Assembly (NCBI RefSeq): GCF_019263705.2
Contig: NZ_JADQDK010000001.1
Span: 124,001-188,000 of the forward strand
DNA: 64,000 nucleotides
DNA from: Pseudonocardia abyssalis
GTDB taxonomy: Bacteria; Actinomycetota; Actinomycetes; Mycobacteriales; Pseudonocardiaceae
Reading direction: 5' to 3'
The notes beneath the pieces are model-generated. The model was not told where the DNA came from, searched no databases, and saw only the letters and a list, made by a program, of their open reading frames with translations. The translations under genes were made by a program, and so were the position numbers. Positions 1-64,000 of this stretch are shown here, one piece after another (position 1 is the first letter of the stretch; each line of letters begins with the position of its first letter).

Positions 1-63
1 CTGCTCGACGAGGCCGGTGTCACGGTCAAGACGTTCGCGCGCTTCGAGGTCGGCCAGGCCTGA
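1..63 (+). CDS. tsf: Elongation factor Ts, C-terminal end (partial)
   Basis: The first 20 codons read in frame 1 end in [10 protein letters not shown] and a TGA stop, which is the usual C-terminus of actinobacterial EF-Ts, the nucleotide exchange factor for EF-Tu. The rest of the gene lies outside the window. The stop codon overlaps the ATG of pyrH, matching the conserved rpsB-tsf-pyrH-frr order. The identification rests on this short tail plus the neighbours. Confidence 0.8.
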
Positions 64-815
64 TGACCGCACCCCGAGTCGACACCGACGACCGCCCCGG
101 ATTCCGCCGTGTGCTGCTCAAGCTCGGCGGGGAGATGTTCGGCGGTGGTGCCGTCGGTGTCGACCCGGAGGTCGTCGAGACCGTTGCCCGACAGATCGCC
201 GAGGTCGTCTCCTCGGGGGCGCAGGTGGCGGTTGTCATCGGCGGCGGCAACTTCTTCCGCGGCGCCGAGCTGCAGGACCGCGGCATGGAGCGCTCCCGGG
301 CCGACTACATGGGCATGCTCGGCACGGTCATGAACTGCCTCGCCCTGCAGGACTTCCTGGAGCGCGAGCACCACATCGACACGCGCGTGCAGACCGCCAT
401 CACGATGGGCCAGGTCGCCGAGGCCTACATCCCGCGGCGCGCGATCCGGCACCTGGAGAAGGGCCGCGTCGTGATCTTCGGCGCGGGTGTGGGGATGCCC
501 TACTTCTCCACCGACACCGCGGGCGCGCAGCGCGCGCTGGAGATCGGTGCGGAGGCGCTGCTGCTGGCCAAGGGGGTCGACGGCGTGTTCACCGCCGACC
601 CGAAGACCGACCCCGACGCGAAGCTCTTCGACGAGATCACCCATCGCGAGGTGCTGGAGCAGGGGCTCAAGGTCGCCGACGCCACCGCGTTCAGCCTCTG
701 CATGGACAACAAGATGCCGATCATCGTGTTCAACCTGCTCGTGGAGGGCAACATCGCCCGTGCGGTGCGGGGTGAGAGGATCGGCACGCTGGTCAGCACG
801 CCCGGGGAAAGGTAG
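63..815 (+). CDS. pyrH: UMP kinase
   Basis: This 250-residue protein of the amino acid kinase fold phosphorylates UMP to UDP with ATP in the cytoplasm, the entry step to UTP and CTP. The N-terminal KLGGEMFGG motif (Lys about residue 20) and the GGGNFFRG loop are the nucleotide and phosphate-binding signatures. The stretch from [14 protein letters not shown] to [15 protein letters not shown] carries the hexamer-type PyrH features. The ATG overlaps the tsf stop as ATGA, so the two are probably translationally coupled. The length is normal for the family and frr follows immediately. Confidence 0.97.
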
Positions 816-822
816 GTACGTC

Positions 823-1380
823 GTGATCGACGAGACGCTCTTCGACGCCGAGGAGAAGATGGAGAAGGCCGTCACCGTCGCGAAGGACGACCTCGCCTCC
901 GTGCGCACCGGCCGTGCGACGCCCAACATGTTCTCCCGGGTCGTCGTGGAGTACTACGGCGCGATGACCCCGATCAACCAGCTCGCCTCGATCTCCATCC
1001 CCGAGGCCCGCATGGTGATCATCAAGCCCTACGACGCGAGCTCGCTGAAGTCGCTGGAGAAGGCGATCCGCGAGTCCGATCTCGGGCTGAACCCGGGCAA
1101 CGACGGCCAGATCATCCGGTGCGTCATCCCGCAGCTGTCCGAGGAGCGCCGCCGCGAGATGGTCAAGGTCGCGCGCAGCAAGGGCGAGGACGCCCGGGTC
1201 ACCGTCCGCAGCGTCCGCCGCAAGGCGATGGACGAGCTCGGCCGGATCGCCAAGGACGGCGAGGCGGGCGAGGACGAGGTCGCGCGCGCCGAGAAGGAGC
1301 TGCAGACCACCGTCGACAAGTACGTCCACCAGATCGACGACCTGGTGAAGCACAAGGAAACCGAGCTCCTCGAAGTCTGA
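823..1380 (+). CDS. frr: Ribosome recycling factor
   Basis: This 185-residue protein releases ribosomes from mRNA after termination, together with EF-G. It starts [17 protein letters not shown] and carries the conserved [12 protein letters not shown] segment and the C-terminal three-helix bundle ending [10 protein letters not shown]. The open frame extends upstream into pyrH, but the GTG at 823 gives the family length and sits just after an AGGTAGG-like ribosome site. It lies seven bases after pyrH, in the universal pyrH-frr arrangement. Confidence 0.96.
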
Positions 1381-1384
1381 GCCG

Positions 1385-2287
1385 GTGTCGACCTCCGCAT
1401 CCCGTGACCTGCCGTTCACCGCGGCGGGGTCGCCGTTGACGCCCGGGGAGGTGGTGCCGCCGCGGATGCCGAAGTCGGCGCGGCTGGGCCGCAACCTGTT
1501 CGCCGCGATCGCGGTCGGGCTGTCGATGGGCGGGATCATCCTGTCGTCGCTGCTGATCGTGCGGCAGTTCTTCGTCGCGGTGCTCGCGGTGTCGGCGGCC
1601 ATCGCCACCTGGGAGCTCGCCGGGGCGCTGCGCCGGGGCGCGGGCATCGAGGTGCCGCTGCCGGTCGTGCTGGTGGGCGGGCAGGCGATGATCTGGCTGG
1701 CCTGGCCGTTCGGCACCGCGGGTCTCGCCGGGTCGTTCGCGCTGACGGTGGTGGCCACGCTGCTGTGGCGGATGCGCGGGGGAGCGTCGCACTACGTCCG
1801 CGACGTCACGGCCACCGTGTTCACCGCCGCCTACGTGCCGCTGTGCTGCGCGTTCGCCGTGCTGATGACGGTGGCGCCCGACGGGCTCGGCCGCGTGCTC
1901 ACGTTCATGCTCCCGGTGATCGCCTCCGACGTCGGCGGCTACGCGGCGGGCGTCCTGTTCGGCCGGCACCCCATGGCACCGACGATCAGTCCGAAGAAGT
2001 CCTGGGAGGGTTTCGCCGGTTCCCAGATCGCGGGCATGGCCACCGGCGCGCTCTGCGTCCACCTGCTGCTCGGCGGGCCGTGGTGGGCCGGCGTGCTCAC
2101 CGGATCGCTGCTGGTGGTCTCCGCGACGCTGGGCGACCTCGTCGAGTCCATGATCAAGCGCGACCTCGGCATCAAGGACATGGGCAACCTGCTGCCCGGG
2201 CACGGCGGCATGATGGACCGCCTCGACTCGCTGCTGCCCACCGCGGCCGTCGCCTGGCTGCTGCTGAGCGTGCTCGTCCCGGTGTGA
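1385..2287 (+). CDS. cdsA: Phosphatidate cytidylyltransferase
   Basis: This integral membrane enzyme (300 residues, about seven or eight hydrophobic segments) makes CDP-diacylglycerol from phosphatidate and CTP, the branch point for phosphatidylinositol, cardiolipin and phosphatidylethanolamine. The CDP-diacylglycerol synthase signature lies at about residues 255-284, with the KRDxGIKD and PGHGGMMDRLDS motifs intact. The GTG start follows the frr stop by four bases. The first 40 residues form a polar, proline-containing extension seen in actinobacterial homologues. Confidence 0.95.
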   Translation: MSTSASRDLPFTAAGSPLTPGEVVPPRMPKSARLGRNLFAAIAVGLSMGGIILSSLLIVRQFFVAVLAVSAAIATWELAGALRRGAGIEVPLPVVLVGGQAMIWLAWPFGTAGLAGSFALTVVATLLWRMRGGASHYVRDVTATVFTAAYVPLCCAFAVLMTVAPDGLGRVLTFMLPVIASDVGGYAAGVLFGRHPMAPTISPKKSWEGFAGSQIAGMATGALCVHLLLGGPWWAGVLTGSLLVVSATLGDLVESMIKRDLGIKDMGNLLPGHGGMMDRLDSLLPTAAVAWLLLSVLVPV

Positions 2288-2294
2288 GGGCGGC

Positions 2295-2969
2295 ATGACC
2301 ATCCCCAGCCCCAACCTGTGGAACTGGCCCGACGTCTACGAGCAGGAGAACCGCGCCCAGGACGTCGACGGGGCGATCTGGGCCGCGCTGCGCGAGGACG
2401 TGCCCTGGGCCGGCCTCGACGTGGTCGACGTCGGCTGCGGCGACGGCTTCCACCTCCCCGTGTTCGCGGGCGAGGCGGCGTCGGTGATCGGCGTGGAGCC
2501 GCACCCGCCGCTGGTCCGACGGGCGCGCGAGCGCGGACTGACCGTGCTGGAGGGCGGGGCCGCCGCGCTGCCGCTGCCGGACGCGTCGGTCGACCTCCTG
2601 CACGCGCGCACCGCGTACTTCTTCGGGGCCGGTTGCGAGCCGGGGCTCGCCGAGGCCCGCCGGGTGCTGCGGCCGGGCGGGGCGCTCGCGATCGTCGACC
2701 TCGACGCCACGCAGCCGCCCTACGGCGACTGGATGCGTGCGGACATCCCGCACTACGACCCTGTGGCGGCGGAGCGGTACTTCGTCCGGCGCGGGTTCTC
2801 GTTGCGCCGGATCGCCACGCGGTGGGCGTTCCCGGACCGGGCCGCACTCGAGGCGGTGCTGCGCATCGAGTTCTCCCGTGCCACGGCCGACCGCGCGCTC
2901 GCGGCCGTGCCGGACCTGGAGATCCCGGTGGGGTACCGGGTGCACGTACGGCGGCTCAGCCGAGGGTGA
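2295..2969 (+). CDS. Class I SAM-dependent methyltransferase
   Basis: This 224-residue protein is a cytoplasmic methyltransferase of the type-11 family. Motif I reads VVDVGCGDGFHLPVF, followed by the acidic IGVEPHP strand end and the post-motif VLRPGGALAIVDLD. The substrate cannot be read from the sequence. It starts eight bases after cdsA and may be cotranscribed with it. Its last 14 bases overlap the 3' end of the convergent Rieske gene. The sequence is intact and of normal length. Confidence 0.85.
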   Translation: MTIPSPNLWNWPDVYEQENRAQDVDGAIWAALREDVPWAGLDVVDVGCGDGFHLPVFAGEAASVIGVEPHPPLVRRARERGLTVLEGGAAALPLPDASVDLLHARTAYFFGAGCEPGLAEARRVLRPGGALAIVDLDATQPPYGDWMRADIPHYDPVAAERYFVRRGFSLRRIATRWAFPDRAALEAVLRIEFSRATADRALAAVPDLEIPVGYRVHVRRLSRG

Positions 2970-3357
2970 TCTCGGTGCCCGAGACCGTGACGGGCACGCT
3001 GGTCAGGCCCGACTCCGCGGGGCCGGTGAGCACGGCGCCGGTGAGGTCGAAGCGGCTGTCGTGGCACGGACAGATGATCTCGGTGCCCTCGACGGCGTTG
3101 ACGTTGCAGCCCTGGTGCGGGCAGACCGTGGAGAACGCGGCGAACGCGCCCGCGGTGGCCTGGGTGACGACGACGCCCTGGTCGGCGAAGATCGTCGCGC
3201 CGCCGACGGGGACGTCGGTGGTGGGGGCCAGCGGCCCGTCCGCCACGGCCGGGGTGGACGGGGTGGAGGCGGCCGAGCAGCCGGCCACGGTCAGGCCCGC
3301 GGTCAACGCGGCGGCTCCGACGACGACGGTGCGGCGGTCCAACTGGGGGTGGGGCAC
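2956..3357 (-). CDS. Secreted Rieske [2Fe-2S] lipoprotein
   Basis: The 133-residue product starts at GTG 3357 with a twin-arginine-like stretch (DRRTVVVGAAAL) and a lipobox (TVAGC), so it is probably exported folded and anchored outside the membrane. The cluster-binding motifs are complete: CPHQGC and, about 16 residues on, CPCHDSRFD, supplying two Cys and two His. No other domain is present, so it should act as an electron carrier or redox partner. The open frame continues far upstream, but only this start gives an export signal. The multicopper oxidase and cupredoxin-like protein nearby suggest a shared extracytoplasmic redox role (inference). Confidence 0.9.
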   Translation of the reverse strand: MPHPQLDRRTVVVGAAALTAGLTVAGCSAASTPSTPAVADGPLAPTTDVPVGGATIFADQGVVVTQATAGAFAAFSTVCPHQGCNVNAVEGTEIICPCHDSRFDLTGAVLTGPAESGLTSVPVTVSGTEITLG

Positions 3358-3441
3358 GAAGTTACTCCAGGCGGTGGTGGGTGGGGGAGCGTCGTTCGGC
3401 CCAAGCCTGGCACGGCGGGGCGTAGCGCTACCGTGAGAACC

Positions 3442-3978
3442 ATGGCGAGGACGGTCACGCTCTCCGCCGCCGCGGTGCTCGCACTGGCCGGCGGCGTGGG
3501 GTGGTTGGTGGGGAGTTCGGCCCTGGACGCGGGCACCGGGACGGTCGTGCTGGCCGCCGGGCTCGGCGTCACGGCGTGGTTGTTCGTCGTCGGGAGCCGC
3601 GACGCCGCGGAGCGCCCGATGGAGCGCTGGCGCAGCCGCCGGTTGCTGCGGCTGGCCGTGATCGGGCTGATCGTGATCGTCGCCGGGTCGGCGCTGCTCG
3701 GGTTCACCCCGTACGGCGAGCTCGCGGTGCCGCTCGGGTTCGGCGTGATCGGCGCGCTGCTGGTGCCGGCGTCGTCCCTGCTGGGCGACCGCACGTACCT
3801 GCTGCTGGGGTCGGGGCTGATGCTGCTCGCCGCACTCGGGGCGTTCCTGGCGCTGAACTCGGTGGGGCAGCTCTACCCGCGCGGGCTGGTCGGGCTCGGG
3901 GCCGGGGTGCTGCTGTGGGCCGCCTCGGCCCACCGGTCGGGGCTGATCGCGCAGCTGCGGGGCACGCGCTACCGGTAG
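3442..3978 (+). CDS. Hypothetical membrane protein
   Basis: This 178-residue protein has five or six hydrophobic segments and a basic loop (ERWRSRRLLR) near residue 60. I do not recognise a family. A -10-like TACCGT at 3429-3434 lies seven bases before the ATG, which suggests a leaderless transcript and supports this start over the much longer open frame. It ends overlapping the multicopper oxidase 3' end by ten bases. It lies between two secreted redox proteins encoded on the other strand, so a link to them is only positional. Confidence 0.75.
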   Translation: MARTVTLSAAAVLALAGGVGWLVGSSALDAGTGTVVLAAGLGVTAWLFVVGSRDAAERPMERWRSRRLLRLAVIGLIVIVAGSALLGFTPYGELAVPLGFGVIGALLVPASSLLGDRTYLLLGSGLMLLAALGAFLALNSVGQLYPRGLVGLGAGVLLWAASAHRSGLIAQLRGTRYR

Positions 3979-5312
3979 CCGATCGTCCGCATCATCCCGT
4001 CCTCCATGTGGTGGTGGTTGTGGCAGTGGATCATCCACTCGCCGGGGTTGTCGGCGCGCCAGTCGAACGTCAGGGCGCCCCCGCGCGCAGCGACCACCGC
4101 GGTGTCCTTGAGGGCCCGGCCGGGCGTGGCGAGCTGGAAGTGGTGCCCGTGCAGGTGCACCGGGTGGAAGACCGCGCTCTCGTTGCGGACGGTGATGCGC
4201 ACCCACTCGCCCCGGTGCACCGGGAGTGGTTCGTCGGGGCCGAGGCCGTCGACGTCGATGTCGGTGCCGCGCAGGGTCAGCGCGAAGGTGCGGTCGGGGC
4301 CGCCGGTCGTCGGGACCTCCTCCGGTCCGGTGCTCACCAGGTCGTCGTAGGTGAGCAGACGCCCGTCGAGCCCGGCCGGGTGCGCGTCGGCGGGCGGGGT
4401 GGCCGTGGCGGGCGCGTCCGCGTAGCGCAGGACGGCCCGGCCGAACCCGGCCTTGCCCTCGGGCAGGACCCCGATCTGCCACGCACCCGGCTCGGAGGCG
4501 TCGACCAGGACGTCGTAGCGCTCGCCCATGCCGATCCGCAGGGCGTCGACGCTGACGGGCCGCACCGGCATCCCGTCGCCGTGGGTCACGGTGAGCGGGT
4601 GCCCGTCGATCGCGAACCGGAAGCCGGTGTCGGCGGCCGCGTTGATCACCCGCAGTCGCACACGGTCGCCGCGGCGCACGTCGAACACGGCGGGGTCGGC
4701 CGGGGGCCGGGCGTTGACCAGCATCAACGGGTAGAACCGCCCCCCGAACGAGACACGCTCGGCCGGCGGCTCCGTCTCGTCGTGGCCTGCGTGGTCGCGG
4801 CCGGTGTCGACGCCGTCGCGCCAGTCGTCGAGCAGCAGCGTGTACTCGCGGTCGTAGGACAGCTCCTCGACGGCCGGCTCGACGATCAACGCGCCGTACA
4901 GGCCGCGGTCGAGCTGGTGCCCGGAGTGGGCGTGGTACCAGTGCGTGCCCGCGTCGGGCACCGTGAAGGCGTACTCGAAGTCGGTGCCCGGAGCGATCGG
5001 CGGCTGGGTCAGGCCCGGGGTCCCGTCCATCGCGTTGGGCAGCGAGATCCCGTGCCAGTGCACGGTCGTCGGCTCGGGGAGGGCGTTGACCAGCGGGACG
5101 CGCAGCGTCTCCCCGGCCCGGAGACGGATCTCCGGGCCGGGGACGGTGCCGTCGTAACCCCACGTCGTCACGCGGGTGCCGGCGAGGTCGAGACCGACCT
5201 CGCCGGCACCGAGCGACAGGAGCGTCCCCGACGTCGGGCCCGCGCATGCCCCGAGCGCGAGGAGCCCGGCGCCCGCCCCGGCGAGCCGCAGGAACTGCCG
5301 TCGGGAGGTCAC
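3969..5312 (-). CDS. Tat-exported multicopper oxidase
   Basis: The 447-residue product begins with a Tat signal (SRRQFLRLAG) followed by a lipobox-like ALGAC, then three cupredoxin domains. All four copper-binding motifs are present: HWHG and WYHAHSG in the first domain, HPVHLHGHHFQ and HCHNHHHMEDGM in the last. The final Met is the axial type-1 ligand. Such enzymes oxidise cuprous ions, phenols or metals with four-electron reduction of oxygen outside the membrane. The GTG start overlaps the stop of the upstream cupredoxin-like gene by four bases, so they form one transcription unit. The substrate is not determinable here. Confidence 0.93.
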   Translation of the reverse strand: MTSRRQFLRLAGAGAGLLALGACAGPTSGTLLSLGAGEVGLDLAGTRVTTWGYDGTVPGPEIRLRAGETLRVPLVNALPEPTTVHWHGISLPNAMDGTPGLTQPPIAPGTDFEYAFTVPDAGTHWYHAHSGHQLDRGLYGALIVEPAVEELSYDREYTLLLDDWRDGVDTGRDHAGHDETEPPAERVSFGGRFYPLMLVNARPPADPAVFDVRRGDRVRLRVINAAADTGFRFAIDGHPLTVTHGDGMPVRPVSVDALRIGMGERYDVLVDASEPGAWQIGVLPEGKAGFGRAVLRYADAPATATPPADAHPAGLDGRLLTYDDLVSTGPEEVPTTGGPDRTFALTLRGTDIDVDGLGPDEPLPVHRGEWVRITVRNESAVFHPVHLHGHHFQLATPGRALKDTAVVAARGGALTFDWRADNPGEWMIHCHNHHHMEDGMMRTIGYR

Positions 5313-6133
5313 GTGACGGTGAAGTCCCCCAGCATCCCGAGGGTGAAGTGCGGCGGACCGGCGCCCTCGGCGCCCGCCGTGCTGCCCTCCGGGATGAAGC
5401 AGGCCACGCCGTAGCGGCCGGGCTCGTCGATGCTGATGAAGGCGGTGTCCGACTCGCCGGGGCCGGCGAACGCGGCCCCCGTGAACGTCACCGCGGCCAT
5501 CCCCTCGGCCTCCCCGAGCGCGAGGATCTCCTCGACCGACAGTGTGACGTCGTCGTTGACCCGGACGATCCCGACCTCGTGGGCCTCCTCGCCCTCGTTG
5601 ACCAGCGTGACGGCCTTGATCCCCGCGGTGAGCGTCTCCGGCAGACCCTGGTACTCGTAGTCGGCCGCGGTGATCTCCACCTGCTCGTAGCCGCACTCGG
5701 AGACCATGTAGGTGTCGGTGCCGTCCTCGGCCGCCACGAACTCGGGGGACTCGAAGACGGACTCGTCGCCTGTGGACAGTGCCTGGCGGGTCAGCCGGGT
5801 CAGGGTGCCGGCGTCGGTGGCGACCGCCGCGGGCGCGGCGGCGTCGACGGCGGCGAGCAGCGGCTCCACCGTCGTGCCCCACTCCCGCACCGCGGTCTGG
5901 ATCTCCTGCGGCGTGGCCGTCGCGAAGTCGACGGGCGGCCCACCGGCCAGCCCGGCCTCGACGTCGACGACCGACTGGCAGAACGTCGCCACCTCCGTGG
6001 ATCCGTCGGACGCGGTGGTGACGTCGGTGGTGGCGGGTGGGGGAGCGGCGGGAGCGCCGCCGCAGCCGCCCAGTACGAGCGCGAGCACCGACGCGGCGGT
6101 GCAGGCCGCCAGCCGGGTGGGTGAGGTCGTCAT
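5309..6133 (-). CDS. Cupredoxin-like lipoprotein
   Basis: This 274-residue protein has a signal peptide and lipobox (LVLGGC), an alanine-rich helical middle region, and a C-terminal plastocyanin-like domain. That domain has a plausible type-1 copper site: His in EEAHEV, Cys in VACFIP, His in PPHFTLGM and the following Met. A clear AAGGAG ribosome site lies just upstream of ATG 6133, which fixes the start. It is translationally coupled to the multicopper oxidase and is a natural candidate for its electron donor (inference). The helical middle resembles iron- or copper-uptake accessory proteins only weakly. Confidence 0.85.
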
Positions 6134-6207
6134 CGGGGTGGCTCCTTCGGGAGTGGCGTATCGCACATGCAGAGGGGGTGGACGGCGCAGCGGATACGAC
6201 CGGGTGG

Positions 6208-6738
6208 TCACGGTCCGGTCACGGCGGCGACCCGCACCGGCGGTCCGAAGTGGACGCCACCGACGACGAGGCCGGCGGCGGGTTCCGGGGCGGGTGCGGA
6301 CGTCCCCGCGATCAGGGTGGCCCCGCGGCTCGTGCCGTCGGGGAAGCGGATCCAGGTGAGCGCGCCGTCCCCGGTGACGGGCTCGGCGCGGTAGAGCCCG
6401 GCCGGGTCGTCGGCCCGCACCGCCACGAAGGACCGGTCGTCCCCGCCACCGGCCGGCACCACGCCCCCGTGCACGACCCGCCCGTGGACGCCGCCGCGCA
6501 GCCCGGAGCCGTCGGCGGCGGTGAGGTCGAGCAGCCCCGCGGTGACGACGCCGTCGAACCAGACGCCCGCGCGCCCGTCCGTGGTGAACCCGGTCGCGCG
6601 CCCGTCGTGGACGGTGACGGCCACCGAGAACGCCCCGTCGGCCGAGCCGCCGACGTAGGTGGTGTCGGGCACGGGCGGCTCCGGGGCGGCGCACGCCGAG
6701 AGCACCCCGAGCAGGACGGCGACCACCACGCGCTTCAC
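6208..6738 (-). CDS. Hypothetical lipoprotein
   Basis: The 176-residue product starts with [18 protein letters not shown], a short signal peptide with a lipobox Cys, and continues as a beta-rich region with many Gly and Asp residues. No known domain is recognised. GTG 6738 is chosen because it places the signal peptide at the N-terminus; the frame is open further upstream. It lies upstream of the cupredoxin/multicopper oxidase pair on the same strand, with a gap of about 75 bases. It may belong to the same extracytoplasmic function (inference). Confidence 0.75.
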
Positions 6739-6792
6739 GATGGATCGGAGCGCCGGTGCCACCGATCTGATACCTGGCACACTGGAGCGGTC

Positions 6793-7899
6793 ATGACTTC
6801 CCTCCCGCTCGTCTTCGACGCGCCCAAGCGCGCCCTGCCGCCCCGCCACCTCGCCGATCTCGACCCCGCCGACCGCCGTGCCGCCGTCGCCGATCTCGGC
6901 CTGCCCGGGTTCCGCGCCGACCAGGTCGCCCGGCACTACTTCGGCCGGTTCACCGCCGACGTCGACGCGATGACGGACCTGTCGCCCGCCGCCCGCGAGG
7001 CCCTGCGGCCGCTGCTGCCCGCGCTGGTCACGCCGGTGCTGGAGCAGGACTGCGACGACGGCACCACCCGTAAGACGCTGTGGAAGGGCCACGACGGCAC
7101 CCGTGCGGAGTCGGTGCTGATGGGCTACCCCGACCGCGCCACGGTCTGCGTGTCGAGCCAGGCCGGCTGCGGGATGGCCTGCCCGTTCTGCGCCACCGGC
7201 CAGGGCGGGCTGGAGCGCAACATGTCGACGGGCGAGATCGTCGAGCAGGTCCGCCAGGCGGCCGCGGCCGCCCGCGACGGAGCGCTGGGCGCCCCCGCCC
7301 GGCTGTCCAACGTCGTGTTCATGGGGATGGGGGAGCCGCTCGCCAACTACAAGCGCGTGGTGGCGGCGCTGCGCCGGATCACCTCGCCGGCCCCCGACGG
7401 CCTGGGGATCTCCGCCCGCGGCGTCACCGTGTCGACGGTCGGGCTGGTTCCGGCGATCGACAAGCTCGCCGCGGAGGGCATCCCGGTCACGCTCGCGGTG
7501 TCACTGCACACGCCCGACGACGAGCTGCGCGACACGCTCGTGCCCGTCAACAACCGGTGGAAGGTCGACGAGGTGCTCGACGCCGCGCGCCGCTACGCCA
7601 CGATCACCGGGCGTCGGGTGTCGATCGAGTACGCGCTGATCCGCGACGTCAACGACCACCCGTGGCGCGCCGACCTGCTGGGCAAGAAGCTCGCGCAGCG
7701 CATCGGCAAGCACCGCGTGCACGTCAACCTCATCCCGCTCAACCCCACGCCGGGCAGCGAGTGGGACGCCTCCCCGCGCCGGGTGCAGGACGAGTTCGTC
7801 CGGCGCGTCGAGGCCGCGGGGGTGGCGTGCACCGTGCGCGACACGCGCGGTCGCGAGATCGCCGCGGCCTGCGGGCAGCTGGCCGCCTCGCAGGTGTGA
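6793..7899 (+). CDS. rlmN: Dual-specificity 23S rRNA/tRNA adenine-C2 methyltransferase
   Basis: This 368-residue radical-SAM enzyme methylates C2 of A2503 in 23S rRNA and A37 of some tRNAs. The cluster motif CGMACPFC supplies Cys126, Cys130 and Cys133. The two cysteines of the ping-pong mechanism are present as Cys119 (in TVCVSS) and Cys360 (in AACGQL). A GEPLANY segment matches the SAM-binding region. The stop codon overlaps the start of the downstream peptidase gene. The length is typical. Confidence 0.96.
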
Positions 7900-8825
7900 G
7901 CGAGCCGTACGACCACGGGATGCTCGACGTCGGCGACGGCCAGCTGATCCGCTGGGACGTCCGCGGCAACCCGTCCGGGACACCGGCCGTGGTGGTGCAC
8001 GGCGGCCCGGGTTCGGGTGCGCCGACGGGCACGCCGCGGAGCTTCGACCCGCAGCGCTACCGCGTCGTCTCCTACGACCAGCGCGGGTGCGGCGGCTCGA
8101 CCCCGCACGCCGCCGACCCGTCGACGTCGCTGGGGACGAACACGACGGCGCACCTCGTCGCCGACCTGGAGCGGTTGCGCACCCACCTCGGGATCGACCG
8201 CTGGGTCGTGTTCGGCGGGTCGTGGGGCTCCACGCTCGCGCTCGCCTACGCGCAGGCCCACCCGGAGCGGGTCCGTGCGCTGCTGCTGGTGGCCGTCACC
8301 ACGACCCGGCGCAGCGAGATCGACTGGCTCTACCGCGGCGTCGGCCGGTTCCTGCCGCGCGAGTGGGCGGTGTTCCGGGCGCAGCACGACGATCCCGACC
8401 TGCTCGGCGGCTATGTCCGGCTGCTCGCCGACCCCGACGCCGCGGTGCGGGAGCGCGCGGCGCTGGCCTGGGCGACGTGGGAGGACGCGGTGCTCTCGCT
8501 GGAGCCGACCGCCCGCAGGGGCGTCTACAGCGGGCGCCCGTCGCGTGACCTGCTCGCCCTGACCCGGATCTGCGCCCACTACTTCTCCAACGGCGCGTTC
8601 CTCGACGAGGGAGCACTGATCCGCGACGCCGGTCGGCTCGCCGGGATCCCGGGTGTGCTGATCCACGGCCGCCTCGACATGGGCGGCCCGCTGGCCACGG
8701 CGTGGGAGCTGGCTGCGGCCTGGCCCGGCGCCGAGCTGCACGTCGTCGAGGACGCGGGGCACCTGGGCAACGCGGAGTTCGGCGAGCTGATCCGCACGGC
8801 CCTCGACCGGTTCGCCGACGCCTGA
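7896..8825 (+). CDS. pip: Proline iminopeptidase
   Basis: This 309-residue alpha/beta hydrolase (peptidase family S33) removes N-terminal proline from peptides in the cytoplasm. It shows the HGGPGSG oxyanion loop, the [10 protein letters not shown] strand typical of proline iminopeptidases, the GGSWGS nucleophile elbow and the late GHLG histidine. The GTG start overlaps the rlmN stop by four bases (GTGA), implying coupling. Specificity for proline is inferred from family motifs. Confidence 0.9.
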
Positions 8826-9348
8826 TTCGGATCCTGCTCGACGACGAGGTCCGCGTCGACCACGGCCAGTTCCACGTCATGTGCGCGTCCTGGACCACGG
8901 CGTTCATGTACCGCTGCTTCGCCGGCCGGTGCAACGGGCTCTGCGGCGCCGGCCTGCCCGGCGGGTCGTGGCTGATCACCGGCCTCGGCATGGGCGACGT
9001 CGGCCTCCGCATCGAGGCGCACGCCGAGGCGCCTCCGATCGGTGACGGGTGGGAGGAGGTCGTCGAGGTCTCCTTCGTCCCCGTGCCGGACCTGATGGCG
9101 GTCGACGGACAGGCGCACTGCGGCGATCTGCCCGGGGCTCGTCCCGGTTCCGCACCGCGTCCGCTGCTGCGCCGTCGGGATGGATGCCGGCCGCGCCACC
9201 GGGATCCGCGACGAGGACGACCCGGTGGTCGACCGCTACCTGCTGCAGTTCTGGCCCACGCCTCCTGCGCCGGACGCGGTGCTCCGCCGGATCTCGCAGA
9301 TCGCGGGGAACCGGCACGGCGAACCAGGAGCCCGACCGGGCGCGCTGA
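8822..9348 (+). pseudogene. Frameshifted remnant of a small actinobacterial protein
   Basis: Frame 2 from about 8822 reads [19 protein letters not shown] and continues to VVEVSFVPVPDLM near 9096. From about 9115 the protein-like reading continues in frame 3, as VRCCAVGMDAGRATGIRDE and then DRYLLQFWPTPPAP. The two halves join only if a base change near 9110-9125 is corrected. No ATG or GTG is present at the expected start, where the codon is CTG. It directly follows pip and ends at a 60-bp palindromic element whose left arm stops frame 2. The parent family is a hypothetical protein I remember only by its pattern. Confidence 0.6.
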
Positions 9349-9353
9349 CGGGT

Positions 9354-9419
9354 CATGATCGTCGGAAGTGGTGCAGGGAGGTCACGGATGGCACGTTCCC
9401 ACCACTTCTGGTGATCATG
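9354..9419. repeat. 60-bp palindromic element, copy A
   Basis: Fifteen-base arms at 9357-9371 and 9402-9416 form an imperfect inverted repeat, extended outward by CAT and ATG. The GATC-to-GATC distance is 60 bases, identical to the copies at 39091-39150 and 40091-40150. The core (9378-9395) is more diverged than in those copies. The TGA in the left arm ends the open frame from the decayed gene upstream. It lies between that remnant and the convergent ligC gene and could act as a terminator hairpin. Confidence 0.75.
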
Positions 9420-9426
9420 GTCGCGA

Positions 9427-10503
9427 TCAGGAGAGGCCGAGGACCTCGGCCAGGTCGAAGTCGACGGCCTGCTCCAGCTGCGCGTACGTGCACGACTCCG
9501 GCGTGCGGTCCTCGCGCCAGCGCACGAACTGGGCGGTGTGCCGGAACCGCGCGCCCTCCATGTAGTCGTAGCGCACCTCGACGACCCGCTCCGGTCGCAG
9601 GGGCACGAACGACAGGTCCTTGCCGTTGTTCCAGCGGCTGCCCTCGCCCTTGCGCGGGGTTCGCTCGCCCTCCTCCTGCTTCGCCCACGCCCACGGGTGC
9701 TCGTCGAACGTGGTGACGAGCGGCTGCATCTCCTCGAACAGCTCGCGGCGCCGGGCCATCGGGAACGCGCCGATCACGCCGACGGAGGCGAGGACGCCAC
9801 GCTCGTCGAACAGCCCGAGCAGCAGCGAGCCGATCACGTCGGGACCGGACTTGTGCACGCGGTACCCGGCCACCACACAGTCGCAGGTGCGCTCGTGCTT
9901 GATCTTCGCCATCACGCGCTTGTCGGGCTGGTAGGCCTGGTCGGGCTTCTTCGCGATCAGCCCGTCGAGCCCGGCACCCTCGAACTGCTCGAACCACTGC
10001 TGCGCGAGCGCGGTGTCGCGGGTCAGCGGGGTGATGTGCACCGGCGGCTCTGCGTCGGCCAGCGCCCGCTCCAGGGCGGCGCGGCGCTCGCTGAAGGGCA
10101 GGCCGGTGAGGTCGTGGTCGCCCAGCGCCAGCAGGTCGAAGGCGACGAAGCTGGCCGGCGTGGTCTCCGACAGCATCTTCACCCGGCTCGCGGCGGGGTG
10201 GATGCGCTGCTGGAGGACCTCGAACTCCAGCGTGTTGTGCTCCCGGTCCAGCACGACGATCTCGCCGTCGATCACCGCCCGCTCCGGGAAGTTGGCCTTC
10301 ACCGCCTCGACGACCTCGGGGAAGTACCGCGTCATCGGCTTCTCGTTGCGGCTGCCGATCTCGACCTCGTCGCCGTCGCGGAAGATGATCGAGCGGAAGC
10401 CGTCCCACTTGGGTTCGTAGAGCTGGCCGTCGGGGATGGTGGCCACGGGCTTGGCCAGCATCGGCTTGACCGGGGGCATCACGGGCAGGTCCACGGGCGC
10501 CAT
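9427..10503 (-). CDS. ligC: ATP-dependent DNA ligase, LigC type
   Basis: The 358-residue protein has the nucleotidyltransferase motif EPKWDGFR with adenylated Lys at about residue 32, then DGEIVV, GLDGLIAKK and KIKHERTCD motifs, and a C-terminal OB-fold region ending VDFDLAEVLGLS. The length equals that of mycobacterial LigC, which seals nicks in back-up end joining and repair. The ATG at 10503 is divergent from mug by 28 bases. A separate LigD-type polymerase is encoded at 13578-14536; no Ku gene is visible. Confidence 0.93.
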   Translation of the reverse strand: MAPVDLPVMPPVKPMLAKPVATIPDGQLYEPKWDGFRSIIFRDGDEVEIGSRNEKPMTRYFPEVVEAVKANFPERAVIDGEIVVLDREHNTLEFEVLQQRIHPAASRVKMLSETTPASFVAFDLLALGDHDLTGLPFSERRAALERALADAEPPVHITPLTRDTALAQQWFEQFEGAGLDGLIAKKPDQAYQPDKRVMAKIKHERTCDCVVAGYRVHKSGPDVIGSLLLGLFDERGVLASVGVIGAFPMARRRELFEEMQPLVTTFDEHPWAWAKQEEGERTPRKGEGSRWNNGKDLSFVPLRPERVVEVRYDYMEGARFRHTAQFVRWREDRTPESCTYAQLEQAVDFDLAEVLGLS

Positions 10504-10531
10504 CCTGCACCAGGTCCGACATGATCGGCGC

Positions 10532-11092
10532 GTGACGCGTCGACGCCTCCCCGGTCCCGCCGAGCTGGCGGCGGCCCGCGAACGGACGATCGCCGACGTC
10601 CTGCCCGGCCCCGCCGACCCGGCGCTGCGGGTGCTGTTCTGCGGCATCAACCCGGGGCTGGTCTCCGCCGCGACCGGGCACCACTTCGCGCGGCCGGGCA
10701 ACCGGTTCTGGCCGGTGCTGCACGGCGCCGGGTTCAGCCCGCGGCTGCTCGCCCCGGCCGAGCAGGGGGAGCTGGCCGGGCTCGGGCTGGGCATCACGAA
10801 CCTCGTCGCCCGCGCCACGGCCCGCGCCGACGAGCTGGCCGACGACGAGGTCGTCACGGGCGGGGAGCGGTTGCGGGAGCTGGTGGCGCAGCGGGAACCG
10901 GCCTGGCTCGCGGTCGTCGGGATCACCTCGTACCGGACGGCGTTCGGCATGCGGAAGGCCGTGGTCGGCCGCCAGGACGAGAGGTGGGGCCGCACCGGCG
11001 TGTGGGTCCTGCCGAACCCCAGCGGCCTCAACGCGCACTGGAGAGTCGACGCGATGGTGGAGGAGTTCGCCCGGCTGCGCGCCGAGACCTAG
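10532..11092 (+). CDS. mug: G/U mismatch-specific uracil-DNA glycosylase
   Basis: This 186-residue protein of the uracil-DNA glycosylase superfamily excises uracil or ethenocytosine opposite guanine. The family-2 motif GINPG (in FCGINPGLVS) and the second motif NPSGLNA are both present. The frame is open upstream to 10436, but GTG 10532 is preceded by a -10-like CATGAT at 10520-10525 six bases away. It is divergent from ligC, so two repair genes share a 28-base control region. It overlaps the TetR gene tail by four bases. Confidence 0.92.
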   Translation: MTRRRLPGPAELAAARERTIADVLPGPADPALRVLFCGINPGLVSAATGHHFARPGNRFWPVLHGAGFSPRLLAPAEQGELAGLGLGITNLVARATARADELADDEVVTGGERLRELVAQREPAWLAVVGITSYRTAFGMRKAVVGRQDERWGRTGVWVLPNPSGLNAHWRVDAMVEEFARLRAET

Positions 11093-11655
11093 GAGTGCGC
11101 TGAAGTGCGCAGGCCGTCCATCAGGAGATCGAGCATGCGGGCGGCCTGGGCCGGTTCGGCCGCGGCGAGGCCGATGCCGCTGATGCTCGCGAGCACATCG
11201 GCCGGCTCGACGTCGCCGCGCAGGGTGCCGGCCGTGGCACCGGCGCCGAGCAGCGACGACAGGGCCTCGACCATGCGTTCGCGGCTCGCGGCGAACGGGT
11301 GTCCGCCGGACGCGGCCAGGGCGCGCAGCGCGTCACCCATGCCGCGCTTGGTCGTCATGTAGTCGACGAAGCGGTCCATCCAGACCCGCAGTGCGCGGTC
11401 GGTGGGCAGCTGGGTGAGCAGGTCGGACGCCGCACCGCACAGCCGGGTGACCTCGTTGCGGTAGACCGCCTCGACCAGCGCCTCGCGGGTGGGGAAGTGC
11501 CGGTAGAGCGTGCCGATGCCGACGCCGGCGTCCTTCGCGATGGCCTCCAGCGTGGCGTCCGGACCCTGCTGCGAGAACGCGCGGACGGCCGCGGCGAGCA
11601 CGCGCTCACGGTTGCGCCGCGCGTCGGCGCGCATCGGATGTGTGTCGGGCGTCAC
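11089..11655 (-). CDS. TetR-family repressor
   Basis: This 188-residue regulator has an N-terminal helix-turn-helix (TLEAIAKDAGVGIGTLYRHFPTREALVEAVY) and an all-helical ligand-binding domain. It is divergent from a short-chain dehydrogenase, and two matching palindromes at 11676-11720 lie in the shared 95-base gap. It most likely represses that gene and itself. The ligand is unknown. Start 11655 is chosen; a second Met seven codons in is also possible. Confidence 0.9.
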   Translation of the reverse strand: MTPDTHPMRADARRNRERVLAAAVRAFSQQGPDATLEAIAKDAGVGIGTLYRHFPTREALVEAVYRNEVTRLCGAASDLLTQLPTDRALRVWMDRFVDYMTTKRGMGDALRALAASGGHPFAASRERMVEALSSLLGAGATAGTLRGDVEPADVLASISGIGLAAAEPAQAARMLDLLMDGLRTSAHS

Positions 11656-11675
11656 AGCTGCTCCTCGGAATCATC

Positions 11676-11720
11676 CGGAGGCTCCTCCGTTTGAACGGTA
11701 GTAGCGGAGGTTCCTCCGCT
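11676..11720. promoter_or_regulatory. Two putative TetR operators
   Basis: Site 1 (11676-11689) has arms CGGAGG and CCTCCG separated by CT. Site 2 (11703-11720) has arms AGCGGAGG and CCTCCGCT separated by TT. Both are perfect inverted repeats with the same six-base core, centred 29 bases apart in the gap between divergent TetR and dehydrogenase genes. Same-core paired palindromes are the usual layout of autoregulated TetR systems. Confidence 0.75.
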
Positions 11721-11750
11721 TCGAGCCTACCGGCCACGAGAGGACGGGAC

Positions 11751-12677
11751 ATGACCACCGCATCCCGTGTCACCACCCCCTTCACCGCCACCTCCACCGC
11801 ACTCGAGGTCGTCGCCGACGTCGACCTCACCGGTCGCCGCGCGATCGTCACTGGCGCCTCCTCCGGCATCGGGATCGAGACGGCCCGGGCGCTCGCGGCC
11901 GCGAACGCCGACGTCACCCTGGCCGTGCGGGATCTCGACGCGGGAGTGCGCGCCGCCGCCGACATCGTCGCGTCCACCGGCAACGACCACGTACTGGTCG
12001 CGCCCCTGGACCTCGCCGACCAGGACTCGATCCGGTCGTTCGTCCGCACCTGGGACGGCCCGCTGCACATGTTGGTCGGCAACGCCGGGGTCATGGCCAC
12101 TCCGGAGCTGCGCACCCGCGAGGGGTGGGAGCTGCAGTTCGCGACCAACCACCTCGGCCACTTCGCGCTGGCCACCGGACTCCACCTCGCGCTCGCCGCC
12201 GCCGGGGACGCGCGGATCGTCTCGGTCAGCTCGAGTGCGCACCTGCGCTCGCCGGTCGTGTTCGACGACGTGCACTACCTGACCCGGCCGTACGTGCCGG
12301 CCATCGCGTACGCGCAGTCCAAGACGGCGAACGTGCTCTTCGCGGTGGAGGCCACCCGCCGCTGGGCCGACGACGGCATCGTCGCCAACGCCGTGATGCC
12401 CGGCGGCGTCCGGACCCGGCTGCAGCGTCACCTCGTCTCCCCGGAGCTCGGCCGGACGCAGGGTCCGGTGCGCTGGAAGACCCCGGCCCAGGGCGCGGCC
12501 ACCTCGGTGCTGCTCGCGGCGTCGCCGGTGGTGGCCGGGATCGGCGGCCGCTACTTCGAGGACTGCGCGGAGGCGGGACCCACGCGGCCCGGGTCCCGCA
12601 CCGGGGTCGCCGGGCACGCCCTCGACCCGGAGGCCGCGGCCCGCCTGTGGGACGAGTCGGTCCGCACTCTCGCCTGA
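11751..12677 (+). CDS. Short-chain dehydrogenase/reductase
   Basis: This 308-residue NAD(P)-dependent oxidoreductase has the Rossmann motif TGASSGIG at about residue 40, the NAG motif (VGNAGVM), a catalytic Ser in VSVSSSAH and the YAQSK pair. It resembles the retinol/protochlorophyllide-like subfamily by its LDLADQDSIRSF region and the NHLGHFALT-type stretch. The substrate is unknown. The ATG at 11751 lies just after the second TetR operator, so transcription is likely controlled by the divergent repressor. Confidence 0.9.
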   Translation: MTTASRVTTPFTATSTALEVVADVDLTGRRAIVTGASSGIGIETARALAAANADVTLAVRDLDAGVRAAADIVASTGNDHVLVAPLDLADQDSIRSFVRTWDGPLHMLVGNAGVMATPELRTREGWELQFATNHLGHFALATGLHLALAAAGDARIVSVSSSAHLRSPVVFDDVHYLTRPYVPAIAYAQSKTANVLFAVEATRRWADDGIVANAVMPGGVRTRLQRHLVSPELGRTQGPVRWKTPAQGAATSVLLAASPVVAGIGGRYFEDCAEAGPTRPGSRTGVAGHALDPEAAARLWDESVRTLA

Positions 12678-12732
12678 AGGCGTAGAATCTGGAGCAGATG
12701 CTCAGGTTTCTGTCTCCGGTGGAGGTGCGGCG

Positions 12733-13062
12733 ATGTGGTTCTGGCTGGCCGGCGCGATCGCGGCCGAGGTGACGGGCACGGTGGCCCTGCGGTACTCCGA
12801 GGGGTTCACCCGGCTCGTGCCGTCGATCGTCGTGGTCCTGGGGTACGGCGCGGCGTTCTACGCCCTGTCCCAGGCCCTGTCGCGGGGGATGGCGCTCGGC
12901 GTCGCGTACGGGGTGTGGGCGGCGGCCGGGGTGGCGCTCATCGCGCTGATCGGGGCGGCGTTCCTGGGGGAGGGGCTGACCTGGATCCAGGTGGGCGGCA
13001 TCGGCCTGGTGATCGGCGGGGTCCTCGCGCTGGAACTCGGCGGTGCCCCGCATGGCGTCTGA
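12733..13062 (+). CDS. SMR-family multidrug/cation exporter
   Basis: This 109-residue protein has four membrane helices. Glu12 in AGAIAAEVTG aligns with the essential Glu14 of EmrE; the ALRYSEGFTRL and YGVWAAAG segments are typical of the quaternary-ammonium subfamily. It should exchange protons for lipophilic cations in the inner membrane. A GGAGG ribosome site is seen eight bases before the ATG. It overlaps the following TetR gene, which may regulate it. Confidence 0.9.
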   Translation: MWFWLAGAIAAEVTGTVALRYSEGFTRLVPSIVVVLGYGAAFYALSQALSRGMALGVAYGVWAAAGVALIALIGAAFLGEGLTWIQVGGIGLVIGGVLALELGGAPHGV

Positions 13063-13573
13063 CGGGCGACGGGCCAAGGGGGAGCGACGCAGGCGGCTGC
13101 TGCTCGACGCGACCCTGCGGCTCGTCGGCCGGGCGGGCGTCGCGGCCGTCACCCAGCGCGCCGTCGCGGCCGAGGCGGAGGTGGCGCCCAGCGCGGTCCT
13201 GTACTACTTCCCGACCGTCGACGAGCTGCTGGTCGCCGCGCTCGTCGACGTCAACGACCGGTGGGTGGCGGCCGTGGGTGACCTGCCCGCCGACCGGTCC
13301 GACGCCCTGGACGCGCTCGCGGAGCTGGTGGTGGCGAGCCCGACCGGGGACGAGGGTCTGGCGGAGTTCGAGCTCTACCTGCTCGCGGCCCGCCGCCCCG
13401 AGTTGCGCCCGGAGCTCGACCGCTGGTGGCACGCCCTCGACGACCTCGCCGCCCGGCTCGCCCCGGACCGGGAGGTGGCGTTCGCGGCCGCGCTGGACGG
13501 GCTGTTCCTGCGGGCCTCGACGGGCGTCGACCTGCCGGACGTCCGGACGGTGCTGGAGCAGCTGACGTCGTGA
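13052..13573 (+). CDS. TetR-family regulator
   Basis: The 173-residue product has the helix-turn-helix AVTQRAVAAEAEVAPSAVLYYFPTVDELL near residues 30-60 and a helical C-terminal domain. The start ATG 13052 lies inside the 3' end of the SMR gene; GTG 13043 is an alternative. Position and overlap suggest that it regulates the SMR exporter, whose expression it shares. Its 3' end nearly meets the convergent LigD-type polymerase gene. Confidence 0.87.
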   Translation: MASDGRRAKGERRRRLLLDATLRLVGRAGVAAVTQRAVAAEAEVAPSAVLYYFPTVDELLVAALVDVNDRWVAAVGDLPADRSDALDALAELVVASPTGDEGLAEFELYLLAARRPELRPELDRWWHALDDLAARLAPDREVAFAAALDGLFLRASTGVDLPDVRTVLEQLTS

Positions 13574-13577
13574 GCCG

Positions 13578-14536
13578 TCAGTCGAGGTCCTGCGGCTCGG
13601 GGGGGGGTCCTCGGCGCCCTCGTGGGTGTCGCGGTCGGCCCACCCCAGCAGCGGGGCCAGGGAGAACGGGGCGTCGTCGATGCCGGCGTGCAGGTCGCCC
13701 AGCTCGGCGAACCGGGCCGGCACGGTGGCGATCGTGAAGTCGCGCGGATCGGCGTCGTCGATCTCGTCCCAGCGGATCGGCGTCGACACCACGGCCTCCG
13801 GCACGCCGCGCACCGAGTAGGCGCTGCGGATCGTGTGGTCGCGGGCGTTCTGGTTGTAGTCGACGAACACCGACCCGGGATCCCGGTCCTTGCGCCACCA
13901 GGTCAGGTCCACCAGGTCGCACCGCCGGCCGACCTCCCGGGCGAACGCGTGCGCCGACCGGCGCACGTCGGCGAAGCCGTGCTCGGGCGGGATCCGCACG
14001 TAGACGTGCATCCCCGAGCCGCCGGAGGTCTTCGGGAACCCGACCGCACCCAGCTCGTCGAGCACCTCGTGGACGACGTGCGCCACACGCCGCACGTCGT
14101 CGTAGGAGGCCTCGGGCATCGGGTCGAGATCGATGCGCCACTCGTCGGGCTGCTCGACGTGGTCGCGCCGGGAGTTCCACGGGTGGAACTCCACCGTCGA
14201 CATCTGCACCGCCCACACGACGTCGGCCGGGTGCTGCACGCACAGCTCGTCTGCGGTGCGGTTCCACCGCGGGAACGTCACGCGCACGGTCTCGACCCAG
14301 TCGGGTGCGCCGCGGGGCAGCCGCTTCTGGTGCACCTTCTCCCCGGTGACACCGGTGGGGAAGCGGTGCAGCATGCACGGCCGGTCGCGCAGGGCGCGCA
14401 CGATGCCGTCGGAGACGGCCAGGTAGTACTGCGCGAGGTCGAGCTTGGTCTCCCCGCGGGCGGGGAAGTAGACGCGGTCGGGGTTGCTCAGCCGGACGGT
14501 GCGGTCACCGACGGCGAGCTCGACGGCGTCGGCCAC
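13578..14536 (-). CDS. LigD-type primase-polymerase, frameshifted at its 3' end
   Basis: The protein reads as the archaeo-eukaryotic primase-like polymerase domain of LigD: RIDLDPMPEASYDDV (metal-binding Asp pair), SGGSGMHVYVRI, and VFVDYNQNARDHTIRSAYSVR. It would add nucleotides at double-strand breaks during end joining. About 20 residues before the natural end there is a run of nine cytosines in the coding strand (13599-13607). With nine, the frame misses its stop and runs antisense through the TetR gene to 12938. With ten it would end EDPPPEPQDLD and TGA at 13578. The start is GTG 14536. Either a sequencing slip or a real frameshift is possible. Confidence 0.85.
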
Positions 14537-14543
14537 GGAACGC

Positions 14544-14804
14544 TCAGCGACGCCAGGCGTTGCGCTTGCGCAGCGTCTGCCAGACGAGCGCGGCGGCCAT
14601 GAGGACGCCCGTGCCGATCAGCCAGATGTCCTCGGTGCGGCCGGTGTGGTTGCCGATCAGCAGGACGAACATGAGCACGGTGACGACCCAGCCGGCGATC
14701 AGCGACCCCTTCGGGAAGGAGCCGTGCCACCCCCACTCGGCCGACGGCTCCTCCTCGGGATCGACCGCGGATCGCTGCGCCAGCTCTCGGGACTCACTCG
14801 CCAT
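14544..14804 (-). CDS. DUF2631-like small membrane protein
   Basis: The 86-residue product starts MASESRELAQRSAVDPEEEPSAEWGWHGSFP and ends with two hydrophobic helices and a basic tail (LRKRNAWRR). The WGWHG-type N-terminal pattern plus two helices matches the actinobacterial DUF2631 family, of unknown function. It is divergent from dxr and lies a few bases upstream of the polymerase gene on the same strand. Confidence 0.8.
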   Translation of the reverse strand: MASESRELAQRSAVDPEEEPSAEWGWHGSFPKGSLIAGWVVTVLMFVLLIGNHTGRTEDIWLIGTGVLMAAALVWQTLRKRNAWRR

Positions 14805-14849
14805 GGGCCACATGGTGTCACAACACCCGCGCGAGGATGATGGTCGGTG

Positions 14850-16025
14850 ATGAACACCCGATCCGTGCTCGTGCTGGGCTCCACCGGCTCGGTGGGCACG
14901 CAGGCGCTCGACCTGCTCGACGCCCACCCCGACCGCTTCACCGTCGCCGGCCTCGCCGCGGGCGGGAGCGACGTCGCACTCCTGATGCAGCAGATCCGCC
15001 GCTTCGGCGTGCGCCGGGTCGCCGTCGCCGACCCGGCGGCCGCGCAGTCGCTGCGCCGCGCGATGCCGTCGGCCGGGATGCGGGGTGTCGAGGTGCTGTC
15101 CGGCCCCGGCGCCGCCACCGAGCTGACGCGCGGCGCGGGCGCCGACATCGTCCTCAACGGCATCACCGGCTCCGTGGGCCTGGGCCCGACGCTGGCCGCG
15201 CTGGAGTCCGGGGCCACGCTGGCGCTCGCCAACAAGGAGTCGCTCGTGTCCGGCGGGCGGCTGGTCACGGGGGCGGCGGCGCCGGGGCAGATCGTGCCCG
15301 TCGACTCCGAGCACTCCGCGCTGGCCCAGTGCCTGCGCGGCGGCCGCGCCGAGGAGGTCGCGACGCTCGTGCTCACCGCGTCCGGCGGCCCCTTCCGCGG
15401 CCGCACCCGCGAGGAGCTCGCCGGCGTCACCGTCGAGGAGGCGCTGGCCCACCCGACCTGGGCGATGGGCCCGGTGATCACCATCAACTCGGCCACCCTG
15501 GTCAACAAGGGGCTCGAGGTGATCGAGGCGCACCTGCTCTTCGACGTGCCCTACGACCGGATCGGGGTCGTGGTGCACCCGCAGTCGATCGTGCACTCGA
15601 TGGTCACCTTCCTCGACGGCTCCACCCTCGCGCAGGCCAGCCCCCCGGACATGACGCTGCCGATCGCGCTCGCGCTGGGCTGGCCGGAGAGGCTGGAGGG
15701 GGCGGCACTGCCGTGCACCTGGGCGACACCGCAGACCTGGGAGTTCGAGCCGCTCGACGAGGACGCGTTCACCGGCGTGCGGCTCGCCCGGCGCGCGGGG
15801 GAGACCGGGGGCTGCCTGCCCGCGGTCCTCAACGCGGCCAACGAGGAGGCGGTCGCGGCGTTCGTCGCCGGCGCGCTCCCGTTCACCGGCATCACCGACC
15901 TGCTCGACCGCGTGCTCGACGCCGCGGACGGCTGGACGGACGACCCCGCTAGCGTGGACGACGTGCTGGCGGCGGAGGACTGGGCCCGGGCGCACGCCCG
16001 CGAGGCAGCAGGAGTGTCCCGATGA
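14850..16025 (+). CDS. dxr: 1-Deoxy-D-xylulose 5-phosphate reductoisomerase
   Basis: This 391-residue enzyme makes 2-C-methyl-D-erythritol 4-phosphate with NADPH, the committed step of the non-mevalonate isoprenoid pathway. The NADPH motif GSTGSVG is at residues 10-16; NKESLV, the metal-ligand region PVDSEHSA, and the substrate loop ending [10 protein letters not shown] are intact. ATG 14850 is preferred; GTG 14847 directly before it is equally in frame. It overlaps the rip1-like protease gene by four bases, as in mycobacteria, and ispG of the same pathway lies two genes on. Confidence 0.96.
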
Positions 16026-17311
16026 TGTTCGTGCTCGGCATCCTGATCTTCTTCGTCGGGATCCTGTTCTCGGTGGCCTGGCACGAGCTGGGCCACTTCG
16101 TCACCGCCCGCTGGTTCGGCATCAAGGTGCCGGAGTTCATGGTCGGGTTCGGGAAGACGATCTGGTCGACGAAGCGCGGCGAGACCGAGTACGGCCTCAA
16201 GGCGATCCCGCTCGGCGGCTACATCCGCATGATCGGGATGATCCCGCCCGCCCGCGGCGAGCTGCTGGGCAGCAGCCGTCGCACCGGTCCGTTCCAGGGC
16301 CTGATCGACGACGTGCGCGCGCAGTCCGCGATGGACGTGCGGCCCGAGGACGCGCACCGGCAGTTCTACCTGCGCAAGCCGTGGAAGCGGATCGTCGTGA
16401 TGGCCGCGGGGCCGATCATGAACCTGATCCTGGCGATCCTGCTGTTCGCGGTGCTGCTGATGGGCATCGGGCAGTTCAACGGCACCACCACCGTCAGCGC
16501 GGTCAGCGAGTGCGTCCTGCCCGCCGACTCCACGACGCAGACCTGCCCCGCCGGTGCCCCGCTCACCCCGGCCGCGCTCGCCGGGTTCCGGGCGGGCGAC
16601 GAGATCGTCGCACTGAACGGGCAGCCCTTCGAGCGGTTCGACGGCGAGGAGCTGCGCGGAGCGATCCAGAGGTCCGTCGGCCCGATCACGGTCACGGTGC
16701 TGCGCGACGGCCAGCGCCTCGACCTGAACGCCGACCCGATCAGCAACCTCGTGACGTCGGTCGACGATCCCGAGCAGCTCGTGCAGGGCAGCTTCCTGGG
16801 CATCGGGCTGGTGTCGGACTACGAGCGCGTCGGGCTCGGCGCGGTGTTCGTCGAGATCGGCGACGTCGTCGGGCGCACCGGGCAGGCCATCGCCGAGCTG
16901 CCGTCGCGGGTGCCGAGCCTGTTCGGGTCGGTGTTCCTGGGCGAGGAGCGCGACGTCAACGGGCCGATCGGCATCGTCGGCGTCTCGCGGATCGGCGGCG
17001 AGGTCCTGGCCCAGGAGATCCCGCTGGCCGCCGAGGCGTCGCTGCTGCTCAACCTGCTCGCCGCCGTCAACATCTCGCTGTTCCTGTTCAATCTCCTCCC
17101 GATCCCGCCGCTCGACGGCGGGCAGATCTTCCCCGCGGCCTGGGAGGCCGTGAAGAAGCGGATCTGGAAGGTGCGGGGCAAGCCCGACCCCGGGCCGGTC
17201 GACGTCGCCAAGCTCATGCCCGTGGCCTACGTCGTCGCGATGGTGTTCATCGTGTGGAGCGGGTTGCTGCTGGTCGCCGACGTGATCAACCCCGTGCGGC
17301 TGTTCCAGTGA
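16022..17311 (+). CDS. Site-2 intramembrane metalloprotease (RseP/Rip1 type)
   Basis: This 429-residue zinc protease cleaves membrane-spanning anti-sigma factors and similar substrates within the bilayer. The zinc motif HELGH is at residues 21-25 in the first helix, a PDZ domain lies at about residues 150-260, and the LDGGQ motif ([11 protein letters not shown]) near residue 360 supplies the Asp ligand. It is the orthologue by position of mycobacterial rip1 (dxr-rip1-ispG order). The ATG overlaps the dxr stop; a second Met follows immediately. Confidence 0.95.
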
Positions 17312-17808
17312 GCCTCGCCCCCTCCGGCGACGCCCGTCCGCTGGCGGTGTTCGACGTCGACGGGGTGCTCGCCGACGTCACCCACCGGCTGCACCATCTG
17401 CGCGCCCGGCCGCAGCGCTGGGAGCGGTTCTTCACCGCGGCCGACCGCGACCCGCTGCTGGTCGAGGGGGCCGACCGGCTGCGCGCGGCGCTCGCCGACC
17501 ACGAGGTCCTGTACCTGACGGGGCGGCCCGAGCGCACACGCCGGCTCACCGAACGTTGGCTCGCGAAGCACGACCTCCCGACCGGGCCGCTGATCATGCG
17601 CGACGACCACGACTCGCGTCCGGCCCGCTGGATGAAGCGGGAGGTGCTGCGGCGGCTGTCGGCGAGCCGCGAGATCGTCTCCGTGCTCGACGACGACCCC
17701 GCCGTCGTCGCCGTGCTGGAGGCGGACGGCTGGCCGGTCGAGCTGGCGACCTGGCTGCCGCATTCGTCGACCCTGCAGACGGCGCAGGAGCACGACGGCC
17801 GGACGTAG
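17308..17808 (+). CDS. HAD-like hydrolase family protein
   Basis: The 166-residue product has the [16 protein letters not shown] motif I of the haloacid dehalogenase superfamily, [12 protein letters not shown] as motif II and a late LDDDPAVV motif. This pattern resembles polynucleotide kinase phosphatase-like or acid-phosphatase-like HAD proteins. The function is probably hydrolysis of a phosphomonoester. The GTG start overlaps the protease stop by four bases, so it is part of the dxr transcription unit. Confidence 0.82.
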
Positions 17809-17855
17809 GCGAGGTCTCACGGCGGGCAGCGGGTCGTGAGGGGATACTGGAGGTC

Positions 17856-18998
17856 GTGAGCGTCTCCCTGGGTATGCCCGTTCCTCCCGCGCCGACCCTG
17901 TCGGACCGCCGGAAGACCCGTCAGCTGCAGGTGGGCACGGTCGGCGTCGGTTCCGACCACCCGATCTCGGTGCAGTCGATGACCACCACCCTGACCTCCG
18001 ACGTCAACGCCACCCTCCAGCAGATCGCCGAGCTCACCGCGGCCGGCTGCGACATCGTGCGCGTCGCCTGCCCGAGCCAGGACGACGCCGACGCGCTGCC
18101 CGCCATCGCGGCGAAGTCGCAGATCCCGGTGATCGCCGACATCCACTTCCAGCCCAAGTACGTCTTCGCCGCGATCGACGCCGGCTGCGCCGCGGTGCGC
18201 GTCAACCCCGGCAACATCCGCAAGTTCGACGACCAGGTCAAGGAGATCGCGCGCGCCGCCAAGGACCGCGGCACGCCGATCCGGATCGGCGTCAACGCCG
18301 GCTCGCTCGACAAGCGTCTGATGGAGAAGTACGGCAAGGCCACGCCCGAGGCGCTGGCCGAGTCGGCGATGTGGGAGGCGAGCCTGTTCGCCGAGCACGA
18401 CTTCCACGACATCAAGATCTCGGTCAAGCACAACGACCCCGTCGTGATGATCCGCGCCTACGAACTCCTCGCCGAGCAGTGCGACTACCCGCTGCACCTC
18501 GGCGTCACCGAGGCCGGCCCCGCGTTCCAGGGCACGATCAAGTCCGCCGTCGCGTTCGGGGCGCTGCTGCGCCAGGGCATCGGCGACACGATCCGCGTCT
18601 CGCTGTCGGCCCCACCCGTCGAGGAGGTGAAGGTCGGCATCCAGATCCTGCAGTCGCTCAACCTCAAGCAGCGCAAGCTGGAGATCGTGTCCTGCCCGTC
18701 GTGCGGGCGGGCCCAGGTCGACGTCTACAAGCTCGCCGAGGAGGTCACCGCCGGGCTCACGGGCATGGAGGTGCCGCTGCGCGTCGCGGTCATGGGCTGC
18801 GTCGTCAACGGGCCGGGGGAGGCCCGCGAGGCCGATCTGGGCGTCGCGTCGGGCAACGGCAAGGGCCAGATCTTCGTCAAGGGCGAGGTCATCAAGACCG
18901 TCCCCGAGCACGCGATCGTCGAGACGCTCATCGAGGAGGCCATGAAGCTGGCCGAGACGATGGAGGCGTCCGGCGAACCCCAGGTGTCGGTGGGCTGA
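17856..18998 (+). CDS. ispG: 4-Hydroxy-3-methylbut-2-enyl diphosphate synthase
   Basis: This 380-residue iron-sulfur enzyme converts methylerythritol cyclodiphosphate to HMBPP, the penultimate isoprenoid step. The [4Fe-4S] ligands are seen in CPSCGR (about residues 279-284) and [10 protein letters not shown] (about 315). GTG 17856 gives [15 protein letters not shown], matching the N-terminus of mycobacterial homologues; ATG 17874 is an alternative. It shares the cluster with dxr. Confidence 0.96.
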
Positions 18999-19073
18999 GC
19001 GAAGCTTGTCGTAGCGAACATCGGGAGCTGATCCGCCGTGGGCATCGGGGCGCAGGTGTGGCACCGTAGGCAG

Positions 19074-19907
19074 GTGCTCAGAGTCGCCGGTGCCCGGCTT
19101 CTCGACGACCGGGACCGTCCGGTCGTCCGCGCCGCGCTCGACGCGGATCCGGTGGCGTCGTGCATGGTCGCCGCGCGCGTCGAGATCGCCGGCCTGGACC
19201 CGTGGCGCCTCGGCGGCGAGGTGTGGGCGTCCGGCTCGCGCCACGACGGGCTGTGCTTCTCCGGGGCCAACCTCGTCCCGCTGCGCGGCGAGCGCTCCGC
19301 GATCCGCAGCTTCGCCGAGCGGGCCCGCCGCCACGGCCGCTCCTGCTCCTCGATCGTCGGCCGCGCCGAGCTGGTGCTGCCGCTGTGGGAGGAGCTGGCC
19401 CCGCACTGGGCGCCCGCCCGCGAGGTCCGCGCCGACCAGCCGCTGATGGTGCTGCCCGGCCTGCCCGCCGTCACCCCCGACCCGGCCGTGCGCCCGGTCC
19501 GCCCCGACGAGCTCGACCGCTACCTCCCGGCCGCCATCGCGATGTTCACCGAGGAGGTCGGTGTCGACCCCCGCGCGGGCGACGGTGGCGCCGGCTACCG
19601 TGCCCGCGTCGCCGAGCTGGTGGCGGCGGGCCGCGCGTTCGCCCGCTTCGAGGGCGACCAGGTGGTGTTCAAGGCCGAGATCGGGGCGCTGTCGAGCCGG
19701 GTCGGGCAGATCCAGGGCGTCTGGGTGCACCCCGCCTGCCGCGGGCGGGGCCTCGGCACGGCCGGCACCGCCGCCCTGGTGGAGCGCCTCGCCGGGATGG
19801 ACCGGGTGTCGAGCCTGTACGTCAACGGGTTCAACCACGTCGCCCGCGCCTCCTACGCGCGCATCGGGTTCACCCAGGTCGCCAGCTTCTCCACGATCCT
19901 GTTCTAG
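19074..19907 (+). CDS. DUF4081/GNAT acetyltransferase
   Basis: The product has an N-terminal DUF4081-like domain (VASCMVAARVEIAGLDPWRLGG) and a C-terminal GNAT domain with the acetyl-CoA loop CRGRGLGTAGTAAL, ending in a typical strand (SYARIGFTQVASFSTILF). It is the positional counterpart of the gene after ispG in mycobacteria. GTG 19074 is chosen because a -10-like CACCGT lies at 19062-19067, six bases before it; GTG 19038 would add 12 residues of unlikely composition. The substrate is unknown. Confidence 0.85.
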   Translation: MLRVAGARLLDDRDRPVVRAALDADPVASCMVAARVEIAGLDPWRLGGEVWASGSRHDGLCFSGANLVPLRGERSAIRSFAERARRHGRSCSSIVGRAELVLPLWEELAPHWAPAREVRADQPLMVLPGLPAVTPDPAVRPVRPDELDRYLPAAIAMFTEEVGVDPRAGDGGAGYRARVAELVAAGRAFARFEGDQVVFKAEIGALSSRVGQIQGVWVHPACRGRGLGTAGTAALVERLAGMDRVSSLYVNGFNHVARASYARIGFTQVASFSTILF

Positions 19908-20022
19908 AGCCCGCACCGGCGGGTCGATCGGCGTGAGCGGGAGCGGCGGCCCGGCCGCGCCCCCCCCCGGCCACGGTCCTCGCCGAGGATCCGCCATCCG
20001 CTACCCGGGCCGGAGTCCGAGA

Positions 20023-21471
20023 TCAGCGGGCGGCCACCGGCGGGGCCGTCCGCAACGCGGTGACGGCCACGGCCAGCGACAGCGCCGTCAGCCCCACCGG
20101 CAGCACCAGCGTGAGCTGCAGCGCCGCCGCCAGGTCCGGGGCGAGCGCCAGCCGGGCGGCCGGGTCGAGGTCCGTCGCCGCCCCCAGCCCGCCCGCGCCG
20201 AGCACCGGCGCCCGGGTCGCCACCAGGGCCGTGAGCAGCGCCGACACCGCCGCGACGCCGAGCGACACCGCGAGCTGCTGGTTGATGGCGAGGATCGTGG
20301 AGCCGCTCGGGATGTCGTCGTGGGGCAGATCGCGGGTGGCGCCGGTCATCGCGGGCATCAGGGTGGCACCGACGCCCACGCCGGTGACGGCTCCCGCCGC
20401 CATCAGCCCGGCCACGGGAGCGGTGGCCGTGAGCTGGGCCAGCATCAGCAGCTGCCCGGTGAGGGCCGTCGCGATCCCGGCGACGACGATCCGCCGGGGC
20501 GGTACCCGGTCGACCAGGCGCGTCGCCACCTGCATCGTGAGGCCGGTGGCGAGCACCTGCGGGATGCCGACGGCCCCGGCGAACGTGGCGCCCTCCCCGC
20601 GCACGACCTGCCAGTACAGCGGCAGCACGAACATCGCACCGAAGTAGGCGGCGCCGAACGGGGCCACGGTCGCGAGGCCGGCCGCCAGCGCGCGCTCCCG
20701 GAGCAGCCGCAGCCGCAGCAGCGGGCTGCGGTGCCGCAGCGACCACGGCACGAACGCCGCGACCATCACCGCCCCGACCGCAGCCGGTACCGTCCCGCCC
20801 GCCGTGAGCCGCCCGGCGTCACCGATCGCGGTGACGCCGTAGGCGAGCGCCGCGGCGCCGGGGGCGAGCAGTGCCAGGCCGACGACGTCCAGCGGGGCCG
20901 CGGCGCCCTGCCCGTCGGCGACCAGCCACCGCCGGCAGGCGATCACGGCCAGCCCGACCGGCACGTTGATCAGGAAGATCCACCGCCAGGACAGGGTGTC
21001 GATCAGCCAGCCGCCCAGCACCGGCCCGACCAGCGGCGCGATCAGCACCGGTACCCCGAACAGGCTCATCATCCGGCCCCGCTGCCCGGCCGCCACGGTG
21101 CGCAGCGCGATCGCCATGCCGACCGGGTTGATCAGCCCGCCGCCGAGACCCTGCACGACGCGTGCCGCGACCAGTGTCCCGACGTCCCACGCCGCCGCGG
21201 CCAGCACCGAACCGAGCGTGAAGACCACGACGGCCAGCACGTACGTGCCGCGGGAGCCGAGCCGGGCCGTCGCCCACGCGGCCAACGGGATCACCGCCAC
21301 CAGAGCGAGCGTGTACGCGGTGGTGGCCCACTGCACCGCCGAGATCGAGGCGTCGAGGTCACGGGCGAGCGCGGCCAGGGCCACGACGGTGACCGTCGTG
21401 TCCAGCACGACCATGAACCCGCCGAGGACGAGCACGGCGGCGACGCGGCGGGCGAGGGGGTCCAGGGGCAT
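20023..21471 (-). CDS. MFS drug exporter, DHA2 (EmrB/QacA) family
   Basis: This 482-residue inner-membrane proton antiporter has about 14 hydrophobic segments. It carries LDTTVTVVALAALARDLDAS in helix 1, the WATTAYTLALVAVIPL segment, the GRM loop motif, and the RWIFLINVPVGL segment diagnostic of 14-helix transporters. It lies directly downstream of a flavin monooxygenase on the same strand; a 22-base MerR-type palindrome sits in the 50-base gap. Together they suggest drug modification plus efflux (inference). Confidence 0.92.
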   Translation of the reverse strand: MPLDPLARRVAAVLVLGGFMVVLDTTVTVVALAALARDLDASISAVQWATTAYTLALVAVIPLAAWATARLGSRGTYVLAVVVFTLGSVLAAAAWDVGTLVAARVVQGLGGGLINPVGMAIALRTVAAGQRGRMMSLFGVPVLIAPLVGPVLGGWLIDTLSWRWIFLINVPVGLAVIACRRWLVADGQGAAAPLDVVGLALLAPGAAALAYGVTAIGDAGRLTAGGTVPAAVGAVMVAAFVPWSLRHRSPLLRLRLLRERALAAGLATVAPFGAAYFGAMFVLPLYWQVVRGEGATFAGAVGIPQVLATGLTMQVATRLVDRVPPRRIVVAGIATALTGQLLMLAQLTATAPVAGLMAAGAVTGVGVGATLMPAMTGATRDLPHDDIPSGSTILAINQQLAVSLGVAAVSALLTALVATRAPVLGAGGLGAATDLDPAARLALAPDLAAALQLTLVLPVGLTALSLAVAVTALRTAPPVAAR

Positions 21472-21484
21472 GGCCTCAGCCTCG

Positions 21485-21506
21485 GACCTGAACCGCGGTC
21501 GAGGTC
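21485..21506 (-). promoter_or_regulatory. MerR/SoxR-type promoter palindrome
   Basis: Reading toward the MFS gene, TTGACC is embedded in an inverted repeat with arms GACCTCGACC and GGTTCAGGTC around GC, eight of ten positions paired. A -35 inside a palindrome with a long spacer is the architecture used by MerR-family activators. No MerR gene is visible in the window. Confidence 0.5.
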
Positions 21507-21521
21507 AAGGGGCGCCCGCGA

Positions 21522-22760
21522 TCAGGACATCCGCCACCGCCGGGCCGCGGCCGGTGCGGCGAGCCCGGCCCGGGCCGGGAGCCGGGTCCGCGGCGCGGTC
21601 AGCCGGCGCATCCAGGCCAGCGGGGCGAGCGACTCCCGGATCGCGTCGACCGCGTAGGACGGCATCCGCTGCTCGTAGGTGCGCACGGCGAGCGGGATCG
21701 TCGAGGTGCCTCCGCGGACGTCGAGCAGGTGGGAGGCCAGCAGGTCAGCGTCCCGCACGGCGGTGGCGGCCGCGCGTCCCCCGGTCGGCGGCATGGCGTG
21801 CACCGCGTCGCCGATCCCGGTGACGACGCCGCTGGGCCACGGCGTGAGGTCGCCGTCGGGGTCGGCGGCGTGGAACCCGAAGATCCCCACCGCGGAGGCG
21901 TCGGCAGCCACGAGCGTGCGGACGTCGTCGTCCCAGCCCTCCAGCATCGCGACGGCGACGCGCTGCAGGGCGTCCGGGGCCAGGTCGCGGACGCCGTCCG
22001 GGAACCGCTCCGCGGTGGCGTTGAGGCCCCACACGAGATCGGCCCGCTCGACGTCGGCGGGGACCGCCACGCACGCCGCCGGATCGACGACCGTGCCGGC
22101 GGCCGGGTCGTGCACGCTGAGGAAGACGCCGATCCCGCCCGGCCCGACCGCCAGCACCGGACCGACCCGGACCGCGTCCGGCAGCCGGGCCCGGAGGGCG
22201 TCGGTCAGGTGGGTGCGGCCCGCCAGGCCCCAGACACCGAGCGGGCGCGAGGTCGGGCGGCCGGCGAGCGCGGCCGTGACGCGTGACCCGACGCCGTCGG
22301 CCCCGACGAGCAGGTCGCCGCGGTCGGTCGACCCGTCGGCGAAGTGGGCGGTGACCGTGCCGTCGGGGTGGGTCGCGTGGTGGGTGAACTCGGCGCCGAA
22401 CCGCAGGGCGTCGCCCAGCCCGTGCGCGAGCAGGCGCCGCAGCGGGATCCGCCCGACGAGGATCGTGTCCTCCTCGGGGTCGCGCGCCTCGGTGGCGAGC
22501 ACGCGCATGCGGTGGTCGACGAACGCGAACCGCCGGAACCCCGCCGATCCCGCGGAGTTGCCGAGCAGGGCCTGGTAGAGCTCGGGTGGCAGGGCACGAC
22601 GCAGCGCCGCGCAGGCGTGGTGGTCGAGGTGGAGCCGGTAGCCCCCGGTGGCGGAGACGTCGGTGTCGCGGTCGTGCACCGCGACCTCGACCTCCCCGCG
22701 GCGCAGGGACTGGGCGAGGGCGAGGCCGCCGATGCCGGCCCCGATGACGATGACGCGCAT
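21522..22760 (-). CDS. FAD-dependent monooxygenase
   Basis: The 412-residue protein is a group A flavin monooxygenase. It has the dinucleotide motif GAGIGG at residues 7-12, the DG motif (LLVGADGVGSRV) and the GD motif (GIGDAVHAMPPTGGRAAATA). Enzymes of this class hydroxylate aromatics, and some inactivate tetracyclines or rifamycins; the substrate here is unknown. It is divergent from a MarR regulator with a clear palindrome between them, and an MFS pump follows. Confidence 0.88.
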   Translation of the reverse strand: MRVIVIGAGIGGLALAQSLRRGEVEVAVHDRDTDVSATGGYRLHLDHHACAALRRALPPELYQALLGNSAGSAGFRRFAFVDHRMRVLATEARDPEEDTILVGRIPLRRLLAHGLGDALRFGAEFTHHATHPDGTVTAHFADGSTDRGDLLVGADGVGSRVTAALAGRPTSRPLGVWGLAGRTHLTDALRARLPDAVRVGPVLAVGPGGIGVFLSVHDPAAGTVVDPAACVAVPADVERADLVWGLNATAERFPDGVRDLAPDALQRVAVAMLEGWDDDVRTLVAADASAVGIFGFHAADPDGDLTPWPSGVVTGIGDAVHAMPPTGGRAAATAVRDADLLASHLLDVRGGTSTIPLAVRTYEQRMPSYAVDAIRESLAPLAWMRRLTAPRTRLPARAGLAAPAAARRWRMS

Positions 22761-22772
22761 GTGGTCCTCCTG

Positions 22773-22807
22773 GTATCAGGTGCCTACTTTTAGAAGGTAC
22801 CTGATAC
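22773..22807. promoter_or_regulatory. MarR operator between divergent genes
   Basis: Arms at 22773-22784 (GTATCAGGTGCC) and 22796-22807 (GGTACCTGATAC) are complementary at 11 of 12 positions, separated by an unusually AT-rich 11-base spacer. The site lies between the flavin monooxygenase and MarR start codons and would cover both promoters. Confidence 0.75.
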
Positions 22808-22816
22808 TTTTCGGTC

Positions 22817-23239
22817 GTGTCGGAGGAGTCGTTCGCCGCGTGGACGCTGGTGCGGGCCTCGCACGTCGTCGCACGCGGGTTCACGACGGTGTTCGCGCAG
22901 GTCGGGCTCACGCCCACGCAGTTCGGGGTGCTCGCGTACCTCTCCGACGAGCCCGCGCTGACCCAGGCCGAGCTCGCGCGGCGGGTGCTCGTGCGGCCGC
23001 AGAGCCTGGGGGAGCTGCTGGTCCCGCTGCTCGAGCGCGGGCTCGTGTCGCGCGACGGCCCGGGCGGACGGGGACGGCGCAGCGGGATCGCGATCACCGA
23101 CGCCGGCCGGGAGCTGATGGCGGCCGCGCTGCCGGGGGTGCAGCGGTTCGAGGCCGGGCTCGGGCTGGACCCCGGCCAGCTCCGCACCCTCGACGACCTG
23201 CTGCACACCGTGCTGCGCACGCTCGGCGAGGACGGATGA
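22817..23239 (+). CDS. MarR-family regulator
   Basis: This 140-residue winged-helix repressor has LTPTQFGVLAYL, the recognition segment LTQAELARRVLVRPQSLGELLVPLLERGL and the wing DGPGGRGRRSGIAITDAGREL. It is divergent from the flavin monooxygenase and probably controls it through the palindrome at 22773-22807. The GTG start is kept; no Met lies nearby. The next gene overlaps its stop by four bases. Confidence 0.9.
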   Translation: MSEESFAAWTLVRASHVVARGFTTVFAQVGLTPTQFGVLAYLSDEPALTQAELARRVLVRPQSLGELLVPLLERGLVSRDGPGGRGRRSGIAITDAGRELMAAALPGVQRFEAGLGLDPGQLRTLDDLLHTVLRTLGEDG

Positions 23240-24321
23240 GGATCACCGGCGTCGACGCCGCCCGGGGGCTCGCCCTGCTCGGCATGGCCGCCGCGCACCT
23301 GCACGCCACCACCGGACCCGACGGCCGGGCGACGGTCGTGGGCGACCTGGTGGCGGGCCGGGCGTCGGCGCTGTTCGCGGTGCTGGCGGGGGTCGGGATC
23401 GCGCTGGGGTCGCGCCGGGGCGAGGGCGCCGGGGCGGCGCTGGTCGTGCGGGCGCTGCTGGTCGGGGCGCTCGGTCTCGGGCTGGAGACCGTCCTCGACG
23501 CCCCGCCCGCGGTGATCCTCGCCCAGTACGCGCTGCTGTTCCTGGTCGCCGTGCCGCTGCTGCGCGTCCCGGCGCCCGCGCTGTTCGCGGCGGCGGCCGT
23601 GTGGTGCGTCGCGTCCCCGGTGCTGAGCCACGTGCTGCGCGCGGGGATGCCGGACGGGCCCGGCCCGCAGCCGTCGTTCACGATGCCGCCGGGGGAGCTG
23701 ATCGTGACGCTCGGCCTCACCGGCTACTACCCGGTGCTCACCTGGACCACCTACCTGCTGGTGGGGCTCGGCGTCGGGCGGCTGGACCTGGCGGCGCCGC
23801 GCACGGCGTGGCGGCTCGTCGGGGCCGGGGCGGCGCTCGCGGTGCTGGCGCTCGGCTCGTCGGCCCTGCTCGGGGGCGGCCCGAGCGGCGAGCAGCGCGC
23901 CGGGATCACCCCGTCCGACGACCTGGCCTGGCTCCTCACCGCCGCCCGGCACTCCGGCACGCCGTTCGACCTGGCCCACACCACCGGAACGGCGCTGCTG
24001 GTCCTGGGCCTGTGTCTGCCGGCCCCGCGGGTGGTGGGCGCCGTCCTCGCCGGTCCCGGCGCGGTCCCGCTGACCCTCTACACCGCGCACATCGTCGTCG
24101 GCGGGCTGCTCGCGCCGTTCGGCACGGCGGTGTGGGTCCTGCAGGCGGCCGTGGCGCTGGTCGTCGGCGGGCTGCTGCGCAACGCCGGACGCCGCGGCCC
24201 CCTCGAGTTCGGGGTGGCCGCGGCGTCGGGTGCCGTGCGGGAGCGGGTGCTCAGGTGGAGGGGAAGAGCTTCTCCTGCTCCGCCCGCAGCTCGTCGATCA
24301 GGCGGCCCGGGGGCAGCGTGA
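23236..24321 (+). CDS. Multi-pass membrane acyltransferase-like protein (DUF418/HGSNAT type)
   Basis: The 361-residue product begins MRITGVDAARGLALLGMAAAHLHA, the RG-L-GM-AHL signature of the heparan-acetyltransferase-like and DUF418 membrane families, followed by roughly nine or ten helices. A late His (YTAHIVVGGLL) fits the family pattern. It overlaps the MarR stop, so expression is tied to that regulator. Its last 71 bases overlap the convergent oxidoreductase gene, suggesting the natural end may once have been earlier. The acceptor is unknown. Confidence 0.78.
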   Translation: MRITGVDAARGLALLGMAAAHLHATTGPDGRATVVGDLVAGRASALFAVLAGVGIALGSRRGEGAGAALVVRALLVGALGLGLETVLDAPPAVILAQYALLFLVAVPLLRVPAPALFAAAAVWCVASPVLSHVLRAGMPDGPGPQPSFTMPPGELIVTLGLTGYYPVLTWTTYLLVGLGVGRLDLAAPRTAWRLVGAGAALAVLALGSSALLGGGPSGEQRAGITPSDDLAWLLTAARHSGTPFDLAHTTGTALLVLGLCLPAPRVVGAVLAGPGAVPLTLYTAHIVVGGLLAPFGTAVWVLQAAVALVVGGLLRNAGRRGPLEFGVAAASGAVRERVLRWRGRASPAPPAARRSGGPGAA

Positions 24322-25540
24322 CGTCGGCGTAGGTGAGCACCTCGTCCTTCTTGACGTCGCGCAGCAGCACGCAGCCCTCGGCCACGCCCATCGGCAGCAG
24401 TCCCTCGGCCCGGGTGACCGGTGTCGACTCGGCGAGGCCGTAGGTGTCGTAGCCGCCCAGACCGTCGACGGTGTGACCCGCCTTGAGGTCCTGCTTCACG
24501 CCTGCGACGACGTCGACGCGCGGCCCGCCGGGCGGGGTGAGCGCGGCGTCGGCGAAGTCGACCGCGCGCGCGATCGTGTTCGGCACCTCGAAGTGGCACA
24601 GGTGGTAGGGCGTGTAGAAGCTGTACAGCGGGCCCTTCCCGAGCTTGTAGAGCTCGAGGTAGTGGCGCTGCTTCGGGTCGTCGTGGGTGCCCAGGACGTA
24701 GATGCCGGGGCCGGGCTGCGAGCCCACCACGTAGTCGACGATGCCGCCCAGCTCGCGGAGCTGGTCGAGGTCGTACATCTCGGTGAGCGCGTCGACGTGG
24801 CCGTGGTGGTCACGCCCGAACATGCCGCGCTTCGGCACGGTGAACCCGTGCGCGTTGGCCACGATCGCCTGCTCGTAGGACACCTTGGTGCCGTCGGCGA
24901 AGCTCGTGACCATGTAGGGGTCCTGGCCCCACTTCTCGGCGAAGCCCTTCTGGGTCGTCGGGTTGCGGTACTCGTCCTGCAGGCCCTTGATGTTGCCCGA
25001 GACCAGCGGCGTGACGCCCAGGCTCTTCACGAACCGAATCAGGTTGCCCTGCACGCCGGGCTGGTCGCCGTCGACGCCGGTGAGGATGACGCCCGCCTCG
25101 CGGGCGCGCTGGGCGAGCAGCGGGCCGACGGTGCCGTCGAGCTCGGCGTTCATCGTGACGACGGGCAGCCCGCGCTCGATCGCGGTGACGGTGACGCGCG
25201 CGCCGAACTCGACCGCGCCCGTGACGTCGACGATGCAGTCGATCTGCTCGGCCTTGAGGAGCTCGAACGCGTCCTCGAGGACGGCGGGGGTGCCCGCGGC
25301 GATCGCGGCGTCGACCTCGGAGCCGGTGCTCACCCGGACCGGGGTCGCGCCGGCCTCGGTGTAGGCGCGCTCGGCGTTGGCGAGGGTCTTGTTGGCCACG
25401 GCCACGAGCAGCATGCCGGGCACGGTGTTGACGATGTGGTTCGCGAGCCCGCGACCCATGAACCCGGCGCCGACCATGCCGACGCGGATGGGGCGGTTCT
25501 CCGCCTCGCGCTTCGCGAGCGCGGTGTCGGTGATGATCAT
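24251..25540 (-). CDS. NAD(P)-dependent oxidoreductase with SAF domain
   Basis: This 429-residue protein has an N-terminal Rossmann fold (IRVGMVGAGFMGRGLANHI) of the homoserine-dehydrogenase-like type, a middle catalytic region (TGVDGDQPGVQGNLIRFVKSLG), and a C-terminal SAF-like domain (EGCVLLRDVKKDEVLTYADVTLP). The ATG overlaps the stop of an RfbC-like epimerase, so the two form a pair. The combination suggests synthesis of an unusual sugar or sugar acid (inference); no glycosyltransferase is nearby. Confidence 0.83.
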   Translation of the reverse strand: MIITDTALAKREAENRPIRVGMVGAGFMGRGLANHIVNTVPGMLLVAVANKTLANAERAYTEAGATPVRVSTGSEVDAAIAAGTPAVLEDAFELLKAEQIDCIVDVTGAVEFGARVTVTAIERGLPVVTMNAELDGTVGPLLAQRAREAGVILTGVDGDQPGVQGNLIRFVKSLGVTPLVSGNIKGLQDEYRNPTTQKGFAEKWGQDPYMVTSFADGTKVSYEQAIVANAHGFTVPKRGMFGRDHHGHVDALTEMYDLDQLRELGGIVDYVVGSQPGPGIYVLGTHDDPKQRHYLELYKLGKGPLYSFYTPYHLCHFEVPNTIARAVDFADAALTPPGGPRVDVVAGVKQDLKAGHTVDGLGGYDTYGLAESTPVTRAEGLLPMGVAEGCVLLRDVKKDEVLTYADVTLPPGRLIDELRAEQEKLFPST

Positions 25541-26085
25541 CGCTGACCCCACGGCTTCTCGGAGAGCAGCGGCCAGGCCGCGTCCTTCGACGAGATCACG
25601 GTCGGCTGGATCGGCCACGGCAGCGCGAGCTCCGGGTCGTCCCAGCGCAGGCCGCCCTCGGCGCCCGGGGTGTAGGCGGTGCTGACCTGGTAGTGCACGG
25701 TGGCGCCGTCGGTGAGCGCGATGTAGCCGTGCCCGAAGTCCTTCGGCACCAGCAGCGAGGTCATGTTGTCCTCGGTGAGGTCGACGCCGAAGTGCTGCAT
25801 GAAGGTGGGGGAGTCCGGGCGCAGGTCGACGATGACGTCCCAGATCGCGCCGCGCAGGCAGCGGATGAGCTTCGTCTCCTGGTGCGGGGAGAACTGGAAG
25901 TGCATCCCGCGCAGGGTGCCGGCCTTGTGGTTGAACGAGATGTTCGTCTGCTCGACGACCGGGTCGAGGCCCGCGTCGAGGAACTCCTGGCGGCAGAAGG
26001 ACCGGGCGAAGAAGCCGCGGTCGTCCTCCAGGCGCTTGAGGTCGATCAGAGCGGCACCGTCGAGGGGCGTGGATTGGATCAGCAT
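25537..26085 (-). CDS. dTDP-4-dehydrorhamnose 3,5-epimerase family protein
   Basis: The 182-residue cupin-fold product has the RfbC signatures DDRGFFARSFCRQEF, SFNHKAGTLRGMHFQ (catalytic His in LRGMHFQ), and VPKDFGHGYIALTDGATVHYQVS. Lacking rfbA, rfbB and rfbD nearby, it may act on a sugar other than dTDP-rhamnose precursors. It is coupled by a four-base overlap to the SAF oxidoreductase. Start ATG 26085 gives the family N-terminus. Confidence 0.85.
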   Translation of the reverse strand: MLIQSTPLDGAALIDLKRLEDDRGFFARSFCRQEFLDAGLDPVVEQTNISFNHKAGTLRGMHFQFSPHQETKLIRCLRGAIWDVIVDLRPDSPTFMQHFGVDLTEDNMTSLLVPKDFGHGYIALTDGATVHYQVSTAYTPGAEGGLRWDDPELALPWPIQPTVISSKDAAWPLLSEKPWGQR

Positions 26086-26203
26086 GGATGCCTTCGCGTC
26101 GTCTGCGTCTCGTGCGGGAAGTCGATCGTAGTTGTCGCGCCGATGCGGCCCTCCGGCCGTGTCACCCGATCGCGGATCCGGCCCGCTCCTCCATACTCGA
26201 CGC

Positions 26204-28021
26204 GTGCCGCCCCGCCGCCTGCTCGCGCTGCTGACCACGGCTGCGGTCCTCGGAGTCACCGCCGGGTGCGGGCTGTTCGGTGGGGGCGGGCCCGAGGAGA
26301 CCGTCGAGCGGTTCCTGGCCGCGTGGAGCGCCGGGGACGTTGCGGGGGCCGCCGCGCTCACCGACGACCCGGCCGCGGCCACCACGCTGCTCACCGCCAC
26401 CCGCGATGCGCTCGCCCCGCAGGCCCTGACGGCCGAGCCGGCGCAGGTCCGCACGGCCACCGCCCGCGCGACGGCGTCGGTCGACGTCACGTGGGACCTG
26501 GGTGCAGGCCGCACCTGGAGCTACCTCGGCGAGCTCGAGCTCGCGCCGACGCCCGACCGCGGGTCCGACGAGGGCACCGGCTGGCTCGTCCGCTGGAGCC
26601 CGACCGTCGTGCACCCGCAGCTCGGCGCGGGCCAGCGGCTCGCGCTGCGCACCGACACCCCGGCGCCCGCGCCCGTCGTCGACCGTAACGGGGCGCCGCT
26701 GCTGGAGTCGACGCCCGTCGTCTCGGTGCTGCTCGACCGCACCGCGGCGGGCGACCTCCCGGCCGTCACGGGTGCGCTCGCGCAGGCACTTGCCCCGCTC
26801 GAGGCCGCCATCACGGCGGCCTCGATCACCGACGGCGCAGCCCGCACCCCGGACGGGCAGGTCTACACCGTCGCGGTGCTGCGCGAGACCGACTACCGCA
26901 CCGTGCGCGACGCGATCTACGAGCTGCCCGGCGTCCGCTTCGCCACCGCGCAGCGCCTCCTCGCCCCCGACGCGGCGTTCGCGCGGCAGGTCCTCCCCGC
27001 GGTCCGCACGCAGGTGGCGGCGCAGCTCGACGGCGTCGACGGCTGGTCGGTGCGGATCGTCGACGGCAGCGGCAGCGACGTCACCGCGCTCGCCGAGACG
27101 TCCCCGCAGCCCGGCTCGACCGTCGCGATCGGGCTGGACCGGCGCCTGCAGACCGCCGCGGAGGACGCCGTCGAGCCGATCGGTCAGCAGGCGATGCTGG
27201 TGGCGATCGCACCGTCGACCGGCGAGGTGCTCGCGGTCGCGCAGAACGGCCCGGCCGACGCCGAGGGGGCGCTCGCGCTCACCGGCCGCTACCCGCCCGG
27301 CTCCACCTTCAAGATCGTGACGGCGGCCGCGGGGATCGCCGAGGACGGCCTCGCGCTCGACACCCCGGTCGCCTGCCCCGGCACGCTGGCGATCGGCGGC
27401 CGCCCGGTGCCCAACATCGATCTGTTCGACCTCGGCACGGTGCCGCTGCGCACCGCGTTCGCCCGGTCCTGCAACACGACCTTCGCGCAGATCGGGGCCG
27501 CGCTCGCCCCCGGCGCGCTGCCCGCCGCGGCGCTCACCCTGGGCCTGGGCGCCGACTACGCCGTGCCCGCCCTCACCACGATCACCGGCTCGGTCCCGGT
27601 CGCGCAGGCGGAGGTGCAGCGCGCGGAGAACGGCTTCGGACAGGGCCAGGTGCTCGCCAGCCCGTTCGGGATGGCACTGGTGGCGGCCACCGTCGCGCGG
27701 GGGGCGACGGTCGTGCCGACCCTGATCGAGGGCGCGGCGACCCAGGAGCTCGTTCCCCCGACGGCCCCCGATCCCGCCGTGCTCGACGTCGTCCGCCCCA
27801 TGATGCGGGCCGTCGTCACCGAGGGGTCCGCGACGGCGCTGGCCGGGCTCGGCGAGGTCTACGGCAAGACCGGCACGGCGGAGTACACCGACGACGGCCG
27901 GGCCCACGGCTGGTTCGTCGGCTACCGCGGTGACGTCGCGATCGCGGTGCTGGTCGTCGACGGCGGCAGCTCGGCGCCCGCGGTGGAGGCAGCGGCCCGC
28001 TTCCTGGCCGCGACCCCCTGA
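26204..28021 (+). CDS. Penicillin-binding lipoprotein (PBP2a-like transpeptidase)
   Basis: This 605-residue protein has a signal peptide with lipobox (GVTAGC), an NTF2-like MecA N-terminal domain (PEETVERFLAAWSAGD), a dimerisation domain, and a transpeptidase domain. Active-site motifs are GSTFK (about residue 365), SCN (about 422) and KTGTAEY (about 555). It crosslinks peptidoglycan at the outer face of the membrane. It corresponds by position to the lipoprotein PBP of the mycobacterial dxr-map block. A -10-like CATACT at 26192-26197 precedes GTG 26204 by six bases. Confidence 0.93.
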   Translation: MPPRRLLALLTTAAVLGVTAGCGLFGGGGPEETVERFLAAWSAGDVAGAAALTDDPAAATTLLTATRDALAPQALTAEPAQVRTATARATASVDVTWDLGAGRTWSYLGELELAPTPDRGSDEGTGWLVRWSPTVVHPQLGAGQRLALRTDTPAPAPVVDRNGAPLLESTPVVSVLLDRTAAGDLPAVTGALAQALAPLEAAITAASITDGAARTPDGQVYTVAVLRETDYRTVRDAIYELPGVRFATAQRLLAPDAAFARQVLPAVRTQVAAQLDGVDGWSVRIVDGSGSDVTALAETSPQPGSTVAIGLDRRLQTAAEDAVEPIGQQAMLVAIAPSTGEVLAVAQNGPADAEGALALTGRYPPGSTFKIVTAAAGIAEDGLALDTPVACPGTLAIGGRPVPNIDLFDLGTVPLRTAFARSCNTTFAQIGAALAPGALPAAALTLGLGADYAVPALTTITGSVPVAQAEVQRAENGFGQGQVLASPFGMALVAATVARGATVVPTLIEGAATQELVPPTAPDPAVLDVVRPMMRAVVTEGSATALAGLGEVYGKTGTAEYTDDGRAHGWFVGYRGDVAIAVLVVDGGSSAPAVEAAARFLAATP

Positions 28022-28031
28022 CCCGACCCGG

Positions 28032-28097
28032 CCACCCCCACCCGCCGAGTTTGCCACCCCCACCCGGCGAGTTTGCCGCCCCCACCCGGCGAGTTTG
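28032..28097. repeat. 22-bp tandem repeat, three units
   Basis: Units occupy 28032-28053, 28054-28075 and 28076-28097 with at most two differences each. They begin ten bases after the PBP stop. On the minus strand each reads CAAACTCGCCGGG followed by a G-rich half. The related arrays at 45441-45525 and 59197-59305 share the CTCGC core, the G-rich half and the 21-22-base period. No spacers separate the units. Confidence 0.85.
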
Positions 28098-28195
28098 CCG
28101 ATCGCGCACGCTGTCTTGTCCGCGCACGTCCGCCCCGGGCCGGCCATTCGGCGACCGGTCGCCGTGCCCGGGCCGGGAGTCCTATCCTGGATCGC

Positions 28196-28573
28196 ATGCC
28201 GCGCAGCCGGATCCCCGCGCTCGCCCTCGCCGCCGACCTGGTGGCGGTGGTCGTCTTCGCCGCGATCGGGCGGCTCAGCCACGCCGAGCCCGGCGACGTC
28301 TGGGGCCTGCTCGTGACCCTCGCGCCGTTCGCCGCCGGGGTCGTGGCGGCGTGGGCCACACCGGTCGTGCGCGCCGACCCGTCCGGCCTTCGGGCCGGGG
28401 GAGTGGTGCTCGCGGGGGCCGTCGTCGTCGGGCTGGCGCTGCGGGCCGGGTTCACCGGGTCGCTGCCGCTCGGCTTCGCGATCGTCACCGCGGTCTCGCT
28501 CGCGGTGCTGCTCCTGGGCTGGCGCACGCTGTCACTGGTCGTGGCTCGCCGAGCGGCCCACCGCGTGCCCTGA
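28196..28573 (+). CDS. DUF3054-like membrane protein
   Basis: The 125-residue protein has four hydrophobic segments. AADLVAVVVFAAIGRLSHAE followed by GDVWGLLVTLAPFAAG matches the actinobacterial DUF3054 family, of unknown function. A TATCCT hexamer at 28183-28188 lies seven bases before ATG 28196, which supports this start and a leaderless transcript over the long open frame that reads through the upstream repeats. Confidence 0.8.
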   Translation: MPRSRIPALALAADLVAVVVFAAIGRLSHAEPGDVWGLLVTLAPFAAGVVAAWATPVVRADPSGLRAGGVVLAGAVVVGLALRAGFTGSLPLGFAIVTAVSLAVLLLGWRTLSLVVARRAAHRVP

Positions 28574-28599
28574 CCGACGCGGGGGGACCGACCTACACT
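28571..28599 (+). promoter_or_regulatory. Promoter of map
   Basis: TGACCG at 28571-28576 and TACACT at 28594-28599 are separated by 17 bases, the standard spacing for the principal sigma factor. The ATG of map follows seven bases after the -10, so the transcript should be leaderless or nearly so. Confidence 0.6.
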
Positions 28600-28606
28600 G
28601 GACACC

Positions 28607-29464
28607 ATGTCCGCCCGCACGCTGCTGACCCCCGGCACCCCCACCCCGATCCGCCCCGTCCCCGCGCACATCCCGCGGCCGGAGTACGTCGGCAAGAAGG
28701 CCCCGGCGCGCAGCACCGAGCCGTGGGTGCAGGACGCCGAGACGATCGAGCTCATGCGCCACGCGGGCAAGGTCGCCGCGCAGGCCCTCGCCGTCGGCGG
28801 GGCGGCCGTGGCGCCGGGCGTCACCACCGACGACGTCGACGCCGTCGTCCACGAGTACCTGCTCGACCACGACGCCTACCCGTCGACGCTGGGCTACAAG
28901 GGCTTCCCGAAGTCCTGCTGCACCAGCCTCAACGAGGTGATCTGCCACGGCATCCCGGACACGACGGTGATCCAGGACGGCGACATCGTCAACATCGACG
29001 TCACCGGCTACGTCGGCGGCGTGCACGGCGACACCAACGCCACGTTCCTGGCCGGTGACGTCGACGAGGAGAGCCGCCTGCTCGTCGAGCGCACCCGCGA
29101 GGCGATGATGCGCTCGATCAAGGCGGTGCGCCCGGGCCGCGAGCTCAACGTCGTCGGCCGCGTCATCGAGTCCTACGCCAAGCGCTTCGGCTACGGCGTG
29201 GTCCGCGACTTCACCGGTCACGGCATCGGCCGCAGCTTCCACAGCGGCCTGGTCGTGCTGCACTACGACGAGCCGAGCGTCGACATCGTCCTCGAGGAGG
29301 GCATGACGTTCACGATCGAGCCCATGATCACGCTCGGGTCGATCGACTACGACATCTGGTCCGACGGCTGGACGGTCGTCACGAAGGACCGCTCGCGCAC
29401 CGCGCAGTTCGAGCACACGGTCCTGGTCACCGCCGAGGGTGCGGAGATCCTCACGCTCCCGTGA
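28607..29464 (+). CDS. map: Methionine aminopeptidase, type I
   Basis: This 285-residue metalloenzyme removes initiator Met from nascent proteins. The metal ligands are present in order: [19 protein letters not shown] (two Asp), HGIGRSFHS (His), TIEPM (Glu) and FEHTVLVT (Glu). The N-terminal 45 residues, with a proline-rich [22 protein letters not shown] stretch split by Ala and Val, match the extension of mycobacterial MapB. It closes the block collinear with mycobacterial dxr-map. Confidence 0.96.
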
Positions 29465-30242
29465 GCAGGTCGGCCAGCCCGTCGGGCCGCAGCTGGAAGC
29501 CGATGTGGCTGCTGCGCAGGTCGTGCACGTCGAACGGGTGGTCCGGGAACGCGGCGTCGGCGTCGGCGACGAACCGGTCCTGCAGGGCGGGCGGCAGGGC
29601 GCGGTCCTCGGTGAGCCGGACGAAGGTCCGGGGCACGGCAGCACCGGCGCCCAGGCGTACGGCGTCCTCGTCGATGTGCAGCGACTCGTCGGTGTCCATC
29701 GTCGCGAGGTAGCCGCGCAGCTCGTCGGGGGTGCCGTCGGCGAGCAGGGCGCGGTGCAGGCCGTCGAACGTCGCCCCGGCGGTGGGCCAGGCGACGCGCA
29801 GCGCACCGAGCGCGACGGGGTCGGCGGCCAGCAGCCCGCCCACCAGCGGGTCGAGCAGGCTCTCGCCGACGCCCTCGTAGCTCGCGCGAGGTGCGGTGCA
29901 GCACCACGCGGAGACGTAGACGGCGCGGGCGAGGAGATCGGGCCGGGCGTTCGCGACGGCGGTGACCGTCAGCCCGCCGCGGCTGGTGCCCACCAGCACC
30001 ACCGGCCCGTTGCGCGCCGCCCGCTCCACGACGGGGGTCACGGCCGCCACGTCGTCGGCGGTGCCGACGCCGGCCAGCGCGCTGCCCCCGTCGGGGATGC
30101 GTGCGGTCGGGCCGTGCCCCGGCAGGTCGACGGCGAGTGCGCGGTGACCGCGCAGCGTCAGCTCGCGCACCAGGGGAGACCAGGCCGCCGCGTTGCAGAA
30201 CGCCCCGTGGACGAGGACGAAGGTCGTGATCACACCGAGCAT
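29451..30242 (-). CDS. Alpha/beta hydrolase
   Basis: The 263-residue protein has [14 protein letters not shown] (oxyanion HG), the nucleophile elbow GTSRGG and a terminal His in SSHIGFQL. The pattern resembles hydrolases annotated as salicylate esterase/EstC-like. The reaction is unknown. Its 3' end overlaps that of map by 14 bases. ATG 30242 and GTG 30233 are both possible starts. A -10-like sequence for the divergent gene lies just beyond. Confidence 0.85.
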
Positions 30243-30280
30243 CCTGGACGGCCGCGCCCGCGGATGCGACCGTGAAACGC

Positions 30281-30865
30281 ATGGCGAAGATCTACGACGA
30301 CATCGACGAGCGCATGACGGCCTGGATCGCGGCGCAGCCGATGTTCTTCGTCGCCACCGCGCCCCTGGCCGGTGACGGGCTCGTCAACCTGTCCCCGAAG
30401 GGCACGCAGGGCACGTTCCGGGTCGTCGACGCCCACACGTTCGCCTACCTCGACCTCACCGGCAGCGGCGTAGAGACCATCGCCCACCTGCGGGAGAACG
30501 GCCGGATCTGCGTGATGTTCTGCGCGTTCGACGGCGGGCCCAAGATCGTGCGGCTACACGGCACCGGGCGGGTCCTGTTCGCGGCCGACGCCGGCTTCGA
30601 CGACGCGCTCGCGCCGTTCGGGGACGCGGGGGAGAGCCGCCGACCGCAGACCCGGGGCGTGATCACGGTCGACGTCACGCGCATCTCCGACGCCTGCGGC
30701 TACGCCGTGCCGAAGATGGATCTGGTGGAGGAGCGGGGGATCCTCGACGCGTGGGCAGACACCCGCGGGCCCGACAGGCTGGCGACCTACCACGCCACCC
30801 GCAACGCGCAGAGCCTCGACGGCCTGCCGGGGCTCCCGGCCCCGGCAGACGTCGCGTCCCGTTAG
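30281..30865 (+). CDS. Pyridoxamine 5'-phosphate oxidase family protein
   Basis: This 194-residue split-barrel flavin-binding protein has MFFVATAPLAGDGLVNLSPKG and RPQTRGVITVDV. Proteins of this class bind FMN, F420 or heme; no specific reaction can be assigned. ATG 30281 is preferred over GTG 30272 because the -10-like GACCGT lies seven bases before it. It overlaps the convergent SRPBCC gene by four bases. Confidence 0.83.
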   Translation: MAKIYDDIDERMTAWIAAQPMFFVATAPLAGDGLVNLSPKGTQGTFRVVDAHTFAYLDLTGSGVETIAHLRENGRICVMFCAFDGGPKIVRLHGTGRVLFAADAGFDDALAPFGDAGESRRPQTRGVITVDVTRISDACGYAVPKMDLVEERGILDAWADTRGPDRLATYHATRNAQSLDGLPGLPAPADVASR

Positions 30866-31320
30866 GCGGGTGAACCGAAGATCGTCACGAGCCGGCGCAG
30901 CGTGTCGCGGATCGACTTCGCGTTGTTCTTCTGCATCCCGAGCAGCTCGATGCCCTTCGCCACGGGCGAGCCGGCGTAGTCGAACGTCTCGGTGATGCGG
31001 GTGCCACCGTCGACGGGCTGCAGCTCGTAGCGCCAGATCGCCCTCGCGGGGTGGCACCAGCCGATGAGCCGGTCCTGCTCGAACTCCACCACGCGGTTGG
31101 TGATCCGGTACGGCAGCTTGATCTTCATGTCCATGCCGAACCGGTCGCCCAGCGCGAGCCTCTCCGGGCCGGAGGTGGCCCCGCGGACGGTGCCCGAGCC
31201 GTCGAACTCGTGGTGGCGGTGCGGGTTCGCGAGCAGCGCGAAGACCTCCGCCGGGGGAGCGGCGACCACGGTGGACGCGGTCACCGTCCGCCCGGCGAAC
31301 GTGGCGTGATCGGTCGTCAC
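30862..31320 (-). CDS. SRPBCC-family (polyketide cyclase-like) protein
   Basis: The 152-residue protein has the SRPBCC start pattern VTASTVVAAPPAEVFALLANPHRHHEFD and a helix-grip fold ending in a long C-terminal helix (GIELLGMQKNNAKSIRDTLRRL). Such proteins bind hydrophobic ligands or act as cyclases. Its GTG start overlaps the peroxiredoxin stop by four bases, so the two form an operon. Confidence 0.85.
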   Translation of the reverse strand: MTTDHATFAGRTVTASTVVAAPPAEVFALLANPHRHHEFDGSGTVRGATSGPERLALGDRFGMDMKIKLPYRITNRVVEFEQDRLIGWCHPARAIWRYELQPVDGGTRITETFDYAGSPVAKGIELLGMQKNNAKSIRDTLRRLVTIFGSPA

Positions 31321-31784
31321 GCAGCAGCCTTGTGCTTCTTCAGCGCGGCGAGCGCGTCGTCGGCGTGCATGTCGAACTTCGTCTCGCTCGCGATGACCTC
31401 GATGATCCGGCGGTCCTGGCCGATGACGAAGGTCTTGCGCTTGGTCTGCAGCCCACCGGGCAGCCACGAGCGCTTCGCGCCGAGCTCCTTGGCCACCTTC
31501 TTGCCCGCGTCGGACAGCAGCGGGTAACCCAGGGAGTGGGCGCTCGCGAACGTGCTCTGCGCGGTGACGTTGTCGCCGCTGATGCCGACCGGCTGCGCGC
31601 CCAGGGCAGCGAACTCGGCGGCCAGGTCACGGAAGTGGCAGGCCTCCTGGGTGCAGCCTCCGCTGGAGGCGATCGGGTAGAAGAACAGCACCACGGGGCC
31701 GTTCTCGAGCAGGGCGGACAGCTTGCGGGGGGTGCCCGTCTCGTCCTTCAGCTCGAAGTCGCTGACCTGGTCACCGGGGTTCAT
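31317..31784 (-). CDS. Peroxiredoxin, BCP/PrxQ family
   Basis: This 155-residue thiol peroxidase has peroxidatic Cys44 and resolving Cys49 in GGCTQEACHFRD, the atypical two-Cys arrangement with four residues between. It reduces hydroperoxides in the cytoplasm with thioredoxin-type donors. The usual TPGCT is SGGCT here, a mild departure. ATG 31784 gives the standard N-terminus. It is coupled to the SRPBCC gene. Confidence 0.93.
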   Translation of the reverse strand: MNPGDQVSDFELKDETGTPRKLSALLENGPVVLFFYPIASSGGCTQEACHFRDLAAEFAALGAQPVGISGDNVTAQSTFASAHSLGYPLLSDAGKKVAKELGAKRSWLPGGLQTKRKTFVIGQDRRIIEVIASETKFDMHADDALAALKKHKAAA

Positions 31785-31871
31785 GGACGCTCACTCTCTG
31801 GTCGGGGTGTTGCCCGGAGTTTCGCAGCAGCGGCCCGGACGGTTCAGCAGACCGTTTTCCTGGGGGCAGTG

Positions 31872-32690
31872 TCATGCCTTGCGCGGCGGCAGCGGCAGGA
31901 ACCCGCTCGTCCGCTTCACGTACTCGACGTAGCCGGGGCGGCGGTTGCCGATCGTCGACTCCAGCAGCTTCGCGCCGGTGCCCTTGGCCAGCAGCCACGT
32001 CATCAGCGCCGCGCTGACCAGCCCGATCAGGCCCGCCGGGTGGTGCAGGGCGAGCAGCGTGAGGCCCCACCAGACGGCGGCGTCGCCGAAGTAGTTGGGG
32101 TGGCGGGTGTAGCGCCACAGGCCCTGGTCCATGACCTGGCCCTTGTTCGCCGGGTCGGCCTTGAACGTGGCGAGCTGCGCGTCGCCGACGGTCTCGAAGA
32201 AGAAGCCGACCGCCCACGACAGCACGCCGAGCACCGTCACGGTGATCGCGAGTGCGCCGTCGGCGTAGCCGTACTGGCCGAGCTGCACCGGCAGCGAGAC
32301 GACCCACATGATCACGGCCTGCGGGACGTAGACCTTGCGGACGATGTGGACCACCGGGTCGCCCTGCGCCTTCGCCATGATCTCGACGTAGCGCGGGTCC
32401 TCGTCCTTGCCGCGGTTGCGCCGCTCGATGTGCCAGGCCAGGCGGAAGCCCCATACGCACGTCAGCGCGGTGATCAGCAGCCGGCGCCACAGGTCGCCGT
32501 CGCCCACGGACAGGATCAGCGAGGTGATCGCGACGATCCCGAACCCGGCACCCCACACGACGTCGATGCCGTCGTGGCGGTTGCCGCGCACGCGGACGGC
32601 GACGACCAGTGCGGCGGCGAACAGGACGAGCACGACGACGGCGCTGACCCAGAGGTTGGTCAGCGCCGCGCCCCACGGATAGGCACTCAT
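31872..32690 (-). CDS. DUF1295 membrane oxidoreductase (steroid 5-alpha-reductase-like)
   Basis: The 272-residue protein has about seven helices and the C-terminal signature GLWRYTRHPNYFGDAAVWWG followed by ESTIGNRRPGYVEYVKRTSGFLP, typical of DUF1295 and the ICMT/steroid reductase superfamily. The GNR segment and RHPNYFG bind the cofactor. It is the last gene of the lipid operon, four bases after the first CFA-like gene. In M. tuberculosis the related gene Rv0446c sits next to ufaA1. A role in reducing a modified acyl chain is inference. Confidence 0.88.
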   Translation of the reverse strand: MSAYPWGAALTNLWVSAVVVLVLFAAALVVAVRVRGNRHDGIDVVWGAGFGIVAITSLILSVGDGDLWRRLLITALTCVWGFRLAWHIERRNRGKDEDPRYVEIMAKAQGDPVVHIVRKVYVPQAVIMWVVSLPVQLGQYGYADGALAITVTVLGVLSWAVGFFFETVGDAQLATFKADPANKGQVMDQGLWRYTRHPNYFGDAAVWWGLTLLALHHPAGLIGLVSAALMTWLLAKGTGAKLLESTIGNRRPGYVEYVKRTSGFLPLPPRKA

Positions 32691-32694
32691 GCCG

Positions 32695-34074
32695 TCATCG
32701 TGTCGGTTCGACCAGCACCGTGCGCGCCGAGCCGTTGGCCGAGCTGCCGTTCGTCACCGAGACGTGATCCATCTCGGGGTCGCGGCCCAGGGTGGACGTG
32801 CGCCCGCGGGGCAGCCCGGACCGGCCGTCGGCGTCGGGACGGACCATGAGCATCTGGTGCACGCCCATCCGGTTCTCCTCGAACGCGAGTGCCGCGCCCG
32901 CGAGGTAGAGCAGCCAGACCCGGAACTGCTCCTCGCCGACGAGCCGGACCGCCTCCGCCTTGTTGTCCTGCAACGTGTCCAGCCACGGCCGGACGGTCCA
33001 CACGTAGTGCTCGCGCAGGGAGTGGACGTCGACGACCTCCAGCCCCGCGGCCTCCAGGAAGTTCAGCGTCTCGCCGAGCGGGCGCATGTACATGTCCGGT
33101 GCGACGTAGGACTCCATGAACGCCCCGCCGCCCGGTGCGGTGTTGGCCCCGGCCGCCCCGCGCGACATCTGCTGCAGCAGCAGGCGTCCGTGGGGGAGGA
33201 GCAGCTTGTGCAGCTGCGCGGCGTAGACGGGGTAGTTGTCCTGGCCGACGTGCTCGCCCATCTCGATCGAGCTGATGGCGTCGAAGGGCTGGTCGGGGAT
33301 CTCCCGGTAGTCCTGCAGCCGGATCTCGATCTTGTCGGACAGCCCGAGCGCCTCGACGCGGGCCATGCCGAACGCCCGCTGCTGGGCGCTGAGGGTGACC
33401 CCGACGGCCGTGACGCCGTAGTTCTTCGCCGCGTGGATGAGCAGCGACGCCCACCCGCAGCCGACGTCGAGCAGGCGCATCCCCGGCTTCAGCCCGAGCT
33501 TGCGGCAGATCAGGTCGAGCTTGTCGGTCTGGGCCTGCTCCAGCCCGTAGCCGGCACTCGTCTCCTGCGTCCAGTACCCGCACGAGTACGCCATCTGCGG
33601 GTCGAGCAGGAACTCGTAGAAGTCATTGGACAGGTCGTAGTGGTGCGCGATGGCGGCGCGGTCGCGGCGGCGGGTGTGCAGGCCGCCGTCGAGCCGGGCC
33701 TCCGACGCCGGGGGCTTCGGGCGCGGGCCGAGGATGCGGAGAGACGCGGCCAGCTTCACGGCGTCGATCTTGTCGGCGGTGCTCAGCTTCACCGCCCCCA
33801 GGTCCTGGGCGCGCGCGAGCTTCCAGAACCGGGACAGGCCGTCGGCGACGTCGCCCTCGACGTCGAGCTCACCGGCGACGAACGCGCGGGCCAGCCCGAG
33901 CTCGCCGGGGTTCCAGAGCAGGCGCCGCAGCGCCCGGCGGTGCCGGATGATCGCGACCGGCCCGTCGGGGGCACCGGCCTCGGAGCCGTCCCACGCCCGC
34001 AGGCGGATGGGCAGCGGCGCACCGATGAGGCGCTCGACGAGCCCGGCGAGCTGCGGGGCGACAGGGGTGGGCAC
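32695..34074 (-). CDS. Cyclopropane-fatty-acyl-phospholipid synthase family methyltransferase 1
   Basis: The 459-residue protein has an N-terminal lipid-binding region and a SAM domain with RLLDVGCGWASLLIHAA. HHYDLSNDFYEFLLDPQMAYSCGYW retains the Cys matching Cys139 of E. coli Cfa, and SSIEMGEHVGQDNY matches the EHVG segment. It adds a methylene or methyl group to unsaturated phospholipid chains. The last 50 residues form a polar, Ser/Asn-rich tail. It begins 17 bases after the second homologue, so the two paralogues are cotranscribed. Confidence 0.9.
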   Translation of the reverse strand: MPTPVAPQLAGLVERLIGAPLPIRLRAWDGSEAGAPDGPVAIIRHRRALRRLLWNPGELGLARAFVAGELDVEGDVADGLSRFWKLARAQDLGAVKLSTADKIDAVKLAASLRILGPRPKPPASEARLDGGLHTRRRDRAAIAHHYDLSNDFYEFLLDPQMAYSCGYWTQETSAGYGLEQAQTDKLDLICRKLGLKPGMRLLDVGCGWASLLIHAAKNYGVTAVGVTLSAQQRAFGMARVEALGLSDKIEIRLQDYREIPDQPFDAISSIEMGEHVGQDNYPVYAAQLHKLLLPHGRLLLQQMSRGAAGANTAPGGGAFMESYVAPDMYMRPLGETLNFLEAAGLEVVDVHSLREHYVWTVRPWLDTLQDNKAEAVRLVGEEQFRVWLLYLAGAALAFEENRMGVHQMLMVRPDADGRSGLPRGRTSTLGRDPEMDHVSVTNGSSANGSARTVLVEPTR

Positions 34075-34091
34075 GGTGTGTCTCCAGGGAG

Positions 34092-35375
34092 TCAGTAGGA
34101 GCGGCGGTGCTGCAGCGAGAGCTGGTAGACGTCGAGGTAGCCGACGCGGAACCCGGCCTCGCAGTACGCGAGGTAGAACTCCCACATGCGGCGGAACGTC
34201 TCGTCGAAGCCGAGCCCGGCGACGGTCTCCCAGCGGGCGAGGAACGTCTCGCGCCAGTGGGCGAGCGTGCGGGCGTAGTCGGGGCCGAGGCTGCGGCGCT
34301 CGGCGATGCGCAGGCCGGTGTGGTCGCGCAGGTTCTGCTCGATCGCGTCGACCGACGGGATCACGCCGCCGGGGAAGATGTACTTCGAGATCCAGGTGTA
34401 GTCGTTCTGCGACACCACCAGCCGGTCGTGCGGCATGGTGATCGCCTGCAGGCCGACCTTGCCGCCGGGCTTGAGCAGGCGGTCGAGCGCGGCGAAGTAC
34501 GTCGGCCAGTAGGCGACGCCGACGGCCTCGATCATCTCGACGCTGACCACGGCGTCGTAGCTGCCCTGGGCCTCGCGGTAGTCGCGCAGCAGCACCTGGA
34601 CGCGGTCGGCGACGCCGGCCTTCGTCAGGCGCTCCTCGGCGAGCTTGGCCTGCTCGGCGGAGATCGTCAGCGTGGTGACGCGGGCGCCGCGCTGCGCGGC
34701 CCGGGTGGCGAGCCCGCCCCAGCCGGTGCCGATCTCCAGCACGTGGCTGTCGGGGCCGACGCCCGCCATGTCGAGGATGCCGTCGATCTTGCGCTCCTGG
34801 GCGAGCACGAGGTCGTCGCTGCCGTCGGCGAACCAGCCCGCGGAGTAGGACATCGTCTCGTCGAGGAACGTGGAGAACAGGTCGTTGGACAGGTCGTAGT
34901 GGCGCTGGATGTTCTCCCGCGAGCCCTCGACCGTGTTGACCTCCTCGCTCGGCTGCCGGGCCTCGGCGAAGCGCCGCCCGATCCGCTGCAGCGTCGGCGG
35001 GATCAGGGTGGACAGCTTCGCGGCGAACGGCGTGAGGAGGTCGGCCAGGTCGGTGGTGGTCCAGTCGCCCACCATGTACGCCTCGCCGAACCCGATCTTC
35101 GAGTTCGCACCGAGGCGGTGGAAGAAGGCCTCGGGCCGCACGATCCGCATGACGGGCGAGTCGGGACCGCCTGCGCCGATCCGCTCCCCGCCGGGGAACA
35201 CGACCCGCACCGGCAGCGGCTTCACCGCGCGCCGGAACAGCGCCTCGGCGATCCGGGCCTTGCCCGGGGCCCGCGGCGCCGTCGCCAGGCCGGGCCACAC
35301 GCCCTCGTTCGGGCGGGGGACGAGATGGTTGTTGGAGCGCCGGACGGGCGCCGAGCTGATGGGTTCAGTGGTCAC
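34092..35375 (-). CDS. Cyclopropane-fatty-acyl-phospholipid synthase family methyltransferase 2 (UfaA1-like)
   Basis: The 427-residue protein has HVLEIGTGWGGLATRAA as SAM motif I, RHYDLSNDLFSTFLDETMSYSAGWF, SVEMIEAVG, and WISKYIFPGGVIPS. The SYSAGWF segment lacks the Cys present in methyltransferase 1 and E. coli Cfa. This fits the UfaA1-like group, whose mycobacterial member is reported to make tuberculostearic (10-methyl) acid. GTG 35375 overlaps the DUF1365 stop. The length is normal. Confidence 0.9.
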   Translation of the reverse strand: MTTEPISSAPVRRSNNHLVPRPNEGVWPGLATAPRAPGKARIAEALFRRAVKPLPVRVVFPGGERIGAGGPDSPVMRIVRPEAFFHRLGANSKIGFGEAYMVGDWTTTDLADLLTPFAAKLSTLIPPTLQRIGRRFAEARQPSEEVNTVEGSRENIQRHYDLSNDLFSTFLDETMSYSAGWFADGSDDLVLAQERKIDGILDMAGVGPDSHVLEIGTGWGGLATRAAQRGARVTTLTISAEQAKLAEERLTKAGVADRVQVLLRDYREAQGSYDAVVSVEMIEAVGVAYWPTYFAALDRLLKPGGKVGLQAITMPHDRLVVSQNDYTWISKYIFPGGVIPSVDAIEQNLRDHTGLRIAERRSLGPDYARTLAHWRETFLARWETVAGLGFDETFRRMWEFYLAYCEAGFRVGYLDVYQLSLQHRRSY

Positions 35376-36136
35376 TGGACGCCCTCCTGAGGTGAGTGCT
35401 TCGGCCGACGGACGACGGGCAGGCGCCTGAGCCACAGCGTGATGCCGTGGCGGCGGATGAGCGCCGACGTGCGGTAGGTCATGAGCGGACGCCGCACGAG
35501 CATCCGGGCGAGCGCGGCGGGGGTGGCGGGGCGGCGGGTGCCGACGACGGTGGCCGTCAGCGCGGTGGCGTCGTCCTGGCGCAGCGCCACGGTGACGGCG
35601 AGCCGGTCACCGGGCAGCGGCAGCGTCATCCGGTAGGTGCCCTCGACGGTGAGGAACGGGGAGACGTAGAAGTCCTTGCCGGTCTCGGCGCGGCCGGCGT
35701 CGTCGGTGCGCAGCAGGTAACAGTGCCGCTCGCCGTAGGTGTTGTGGACCTCCGCGACGACGCACTCGAGCGTGCCGTCGGGCCGGTGGCACCAGTACAC
35801 GCTGATCGGGTTGAACACGTAGCCGAGCAACCGGGCGTTGGCGAGCATGAGCACCTGCCCGCCGTGCAGGTCGACGCCCTGCGTGGCCAGCCACGCGTCG
35901 AGGTTCTGCCGGATGGTGCGGCTCGGGTCGCCGAGGTGGTCGCGCGCCTCGAAGCGGGCGAACGGCCGCAGCCAGCGGGGCAGCTCGGGCAGGGCGTCGA
36001 CGTCGACGAGCCACAAGTAGATCGCGTGCCCGAAGCTGCGGTCCATGGCCTTGCGGCGGACGTGGCGGACCTCGGCGTCGTAGAGCGACGGCACGACGAC
36101 CGGCGTCCGGACGATCTCCTGCTGCGACGACGTCAC
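35372..36136 (-). CDS. DUF1365 family protein
   Basis: The 254-residue product has the family pattern YDAEVRHVRRKAMDRSFGHAIYLWLVDVDALPEL, LGYVFNPISVYWCH, and VAEVHNTYGERHCYLL. The function is unknown. DUF1365 proteins accompany FAD amine-oxidase-like and CFA genes in many bacteria, including the SigK regulon of M. tuberculosis (Rv0448c). It overlaps both neighbours by four bases and is certainly part of the operon. Confidence 0.92.
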   Translation of the reverse strand: MTSSQQEIVRTPVVVPSLYDAEVRHVRRKAMDRSFGHAIYLWLVDVDALPELPRWLRPFARFEARDHLGDPSRTIRQNLDAWLATQGVDLHGGQVLMLANARLLGYVFNPISVYWCHRPDGTLECVVAEVHNTYGERHCYLLRTDDAGRAETGKDFYVSPFLTVEGTYRMTLPLPGDRLAVTVALRQDDATALTATVVGTRRPATPAALARMLVRRPLMTYRTSALIRRHGITLWLRRLPVVRRPKHSPQEGVQ

Positions 36137-37407
36137 CAGCCGGCTCCCAGGCTGGCGGCGGCCCGCACGCCTGCGGCGCACCCGTCCTCGTGGAAGCCCC
36201 AGCCGTGGTAGGCGCCGGCGAAGGCGACCGTGCCGTCGTTGAGCTGCGGCAGGCGGCGCTGCGCGGCCACCGACTCGGGCGTGTAGATCGGGTGCTCGTA
36301 GTGCATGGTCGCGATGACCTGGCCGGGCTCCACGCGGTCGGTGCCGTTGAGTGTCACCACGTAGTCCTCGGGCTCGGCGAGGCGCTGCAGCCGGTTCATG
36401 TCGTAGGACACGAGCACCGGCGCGTCCCGGCTGGAGCAGGCCGACTTGAGGTAGTTCCACGAGGCCCGCGCGTTCGCGTGCCGCGGCAGCACCGACGTGT
36501 CGTGGTGCAGCTGCGTGGTGTTCGGCGAGTACGCGAACGCGCCCAGGACGTCGCGCTCGTCCGCGGTGGCGTCGGGCAGCAGGGCCAGCGCCTGGTCGGG
36601 GTGGGTGGCGATCACGACCTTGTCGAAGCGCTGCGTGCCGTCGGCCTCGATCTCCACCCCGTCGGCGCTACGCCGGACGGCCTTCACCGGGTTCGACACG
36701 TGCACCGCGGAGATCCCCTTGACGACCTGCTCCACGTAGGCCCGGGACCCGCCCGTGACCGTGCGCCACTGCGGCGAGCCGCCGACGGAGAGCAGCCCGT
36801 GGTGGTCCAGGAAGGTGAACAGGTAGCGCGCCGGGTAGGACAGCGACACGCTCTCGCCCGCCGACCACACGGCGCTCACGACCGGGAGCATGAAGTGCTC
36901 CACGAAGTAGCGGGAGTAGCCGCCGATGGCCAGGAACGCGCCGAGCGTGACGTCGCCCGCGCGCTCGTCGGCCAGCACGCGTCGGGCGTGCCGGTGGAAC
37001 CGCACGACCTCGGCCAGCATCTTCAGGTACTGCGGCCGGGCCACGTTGGACGCCTGCGGGAACAGCCCGCCCAGCTTGCGCGCCCCGGCGTACTCCAGGC
37101 CGCAGCCCTCGCAGCGGACGCTCATCGACATGTCCGACTCCTGCGTGGCCACGCCGAGCTCGGCGAACAGGCGCAACAGGTTCGGGTAGGTGCGCTCGTT
37201 GTGCACGATGAACCCGGAGTCGACGAACGCGGTGCCGCCGTCGGGGGTGGGGAGCTCGTGGGTGTGCGCGTGGCCGCCCAGGCGCGCGTCGGCCTCGTAC
37301 AGCGAGACGTCGTAGCGGCGCTGCAGGAGGTACGCGGCGGTGAGACCGGCGACGCCGGACCCGACGACGGCTGCGGTGGGCCGGTCGGTCGCGGGCAGCT
37401 GGCTCAT
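36133..37407 (-). CDS. FAD-dependent amine-oxidase-like protein (COG2907)
   Basis: This 424-residue flavoprotein has the dinucleotide fold AAVVGSGVAGLTAAYLL at about residues 15-31, the following DARLGGHAHTHELP, and the C-terminal FAD motif VAFAGAYHGWGFHEDG. Members of this group occur with Cfa-type methyltransferases and DUF1365; in Rhodobacter and mycobacteria they belong to oxidative or envelope stress regulons. It probably oxidises or desaturates a lipid chain before or after methylation (inference). ATG 37407 overlaps the upstream hydrolase stop. Confidence 0.9.
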   Translation of the reverse strand: MSQLPATDRPTAAVVGSGVAGLTAAYLLQRRYDVSLYEADARLGGHAHTHELPTPDGGTAFVDSGFIVHNERTYPNLLRLFAELGVATQESDMSMSVRCEGCGLEYAGARKLGGLFPQASNVARPQYLKMLAEVVRFHRHARRVLADERAGDVTLGAFLAIGGYSRYFVEHFMLPVVSAVWSAGESVSLSYPARYLFTFLDHHGLLSVGGSPQWRTVTGGSRAYVEQVVKGISAVHVSNPVKAVRRSADGVEIEADGTQRFDKVVIATHPDQALALLPDATADERDVLGAFAYSPNTTQLHHDTSVLPRHANARASWNYLKSACSSRDAPVLVSYDMNRLQRLAEPEDYVVTLNGTDRVEPGQVIATMHYEHPIYTPESVAAQRRLPQLNDGTVAFAGAYHGWGFHEDGCAAGVRAAASLGAGW

Positions 37408-38111
37408 GTGTGGGCTCCATGGAGTACGGCCCGTAGGCCGCTCGGTGTCGGTTGGTGCAGAGCATTCGCAATCACCGGGTCCACGGGTTCGATGTCGAGG
37501 ACACCGAGCACGAACCGGCGGGTCAGGGCGTGCCAGTCGGCCACGCGGGTGAGCATGAAGTGCCCGGCGCCGGGCACGTCGAACCGGCAGACCGCTACGC
37601 CGCGCTCCTTCGCGCGCACGGCGTAGCGGTAGGACTCCCCGGGGTCGGTCCAGCGTTCGCGGTCGCCGTGCGCGATGAGGACGGTGCGGCCGTCGAGCTG
37701 GACGACGGGGTCCGACGCGTCGAGCCAGGGGGCGAGCGCGCAGACCGCGACCACGTTGGACGATGCGGCGGCGCCGAGCGCGGCCCGTCCGCCCATCGAG
37801 TGCCCGACCAGCACGACCGGCACGCCGGGGAACCGCTCGGCGAGCTCGGAGAGTGCCCACTGGGCGTCGCGCAGCGCGTCCTTGGCGGGGGCGTTCCAGC
37901 CGCGGTAGCGGTAGCGGAGCATGTAGACGCCGGGCCCGCTGCGGCTCAGCGCGCGGGCGAACGGCAGCATCCGCCGGTAGGTGAGGCGCTTGCGATCGCC
38001 GCTCTCGCGGCTGTGCGCGCGACCGCCGTGCAGGACGAGGACGAGGGCGGACGGTGCACCCTGCTCCCGTCCGACGGGCTCCAACCTGGGCAGACCGGAC
38101 ATGTCGGGCAC
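37404..38111 (-). CDS. Alpha/beta hydrolase (dienelactone hydrolase-like)
   Basis: The 235-residue protein has LVLVLHGGRAHS, the nucleophile elbow GHSMGGRAA, a late Asp (IAHGDRERWTDP) and His in GAGHFML. It is the first gene of the six-gene lipid operon. GTG 38111 is preferred because an AGGT ribosome site lies just upstream; ATG 38102 is possible. It may release or edit acyl chains (inference). Confidence 0.85.
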   Translation of the reverse strand: MPDMSGLPRLEPVGREQGAPSALVLVLHGGRAHSRESGDRKRLTYRRMLPFARALSRSGPGVYMLRYRYRGWNAPAKDALRDAQWALSELAERFPGVPVVLVGHSMGGRAALGAAASSNVVAVCALAPWLDASDPVVQLDGRTVLIAHGDRERWTDPGESYRYAVRAKERGVAVCRFDVPGAGHFMLTRVADWHALTRRFVLGVLDIEPVDPVIANALHQPTPSGLRAVLHGAHT

Positions 38112-38232
38112 GACGACCTCACGAGCGGGGGGATGGGGCGAAATCAGTGTCGCCGGACATTCCGTCGCGGTCCTGTCGCCGGATGGGGGCTGGGACGCAC
38201 GTCACACCGGGCCCGTGCGACACAATGGATTC

Positions 38233-39057
38233 ATGAGGCCGCTCACGACCTGGCAGAAGCTGCGCCTCACCGTCACGCGGCGGTGGGACACCTCCGGTTT
38301 CTGGTACGGCTTCGCGATCTGGTTGCTCTGGCCGTTCACGATGTTCGGCACGAAGATCGGGTGGCGGGGCGGGGAGCACATCCCGCGCACCGGTGGTGCG
38401 CTGCTGGCGCTCAACCACGTCTCGTTCGCCGACCCGATCTTCGACGTCGCGTTCACCGTCTCGCACGGGCGGATGCCCCGGTTCCTGGCGAAGTCGGAGC
38501 TGTGGGACGTGCCCGTCGTGCGCTCGGTGCTGGGCAAGGGCGGCCACATCCCGGTCTTCCGGTCCTCCGCGCGCGCCGGCGACGCCTACCGCGAGGCCAT
38601 CGCGGCCGTGCAGCGCGGCGAGATCGTGGCGTTCTACCCGGAGGCCACCTACACCGCCGACCCCACCGGTTGGCCGATGAAGGCCAAGAACGGCATCGGC
38701 CGCATCGCGCTGGTCACCGGCGCTCCGGTCATCCCGGTCGCGAACTGGGGCACGCAGGACGTCCTGCCGCCCGGCACGAACGTGCCCCGGCTGTTCTTCC
38801 CGCGCCGCCGCGTCACGGTGGTGGCGGGCCCGCCCGTCGACCTGACGCGGTGGCTCGGCGGCCCCCGTACCCGCACCGCCCTCGACGGCGTCACGGGCGC
38901 GATCATGGCCGATGTCACCGCGCTGGTGGCGGGGATCCGCGGCGAGACGCCCCCGGCGGTTCCCTACGACCCGGCCACCGCCCGCACCGAGCTCCCGCCG
39001 TCGGGTCCGCCCACGGTGGCCGTCCCCCCGGTGGAGGAGCGCCCCACCGCGTCATGA
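38233..39057 (+). CDS. 1-Acyl-glycerol-3-phosphate acyltransferase family protein
   Basis: The 274-residue PlsC-type protein has the catalytic NHVSFADP (HX4D), the glycerolphosphate-binding FYPEATYT motif, and a membrane-associated N-terminus (GFAIWLLWPFTMFG). It acylates lysophosphatidate or a related acceptor. A CACAAT hexamer at 38221-38226 lies six bases before ATG 38233, suggesting leaderless transcription. Its TGA stop lies in the left arm of a palindromic element half-copy starting at 39053. Confidence 0.9.
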   Translation: MRPLTTWQKLRLTVTRRWDTSGFWYGFAIWLLWPFTMFGTKIGWRGGEHIPRTGGALLALNHVSFADPIFDVAFTVSHGRMPRFLAKSELWDVPVVRSVLGKGGHIPVFRSSARAGDAYREAIAAVQRGEIVAFYPEATYTADPTGWPMKAKNGIGRIALVTGAPVIPVANWGTQDVLPPGTNVPRLFFPRRRVTVVAGPPVDLTRWLGGPRTRTALDGVTGAIMADVTALVAGIRGETPPAVPYDPATARTELPPSGPPTVAVPPVEERPTAS

Positions 39058-39088
39058 TCGCCAGGAAGGGGACTGCCGTGTCACGGCC
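39053..39088. repeat. 60-bp palindromic element, half copy B1
   Basis: CATGATCGCCAGGA at 39053-39066 matches the left arm of the element at 40091, and GCCGTG-T-CACGGC (39075-39087) is a perfect small palindrome in place of the core. The right arm is missing, because the full copy B2 starts immediately after. The TGA of plsC lies in this arm. Confidence 0.6.
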
Positions 39089-39152
39089 GTGATCGCCGGA
39101 AGTGGCCCCCTGGTGTCGCCGGCGACACCTGCTGACCACTCCTGACGATCTC
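39089..39152. repeat. 60-bp palindromic element, copy B2
   Basis: Arms at 39091-39105 and 39136-39150 pair at 12 of 15 positions. The central GGTGTCGCCGGCGACACC (39112-39129) is a perfect palindrome. Every sub-element is exactly 1000 bases upstream of its counterpart in copy C. It lies between plsC and the DUF559 gene. Confidence 0.8.
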
Positions 39153-39210
39153 CGGGGTGGGTTCTCGCGTTCCGCCACGGGGCCGGGGTCGTGCGCGGCA
39201 TGCTCCGTCG

Positions 39211-40092
39211 GTGTCCCCGGAATCCGTCCTCGCACCGCTGCTCGCGAGGCAGGCGGGTGTGGTCACGCTCGGGCAGGCCGTCGCGGCCGGGGTGTCGGCG
39301 AGCTCGGTGCACCGGCGGGTGCGGTCGCGGGCGTGGGACCTGCTGCACCCGGGCGTCTACCTGGTCGGGGGGCACCGGTACACCGACGAGGTGCGGATCC
39401 GGGCCGCCTGGCTCCGGGCCGGCGGTGCGCCCGCGATGGTGAGCGGGCCCGCGGCGGCGTACTGGTACCGGATGCTCGACCAGGCCCCGGCCGTCGTCGA
39501 GCTGACGGTGCCGCGGCGTCGCCACCTGCGGCCGGCACCGGGGATGTCGGTCGTGCGCCGCGACCTGTCGCCGGTCGACCTCGTGATCGACCGCGATCTC
39601 CACCTGACCGCGCAACCCCTCACCGCGCTGGAGACGGCGCTGGCGCTGCCGGACGGGTCGGTGTTCCTCGACCGGGCGCTGCAGCGCCACGTCCGCTTCC
39701 CGACGCTCTACCGCGCCTACTGTCGCAACCTCGGCCGCCGGGGGTCGGGCGCGGCCGCCCGGATGATCAGCGCGGCCGCCGACCGGGCGGACTCGGCCGC
39801 GGAGCGCCTGCTCATCACCCTCCTGCGCGACGCCGGGATCACCGGGTGGGTGCTCGGGCACCCGTTCGGGCCGTGGCGGATCGACCTGGCCTTCCCCGCG
39901 GCTCGGCTCGCCGTCGAGGTCGACGGGTGGGCGTGGCACGTCGACGTCACCAGGTTCCGCAACGACCGGCGCAAGGGCAACGCCCTGCACCGCGGTGGCT
40001 GGGACCTGCTGCGCTACACCTGGCACGACCTCGACGGCAGCCCTGCCGACTGCGTGCGGGAGATCGTGGACTCGCTCCCGGCGGCAGCATGA
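39211..40092 (+). CDS. AbiEi-like/DUF559 (Vsr-fold nuclease) protein
   Basis: The 293-residue protein has an N-terminal winged-helix region (LLARQAGVVTLGQAVAAGVSASSVHRRV, then LLHPGVYLVGG) of the AbiEi antitoxin type. The C-terminal DUF559 domain shows E in DSAAERLL, D in WRIDLAFP, EVDGWAWH, and the basic NDRRKGNAL helix expected of Vsr-like PD-(D/E)XK nucleases. GTG 39211 is chosen because the extra upstream codons read as arginine-rich noise. The stop codon is inside copy C of a 60-bp palindrome, and copy B2 lies 60 bases upstream. Such proteins are numerous in actinobacteria and their function is unknown. Confidence 0.85.
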   Translation: MSPESVLAPLLARQAGVVTLGQAVAAGVSASSVHRRVRSRAWDLLHPGVYLVGGHRYTDEVRIRAAWLRAGGAPAMVSGPAAAYWYRMLDQAPAVVELTVPRRRHLRPAPGMSVVRRDLSPVDLVIDRDLHLTAQPLTALETALALPDGSVFLDRALQRHVRFPTLYRAYCRNLGRRGSGAAARMISAAADRADSAAERLLITLLRDAGITGWVLGHPFGPWRIDLAFPAARLAVEVDGWAWHVDVTRFRNDRRKGNALHRGGWDLLRYTWHDLDGSPADCVREIVDSLPAAA

Positions 40093-40153
40093 TCGCCGGG
40101 AGTGGTCGGGAGGTGCCGCCGGTGACACCGCGCCGCCACTCCTGGCGATCATC
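40088..40153. repeat. 60-bp palindromic element, copy C
   Basis: Arms at 40091-40105 and 40136-40150 pair at 14 of 15 positions, the best of the three copies. The core at 40112-40129 matches copy B2 at 16 of 18 positions. The TGA of the DUF559 gene is the TGA of the left arm (40090-40092). Confidence 0.85.
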
Positions 40154-40204
40154 GGTGACATTTGTGCGTACCGCGGGCCGCGGGCCGGCTGACACCGTGG
40201 ACGC

Positions 40205-40732
40205 ATGGACGAGGGCTGGTTCGTGCGGGACCTCGCGGTCACCGCTGTGGTGTTCGGGACGGCGGCGTTCGTCTGGTTCGGGTGGGGGCAGGAGGACCCG
40301 CCGGCGCGCTGGCGGGCGTGGCTGGGCGCAGGCTCCGGGCTCGGGCTGCTGGTCGCCCTGGTCGGCGGGTTCCTGACCTGGCAGAACTGGGGTCCGGACT
40401 CGGTGTTCGCCGTGGCGCAGACCCGTCGCGCGTTCGGCGTCGTCTGCGGCATCGAGTTCGGGCTGGCCGGGCTCGGGGCGGCGGTGTTCGGCGTCCGGAG
40501 GCGGCCGCGGTGGATCGCCCCGTGGATCGCGTTCGTCGTGGGCGCCCACTTCGTGCCGCTGGCGTGGATCTTCCGCGACCCCGGGCTGGTGGTCCTCGCC
40601 GTCCTCGTCTGCGCCGCCGCGGTGGCCGCGGTGGTACTACGCGGGCGATTCACCCCCAGCGCGGTGACCGGCGTCGGGGCCGGCACCGCGCTGCTCGTGT
40701 TCGGGGCGCGCGCCGCGCTGCTGGTCGTCTAG
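40205..40732 (+). CDS. Hypothetical membrane protein
   Basis: This 175-residue protein has about six hydrophobic segments, alternating with WFGWGQED and FGVRRRPRW loops. No family is recognised. CACCGT at 40193-40198 lies six bases before ATG 40205, a leaderless arrangement. It lies directly after palindromic copy C and overlaps the desaturase gene tail by four bases. Confidence 0.75.
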   Translation: MDEGWFVRDLAVTAVVFGTAAFVWFGWGQEDPPARWRAWLGAGSGLGLLVALVGGFLTWQNWGPDSVFAVAQTRRAFGVVCGIEFGLAGLGAAVFGVRRRPRWIAPWIAFVVGAHFVPLAWIFRDPGLVVLAVLVCAAAVAAVVLRGRFTPSAVTGVGAGTALLVFGARAALLVV

Positions 40733-41667
40733 ACGCGGGCCAGCTTCTCCAGGCGCTTCGTGGTGGGCCAGCGGACCGAGCGGGCCCAGCCGAGCTTCTC
40801 GAAGGCCCAGATCACGCGGGCGGAGATGTCGACCTGGCCGCGCTGCACGCCGTGCCGGGCGCAGGTGGGGTCGGCGTGGTGCAGGTTGTGCCACGACTCG
40901 CCGAAGCTCAGGACGGCGAGCGGCCACACGTTGCGGGAGTGGTCGCGCGAGGCGAAGGGCTGCTCGCCGATCATGTGGCAGATCGAGTTGATCGACCACG
41001 TGACGTGGTGCAGCAGCGCGACGCGCACCAGCCCGCCCCAGAAGAACGCGGTGAGCGCGCCGGCCCAGGACAGTGTCACCAGACCGCCGATGACGCCCGG
41101 CAGCACGAGCGAGAGCGTGGCCCACAGGACGAACAGCTTGTCGACGCGCACGATGTCGCGGTCGGCGAGCAGGTCGGGGGTGAAGCGCTCCTCGTTGGTC
41201 TGGTCGCGGCCGAACAACCAGCCCATGTGCGAGTGGTAGAAGCCCCTCGCCAGCGCGCGCGGACCGGTACCGAACAGCCACGGGGAGTGCGGGTCGCCCT
41301 CCTTGTCGGAGAACGCGTGGTGGCGGCGGTGGTCGGCCACCCAGTCGATGACGGGCCCCTGCAGTGCGAGGCTCCCCGAGATCGCCAGCGCGACGCGCAG
41401 CGCCCGGTTGGCCTTGAACGAGCCGTGCGTGAAGTAGCGGTGGAACCCGACGGTGATGCCGAGGCCGCTGACGACGTAGAAGGGGAGCGCGATCGCGATG
41501 TCGACCCAGCTCAGGCCCCAGCCCCAGGCGAGGGGCACGGCGGCCAGCAGCGCGAGGAGCGGGGTGATCACGAAGACGTAGACGGCGACGGTCGACGCGA
41601 CCCCGCGCTGCCCGTCGAGGATCGGCTTCGGACCGGCAGACCGGGTGGGGCTCTCGGCTACGGACAT
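40729..41667 (-). CDS. Acyl-CoA/acyl-lipid desaturase (stearoyl-CoA desaturase type)
   Basis: The 312-residue membrane di-iron enzyme has three histidine boxes, HRYFTH, HRRHH and HNLHH, plus four hydrophobic helices. It introduces a delta-9 double bond into stearoyl chains. The product is the usual substrate of Cfa-type methyltransferases such as those at 32695-35375, so the two loci may act in sequence (inference). ATG 41667 follows a GAGGT ribosome site. A palindrome at 41698-41716 lies upstream. Confidence 0.93.
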   Translation of the reverse strand: MSVAESPTRSAGPKPILDGQRGVASTVAVYVFVITPLLALLAAVPLAWGWGLSWVDIAIALPFYVVSGLGITVGFHRYFTHGSFKANRALRVALAISGSLALQGPVIDWVADHRRHHAFSDKEGDPHSPWLFGTGPRALARGFYHSHMGWLFGRDQTNEERFTPDLLADRDIVRVDKLFVLWATLSLVLPGVIGGLVTLSWAGALTAFFWGGLVRVALLHHVTWSINSICHMIGEQPFASRDHSRNVWPLAVLSFGESWHNLHHADPTCARHGVQRGQVDISARVIWAFEKLGWARSVRWPTTKRLEKLARV

Positions 41668-41697
41668 GGGCGGCACCTCGGGTGTCGACGGAGGAAG

Positions 41698-41716
41698 GGT
41701 GACCTAAGTGGTTACC
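41698..41716. promoter_or_regulatory. Palindrome upstream of desaturase
   Basis: GGTGACC and GGTTACC are inverted repeats with one mismatch around TAAGT. The site lies 31 bases upstream of the desaturase start and just after mycothione reductase ends. It could be the operator of a fatty-acid-responsive repressor. No regulator gene is adjacent. Confidence 0.45.
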
Positions 41717-41745
41717 CCAGTATCCAGCATTCGACGCCCGAGCCC

Positions 41746-43107
41746 CTACAGATCGAGCCCGAGCAGTGCGTTCTCGACCACTTCCGGCAGCGCGGGGTGG
41801 ATCCAGTACTGCCCGGTGGCCATCTCGCGCGCCCCGAGACCGAACGCCATCGCCTGGATCAGCGGCTGGACGACCGTGCTCGCCTGCGGCCCCATGACAT
41901 GGGCCCCGAGGATCCGGCCGGTCCCGCGCTCTGCGATGACCTTGCAGAACCCCGTGGTGTCCTCCATCGCCCAGCCGTACGCGACGTCGCCGTAGGCCTG
42001 GACCTTCACGACGACGTCGATACCCTCGGCACGGCACTGCGCCTCGGTGCGCCCGACGGCCGCGATCTGCGGGTCGGTGAACACCGCGGCGGGCACCGCG
42101 TGGTGGTTGGTGGCGCGCAGGTCGTCGGGGTGGGCGAGGTTGTGCGCCACGACCTTCGCCTCGTGGTTGGCCACGTGCTTGAGCTGGTAGGGCGAGCTGA
42201 CGTCGCCGAGCGCGAACACCCCGTCGACGTTCGTGCGCTGGTACTCGTCGACGGCGATGCGGCCGTCGTCGTGCACCTCGATGCCGGCCTTCTCCAGGTC
42301 GAGGCGGTCGGAGTTCGGCTTCCGGCCGGTCGCGACGAGCACGAGGTCACCCCGCACCGACGAGCCGTCCTGCAGCGTCAGCTCCACGCCGTCGGCACCG
42401 TGCCGGGCCGAGGTGATCGACTGTCCGAGGCGGACGTCCCACCGGTCGCGGACGGCCGCGGTGAACCGCTCCGCCACCGTCTCGTCCTGCGAGCGCAGCA
42501 GCTGCTGCCCGCGGCCGATGATCGTGACCCGGGAGCCGAGCGCGGAGAAGACGTGCGCGAACTCGGCCCCGATGTACCCCGCACCGACGACGAGCAGGTG
42601 CTCGGGCAGCGCGTCGATGCGCATGATCGTGTCGGATGTCTCGTACGGGATGCCGGAGTCGGTGATGGGGCCCGGGATCGCCGGGCGGCCGCCCGCGGCG
42701 ATGACGATGCGGTCGGCGCTGAACGGCTCCCCGCCGTCGACGGAGATCTCGCGCGGCCCGGTGAACCGGGCGTGCCCCTCGTAGACGGTGACGTTGGGGC
42801 AGCGGTCGACGCGGTACTCGCGCCCGCCCGCGGAGATCGGGTCGATGCGGCCGAAGACGCGGTCGCGGATGTCGCTCCAGCGCACCTTGTCGACGGTGGC
42901 GTCGATGCCGTACTTCGACGACTTGCCGATGAGCTGCGCGACGTCGGCCGGGTAGACGTACATCTTCGTCGGTATGCATCCGACGTTGAGGCACGTGCCG
43001 CCGAACACCCCGTGCTCGACGATCGCCACGTCGAGGTGGTCGAAGCGGGGATCGACGATGGAGTTGCCGGAGCCGGTACCGATGACTGCGAGATCGTGGT
43101 GGCGCAC
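41746..43107 (-). CDS. mtr: Mycothione reductase
   Basis: The 453-residue flavoprotein disulfide reductase has the redox pair Cys39/Cys44 in GGTCLNVGCIPTKM, the NADPH fold VVGAGYIGAEFAHVF, and the C-terminal His437-Glu442 pair in HPALPEVVEN. The GTGSGNS N-terminus and TKMYVYPADVA are specific to mycothione reductase compared with lipoamide or glutathione reductases. It regenerates mycothiol with NADPH and marks the organism as a mycothiol producer. Confidence 0.93.
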   Translation of the reverse strand: MRHHDLAVIGTGSGNSIVDPRFDHLDVAIVEHGVFGGTCLNVGCIPTKMYVYPADVAQLIGKSSKYGIDATVDKVRWSDIRDRVFGRIDPISAGGREYRVDRCPNVTVYEGHARFTGPREISVDGGEPFSADRIVIAAGGRPAIPGPITDSGIPYETSDTIMRIDALPEHLLVVGAGYIGAEFAHVFSALGSRVTIIGRGQQLLRSQDETVAERFTAAVRDRWDVRLGQSITSARHGADGVELTLQDGSSVRGDLVLVATGRKPNSDRLDLEKAGIEVHDDGRIAVDEYQRTNVDGVFALGDVSSPYQLKHVANHEAKVVAHNLAHPDDLRATNHHAVPAAVFTDPQIAAVGRTEAQCRAEGIDVVVKVQAYGDVAYGWAMEDTTGFCKVIAERGTGRILGAHVMGPQASTVVQPLIQAMAFGLGAREMATGQYWIHPALPEVVENALLGLDL

Positions 43108-43285
43108 CCGGCGAGGTTAACCGGGGACAGGGCTCCCCGTCGGGTGCGTCCGCGGACCGTCACCACCGGCGAGGCGGACGACACCCCAGGCAGGCAGCCC
43201 GGCGCCCAGTCCGGACCCGAGGTGCCACAGCGCCCCGGTCGCCCAGCGCCAGGGGCGATGCGAGCCAGCGCAGCACCCGGGCGAC
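43108..43285. other. Intergenic stretch without a recognised gene
   Basis: Between mtr and the MocR-type gene there are 178 bases of GC-rich sequence. Minus-strand frames continue with plausible composition (WHLGSGLGAGLPAWG), but no start, ribosome site or family pattern supports a gene. It may contain the mtr promoter region. Confidence 0.5.
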
Positions 43286-44629
43286 CTACTCCACCCCGTC
43301 GTCGCCGGGGTTGCTGCGGGCCAGCGCGGCGAGCCGGTCGAGCGCGCGGGCGAGCACCGGCAGGGGCGGGGCGGCCAGCGCCAGGCGGACGGCGTTCGGC
43401 GCGTGCGCGGTGCCGACGGCGAACGCGGCGGCCGGGGTGACGGCGATGCGGAGCCGGGCTGCCGCGGCGACGAACGTCTCCGCCCGCCACGGCGCCGGGA
43501 GCTCCCACCAGCAGTGGTAGGCGGCCGGGTCGGCGCGCACGGTGAGCCGCTGGTGCACGAGGGACTGCCGCACGAGGGACTGCCGCACGAGGGACTGCCG
43601 CGCGGCGGCGTCGACGCGCTTGGCGGCCTCGATCTCGGCGACCGCACCCGAGGCCATGGCCCGGGCGGTGGCGTCGAGGGCGAAGCCGGTGGCGGTCCAG
43701 CCGCCCGACCGCAGCGCCGCGGACACCCGCCCGGCCCACTCCGGCGGCGGCACGACGATCCCGACGCTGAGCCCGGGCGCGAGCCGCTTCGACAGCCCGT
43801 CGACCACGACCGTCCGCTCCGGCGCCCACGTCACCAGCGGCGGGGGACCGTCGCGCAGGAAGGCGTAGATCGTGTCCTCGATGCACGGCAGGTCCCGCTC
43901 GCGCAGCACCGCGGCCAGCTCCGCGCGGCGGGCGGGCGGCATCGTGGTGCCGAGCGGGTTGTGCAGCGTCGGCTGGACGTAGACGGCGTCGAGCGGCCCC
44001 GCGTCACGCACGCCGTCGGGGACGAGGCCGTCGTCGTCGACGGGGAGGGCGACGAGCTGCACGCCCAGGCGCGCGGCGATCCCGCGCACGACGGGATAGG
44101 TGAGGGCCTCGACGCCGAGCCGCCCCCCGACGCCGACCAGCGCGCCGACCGCGGCGGCGATGGCCTGCCGCCCGTTGCCGGCGAAGCGGATCGCGTCGGG
44201 ATCGGGGGACCAGCCCGGGCGCGCGAACGTGGCCGCGGCGGCCGCGCGGGCGGCCGGGGTCCCGGTGACGCCGGTCGGGGCGAGTGCGGCCGTCAGTGCG
44301 TCGGGGCGGAGCAGGGGGCCGAGCGCCCGGGCGAGGATCTCGGCCTGTCCGTCGACGACGGGGAAGTTCAGCTCCAGGTCGACGCGCCCGTCCGCGGGGT
44401 CGGGCAGGTCGGGCCCCGGGTCACCGACCCGCACGAACGTGCCGCGCCCGACCTCCCCGACCGCGATCCCGCGTCGCACCAGCTCCGCGTAGACCCGCGA
44501 CGCGGTGGACACGGCGATCCCGCGGTCGCGTGCGAAGCGCCGCTGGGTGGGCAGGCGTTCGCCGGGGCGCAGGCGTCCGGCGTCGACGTCGGCGGCGAGG
44601 GCGTCGGCCAGCGAGCGGTAGTCGTCCAT
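43286..44629 (-). CDS. MocR-type GntR regulator with aminotransferase-like domain
   Basis: The 447-residue protein has an N-terminal GntR winged helix (RPGERLPTQRRFARDRGIAVSTASRVYAELVRRG) and a fold-type I aminotransferase domain with the PLP lysine in VVDGLSKRLAPG. Such proteins sense PLP or amino compounds. Three perfect 15-base repeats at 43555-43599 encode RQSLV three times. It is divergent from an alpha/beta hydrolase and probably regulates it. Start ATG 44629. Confidence 0.9.
   Translation of the reverse strand: MDDYRSLADALAADVDAGRLRPGERLPTQRRFARDRGIAVSTASRVYAELVRRGIAVGEVGRGTFVRVGDPGPDLPDPADGRVDLELNFPVVDGQAEILARALGPLLRPDALTAALAPTGVTGTPAARAAAAATFARPGWSPDPDAIRFAGNGRQAIAAAVGALVGVGGRLGVEALTYPVVRGIAARLGVQLVALPVDDDGLVPDGVRDAGPLDAVYVQPTLHNPLGTTMPPARRAELAAVLRERDLPCIEDTIYAFLRDGPPPLVTWAPERTVVVDGLSKRLAPGLSVGIVVPPPEWAGRVSAALRSGGWTATGFALDATARAMASGAVAEIEAAKRVDAAARQSLVRQSLVRQSLVHQRLTVRADPAAYHCWWELPAPWRAETFVAAAARLRIAVTPAAAFAVGTAHAPNAVRLALAAPPLPVLARALDRLAALARSNPGDDGVE
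43555..43599. repeat. In-frame 15-bp tandem repeat in the MocR gene
   Basis: The unit GCACGAGGGACTGCC is repeated three times without a mismatch and encodes RQSLV on the minus strand. A fourth, diverged unit (VHQRL) follows in the protein. Copy number changes would add or remove five residues without a frameshift. Confidence 0.85.
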
Positions 44630-44642
44630 GATTGCTCCGAGC

Positions 44643-44671
44643 ACATTGTCAGTCTTGAACTTGGTCAATGT
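44643..44671. promoter_or_regulatory. Putative operator between MocR gene and hydrolase
   Basis: ACATTG and CAATGT are inverted repeats bounding an AT-richer 17-base stretch containing CTTGAACTTG. The site occupies most of the 60-base gap between divergent start codons, and a -10-like CAGACT for the hydrolase lies at 44678-44683. Confidence 0.5.
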
Positions 44672-44689
44672 ACCGCTCAGACTCGGATC

Positions 44690-45556
44690 GTGATCGCTGC
44701 TGACGACGTCGGACCCGTGCCGCTGCTGCTCGTGCACGGGCATCCCTTCGACCGCTCGATGTGGCGGCCCCAGCTCGCGCGCTTCGGGCCGCGGCGCCGG
44801 GTGCTCGCCCCCGACCTGCGCGGCTACGGGGCCACCGGCGGCGCGACGCTCGGGTGGAGGGCCCTCGCGGAGGACCTCGTGGAGCTGCTCGACGACCGTG
44901 CGGTGCCGCGCGCGGTGGTCGTCGGCCTGTCGATGGGCGGGCAGGTGGCGATGGAGCTGCACCGGATCGCCCCGGAGCGGGTGGCCGGATTGCTGCTCGC
45001 CGCGACGACCCCGATGGCCGAGTCCGACCGCGCGGGACGCCTGGCGGGCGCCGGGCGGCTGGAGCGCGAGGGGATGGGCCCGTACGCGACGGAGGTGCTG
45101 GACCGGATGGTCGTCCCCGGCTCGCCCGCGGCCGCGCACGTCGAGTCCATGATGCGGGCGGCCGATCCCCAGGGTGCCGCCGCCGCGCAGCGCGCCCGCG
45201 CCGACCGGCCCGCCTACCCGTTGCACGACGTCACCGTGCCCGCGGCGGTGGTGGTCGGGACACGCGACGGCTTCACCCCCGTCGAGGAGGCCCGGCGGAC
45301 CACAGGCGCGCTGCCCGACGCGGAACTGACCGTCGTCGACGGGGTGGCTCACCTGCCCAACCTGGAGGCGCCCGACGAGTTCGACGCGGCGCTGCAGCGG
45401 CTCCTGGACCGGGTGGAGGGACGTCGGGGGCGGGAGACGAGCGACTCGCGGCGGGAAAGTAGCGACTCGGGGGCGGGAGATGAGCGACTCGCGGGCGGGG
45501 ATCTCGCGACTCGCGGGCCGGGGTCGGGCACCCGGTCTGGTAGGGATGGCGCATGA
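44690..45556 (+). CDS. Alpha/beta hydrolase with repeat-derived C-terminal tail
   Basis: The core (residues 1 to about 245) has LLLVHGHPFDRSMW, the elbow GLSMGGQVA and a late His in GVAHLPNLEAP. It is a general esterase, lactonase or haloperoxidase-like hydrolase of unknown substrate. From about residue 246 the frame runs through a 21-22-base tandem repeat array and encodes a Ser/Arg/Gly/Asp-rich tail (RETSDSRRESSDSGAGDE). That tail is not part of the fold. GTG 44690 is preceded by CAGACT six bases upstream. The stop overlaps the next gene. Confidence 0.85.
   Translation: MIAADDVGPVPLLLVHGHPFDRSMWRPQLARFGPRRRVLAPDLRGYGATGGATLGWRALAEDLVELLDDRAVPRAVVVGLSMGGQVAMELHRIAPERVAGLLLAATTPMAESDRAGRLAGAGRLEREGMGPYATEVLDRMVVPGSPAAAHVESMMRAADPQGAAAAQRARADRPAYPLHDVTVPAAVVVGTRDGFTPVEEARRTTGALPDAELTVVDGVAHLPNLEAPDEFDAALQRLLDRVEGRRGRETSDSRRESSDSGAGDERLAGGDLATRGPGSGTRSGRDGA
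45425..45525. repeat. 21-22-bp tandem repeat, four units plus a partial
   Basis: Units begin at 45441, 45462, 45484 and 45506, each starting GCGACTCG followed by a G-rich half; a partial unit precedes at 45425-45440. Unit lengths are 21, 22, 22 and about 20 bases. The array is inverted relative to those at 28032 and 59197 and lies inside the 3' end of the hydrolase frame. Confidence 0.8.
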
Positions 45557-46017
45557 GCAACGACGTCTTCGCGGCCACCGTGCACCGGGCCTGGGCGGCC
45601 GACCTGGACCCGCGCACGTTCTACGAGCTGCTGCGGCTGCGGGTGGACGTGTTCGTCGTCGAGCAGGAATGCGCCTACGCGGAGCTCGACGGCCGCGACC
45701 TCGAGGACCGCGCCCGGCACTACTGGCTCGGCGGCGAGGGCCGCCCGGAGCCGATCCTGGGCACGCTGCGGCTGCTCAAGGAGCCCACCGGCGAGCACCG
45801 GATCGGGCGGCTGTGCACCGCCCGATCCGCCCGCGGGCGCGGCCTGGGCAAGCGGCTGATGGAGGCCGTCCTCGGCGAGATCGGCGACCGCCCCTGCGTC
45901 CTCGACGCCCAGCAGCACCTCGTCGACTTCTACCGGACGCTCGGTTTCGAGGCCGTCGGCGAGCCCTTCGACTGGGACGGCGTGCCGCACGTCTCGATGC
46001 GCCGCGGCGCCCGCTAG
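45553..46017 (+). CDS. GNAT acetyltransferase, ElaA family
   Basis: The 154-residue protein has the ElaA pattern FYELLRLRVDVFVVEQECAYAELDGRDLE, the acetyl-CoA loop RSARGRGLGKRLMEA and LVDFYRTLGFEAVGEPF. The substrate is unknown. ATG 45553 overlaps the stop of the hydrolase, a coupling that exists only because the hydrolase frame reads through the repeat array. Confidence 0.88.
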   Translation: MSNDVFAATVHRAWAADLDPRTFYELLRLRVDVFVVEQECAYAELDGRDLEDRARHYWLGGEGRPEPILGTLRLLKEPTGEHRIGRLCTARSARGRGLGKRLMEAVLGEIGDRPCVLDAQQHLVDFYRTLGFEAVGEPFDWDGVPHVSMRRGAR

Positions 46018-46032
46018 GACCCGCCCGCCGGC

Positions 46033-46944
46033 TCAGCCCGCGGCGCGCTTGCGCGGGTCCGGCGGGAACGCGCCCGCCGCCACACATCGCTCCGACCAGC
46101 CCGCCAGCGCCGCGACGACCGGTTCCAGGTCGTCGCCCAGTGCCGCGACCAGCGCGTCCTGCGAGGTGTCGGTGGCGGCCTCGATCCCGTCGCGGACGGC
46201 CCGGCCCCGATCGGTGAGGGAGCCGTCGACGATCAGGCCGTCGGCCTCCAGCCGTGCGACGGCGGCCGCGGCGGCCTCCTCGGGCCACGCCCGGGTGCCG
46301 GAGTACTCGCCGACCGGGTAGCCCAGCCAGACCTCCATGAGCACGCCCATCCGCACCGGGTCGAGCCCGGCGGCGACGGACGCGGCGACGTGTCCGTCGC
46401 CGCGGTGCTCGCGCACGAGGTCGGCGGCGCGCCACAGCCGGCCGAACGCGTCGTCGAGGCGCGGCCGGGCGCGCAGTGCCGCGAACAGCACACGGCCGGT
46501 GCCGTCGAGGCCCGCGACCGCGTCCTCCAGGATCCCGGCGACCCGCACCGCCTCGGGTTCGGCGGCGTCGCCGAGGACGGCGCGCAGGCTCGCGGCGGTC
46601 GCCGCGTCGCGCAGCGCGATCAGCTCGGGCAGCGGCACGATCGCGCGGCCCGCGGTCCACAGCGCGTCGACCAGGCCCGGCTCGAACACCGCGAACGTCG
46701 CCGCCACGACGGACGACGGCACCTCGCCCAGCGGCGCGGCCCGGCCGGTGACGTAGCCGGTGAGGAAGTCGTGCCCGCGCTCGGCGAGCGCGCGGTTGAC
46801 CGCCTCGGACCAGACGGCGTGCATCGCGACCGGTTCGAGGGCGTCGCGCAGGGTCCGAGCGGGGGTCGGGGACGGCCCCGCGACGGCGGCGGGGGAGCCG
46901 GCGGGCTCGTCGAAGAAGGTCTCGAGCGCGGCGGCGTAGTCCAT
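46033..46944 (-). CDS. SCO6745-family protein
   Basis: The 303-residue protein is almost entirely helical. It has the pattern MHAVWSEAVNRALAERGHDFLTGYVTGRAAPLG, AVFEPGLV and a winged-helix-like C-terminal half (ARLEADGLIVDGSLTDRGRAVRDGIEAATD). This matches the actinobacterial SCO6745 family, of unknown function; the C-terminal half resembles MarR-type helices and could bind DNA. It is a single gene convergent with the GNAT gene. Confidence 0.8.
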   Translation of the reverse strand: MDYAAALETFFDEPAGSPAAVAGPSPTPARTLRDALEPVAMHAVWSEAVNRALAERGHDFLTGYVTGRAAPLGEVPSSVVAATFAVFEPGLVDALWTAGRAIVPLPELIALRDAATAASLRAVLGDAAEPEAVRVAGILEDAVAGLDGTGRVLFAALRARPRLDDAFGRLWRAADLVREHRGDGHVAASVAAGLDPVRMGVLMEVWLGYPVGEYSGTRAWPEEAAAAAVARLEADGLIVDGSLTDRGRAVRDGIEAATDTSQDALVAALGDDLEPVVAALAGWSERCVAAGAFPPDPRKRAAG

Positions 46945-47037
46945 GATCCGACGTTAACCGACCGTGCTCCGCCTCACACGACGCGTTGCGGGATACTTCG
47001 CGGCGCACGCGGTGAGACGAACAGGGATGGTGGCGGC

Positions 47038-47499
47038 ATGAGCGAGGACCCGACCCGGGCGACGCGATCTGGGGGGCCCAGCTACGGCAGTGTCGGTCCG
47101 CACGACCCGCACGCCGACCCGGCGACGAACCCGGGCATGCGCCCGGTCGGCCCGGTCACGGACCCGGACGGGCAGACCGTCGCGGTGCGGTCGGACCCGG
47201 ACACGGCGCCCGTCCCGACGACGCCCGCGCCCGGCAGGCGCGACCCCGTCATCACCCACAGCCGCAGCGGCGGGCTGTGGACCGGGCTGATCCTCTCGGC
47301 GATCGTCGGCATCTTCCTGCTGGTGTTCATCCTGCAGAACAACGTGCCGGTCGAGATCAACTTCCTGGGCTTCACCGGCTCGCTGCCGACCGGCGTGGCG
47401 CTGCTGCTGGCCGCGATCGCCGGGCTGCTGCTCGTCGCGATCCCCGGTGGGCTGAGGATCCTGCAGCTGCGCCGCGCGGCCAAGCGCGCCGGACGCTAG
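47038..47499 (+). CDS. LapA-domain (DUF1049) membrane protein
   Basis: The 153-residue product has a polar Pro/Asp/Thr-rich N-terminal 75 residues, then two helices around residues 79-99 and 112-135. The LQNNVPVEINFLGFTGSLPTGVALLLAAIAG stretch is the LapA domain signature. In other bacteria LapA supports lipopolysaccharide assembly; its role in actinobacteria is unknown. Start ATG 47038 follows a GGGATGG-like site. Confidence 0.85.
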   Translation: MSEDPTRATRSGGPSYGSVGPHDPHADPATNPGMRPVGPVTDPDGQTVAVRSDPDTAPVPTTPAPGRRDPVITHSRSGGLWTGLILSAIVGIFLLVFILQNNVPVEINFLGFTGSLPTGVALLLAAIAGLLLVAIPGGLRILQLRRAAKRAGR

Positions 47500-47555
47500 G
47501 AGCGGGCTCGGAGCCCGGGTCCACCGCGCTCGCCGCAGGCGGAGCCTCCGGCGCC

Positions 47556-47613
47556 GTCCCGGTACCGGGACAGGGCTCTCCGCGGGGGCGCGCGTCGACG
47601 CGCGCCCCCGCGG
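47556..47613. terminator. Strong bidirectional terminator-like palindromes
   Basis: A perfect 16-base palindrome at 47556-47571 (GTCCCGGTACCGGGAC) is followed by a perfect 34-base palindrome at 47580-47613 whose arms are CCGCGGGGGCGCGCGTC and its complement. Both lie between the convergent ends of the LapA gene and panB. No T-run follows, as is usual for actinobacterial terminators. Confidence 0.8.
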
Positions 47614-47618
47614 GAGGA

Positions 47619-48464
47619 TCAGGAGTACGAGTGATCCGCGTCGGGGTACTCCCCGCCGCGCACCTCGTCGCCGAACCGCCGCGCGGCGTCGACCAGGATC
47701 GAGCCCACGTCGGCGTACTGCCGTACGAAGCGCGGCTTGCGGCCGCGGTTCATCCCGGCCATGTCCGACCAGACGAGCACCTGCGCGTCGCAGTCGGGGC
47801 CCGCGCCGATGCCGATCGTCGGGATGGCGAGCTCGCCGGTGACGCGCTTGGCGACGTCGGCGGGGACCATCTCCAGCACCACGCCGAACGCGCCCGCGGC
47901 CTGCATCGCCAGCGCGTCCTCGATGAGCTTCTCGCCGTGGTCGCCGCGGCCCTGGATGCGGAACCCGCCCAGTGCGTGCTCGCTCTGCGGCGTGAAGCCG
48001 AGGTGGGCCATCACCGGGATCCCGGCGCCGGTCAGCGCCTCGACCTGAGGGGCGTAGCGCGCCCCGCCCTCGAGCTTGACGGCGTGCGCGCCGCCCTCCT
48101 TCATGAACCGGAAGGCGGTGGTCAGGGCCTGCTCGGGACTGACCTGGTAGCTGCCGAAGGGCAGGTCGGCCACGACGAGCGCGCTCTTCGCTCCGCGGAC
48201 GACGGCCTTGACCAGCGGCATCAGCTCGTCGACGGTCACGGGGATGGTGTTGTCGTAGCCGTAGACGTTGTTGCCGGCCGAGTCGCCGACGAGCAGGACC
48301 GGGATGCCGGCCTCGTCGAAGATCTCCGCGGAGTAGACGTCGTACGCGGTGAGCATCGGCCAGCGCTCGCCGCGGTCCTTCATCTCGCGCAGGTGGTGCA
48401 CGCGGGTGCGCTTCGGGGTGGCGGGGGCGCGGTAGGGCGCCTGCACCTCGGTGTTGTCAGACAT
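47619..48464 (-). CDS. panB: 3-Methyl-2-oxobutanoate hydroxymethyltransferase
   Basis: This 281-residue TIM-barrel enzyme makes ketopantoate from ketoisovalerate and methylene-tetrahydrofolate, the first step to pantothenate. It shows [33 protein letters not shown] (metal-binding Asp), AVKLEGG, and [16 protein letters not shown] 48464 has a GGGAGG ribosome site. The neighbours (Hip1-like peptidase, glnA2) match the M. tuberculosis Rv2222c-Rv2225 region. Confidence 0.96.
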
Positions 48465-48631
48465 CGTTGTCCGTCCTCCCTCGAGGCCCGTCGGGGTCCC
48501 CGGGTTGTCAGGTGGTGACGAGGGAGAGCGTGACAGCCCGCGGGGCCGGCGGCACCGGCGAGCGACGGAGTTCACACCGGCCGGGTGATCCGCCGGACGG
48601 GGGGCGCCGGTCGGCTGGCATGCTCGGGCCG

Positions 48632-50188
48632 ATGGACGTCCGACGTGTCGCCGCCCCCGCCGCCGCGCTCGCGCTGGCGCTGGTGGCCGGGTGCACCACC
48701 ACGGTCGCGGGCACCGGTTCCGCCGCGGGGTCACCCGCACCGGCCGGCCTGGCGTCGTTCTACGGCCAGGAACCGGCCTGGGGGCCGTGCGCGCCGTTCG
48801 CGGTCACCGCCGACGACCGCAGCTCCTACGCCGACCCCGCCCTGGACTGCGCCACCGTCACGGTGCCGCTGGACTACGCGCGGCCCGACGGCGACACCGC
48901 CGAGATCGCGATGCTGCGCAAGCGCGCCACCGGGGACCGGATCGGGTCGCTGCTGCTCAACCCGGGCGGGCCCGGCGCGTCCGGGATGAGCTTCGGGCCG
49001 TCGATCGCCGCCGGGATCGCGGGCACCCCGCTCGCCGAGCGGTTCGACCTCATCGGCTTCGACCCGCGCGGGGTCGGGGCCAGCGAGCCCGCGATCGACT
49101 GCGAGACCGACACCGAGCGCGACGAGGAGCGCGCCGACATCGACGCCGACGGCTCACCCGCGGGCGTCGCGCTGGTGGAGGCCGACTCGCAGGAGTTCGT
49201 CGACCGCTGCGTCGAGCGCGTCGGGGTCGACGTGCTGGCCAACGTCGGCACCCGCGAGGTCGTGCGCGACCTGGACATCCTGCGCGACGCGCTCGGCGAC
49301 CGGCAGCTGACCTTCCTCGGCTACTCCTACGGCACGTTCATCGGGGCGAAGTACGCCGAGGCGTTCCCGGCGAACGTGCGGGCGCTCGTCCTCGACGGGG
49401 CCGTCGATCCCGCGCAGGACCCGGTGGAGAGCTCGGTGGACCAGGCGGCCGGGTTCCAGCTGGCCTTCGACGCGTTCGCGGCCGACTGCACCACCCGGCC
49501 GGACTGCGCGCTCGGGACGGACCCCGCGGCCGCCGTCGACGCGTTCCGGGCGCTGGTCCTGCCGCTCTACGACAGCCCGGCGGCCGTCGGCGACGGGCGG
49601 CGGCTCGGCTACGCCGACGCGATGACCGGGGTCGTCCAGGCGCTCTACAGCGACCAGCTCTGGGAGGTCCTGCGGCTCGGGCTCACCGAGCTGACGGCCG
49701 GCAGCGGCCGCGTCCTCGCGCTGCTCGCCGACAGCTACGAGGGCCGCGCCGAGGACGGCACCTACGACAACGACCTCGAGGCGTTCCCGGTGATCGCCTG
49801 CGTCGACGACCGGCGCCTCACCGATCCCGCGGTCTACCTGGAGATCGACACCCGGTACCGCGAGGTCGCCCCGTTCCGCGACGACGGCCGCGGCCCGAGC
49901 GCGGCCCGCCCGCCGTGCGCGTTCTGGCCGGTGCCGCCGACCACCGAGCCCGCGCTGCCCGTCGTCGACGGGCTCCCGCCGGTGCTGGTGATCTCGGTGA
50001 CCGGCGACCCGGCCACGCCGTACGAGGCCGGGGTGCGCCTGGCCGACCAGCTCGGCGCCGCGCTGCTGTCGGTCGAGGGAAACCAGCACACCGTCGCGCT
50101 GACCGGCGTGCCGTGCGTCGACGACGCCGTCACGCGGTACCTCGTGGATCTCGAGATCCCGGCCGACGGAGCCTCCTGCACGATCTGA
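48632..50188 (+). CDS. Secreted alpha/beta hydrolase lipoprotein (Hip1/tripeptidyl-aminopeptidase-like)
   Basis: The 518-residue protein has a signal peptide with lipobox Cys21 (LVAGC), the oxyanion loop [12 protein letters not shown], the elbow [12 protein letters not shown], Asp in VTGDPATPY and His in [11 protein letters not shown]. The C-terminal region is of the TAP-like type. It cleaves peptides or esters at the cell surface, like mycobacterial Hip1/CaeA, which also neighbours panB. A -10-like CATGCT at 48619-48624 precedes ATG 48632 by seven bases. Confidence 0.92.
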
Positions 50189-50207
50189 TGACGTCACCGA
50201 CACCACA

Positions 50208-50251
50208 GTGACCAGGCACGAAACACGTTCGTAACGCGGCGTTCCTAGTCT
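50208..50251 (+). promoter_or_regulatory. GlnR-like box and promoter of glnA2
   Basis: GTGAC (50208-50212), GAAAC (50220-50224) and GTAAC (50231-50235) resemble the GTnAC-n6-GAAAC pattern of actinobacterial GlnR; one spacing is seven instead of six. A -10-like TAGTCT at 50246-50251 is seven bases before the start codon. Nitrogen control of glnA2 is inferred. Confidence 0.5.
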
Positions 50252-50258
50252 CCGGACC

Positions 50259-51602
50259 ATGGATCGCCAGCAGGAGTTCGTGCTCCGCACACTCGAGGAA
50301 CGCGACATCCGCTTCGTGCGGCTCTGGTTCACCGACGTGCTCGGATATCTCAAGTCGGTGGCCGTCGCGCCCGCCGAGCTCGAAGGGGCCTTCGCCGAGG
50401 GCATCGGGTTCGACGGATCCGCGATCGAGGGCTTCGCGCGCGTCTACGAGTCCGACATGGTCGCCCGGCCCGACCCGTCGACGTTCCAGGTGCTGCCCTG
50501 GGAGACCGCGTCCGGTGAGCACTACTCCGCCCGCATGTTCTGCGACATCGCCATGCCCGACGGCTCGCCGTCCTGGGCCGACCCGCGGCACGTCCTGCGC
50601 CGTGCGCTGAGCAAGGCCGCCGAGGCCGGTTTCACCTGCTACGTCCACCCCGAGATCGAGTTCTACCTGCTCCGCGAGCTCACCGCCGACGGCACGCCCC
50701 CGGTCCCCGCCGACTCCGGCGGCTACTTCGACCAGGCCAGCCACGACGTCGCCCCGCACTTCCGGCGCAACGCGGTGGAGACCCTGGAGTCGATGGGGAT
50801 CTCGGTGGAGTTCAGCCACCACGAGGGCGGCCCCGGCCAGCAGGAGATCGACCTGCGCTACGCCGACGCCCTGACCATGGCCGACAACATCATGACCTTC
50901 CGGTACGTGGTGAAGGAGGTGGCGATCACCCAGGGCGTGCGCGCGTCGTTCATGCCCAAGCCGTTCTCCCAGCACCCCGGCTCGGCGATGCACACCCACT
51001 TCTCCCTCTTCGAGGGCGACCGCAACGCCTTCCACGACCCGAACGACCCCTACGAGCTGTCCGAGACGGGCAAGGCGTTCGTCGCGGGCGTCCTGCGGCA
51101 CGCGCGGGAGATCAGCGCGGTCACCAACCAGTGGGTCAACTCCTACAAGCGCCTGATCACCGGCGGGGAGGCGCCCACCGCCGTGTCCTGGGGGCACGCC
51201 AACCGCTCCGCGCTCGCGCGTGTCCCGATGTACTCGCCCGGCAAGTCCTCGACGCGCCGGGTGGAGATCCGCACCCTCGACACCGCGTGCAACCCGTACC
51301 TGGCCTTCGCGGTGATCCTCGGGGCGGGCCTGCAGGGCGTCGCCAAGGGCTACGAGCTGGGCCCGGCCACCGAGGACGACGTGTGGTCGCTCACCGACAC
51401 CGAGCGCCGCGCGCTGGGCTACGAGCCGCTGCCGCAGAACCTCACCGAGGCGCTGCACGCGATGGAGGGCTCCGAGCTGGTGGCCGAGGTCCTCGGCGAG
51501 CACGTGTTCGACTTCTTCCTGCGCAACAAGCGGGCCGAGTGGGACGCGTACCGCCGCAACGTCACCCCCTACGAACTGGCCACCTACCTGCCGGTTCTCT
51601 GA
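50259..51602 (+). CDS. glnA2: Glutamine synthetase, type I (GlnA2-like)
   Basis: The 447-residue enzyme condenses glutamate and ammonia with ATP. It carries the GFDGSAIEGF latch loop, EIEFYLL metal ligands, FMPKPFSQHPGSAMHTHFSLF, and the ATP-binding APTAVSWGHANRSALARVP. Length and position (next to a Hip1-like gene and panB) match mycobacterial GlnA2 (Rv2222c). Some GlnA2-group enzymes work on other amines, so glutamine synthesis is probable but not certain. Confidence 0.92.
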   Translation: MDRQQEFVLRTLEERDIRFVRLWFTDVLGYLKSVAVAPAELEGAFAEGIGFDGSAIEGFARVYESDMVARPDPSTFQVLPWETASGEHYSARMFCDIAMPDGSPSWADPRHVLRRALSKAAEAGFTCYVHPEIEFYLLRELTADGTPPVPADSGGYFDQASHDVAPHFRRNAVETLESMGISVEFSHHEGGPGQQEIDLRYADALTMADNIMTFRYVVKEVAITQGVRASFMPKPFSQHPGSAMHTHFSLFEGDRNAFHDPNDPYELSETGKAFVAGVLRHAREISAVTNQWVNSYKRLITGGEAPTAVSWGHANRSALARVPMYSPGKSSTRRVEIRTLDTACNPYLAFAVILGAGLQGVAKGYELGPATEDDVWSLTDTERRALGYEPLPQNLTEALHAMEGSELVAEVLGEHVFDFFLRNKRAEWDAYRRNVTPYELATYLPVL

Positions 51603-51637
51603 CGGAACCCGCTCGCCCCCGGTGCGAGGATGGGGGC

Positions 51638-52474
51638 ATGCGGGTCACCGTCCACGGGTCGGTCGCGGCGTTCGACGCCGCGGCCGGGCCGCTCTACGCC
51701 GCCGACCCGGTCCGGCACACGCTCGCCCACACCGTCCTGGACCGGCTCCGCGACCGGCCCGACCGCGCCGCCCTGCTGGTGACGGTCGCCCGGGCCGGGG
51801 AGACGGTCGGCGCGCTGCTGCAGGAGGTCCGGCGGCCCGCGGTGGCCTCCGCGCTGCCGCCGGGGCTCGCCGCCGCGGCGGCGGAGCGGGCAGGCACCGA
51901 CCTGCCCGCCGTCAACGGGCCGGTGCCGCAGGTGGAGGCGTTCGCGGCCGCGTACACGGCCCGGACGGGCCGGGGCAGCGAGGTCGCGATGCGGATGCGG
52001 CTGTTCCGGCTGGCCGCGCTCACGCCACCGGCCCGGGTGCCGGGGTGCGCGCGCGTCGCGGGGCCCGACGACGTCGACCTCGTCGCGCGCTGGCAGGCGG
52101 CGTTCGGCGGCGAGGCGATCCGTGCGCTGGACCCGCCGGCCGACCCGCGGCCCGGGATCGTCGAGTCGATGGAGCGCGGGGCCGGGCACCTGCTGTGGGA
52201 GATCGACGGGCGGCCCGTGGCCTACGCCACCGCGCGCCGCCCGGTCGGCGCGATGTCGCGGATCGGGCCCGTCTACACCCCGCCGGAGCTGCGCGGGCAC
52301 GGTTACGGGTCCGCGGTCACGGCTGCGGCCACGGCGTGGGCGCAGGACGCCGGGGCGCGGGAGGTCGTGCTGTTCACCGACCTCGCCAACCCGGTGAGCA
52401 ACGCGATCTACCCCCGGATCGGCTACCGGCCCGTGCTGGACGCCCTGGAGCTGACCTTCACCGAACGCGCCTAG
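51638..52474 (+). CDS. GNAT-family acetyltransferase
   Basis: The 278-residue protein has an N-terminal non-catalytic region and a C-terminal GNAT fold with GPVYTPPELRGHGYGSAVTAAA (acetyl-CoA loop) and NAIYPRIGYRPVLD. The substrate is unknown. GAGGAT at 51626-51631 lies six bases before ATG 51638. Its TAG stop is part of the -10 hexamer of dnaG. Confidence 0.87.
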   Translation: MRVTVHGSVAAFDAAAGPLYAADPVRHTLAHTVLDRLRDRPDRAALLVTVARAGETVGALLQEVRRPAVASALPPGLAAAAAERAGTDLPAVNGPVPQVEAFAAAYTARTGRGSEVAMRMRLFRLAALTPPARVPGCARVAGPDDVDLVARWQAAFGGEAIRALDPPADPRPGIVESMERGAGHLLWEIDGRPVAYATARRPVGAMSRIGPVYTPPELRGHGYGSAVTAAATAWAQDAGAREVVLFTDLANPVSNAIYPRIGYRPVLDALELTFTERA

Positions 52475-52477
52475 ACT
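52472..52477 (+). promoter_or_regulatory. -10 element of dnaG, overlapping a stop codon
   Basis: TAGACT lies seven bases before GTG 52485, and its first three bases are the stop codon of the GNAT gene. The spacing predicts a leaderless dnaG mRNA. No convincing -35 is seen. Confidence 0.5.
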
Positions 52478-52484
52478 CGGTCGC

Positions 52485-54338
52485 GTGGCGGGACGCATCA
52501 GGGATTCGGACATCACCGAGGTCCGCGACCGCACCCGCATCGACGAGGTCATCGGCGACTACGTGGCCCTGCGTCGTGCGGGCGCCGGATCGCTCAAGGG
52601 CCTGTGCCCCTTCCACGACGAGAAGTCGCCGAGCTTCAACGTCCGCCCGACGCACGGCACGTTCCACTGCTTCGGCTGCGGCGAGGGCGGCAGCGTCTTC
52701 GACTTCGTGATGAAGATCGAGGTCGTCGGGTTCGCGGAGGCGGTGGAGCGCCTCGCCGACCGGATCGGGTTCCGGCTCACCTACACCGGCGGCGGGGCGT
52801 CGGTGCAGCGCGACAAGGGCACCCGCTCGCGCCTGCTGGAGGCCAACAAGCGGGCCGCGGAGTTCTACGCCGCGCAGCTGCAGACGCCCGAGGCCGCGAA
52901 GGGCGTCGAGTTCCTCACCTCCCGCGGGTTCGACGCCGCGGCGGCGGCCACGTTCGGCTGCGGGTGGGCCCCCGCCGGTTGGGACACCCTCACCAAGCAC
53001 CTGCTCGCCGCCGGGTTCTCCTTCGACGAGCTGGTCAAGGCCGGGCTGTCCAAGGAGGGCCGCCGCGGGCCGATCGACCGCTTCCACCGGCGCCTGCTGT
53101 GGCCGATCCGCGACCTCGGCGGCGAGGTCGTCGGCTTCGGGGCGCGGCGCATCTTCGACGACGACGGCATCGACGCCAAGTACCTCAACACCTCCGACTC
53201 GCCGGTCTACCGCAAGACCAACGTGCTGTTCGGGCTCGACCTCGCCAAGCGCGAGATCGCGAAGCGCCGCCAGGTCGTGGTCGTCGAGGGCTACACCGAC
53301 GTCATGGCGATGCACCTAGCGGGCGTCACCACCGCGGTCGCGTCCTGCGGCACGGCGTTCGGCACCGAGCACATCGCGGTGATCCGGCGCCTGATCGGGG
53401 ACGACTCGTTCGACCTCGGCGAGGTCATCTACACCTTCGACGGCGACGCGGCCGGTCAGGCCGCCGCGCTCAAGGCGTTCGAGGGGGAGCAGAGCTACAC
53501 CGGGCAGACCTACGTCACCATCGCCCCCGACGGCCAGGACCCCTGCGAGCTGCGCCAGACGCACGGCGACACCGCGGTGCGCGACCTGGTCGCCCGGCGC
53601 GAGCCCCTCTACGAGTTCGTCATCCGCTCCATGCTGCGCGAGCACAACCTCGAGACGCCGGAGGGGCAGACGGCGGCGCTGCGCCGCGCGGTCCCGCTCG
53701 TCGCGCGGATCAAGCGCGAGGACCTGCGCGACGAGTACGCCCGTCGCCTCGCCGGCTGGACGGGCTGGCCCGACGAGTTCGCGGTCGTCCGCCGGGTGCG
53801 CGAGGAGGCGGGTGTGGCACCGGAGAAGGTGCGCGGCCGCCGCGAGGTGCCCGCCCCGCCCCCGCGCGACGACCCCCGCCTGCACCTGCAGCGCGAGGCG
53901 CTCAAGGCCGCGCTGCAGCTGCCCGCGATCGCCGGGCCGGCCTACGACGAGCTGCCCGAGCAGGTCTTCAGCCACCCGTCGCTCGCGGGGGTGCACCGCG
54001 CGGTGCAGGCCGCGGGCGGCGTCTGCGCCGGGCTGCAGGGGCCGACGTGGCTGGAGGCCGTCAGCGTCGAGTGCGTCCCGGAGGTGCGGCCGCTGGTGCA
54101 CGAGCTGGCCGTCGAGCCGCTGCAGATGCCGCGGCGCGGGATGGAGGAGGCGCGGTACGTGGGCAGCGTGGTGGCCGGGGTGAAGCTGGCGCTGGTCGAG
54201 GCCCAGGTGGCGGAGCTGAAGGGGCGGCTGCAGCGCACCAACCCGCTGGAGGACGCCGACGCCTACCACCAGCTCTTCGGCGACCTGGTGCCGCTGGAGC
54301 AGTACCGGATCGCGCTGCGCGAGCAGGCGTCCCGATGA
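52485..54338 (+). CDS. dnaG: DNA primase
   Basis: The 617-residue replication primase has the N-terminal zinc finger ([11 protein letters not shown] and CFGCGEGG, residues about 41-67), the catalytic core with [11 protein letters not shown], the TOPRIM motifs [13 protein letters not shown] (about residue 267) and [10 protein letters not shown], and a C-terminal DnaB-binding domain. GTG 52485 gives the standard start. It overlaps the next gene by four bases. Confidence 0.96.
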
Positions 54339-54880
54339 GGCCGCCGAGGTTGAGCCCGCTGAAGGCCATCCGCCGGGTGCTGGGCCGCGACGAGCTGCCC
54401 GACGGGTTCGGCGCGACGCTGGAGCCCGACGAGCGGGTGCTCTCCGTCGCGGTGCTCACCGGGGGTGGGCACCTCGTCGTCACCTCGTGGGGGCTGTGGA
54501 TCCCCGCCTCCGACGGCGGCGTGCGCCGGGTCGGCTGGCACCTCGTGAGCCGGGCGGCCTGGGGCAACGGGGCGATCGAGCTGGTGGAGGCGCAGGAGGA
54601 GCAGGCCGGGGGAGCGGTGCTGCTCGTCGACCGCCCGGTGGTCCGGCTGCGCCTCGCCGAGCCCGGGCGCGCGCCGGAGATCGTGCAGGAGCGCGTCACC
54701 GCGTCGATCCGCAGCCGCCACCACCGCGACCTGCCCGGCGGCGGGGCGTGGTTCGTCCAGCGCAAGGTCCCCGGCCGCGACGGGATCGTGCTGCAGGTGC
54801 GGCCCGATCCGGGCACCGAGGTCACCGCGGTGCGCCAGGTCGCCGCCGACGCGGCTGCGGCGTTGGGCATGCGGACGTGA
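54335..54880 (+). CDS. Hypothetical protein downstream of dnaG
   Basis: The 181-residue cytoplasmic protein shows [34 protein letters not shown] and a C-terminal [17 protein letters not shown]. The pattern suggests a PH-like beta fold that actinobacteria often encode after dnaG; the function is unknown. It overlaps dnaG and the following methyltransferase gene by four bases each, so the three are coupled. Confidence 0.8.
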
Positions 54881-55644
54881 GCACCACCTCCTGGGACCCC
54901 GCGCTCTACCTCGGCTTCGACGACCACCGCTCCCGCCCGTTCCACGACCTGCTCGCCCGGGTGGGAGCGGTCGCACCGCGGCGGGTCGTCGACATGGGCT
55001 GCGGACCCGGCCACCTCACCGCGGTGCTCGCGGCCCGCTGGCCCGGCGCCGCGATCAGTGCGTTCGACTCGTCGGCGGAGATGGTCGACGCGGCCAGGGC
55101 GCGCGACATCGACGCCGGGCAGGCCGACGTCCGCGACTGGACCCCCGCCCCGGACACCGACGTCGTCGTCACCAACGCGGTGCTGCAGTGGGTGCCCGAG
55201 CACATGGACCTGCTGCCGCGCTGGATCGCGGCGCTGCCGTCCGGCGCGTGGTTCGCGCTGCAGGTCCCCGGCAACCTCGACGCCCCGTCGCACGCGCTGG
55301 TCCGTGAGCTGCTCGCCGAGCCGCGCTGGCACGGCACGACCGACCTGCGCGACGGCACCGCCGTGCTCGACCCCGCCGGCTACGCGGACCTGCTCTCCGA
55401 CGCCGGTGCGCAGGTCGACGCCTGGGAGACCACCTACCTGCAGCGCCTCACCGGCGAGGACCCGGTGCTGCAGTGGATCAGCGGCACCGCCCTGCGCCCG
55501 GTCCGCGACGCGCTGAGCCCCGCCGACTACGCCGAGTTCCGCGCCGAGCTCGCCCCGCGCCTGCGCGCCGCCTACCCCGTCCGGCCCGACGGCAGCACGT
55601 GGTTCCCGTTCCGCCGGATCTTCGCGGTGGCCCGCACAGCGTGA
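54877..55644 (+). CDS. Trans-aconitate 2-methyltransferase-like protein
   Basis: This 255-residue SAM-dependent methyltransferase has [21 protein letters not shown] at the N-terminus, [17 protein letters not shown] as motif [12 protein letters not shown] as motif II, and [29 protein letters not shown] at the C-terminus. These are the features of Tam proteins, which methylate trans-aconitate to relieve aconitase inhibition. GTG 54877 overlaps the previous stop. Confidence 0.88.
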
Positions 55645-55711
55645 AGGTGCTCGCGCACCGGCGCAGGGAGGGTTAGCTTCGGTGGGGCCGCCGCCCTACC
55701 AGGGAGATCAG

Positions 55712-57385
55712 TTGACCCAACCCCCCGCCAGCAAGCCCGTGATCCTCACGGTCGACGACGACCCCGGCGTCAGCCGATCCGTGGCCCGCGACCTGCGGCG
55801 CCGCTACGGCCAGGACCACCGCATCGTCCGGGCCGAGTCCGGGGCCGACGCGCTGGAGGCACTGCGGGAGCTGACGCTGCGCGGCGAGCCCGTGGCCGCG
55901 ATCCTCGCCGACTACCGGATGCCCGGGATGAACGGCATCGAGTTCCTCGAGCAGGCGATGGACGTCGTCCCGCACGCCCGCCGCGCCCTGCTCACCGCCT
56001 ACGCCGACACCGACGCCGCGATCCAGGCGATCAACGTCGTCGACGTCGACCACTACCTGCTCAAGCCGTGGGACCCGCCCGAGGAGAAGCTCTACCCCGT
56101 CGTCGACGCGCTGGTGGAGACCTGGCGCGCGGTGGGGCAGAAGCCCGTCGACGAGATCCGGGTGGTGGGGCACCGCTGGTCGGCGGAGTCGTTCGCCGCG
56201 CGTGACTTCCTGGCCCGCAACTCCGTGCCCTACCGCTGGTACTCCGTCGAGGACGCCGAGGGCGCCCGGCTGCTCGACGCCGCGGGTGCCTCCACCGAGG
56301 ACCTGCCGGTCGTCATCACCACCGACGGCACGGCGCTGCGCTCCCCGAGCGACGCGGAGATCGCGAACGCGTGCGGTCTCACCGTCGACCCGGTCGCCGA
56401 CTTCTACGACCTCATCGTCATCGGCGGCGGCCCGGCGGGGCTGGGGTCCGCGGTCTACGGGGCGTCGGAGGGGCTGCGCACGGTGCTCGTCGAGCGCCAG
56501 GCCACCGGCGGGCAGGCCGGGCAGAGCTCCCGGATCGAGAACTACCTCGGCTTCCCCGACGGCGTGTCCGGCGCGCAGCTCACCGACCGCGCCCGGCGCC
56601 AGGCCGCCAAGTTCGGGGCCGAGGTGCTCACCGCCCGCGACGTCGTCGCGCTGGAGGCGCGGGGCTCGGCGCGGGTCGTGAAGTTCGGCGACGGCACGGA
56701 GATCGCGGCGCACGCCGTCGTGCTCGCCACCGGTGTGGCCTACCGCAACCTCGACGCGCCCGGCGTCGGCGAGCTGGCGGGCCGTGGCGTGTTCTACGGG
56801 TCCGCGGCCACCGAGGCACCCGCCTGCAAGGGCGAGGACGTCTACATCGTCGGCGGGGCGAACTCGGCGGGGCAGGCGGCGGTGTTCTTCTCCAAGCACG
56901 CGGCGACGGTCACGGTGCTGGTGCGCGGCCCGAACCTGGAGGCGTCCATGTCGCACTACCTGATCAAGCAGCTGGACGCGATCGAGAACGTGCACGTCCG
57001 CACCGGCACCGAGGTCGCGGAGGCGTGCGGCGACGGGCACCTGGAGCGGCTCGTGCTCTCCGACCGGAACTCGGGGGAGAAGGAGACCGTCGGGGCCGGG
57101 GCGATGTTCGTGTTCATCGGGGCGGCGCCGCGCACCGACTGGCTCGACGGCGTGGTCGTCCGCGACGCGCGCGGCTTCGTCCCGACCGGGCCCGACCTGC
57201 TGCACGAGGGGTCCCCGCCGCCCGGCTGGCCGCTCGACCGCGACCCGTACCACCTGGAGGCGAGCATCCCCGGGGTGTTCGTGGCGGGCGACGTGCGGTC
57301 GGAGTCGGTCAAGCGGGTGGCGTCGGCGGTCGGCGAGGGTGCGATGGCGGTGACGCTGGTGCACCGGTACCTGGCGGAGCAGTGA
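55712..57385 (+). CDS. Response regulator fused to thioredoxin-like and thioredoxin-reductase-like domains
   Basis: The 557-residue protein has a receiver domain (residues 8 to about 135; phosphoacceptor Asp67 in LADYRMPG, Lys in LLKPWD), a thioredoxin-like segment (about 150-225) in which the usual CxxC is replaced (GHRWSAESFAARDFL), and a flavin domain from about 232 (DLIVIGGGPAGLGSA). In the reductase part the CATC-type dithiol is replaced by SAAT, with one Cys six residues on. TTG 55712 is preferred because an AGGGAG ribosome site is five bases upstream; GTG 55682 is the alternative. The following kinase gene overlaps it. Confidence 0.88.
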   Translation: MTQPPASKPVILTVDDDPGVSRSVARDLRRRYGQDHRIVRAESGADALEALRELTLRGEPVAAILADYRMPGMNGIEFLEQAMDVVPHARRALLTAYADTDAAIQAINVVDVDHYLLKPWDPPEEKLYPVVDALVETWRAVGQKPVDEIRVVGHRWSAESFAARDFLARNSVPYRWYSVEDAEGARLLDAAGASTEDLPVVITTDGTALRSPSDAEIANACGLTVDPVADFYDLIVIGGGPAGLGSAVYGASEGLRTVLVERQATGGQAGQSSRIENYLGFPDGVSGAQLTDRARRQAAKFGAEVLTARDVVALEARGSARVVKFGDGTEIAAHAVVLATGVAYRNLDAPGVGELAGRGVFYGSAATEAPACKGEDVYIVGGANSAGQAAVFFSKHAATVTVLVRGPNLEASMSHYLIKQLDAIENVHVRTGTEVAEACGDGHLERLVLSDRNSGEKETVGAGAMFVFIGAAPRTDWLDGVVVRDARGFVPTGPDLLHEGSPPPGWPLDRDPYHLEASIPGVFVAGDVRSESVKRVASAVGEGAMAVTLVHRYLAEQ

Positions 57386-58800
57386 GCACCCGGGCGGACC
57401 TGCGCTCGCTGTTCCTGTTCGAGGCGCTCGAGGACGAGCAGCTCGCGTGGGTGGCGGCGCACGCCGACGAGGTGGACGTGGCCGCCGGGGACGACATCGT
57501 GACCGAGGGGGATCCCTCCGGCTGCTTCTACGTCCTCCTGTCCGGCACGCTGGCGATGAGCAGGATCATCGGCGGCGACCCGGTCGAGACCACCCGCACC
57601 GACCACCGCGGCGTGTACTTCGGCGCGGTCCAGTTCTACCTCGACGACGAGAGCGCCCGGACCTACCCGGCCTCGGTCCGGGCGATCACCGACTGCTGCG
57701 TGCTCGCGCTGCCCGCGACGGAGTTCGCGGCGGTGTTCCAGCAGTGGTTCCCGATGGCCGTCCACCTGCTGGAGGGCATGATCCTCGGGCTGCGCAAGGG
57801 CGGGCAGATCACCGCCGAGCGCGAGCGGCTCCTGGCACTGGGCAAGCTCTCGGCGGGCCTGACGCACGAGCTGAACAACCCCGCCGCCGCAGCGGGCCGG
57901 GCGGCCGACGCGCTGCGCGACAAGGTCACCGGGATGCGCAACAAGCTCGCGATGATCGCCGACGGCCACATCGCCGGGCCGCAGCTGCACAAGCTGGTGC
58001 TGGCGCAGGACGAGTTCGTCAAGAAGGTGCGCCACGCCCCGTCGCTCTCGCCGATCGAGACCTCCGACCGCGAGGACGAGCTCGGCGACTGGCTCGACGG
58101 CGCCGGGATCCCCGGCGGCTGGGACCTCGCGCCGGTGTTCGTCGCGGGCGGGTTGGAGGTCTCCGACCTCGACGCCGTGCGCACCGCGTCCGACCCCGCG
58201 GTGCTGGAGGGGGCGATCCGCTGGCTGGCGTACACGGTGGAGACCGAGAGCCTGCTTCGCGAGATCACCGACGCCACCTCGCGGATCTCCGATCTCGTCT
58301 TGGCGGCCAAGCAGTACTCGCAGATGGACCGCGCGCCGCACCGCTTCGTCGACGTCCACGAGGGACTCGACGCCACGCTGGTGATGTTCGGCCGCAAGCT
58401 GGGCGACGAGGGGGGCGTGGAGATCGTCAAGGACTACGACCGGACGCTCCCGGCGATCCCGGTCTACTCCGCCGAGCTCAACCAGGTGTGGACCAACATC
58501 ATCGACAACGCGATCGACGCGATGGACGGGGCGGGCACCCTGACGGTCCGCACCGCGCGCGACGACGAGCGGGTGCTCGTCGAGATCGCCGACACCGGCC
58601 CCGGCATCCCGCCGGAGGTCCGGCAGCGCATCTTCGAGCCGTTCTTCACGACGAAGGGCGTCGGCAAGGGCACCGGGCTCGGCCTCGACGTCAGCTACCG
58701 GGTGGTCGTCTCGCGCCACCACGGCGACATCGCGGTGCACTCCGTCCCGGGGAACACGCGCTTCCAGGTGCGGCTTCCGATCACGGAGGTGCTCGCGTGA
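57382..58800 (+). CDS. Sensor histidine kinase with cyclic-nucleotide-binding domain
   Basis: The 472-residue soluble kinase has an N-terminal cNMP-binding-like domain (residues about 8-120), a coiled segment, the phosphorylation motif LTHELNNPAAAAGRA (His about 162), and an HATPase domain with NIIDNAIDAMDGAG, DTGPGIPPEVR and GKGTGLGLDVS. No membrane segment is seen. GTG 57382 overlaps the upstream receiver-flavoprotein gene, so kinase and partner are coupled. The ligand of the sensor domain is unknown. Confidence 0.9.
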   Translation: MSTRADLRSLFLFEALEDEQLAWVAAHADEVDVAAGDDIVTEGDPSGCFYVLLSGTLAMSRIIGGDPVETTRTDHRGVYFGAVQFYLDDESARTYPASVRAITDCCVLALPATEFAAVFQQWFPMAVHLLEGMILGLRKGGQITAERERLLALGKLSAGLTHELNNPAAAAGRAADALRDKVTGMRNKLAMIADGHIAGPQLHKLVLAQDEFVKKVRHAPSLSPIETSDREDELGDWLDGAGIPGGWDLAPVFVAGGLEVSDLDAVRTASDPAVLEGAIRWLAYTVETESLLREITDATSRISDLVLAAKQYSQMDRAPHRFVDVHEGLDATLVMFGRKLGDEGGVEIVKDYDRTLPAIPVYSAELNQVWTNIIDNAIDAMDGAGTLTVRTARDDERVLVEIADTGPGIPPEVRQRIFEPFFTTKGVGKGTGLGLDVSYRVVVSRHHGDIAVHSVPGNTRFQVRLPITEVLA

Positions 58801-59195
58801 CGATGCAGATGCCGCTGGCGGCGGCGCAGGCACGGATCGCCCCCAGCGGGCCCGTGGTGCTGGGGCTCGGGGCGCACACCGTCGTGGTCGACCACGGCGA
58901 CGGCGGCCCCACCCCGCTGGAGCTGATGACGGGCGCGCTCGCGGCGTGCAGCGCGATGACGGCCCGCACCCACCTGGCCCGCGACGGCGACATCGGCGAC
59001 CTCGACGTGCTCGTCACCCTCGACGCCGGCCCGCCCACGCTGTTCTACCGGCGGGTGCTGCTGCCCTGGCGGCTCTCGACGACCGACGTGCACCGCCTCG
59101 CCGACGCGCTGGAGCGCACCGAGCTGACGATGCTGCTGCGGCCGTCGTTCCAGATCCGGACGGCGGTGGAGCACGCGGGCGACGTGCTCAACTGA
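58797..59195 (+). CDS. OsmC-like protein with a single Cys
   Basis: The 132-residue protein has the OsmC/Ohr pattern GGPTPLELMTGALAACSAMTARTHL with the first active-site Cys. The second Cys, normally in a CPVS-type motif, is replaced (RTELTMLL). Classical OsmC and Ohr need both for hydroperoxide reduction, so this version may use an external thiol or have lost peroxidase activity. It overlaps the kinase gene by four bases. GTG 58797 or ATG 58803 may be used. Confidence 0.85.
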   Translation: MTMQMPLAAAQARIAPSGPVVLGLGAHTVVVDHGDGGPTPLELMTGALAACSAMTARTHLARDGDIGDLDVLVTLDAGPPTLFYRRVLLPWRLSTTDVHRLADALERTELTMLLRPSFQIRTAVEHAGDVLN

Positions 59196-59196
59196 C

Positions 59197-59305
59197 GCCA
59201 CCCCCGCCCGCGAGTCGCTGCCCCCACCCCGCGAGTCGCGGTATCTCCGCCCGCGAGTCGCCGCCTTCGCGCCCGCGAGTCGCCGCCCTTGCGCCCGCGA
59301 GTCGC
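59197..59305. repeat. 22-bp tandem repeat, five units
   Basis: Units start at 59197, 59219, 59240, 59262 and 59284; four are 22 and one is 21 bases. Each ends with CCGCGAGTCGC, while the first half varies. The array begins one base after the OsmC stop. On the minus strand the unit reads GCGACTCGCGG plus a GC-rich half, as in the array at 45441. Confidence 0.85.
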
Positions 59306-59401
59306 TGCTGCTCCGCAGCGCGTCGACGGACCCGGCGACGGCGGCGGCGAGGTCGTCGGCGGTGACGGGTCCGCGCGTCCCCGCGTCAGCGTAGGGATCG
59401 C

Positions 59402-59467
59402 ACGCGTGGGCGGAACACCACGGTTCTCCTGGGGTGATCGAACAGCCGTGGTGTTCCGCTCACGCGT
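59402..59467. repeat. 66-bp palindromic element at the galK stop
   Basis: Two 22-base arms (59402-59423 and 59446-59467) pair at 21 of 22 positions around a 22-base loop. The TCA giving galK its TGA stop is at 59460-59462, inside the right arm. The sequence differs from the 60-bp family. It may serve as a terminator for the gal operon. The remaining stretch 59306-59401 shows no gene. Confidence 0.8.
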
Positions 59468-60536
59468 CGCGGTGCGCCCCCGCGCTCGGCTCCGCCACCC
59501 GGACGTCCGGGACGGTGAGGCCGCCGCGGGCGAACGCCGCCCGCACCGCGTCGGTCACGGCGTCGACGCGGTCGATCGGCACCAGCGCGATCGCCGACCC
59601 GCCGAACCCGCCGCCGGTCATCCGCGCCCCCAGCGCACCGGCCGCCCGGGCCACGTCGACGGCGAGGTCCAGCTCCGCGCAGGACACCTCGTAGTCGTGG
59701 ACGAGGGAGGCGTGCGAGGCGTCGAGGAGCGGGCCGATGTCGCGCAGCCGCCCGTCGTCGAGCAGGGCCACGACCTCGCCGACCCGTGCGATCTCGGTGA
59801 CGATGTGCCGTGCGCGGGGCACGAGCTCCGCGTCGAGCGATCCGAGGTCGTCGAGGGCGGCGTCGCGCAGGCTCGGCAGCCCGAGCACGTCGGCGGCCTT
59901 CTCCACCGACGCCCGGCGCGCCCCGTACCGCCCGTCGGCGAGGTGGTGCCGGACGCGCGTGTCGATGACGAGGACGGCGAGCCCGTCGTCGGCGGGGGCG
60001 AACGGGACCTGCCGCGTCGAGCCGTCGCGGGTGTCGAGCAGCAGGGCGTGGCCCGCGGTACAGAGCAGCGACGCGGACTGGTCCATCCCGCCGGTCGCGG
60101 CGCCGACCACCTCGTTCTCCGCGCGCACGCACGCCCGTGCGAGCGACGCCCGGTCCAGGCCGAGCCCGAACAGGTCGTCGGCGGCCACGGCGACCGCGCA
60201 CTCCAGCGCTGCCGACGACGACAGCCCGGCCCCGAGCGGCACGGTCGCGGTGACCGTCAGGTCCATCCCGCCGACCGGGTGCCCGGCCGCGCGCAGCGCC
60301 CACAGCACCCCGGCGGCGTACCCGGCCCAGCCGGCGGGGGAGCCGGGGCCGACGTCGGCGAGGGGCAGGTCGGTGGTGCCGCGCTCGGCGTCGCTGCGGG
60401 CGACGAACCGCCCGTCGGCGCGCACCGACGCCTCCACGACCGTCCGCTCGGCCAGCGCGAACGGCAGGCACAGCCCCTCGGCGTAGTCGACGTGCTCGCC
60501 GATGAGGTTGACGCGCCCGGGCGCCGACCACGTCAC
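59460..60536 (-). CDS. galK: Galactokinase
   Basis: The 358-residue GHMP kinase phosphorylates galactose at C1. It has the signature GRVNLIGEHVDYAEG near the N-terminus, the phosphate loop VPLGAGLSSSAALECA and the C-terminal GARMTGGGFGGSAIAL. GTG 60536 overlaps the galT stop by four bases. It is the last gene of the deoR-galT-galK operon; galE is not nearby. Confidence 0.95.
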   Translation of the reverse strand: MTWSAPGRVNLIGEHVDYAEGLCLPFALAERTVVEASVRADGRFVARSDAERGTTDLPLADVGPGSPAGWAGYAAGVLWALRAAGHPVGGMDLTVTATVPLGAGLSSSAALECAVAVAADDLFGLGLDRASLARACVRAENEVVGAATGGMDQSASLLCTAGHALLLDTRDGSTRQVPFAPADDGLAVLVIDTRVRHHLADGRYGARRASVEKAADVLGLPSLRDAALDDLGSLDAELVPRARHIVTEIARVGEVVALLDDGRLRDIGPLLDASHASLVHDYEVSCAELDLAVDVARAAGALGARMTGGGFGGSAIALVPIDRVDAVTDAVRAAFARGGLTVPDVRVAEPSAGAHRDA

Positions 60537-61627
60537 GTCCCCACCTCCCGCAGCCGGGCGGCGATCTTCTCCGGCGAGGCGTCGTTGAGCCAGGCCGCCA
60601 TGCCCGACTCCGACCCCGCGAGGTACTTGAGCTTGCCCGGCGCGCGGCGCAGCGAGAACAGCTGCAGGTGTAGCCGGGTGAGGTCGCGTCCGGTGTGCAC
60701 GGGGGCCTGGTGCCAGGCCGCGATGTAGGGCGGGTCGGTGGACTCGGGACCGAAGTAGCGCTCGACGCGGCCGAGCAGGTCGCGGTACACGACCGCCAGC
60801 TCGGCGCGCTCGTCGTCGGTGAGCGCGGCCATGTCGGGCACGGCCCGGTGCGGCACGAGATGGGCCTCGACGGGCCAGCGGGCCGCGGCGGGCACGTACG
60901 CCGTCCAGTGCTCGGCGTCGATCACGACGCGGGTGCCTGCCCTGCGCTCGCTGGAGAGCACGTCGTCGAACAGGTCGCGGCCGGTCCGCTGGCGGTGCGC
61001 CGCGGAGCGCGTCAGCAGCTGCGCGGTGCGCGGGGTGACGTAGGGGTAGCCGAAGACCTGCCCGTGCGGGTGCTGCAGCGACACCCCGATCTCGACGCCG
61101 CGGTTCTCGAACAGGAACACCTGCTCGACGCCCTCGCGCCCGGACAGCTCCGTCGTCCGGTCGGCCCACGCCTCGATCACGGTGCGCACCCGCCGAGGCG
61201 GCAGCTCGGAGAACGCCGCGGTGTGGTCGGAGGTGAAGCACATGACCTCGCAGGTGCCGGTGGCCGGGCGCTGGGGCCACAGCGGGTCGCCGTCGACCTC
61301 GGTGGGCACCGGGCCGCTGCCCGTGCCGAACGAGGGGAAGCGGTTGTCGAACACGACGACGTCGTAGTGGTCCGACGGCACCTCCGACGCCTCGCCGCCC
61401 GGCTGCGTCGGGCACAGCGGGCACAGGTCGGCGGGCGGCAGATGCGTCCGGTTCATCCGGTGTGCGGCGATCGTGACCCACTCGCCGGTGAGCACGTCGT
61501 AGCGCATCACCGAGCCGTGCTCGACGACGGGCAGGTCGCGGGTGTCGGGCGGCGGCACGCGGCCGGGGGACTCGTCGTAGTAGCGCAGGGTGCGGCCGTC
61601 GGCCATGGGGGCGTCGGTGCGGATCAC
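60533..61627 (-). CDS. galT: Galactose-1-phosphate uridylyltransferase
   Basis: This 364-residue Leloir enzyme exchanges UDP between UDP-glucose and galactose-1-phosphate. It has a CPLCP zinc site, the FENRGVEIGVSLQHPHGQ active site with the nucleophilic His of HPH, and EAHLVPHRAVPDMAAL. GTG 61627 overlaps the DeoR stop, so the regulator and enzymes are coupled. Confidence 0.95.
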   Translation of the reverse strand: MIRTDAPMADGRTLRYYDESPGRVPPPDTRDLPVVEHGSVMRYDVLTGEWVTIAAHRMNRTHLPPADLCPLCPTQPGGEASEVPSDHYDVVVFDNRFPSFGTGSGPVPTEVDGDPLWPQRPATGTCEVMCFTSDHTAAFSELPPRRVRTVIEAWADRTTELSGREGVEQVFLFENRGVEIGVSLQHPHGQVFGYPYVTPRTAQLLTRSAAHRQRTGRDLFDDVLSSERRAGTRVVIDAEHWTAYVPAAARWPVEAHLVPHRAVPDMAALTDDERAELAVVYRDLLGRVERYFGPESTDPPYIAAWHQAPVHTGRDLTRLHLQLFSLRRAPGKLKYLAGSESGMAAWLNDASPEKIAARLREVGT

Positions 61628-62379
61628 GCCAGCACCAGCCGTCCGCACCGCTCGTCGAGGACGGTGCGCGCGGCGGGTTCCAGCCCGTCGTCGCTGACCA
61701 CCACGTCGACCTCGTGCAGCGCCGCGATCGTGCTCAACCCCACCACTCCCCACTTCGAGTTGTCGGCCACCACGGCCACCCGGCGCGCGCTCGCGACGAG
61801 CGCGCGGTTCGTCTGCGCCTCGGCCAGGTTCGGTGTGGTGAACCCGGCCCCGGCGTCCATGCCGTGCACGCCCATGAGCAGCCAGTCGACGTGCAGTCCC
61901 GCCAGCGCCGCCGTCGCGACGGGGCCGACGAGCGCGTCGGACGGGGTGCGCTCGCCGCCCGTCAGCACGACCGTCGTGTCGCCGGTCCACAGCACCTCGG
62001 CGACGCGCACCGAGTTGGTGACGACGGTCAGCCCCGGCACCCCGAGCAGCGCCGACGCCACCGCGTGCGTGGTGGTGCCCGCCGACAGCGCCACCGACGC
62101 CCCCGGCTCGACCAGCGCCGCCGCGGCCGCCGCGATCGCCCGTTTCGCCGCCGTGCGCAGCTCCGACTTCGCCGCGAACCCCGGTTCCTCCACACTCGAC
62201 CCCGCCGCGGTGGCCCCGCCGTGCACCCGCGTGACGAGCCCACGGGCGGCCAGGGTCTCGATGTCGCGGCGCACGGTCATGTCGGAGACGCCGAGGCGCT
62301 CCACCAGGTCGGACACGCGCACGCCGCCGGTGCTGCGGACCTCGTCGAGGATCAGGTCCTGGCGCTGGCGGGCGAGCAT
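61624..62379 (-). CDS. DeoR-family repressor of the gal operon
   Basis: The 251-residue regulator has the N-terminal helix-turn-helix VRVSDLVERLGVSDMTVRRDIETLAARGLVTRVHGGA and a C-terminal sugar-phosphate-binding domain (SAGTTTHAVA, VVADNSKWGVVG). It is the first gene of deoR-galT-galK and probably senses a galactose phosphate. Its promoter region (62380-62426) is unusually AT-rich for this genome. Confidence 0.92.
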   Translation of the reverse strand: MLARQRQDLILDEVRSTGGVRVSDLVERLGVSDMTVRRDIETLAARGLVTRVHGGATAAGSSVEEPGFAAKSELRTAAKRAIAAAAAALVEPGASVALSAGTTTHAVASALLGVPGLTVVTNSVRVAEVLWTGDTTVVLTGGERTPSDALVGPVATAALAGLHVDWLLMGVHGMDAGAGFTTPNLAEAQTNRALVASARRVAVVADNSKWGVVGLSTIAALHEVDVVVSDDGLEPAARTVLDERCGRLVLA

Positions 62380-62399
62380 GCGCCCACCCTACGACGGAG

Positions 62400-62426
62400 T
62401 CAAACGTTTTCCAACATAATCAGACA
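62400..62426 (-). promoter_or_regulatory. AT-rich promoter/operator region of the gal operon
   Basis: The minus strand reads ATGTTGGAAAACGTTTGAC, a 19-base AT-rich island just upstream of deoR that extends into the end of the ATPase gene. AACGTT is a six-base palindrome inside it. This is the likely binding site for the DeoR product and polymerase. Confidence 0.5.
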
Positions 62427-63148
62427 TGGCGGCCGGGGTCGGCCAGGAACGCACGGGTGGCGCGGACGGGCAGCGCGTCGTCGTAGCGGACGGGGGTGAG
62501 CGACCCGTCGTCGCCGATCTCCAGGATCCGGGCGCCCGGGACGGCCAGCAGGACGGGGGAGTGGGTCGCGATCAGGAACTGCGAGCCGCCGCGGGCCAGC
62601 TCGTCGATCCGGCGCAGCGCGCGGATGCAACCGCGGGTGGACAGCGCGGCCTCCGGCTCGTCGAGGAGGTAGAGGCCGCGGGGGTGGAAGCGGTGGGTGA
62701 GCAGGTCGAGGAACGACTCGCCGTGGGAACGCGCGTGCGGGGAGACGCCGCCGTACGCGGGCATCAGCGGCGGGCCGCCGCCCTCCCGGTCGAGCCGCTC
62801 GATCTCCGTCGCGACGTTGTAGTAGGACTCGGCGCGCAGGAAGAACGACGTCCTCTCCCGCCCCGGCGCCCGCCCCACCCGCAGCGCCCGCCCCAGCGAC
62901 GACTCGCTGCTCCGGGTCGCGAACCGGAACGACCGCGACCCGCCCTCCGCGTTGAACCCGGCCGCCACCGCGATGCCCTCGACGAGCGTCGACTTCCCGG
63001 AGCCGTTCTCGCCGACCAGGAACGTGACCCCCGGCCCGAGCGTCAACCAGGCGCGGCGCAGGCCGTCGACGACGGGGAGGTCGAACGGGTAGCCGGTGCC
63101 CGCGGCGTCCTCGTCGAGGGCGACGTAGCGCACGAACCTCCCCGGCAC
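62420..63148 (-). CDS. AAA-type ATPase (SMC/RecF-like)
   Basis: The 242-residue protein has the Walker A motif LVGENGSGKSTLVE, a signature-like GESFLDLLTHRF, and Walker B GLYLLDEPEAALS followed by the switch His in IATHSPVLL. It belongs to the small stand-alone AAA/ABC-like ATPases (YcbZ/DUF2813-like) of unknown role. GTG 63148 is chosen; GTG 63133, three bases after GGGGAGG, is an alternative. It is upstream of the gal operon on the same strand. Confidence 0.85.
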   Translation of the reverse strand: MPGRFVRYVALDEDAAGTGYPFDLPVVDGLRRAWLTLGPGVTFLVGENGSGKSTLVEGIAVAAGFNAEGGSRSFRFATRSSESSLGRALRVGRAPGRERTSFFLRAESYYNVATEIERLDREGGGPPLMPAYGGVSPHARSHGESFLDLLTHRFHPRGLYLLDEPEAALSTRGCIRALRRIDELARGGSQFLIATHSPVLLAVPGARILEIGDDGSLTPVRYDDALPVRATRAFLADPGRHV

Positions 63149-63241
63149 CGCCCCATCCTGCCCGACCCACCCCCACCCGTCCGCCCGGTGGCGGTGCGCT
63201 ATGGTTTCGGGGCCGGACGGGGTAGCACCCCGTCGATACGG

Positions 63242-63313
63242 TCCTCCGTAGCTCAACGGCAGAGCACCCGACTGTTAATCGGGCGGTTACTGGTTCGAAT
63301 CCAGTCGGAGGAG
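63242..63313 (+). tRNA. tRNA-Asn (GTT)
   Basis: The 72-base gene has a seven-base acceptor stem (TCCTCCG with CGGAGGA), a D-arm AGCTCAACGGCAGAGC, an anticodon stem CCCGA/TCGGG around CTGTTAA with anticodon GTT at 63274-63276, and the T-arm TACTGGTTCGAATCCAGT. Discriminator G is followed by CA, not CCA. It is the insertion site of the element whose integrase begins downstream. Confidence 0.95.
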
Positions 63314-64000
63314 CAACAACTCCAGGTCAGCGGCTTGCCGCCTGATCTCTCTGCAAGATCACCCGGCGGTTACCCGGCGGAAACCCCCTCGTCGCCCTCA
63401 CGCTTGGCGTCGCGGTGAGCACGATCCAGAGCATCCGCGGCCTGCCGATCGACGGCCCGCCGGCCCAGGTAGCGATCCTGCGTCATCGACACTTTCGCGT
63501 GCCCGAGCTGGTCGGCGATCTGCCGAGCGGAGAGGCCGGCCCGATCCATCTCCGTCGCCGCGGTCTTGCGGAACACGTGCGAGGTCACCCACGCGAACTC
63601 GGCCGAGCCGCGGGCGTTGCGGAGATCTCGGCTGGTGTTCGACGGATCCCGCCAGCCACCGGCCGAGTCGGGGAACACCGGTCCGCGTCCACCGGCCGCG
63701 AGCTTGCGCCGGCGCAGCATCGACAGGGCGAAGGCCGGCAGTCGGAGCGTGCGCTCACCGGCGCTGCTCTTGGTGGTCTTGCGGATCAGCCCCACGCCCT
63801 TGATGCGGATCAACGTGTGGTCGATCTCGACGGTGCCGTCAGCGAGGTCGACCTCCTCCCAGCTCACCGACAGCGCCTCGCCGATGCGGACGCCGGTACC
63901 GAGCATCCACTCGCACAGGTCGGGCAGGTCCTTGCGGACGGCGTCCCGGTCACCGTGCAGGCGGGTGACCCACTCGTGCCTTTCGTCCTGCGTGAGCGCG
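63287..64000. mobile_element. Left end of an element integrated in tRNA-Asn
   Basis: A site-specific integrase gene in opposite orientation lies 57 bases after tRNA-Asn, the standard arrangement of actinobacterial integrative elements. The attachment core probably lies in the tRNA 3' half (about 63287-63316). The other end and cargo lie beyond 64000. Confidence 0.7.
63370..64000 (-). CDS. Tyrosine recombinase/integrase (partial)
   Basis: The 3' 210 codons of a phage-type integrase are visible, and the frame is open at 64000. The catalytic residues are seen as Arg in GTGVRIGEAL, His and Arg in SHVFRKTAATE, the LGHAKVSMT box and Tyr in DRYLGR. The enzyme would recombine attP with the tRNA-Asn target. 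The N-terminal arm-binding and core-binding domains lie outside the window. Confidence 0.95.
   Translation of the reverse strand, partial: ALTQDERHEWVTRLHGDRDAVRKDLPDLCEWMLGTGVRIGEALSVSWEEVDLADGTVEIDHTLIRIKGVGLIRKTTKSSAGERTLRLPAFALSMLRRRKLAAGGRGPVFPDSAGGWRDPSNTSRDLRNARGSAEFAWVTSHVFRKTAATEMDRAGLSARQIADQLGHAKVSMTQDRYLGRRAVDRQAADALDRAHRDAKREGDEGVSAG

Follow-up and report, generated by a model that had tools for sequence, protein, structure and literature searches.

An AbiEi-EDxHD nuclease gene bracketed by matched 60-bp palindromes in Pseudonocardia: a putative two-part DNA system

Why should a nuclease gene lie between two long palindromes, and could its product act on them? The question is raised by a locus of Pseudonocardia abyssalis in which a gene of the DUF559 type is enclosed in this way. 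The window, that is, the whole stretch of 64,000 nucleotides that was analysed, corresponds to G000:C1:124001-188000 of the 6.3-Mb genome of this organism (the own genome hereafter; other genomes and loci are cited by their G and L numbers). The features discussed below are collected in Table 1.

Table 1. Features of the nuclease locus and of the related solo palindrome in the window
Feature	Position	Strand	Remarks
Solo copy of the window's palindrome family	9354..9419	.	CATGATC...GATCATG; directly past the stop of a minus-strand frame
plsC-like acyltransferase	38233..39057	+	Left neighbour; Pfam PF01553
Half copy CATGATCGCCAGGAAGGG	39053..39070	.	Contains the plsC stop codon
Upstream bracketing palindrome	39088..39153	.	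60-mer GATC...GATC at 39091-39150
AbiEi-EDxHD (DUF559) nuclease open frame	39157..40092	+	Start uncertain, probably GTG 39211 (293 aa)
AbiEi-like two-domain part (winged helix and second domain)	39214..39780	+	Residues 20-208 of the 311-aa frame
EDxHD/Vsr-type nuclease domain	39787..40089	+	Residues 211-311; D243, E254, D256, H261, D270
Downstream bracketing palindrome	40088..40153	.	60-mer GATC...GATC at 40091-40150; touches the nuclease stop
DUF7010 membrane protein	40205..40732	+	Right neighbour; Pfam search
Fatty-acid desaturase	40729..41676	-	Directly convergent with plsC at block-free sites

The bracketed gene and its predicted product

The initial annotation had placed 60-base dyads at 39091 and 40091, and both were found there. 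It had also located the plsC stop codon within a half element on the left and the nuclease stop at the right element: the half copy, which starts at 39056, lies around the plsC stop (39055-39057), and the stop codon of the nuclease gene (40090-40092) abuts the right dyad, which begins at 40091. The 18-base core, described as palindromic in both elements, is perfect in the left dyad but pairs at 7 of 9 positions in the right one. The distance of exactly 1000 bp is true of this locus but has no meaning, and its significance was rejected as coincidence: among 43 doubly bracketed genes, the start-to-start distance of the brackets has a median of 1005 and ranges from 867 to 1296, with exactly 1000 in two. 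The lone 15-base arm, searched in the window with up to three mismatches, gave 14 matches against 12.58 expected, which is not significant; the distinctive signal there is the occurrence of two arms at a fixed distance. The fullest members of this palindrome family read CATGATC...GATCATG and measure about 66 bp. A third copy in the window, absent from the initial annotation, is the solo copy at 9354-9419 (C1:133354), beside a minus-strand frame that we take to be an ATP-dependent DNA ligase. The same place is filled in G026 and lacks the copy in G010, G023 and G052, and G018 has a copy about 160 bp farther off.

The translation start assigned to the nuclease matches the point at which its orthologs at L139 and L140 start, and protein lengths among the homologs listed are mostly 284-310 aa, with 284 aa in the own protein's record. 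Pfam searches with the 311-aa frame returned AbiEi_4 (residues 25-70), DUF559 (residues 210-307), MTES_1575 below the cut-off and a weak HTH, and PADLOC returned an AbiEi match at 1.6e-17. The fold of the predicted model matches AbiEi, Vsr and the EDxHD enzyme I-Bth0305I, in a comparison where the absence of a fold from the compared set is no evidence of difference. Taken with the Pfam and PADLOC matches, this model agrees with the Vsr-fold nuclease with a winged helix that had been proposed at the outset, in the form of an AbiEi-like module fused to an EDxHD/Vsr-type domain. The nuclease frame has no Pfam match to a Y1 transposase at E<=0.1. Between the palindromes, no known transposase (DDE or other) was found, and the AbiEi-EDxHD frame is the sole identifiable gene. 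At this locus no AbiEii toxin gene lies beside the nuclease gene, the neighbours being the acyltransferase, the DUF7010 protein and the desaturase.

Homologs were detected at E<=1e-30 in 56 of the 62 genomes of the genus, often several per genome. The first 83 homolog rows, minus two G015 twins of G014 genes and one fragment, gave a set of 80 genes, each fetched with 5 kb on either side or less at contig ends. The conserved E, D, H and D catalytic residues of the Vsr-like domain are kept, by a check that covered all 80. Alignment A2 was built from 61 of the 74 frames that run for 270 aa or more without a stop; one of the 13 left out has a GATC palindrome. Values of dN/dS were 0.17-0.27 in five pairs, which points to purifying selection. 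The 80 genes occupy 33 sites, some common to up to 13 genomes; the nuclease gene is long-lived at its sites, and the whole block seldom hops. In the own genome, the only homologs at E<=1e-30 are the window's gene and a paralog at C1:4111389-4112264, 52% identical to it.

Palindromes at the genes and their private matching

The surroundings of the 80 genes were scanned in a model-free manner for GATC...GATC palindromes within 330 bp of the gene, with lengths of 52-74 bp allowed and at least 68% pairing over the outer 26 positions; background windows of the same size were placed in these 80 regions at distances above 900 bp from the gene. A palindrome was found beside 65 of the 80 genes (56 upstream, 52 downstream, 43 on both sides) versus 2 of 1597 background windows, which bears out the clustering beside DUF559 genes that the initial annotation had proposed to test. 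All 120 palindromes beside genes measured 60-62 bp, despite the wider range allowed. No such palindrome was found for 15 genes and a single one for 22; some of these genes have brackets of a different or degenerate type. A second palindrome score picked out a signal upstream in 54 of 80 genes and downstream in 41 of 77, compared with 39 of 1741 background windows, and a control shifted by 2 kb yielded 0 of 68 above the threshold versus 40 of 77 at the gene. Chance co-occurrence is ruled out by the 2/1597 background, by this shifted control and by shifted controls outside the genus (0/30 and 0/23). In the 80 regions, most elements of the window's palindrome type, for which a covariance model (R1) was built, lay no more than a few hundred bp from the gene. 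Those more than 1 kb away were L153:8570, L193:2781, L196:7436 and L210:4601, with weak ones at L143:2967 and L140:8928.

The palindromes are not interchangeable between genes. Their inner arm varies by gene (with types such as AGTGG, TGCGGT, CGGGAC, GGCGCG and GGATCGGGA) and is common to the two brackets of one gene: the arm distance is 0.194 within a gene, versus 0.534 between different genes and 0.526 between paralogs of the same genome. For 36 of the 43 doubly bracketed genes, the own downstream copy is the nearest of the 43, and in contests with same-genome paralogs the own downstream copy wins 40 times out of 40. Protein and palindrome distances are correlated over 65 genes (Mantel r 0.461, reached by none of 999 permutations), and the mean arm distance climbs from 0.31 to 0.53 below a protein distance of 0.45 and is flat beyond. 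Since the correlation is carried by pairs with a protein distance under 0.4, it could partly reflect common descent of whole blocks, and matching brackets could partly reflect gene conversion between them. Conversion or descent notwithstanding, the brackets of one gene are kept alike while palindrome types diverge. A search for specificity residues gave only positions 57 and 92 as separating AGTGG-type from TGCGGT-type proteins (4 versus 8), too few to be used. From bracket matching we infer that each nuclease recognises its own palindrome, and a cognate nuclease-palindrome system is well supported. The nuclease-palindrome link suggested by the initial annotation is thereby upheld: palindromes cluster at the genes, their sequence tracks the gene, and, as described below, gene-free plsC loci exist.

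Comparable arrangements occur outside the genus. Of 151 genomes from a second family in this order, 62 have a homolog at E<=1e-30. At 30 loci examined there, flank likeness had a median of 32.5 versus 12 for different genes and 12 for the shifted control, and in 18 the best-ranked downstream flank was the gene's own. One of the 30 passed the 99% cut-off, which stands at the high value of 46, so that medians and rank carry the claim of flank matching. Gene-specific hairpins such as GTGTATCCGAGCCCGG or GGGAAGGATCGGCCCC were seen in this family, and the palindrome score picked out 16 of the 30 loci upstream, 17 downstream and 12 on both sides, versus 6 of 180 background windows. In one of its genomes the palindrome type occurs at the bracket and one place only, which indicates that wide dispersal is not universal. 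In a sample of the phylum, 12 of 28 loci exceeded the 99th percentile of different-gene pairs; these include repeat arrays that are not clean dyads (L245, L224) and one weakly self-complementary locus (L230).

Dispersed copies, empty sites and the plsC locus

When the genome collection was scanned with the dyad pattern, all 18 stretches returned were from Pseudonocardia. With the R1 model, for which per-genome counts are lower bounds since no more than 84 candidates were scored in any genome, the window's palindrome type was detected in at least 51 of the 62 genus genomes at E<=0.01. The own genome has eight strong places (two being the brackets of the window's gene) and three weaker ones at this cut-off. 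One of the eight, C1:3240335, bears the TGCGGT inner arm. The pattern of the paralog's brackets matched 21 distinct places in the own genome (two being those brackets), with none for the reversed-pattern control. The seven paralog-type copies whose full sequence was read proved to be 60-bp GATC...GATC dyads, in most cases with CAT and ATG outside, and four close pairs lie 92-192 bp apart. The two homologs of the own genome thus have separate palindrome families. Leaving out the known brackets (two own, two in G026 and two in G042), 46 dispersed R1 copies were examined: 3 of 46 fell within a long GC3 frame, compared with 128 of the 200 control positions, marking them as extragenic, and none had a homolog of the gene in its region.

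Copies and genes are not strictly paired. R1 copies are abundant in G020 and G036, where the fetched homologs (two of two and four of five, respectively) have brackets of other types; copies can therefore occur in these genomes without an intact cognate gene, and a strict gene-copy pairing was rejected on the strength of these two genomes. Many of the G020 copies share about 20 bp of extra sequence on each side, which indicates that a larger unit spreads in that genome. These cases would suit a reading in which the palindromes are miniature elements of an unrelated transposase and the resident nuclease, persistent and under purifying selection, cuts or tames copies of its own type. Such a role is highly improbable: it offers no explanation why each gene is bracketed by its own type, and genomes without a homolog at E<=1e-30 lack R1 copies more often (4 of 6 versus 7 of 56, p 0.007), the opposite of what a guarding nuclease predicts, R1 being one type only. 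Some R1 copies without a detected gene occur in G013 and G032.

Reading 30 plsC loci across the genus gave five empty junctions, four with a solo palindrome, nine with the gene, five with gene remnants and seven unclassified. At the empty junctions (G045, G061, G003, G049 and G014), plsC and the desaturase gene converge across a gap of 62-78 bp with neither palindrome nor gene. Solo palindromes were found by the model in G002 and G056, and by eye only in G033 (short) and G047 (degenerate). The gene adjoins plsC in the own genome and in G026, G018, G023, G010, G052, G016, G036 and G020; at these nine loci the R1 model detected both brackets in seven and one bracket in each of G016 and G036. Remnants of the nuclease gene occur in G048, G050, G034, G008 and G046. 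At the unclassified locus of G042, a palindrome is accompanied by about 1 kb without a match. The gene lies between two whole palindromes, and the same junction occurs empty, solo and bracketed. The initial annotation had proposed comparing this locus in relatives, and gene-free loci do exist, with and without a solo palindrome; the gene is not conserved here throughout, since five loci have neither palindrome nor gene.

For seven copies of the own genome, and one more that has a tandem neighbour, the corresponding places were examined in five relatives. The clearest case is C1:2815538, with a clean empty site in G010: this site reads CCGTCATG followed by CGTGG, and the own sequence reads CCGTCATG-ATC...GAT-CATGAGTGG. 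CATG flanks the insert on either side and occurs a single time in the empty site; as CATG is itself palindromic, a 4-bp duplication and an insertion within CA/TG look alike. A paralog-type copy fills a junction that reads as mraY-murD (CCTGAGCATGATC...GATCATGAGG) and is absent in G026, G018, G010 and G023, in which the stop codon overlaps the start codon (CCTGATG). The copy at C1:5819637 is absent in G026, G010 and G023, where the two codons likewise overlap (GGATGA), with extra sequence in the own genome also between the upstream stop and the element; this junction is filled in G018 and holds two tandem elements of another type in G052. The remaining comparisons were not clean (C1:133354, C1:2755467, L366 and L368) or had no flank-bearing counterpart (L367). 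By our reading of the frames, the element ends would supply the start codon at all three sites, and the stop as well at C1:2815538. As judged from one fully clean and two less clean empty-site comparisons, the solo copies appear to be insertions at stop/start junctions.

These presence/absence patterns could also be read as homing, the palindrome being a homing site at which the nuclease would cut gene-free alleles and repair would copy the gene in between two palindromes, with solo palindromes as targets or scars. The EDxHD domain is common to this nuclease and a homing endonuclease, and the plsC junction was seen both solo (four loci, two by eye) and with the bracketed gene (nine loci). We nevertheless regard homing as unlikely: palindromes outnumber genes in the own genome (8 and 21 places for two genes), copies occupy junctions that are palindrome-free in relatives, the genes are mostly kept at shared sites, and the multiplication of palindromes is left unexplained by homing alone.

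Proposed mechanism and relation to known systems

The architecture of the dyad bears on how it is read. Over sixty 60-mers, the GATC ends pair completely (by selection), positions 13-17 pair at 0.87-1.0 (G14 being invariant) and positions 23-27 at 0.83-0.98; elsewhere pairing is mostly 0.47-0.73, with 0.88 at position 7. The inner halves pair at 0.758, a value that falls to 0.421 once right halves are exchanged at random among the elements, part of this inner pairing being imposed by the selection rule (at least 68% over the outer 26). Folded as RNA, six dyads were stabler than their shuffles (z -3.2 to -9.2), covariation exceeded all shuffles for three of five measures but not for the other two, and an Rfam search of the window gave no match but one tRNA. 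The pairing blocks lie about one helical turn apart, which suggests double-stranded DNA read by a symmetric protein. We favour double-strand recognition over a structural RNA or a single-strand hairpin, because variation at several outer positions does not preserve pairing and the well-paired positions are grouped in blocks. Transcription terminators were rejected as the whole story, given the gene-specific sequences and the coming and going of copies.

AbiEi proteins, including AbiEi itself and Rv2827c, bind inverted repeats and autoregulate, according to PMC7319586, which could explain the upstream bracket alone. The palindromes might accordingly be upstream operators of the AbiEi type and downstream terminators, with dispersed copies that are regulatory or otherwise spread, a view with which the stability of the dyads as RNA agrees, as does the position of the gene stop, which in 37 of 52 cases is in contact with the downstream element or directly next to it. 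This is quite unlikely to be the full explanation: a matched downstream copy, many dispersed copies, their presence or absence by species and their placement at a stop/start junction of murein genes are unlike an operator set, and the window's copy has no AbiEii toxin gene beside it.

We consider it reasonably probable, on sequence grounds, that the nuclease and the palindrome form a two-part DNA system in which the nuclease recognises the 60-62 bp palindrome and spreads or maintains its copies, a probability tempered by the single fully clean empty site and by the two solo plsC sites that were recognised by eye. Movement of the palindrome by the nuclease would be the likeliest mechanism. The protein would most likely bind the palindrome as double-stranded DNA in dimeric form; the GATC ends would be universal, and the two inner blocks of each arm would give private specificity. 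Cutting at CATG-containing sites, at palindrome ends or at both might then lead to palindrome insertion at CATG; in the three readable cases, insertion would have occurred at stop/start junctions, with TGA as stop or ATG as start supplied by the element ends. Two cognate palindromes would enclose the gene for long periods, with solo palindromes dispersed elsewhere, after the logic of REP/RAYT and with an unrelated enzyme. A more specific proposal, advanced tentatively, is that AbiEi-EDxHD proteins constitute a class of mobile-DNA enzymes, Vsr-fold homodimers with a private 60-bp dyad that might cut CATG with a 4-nt stagger and insert dyad copies.

REP palindromes are described in PMC3116915 as extragenic and dispersed, occurring as singlets and doublets and near a specific enzyme gene. 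Here too, palindromes are dispersed, extragenic and many per genome (although not in every lineage), and the gene is associated with palindromes of its own type, with exceptions in G020 and G036. RAYTs are likewise kept in place over long times. However, RAYTs are Y1/HUH tyrosine transposases, in contrast to the AbiEi-EDxHD nuclease found here, and the present palindromes are 60-62 bp long with GATC ends. The REP-RAYT resemblance drawn by the initial annotation therefore holds for the organisation but not for the protein, which matches other families and folds. The system would work in a REP-RAYT-like way without the enzyme that defines that family, and its organisational logic has a precedent. 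MITEs and their insertion sequences offer a further comparison, with short extragenic elements, presence/absence by species and a possible 4-bp target duplication, but no known transposase family was found here and the gene carries two whole palindromes rather than single terminal repeats. With the AbiE type IV toxin-antitoxin system the window's protein appears to share the AbiEi fold, as judged from the predicted model; it differs in the added nuclease domain, the lack of an AbiEii neighbour and the matched palindrome that is also downstream and dispersed. I-Bth0305I has the same catalytic fold and active-site residues, and a DUF559 gene has been placed in the EDxHD family in PMC9403480. According to PMC3943268, I-Bth0305I dimerises on a target of nearly 60 bp, a length that agrees strikingly with the 60-62 bp dyads, if a relative may serve as guide. 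It is listed as a mobile intron protein, whereas the present gene is free-standing between two palindromes, has an AbiEi DNA-binding part and is accompanied by dispersed solo copies. What the system would have in common with EDxHD homing endonucleases is the catalytic domain alone and perhaps the length of the target. A search of the open-access literature by titles and abstract beginnings, with subscription papers and preprints mostly outside its scope, returned no such nuclease-palindrome link.

The elements change the stop and start codons where genes meet, as between mraY and murD. Since the brackets reveal the likely recognition sequence, the 43 doubly bracketed genes constitute natural pairs for the study of specificity change in EDxHD nucleases, and binding and cutting become directly testable. 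If the proposed system is real, a function and a predicted binding site per member would be available for a large group of nucleases (1110 homologs at E<=1e-10). Those among the 1110 that are named by their source are mostly called AbiEi-family antitoxin or very-short-patch-repair endonuclease, and, on the tentative proposal of a class of mobile-DNA enzymes, many such genes would be movers of species-specific palindrome families. REP-like palindrome systems would thus have arisen with unrelated enzymes.

Nuclease homologs and palindromes without a detected nuclease gene

The P. abyssalis genome encodes five weaker homologs of the nuclease, with 29-36% identity (see table). Palindromes of the type modeled by R1, the covariance model built for the elements bracketing the window's gene (A-type), were present in two Pseudonocardia genomes (G032 and G013), in neither of which a close nuclease homolog was detected. 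In G042, the plsC-desaturase junction (locus L126), the site of the bracketed gene in P. abyssalis, contains a palindrome, beyond which roughly 1 kb of sequence shows no match to the nuclease.

Palindromes at gene junctions

In P. abyssalis, a palindrome (L365; C1:840687) lies between two genes that, from their sequences, we presume to be mraY-like and murD-like, and it appears to supply the start codon of the latter. One junction, occupied by an A-type element in P. abyssalis, instead has a tandem pair of elements of another type in G052 (L278) and is possibly an insertion hot spot.

Doublets, arrays, and the size of the spreading unit

Palindromes of the paralog type, which match the brackets of the second P. 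abyssalis nuclease gene, occur in that genome as close doublets spaced by 92-192 bp, an arrangement resembling that of REPINs.

Positions of weaker nuclease homologs and paralog-type doublets in P. abyssalis (C1)
Feature	First position	Second position
Weaker homolog	5248583	
Weaker homolog	3197356	
Weaker homolog	5883794	
Weaker homolog	4271783	
Weaker homolog	976337	
Doublet	366685	366807
Doublet	3528432	3528524
Doublet	4745924	4746016
Doublet	5007520	5007712

Tandem pairs, about 70 bp from start to start, were observed in Pseudonocardia sp. CNS-004 (L038, L039, L042, L044, and L047). At the nuclease loci L165, L169, L153, and L172, several cognate palindromes are arrayed on each side of a single nuclease gene. 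Many dispersed copies in G020 (L323-L342) have in common about 20 bp outside the palindrome on each side, and the unit that spread in this genome was therefore larger than 66 bp.
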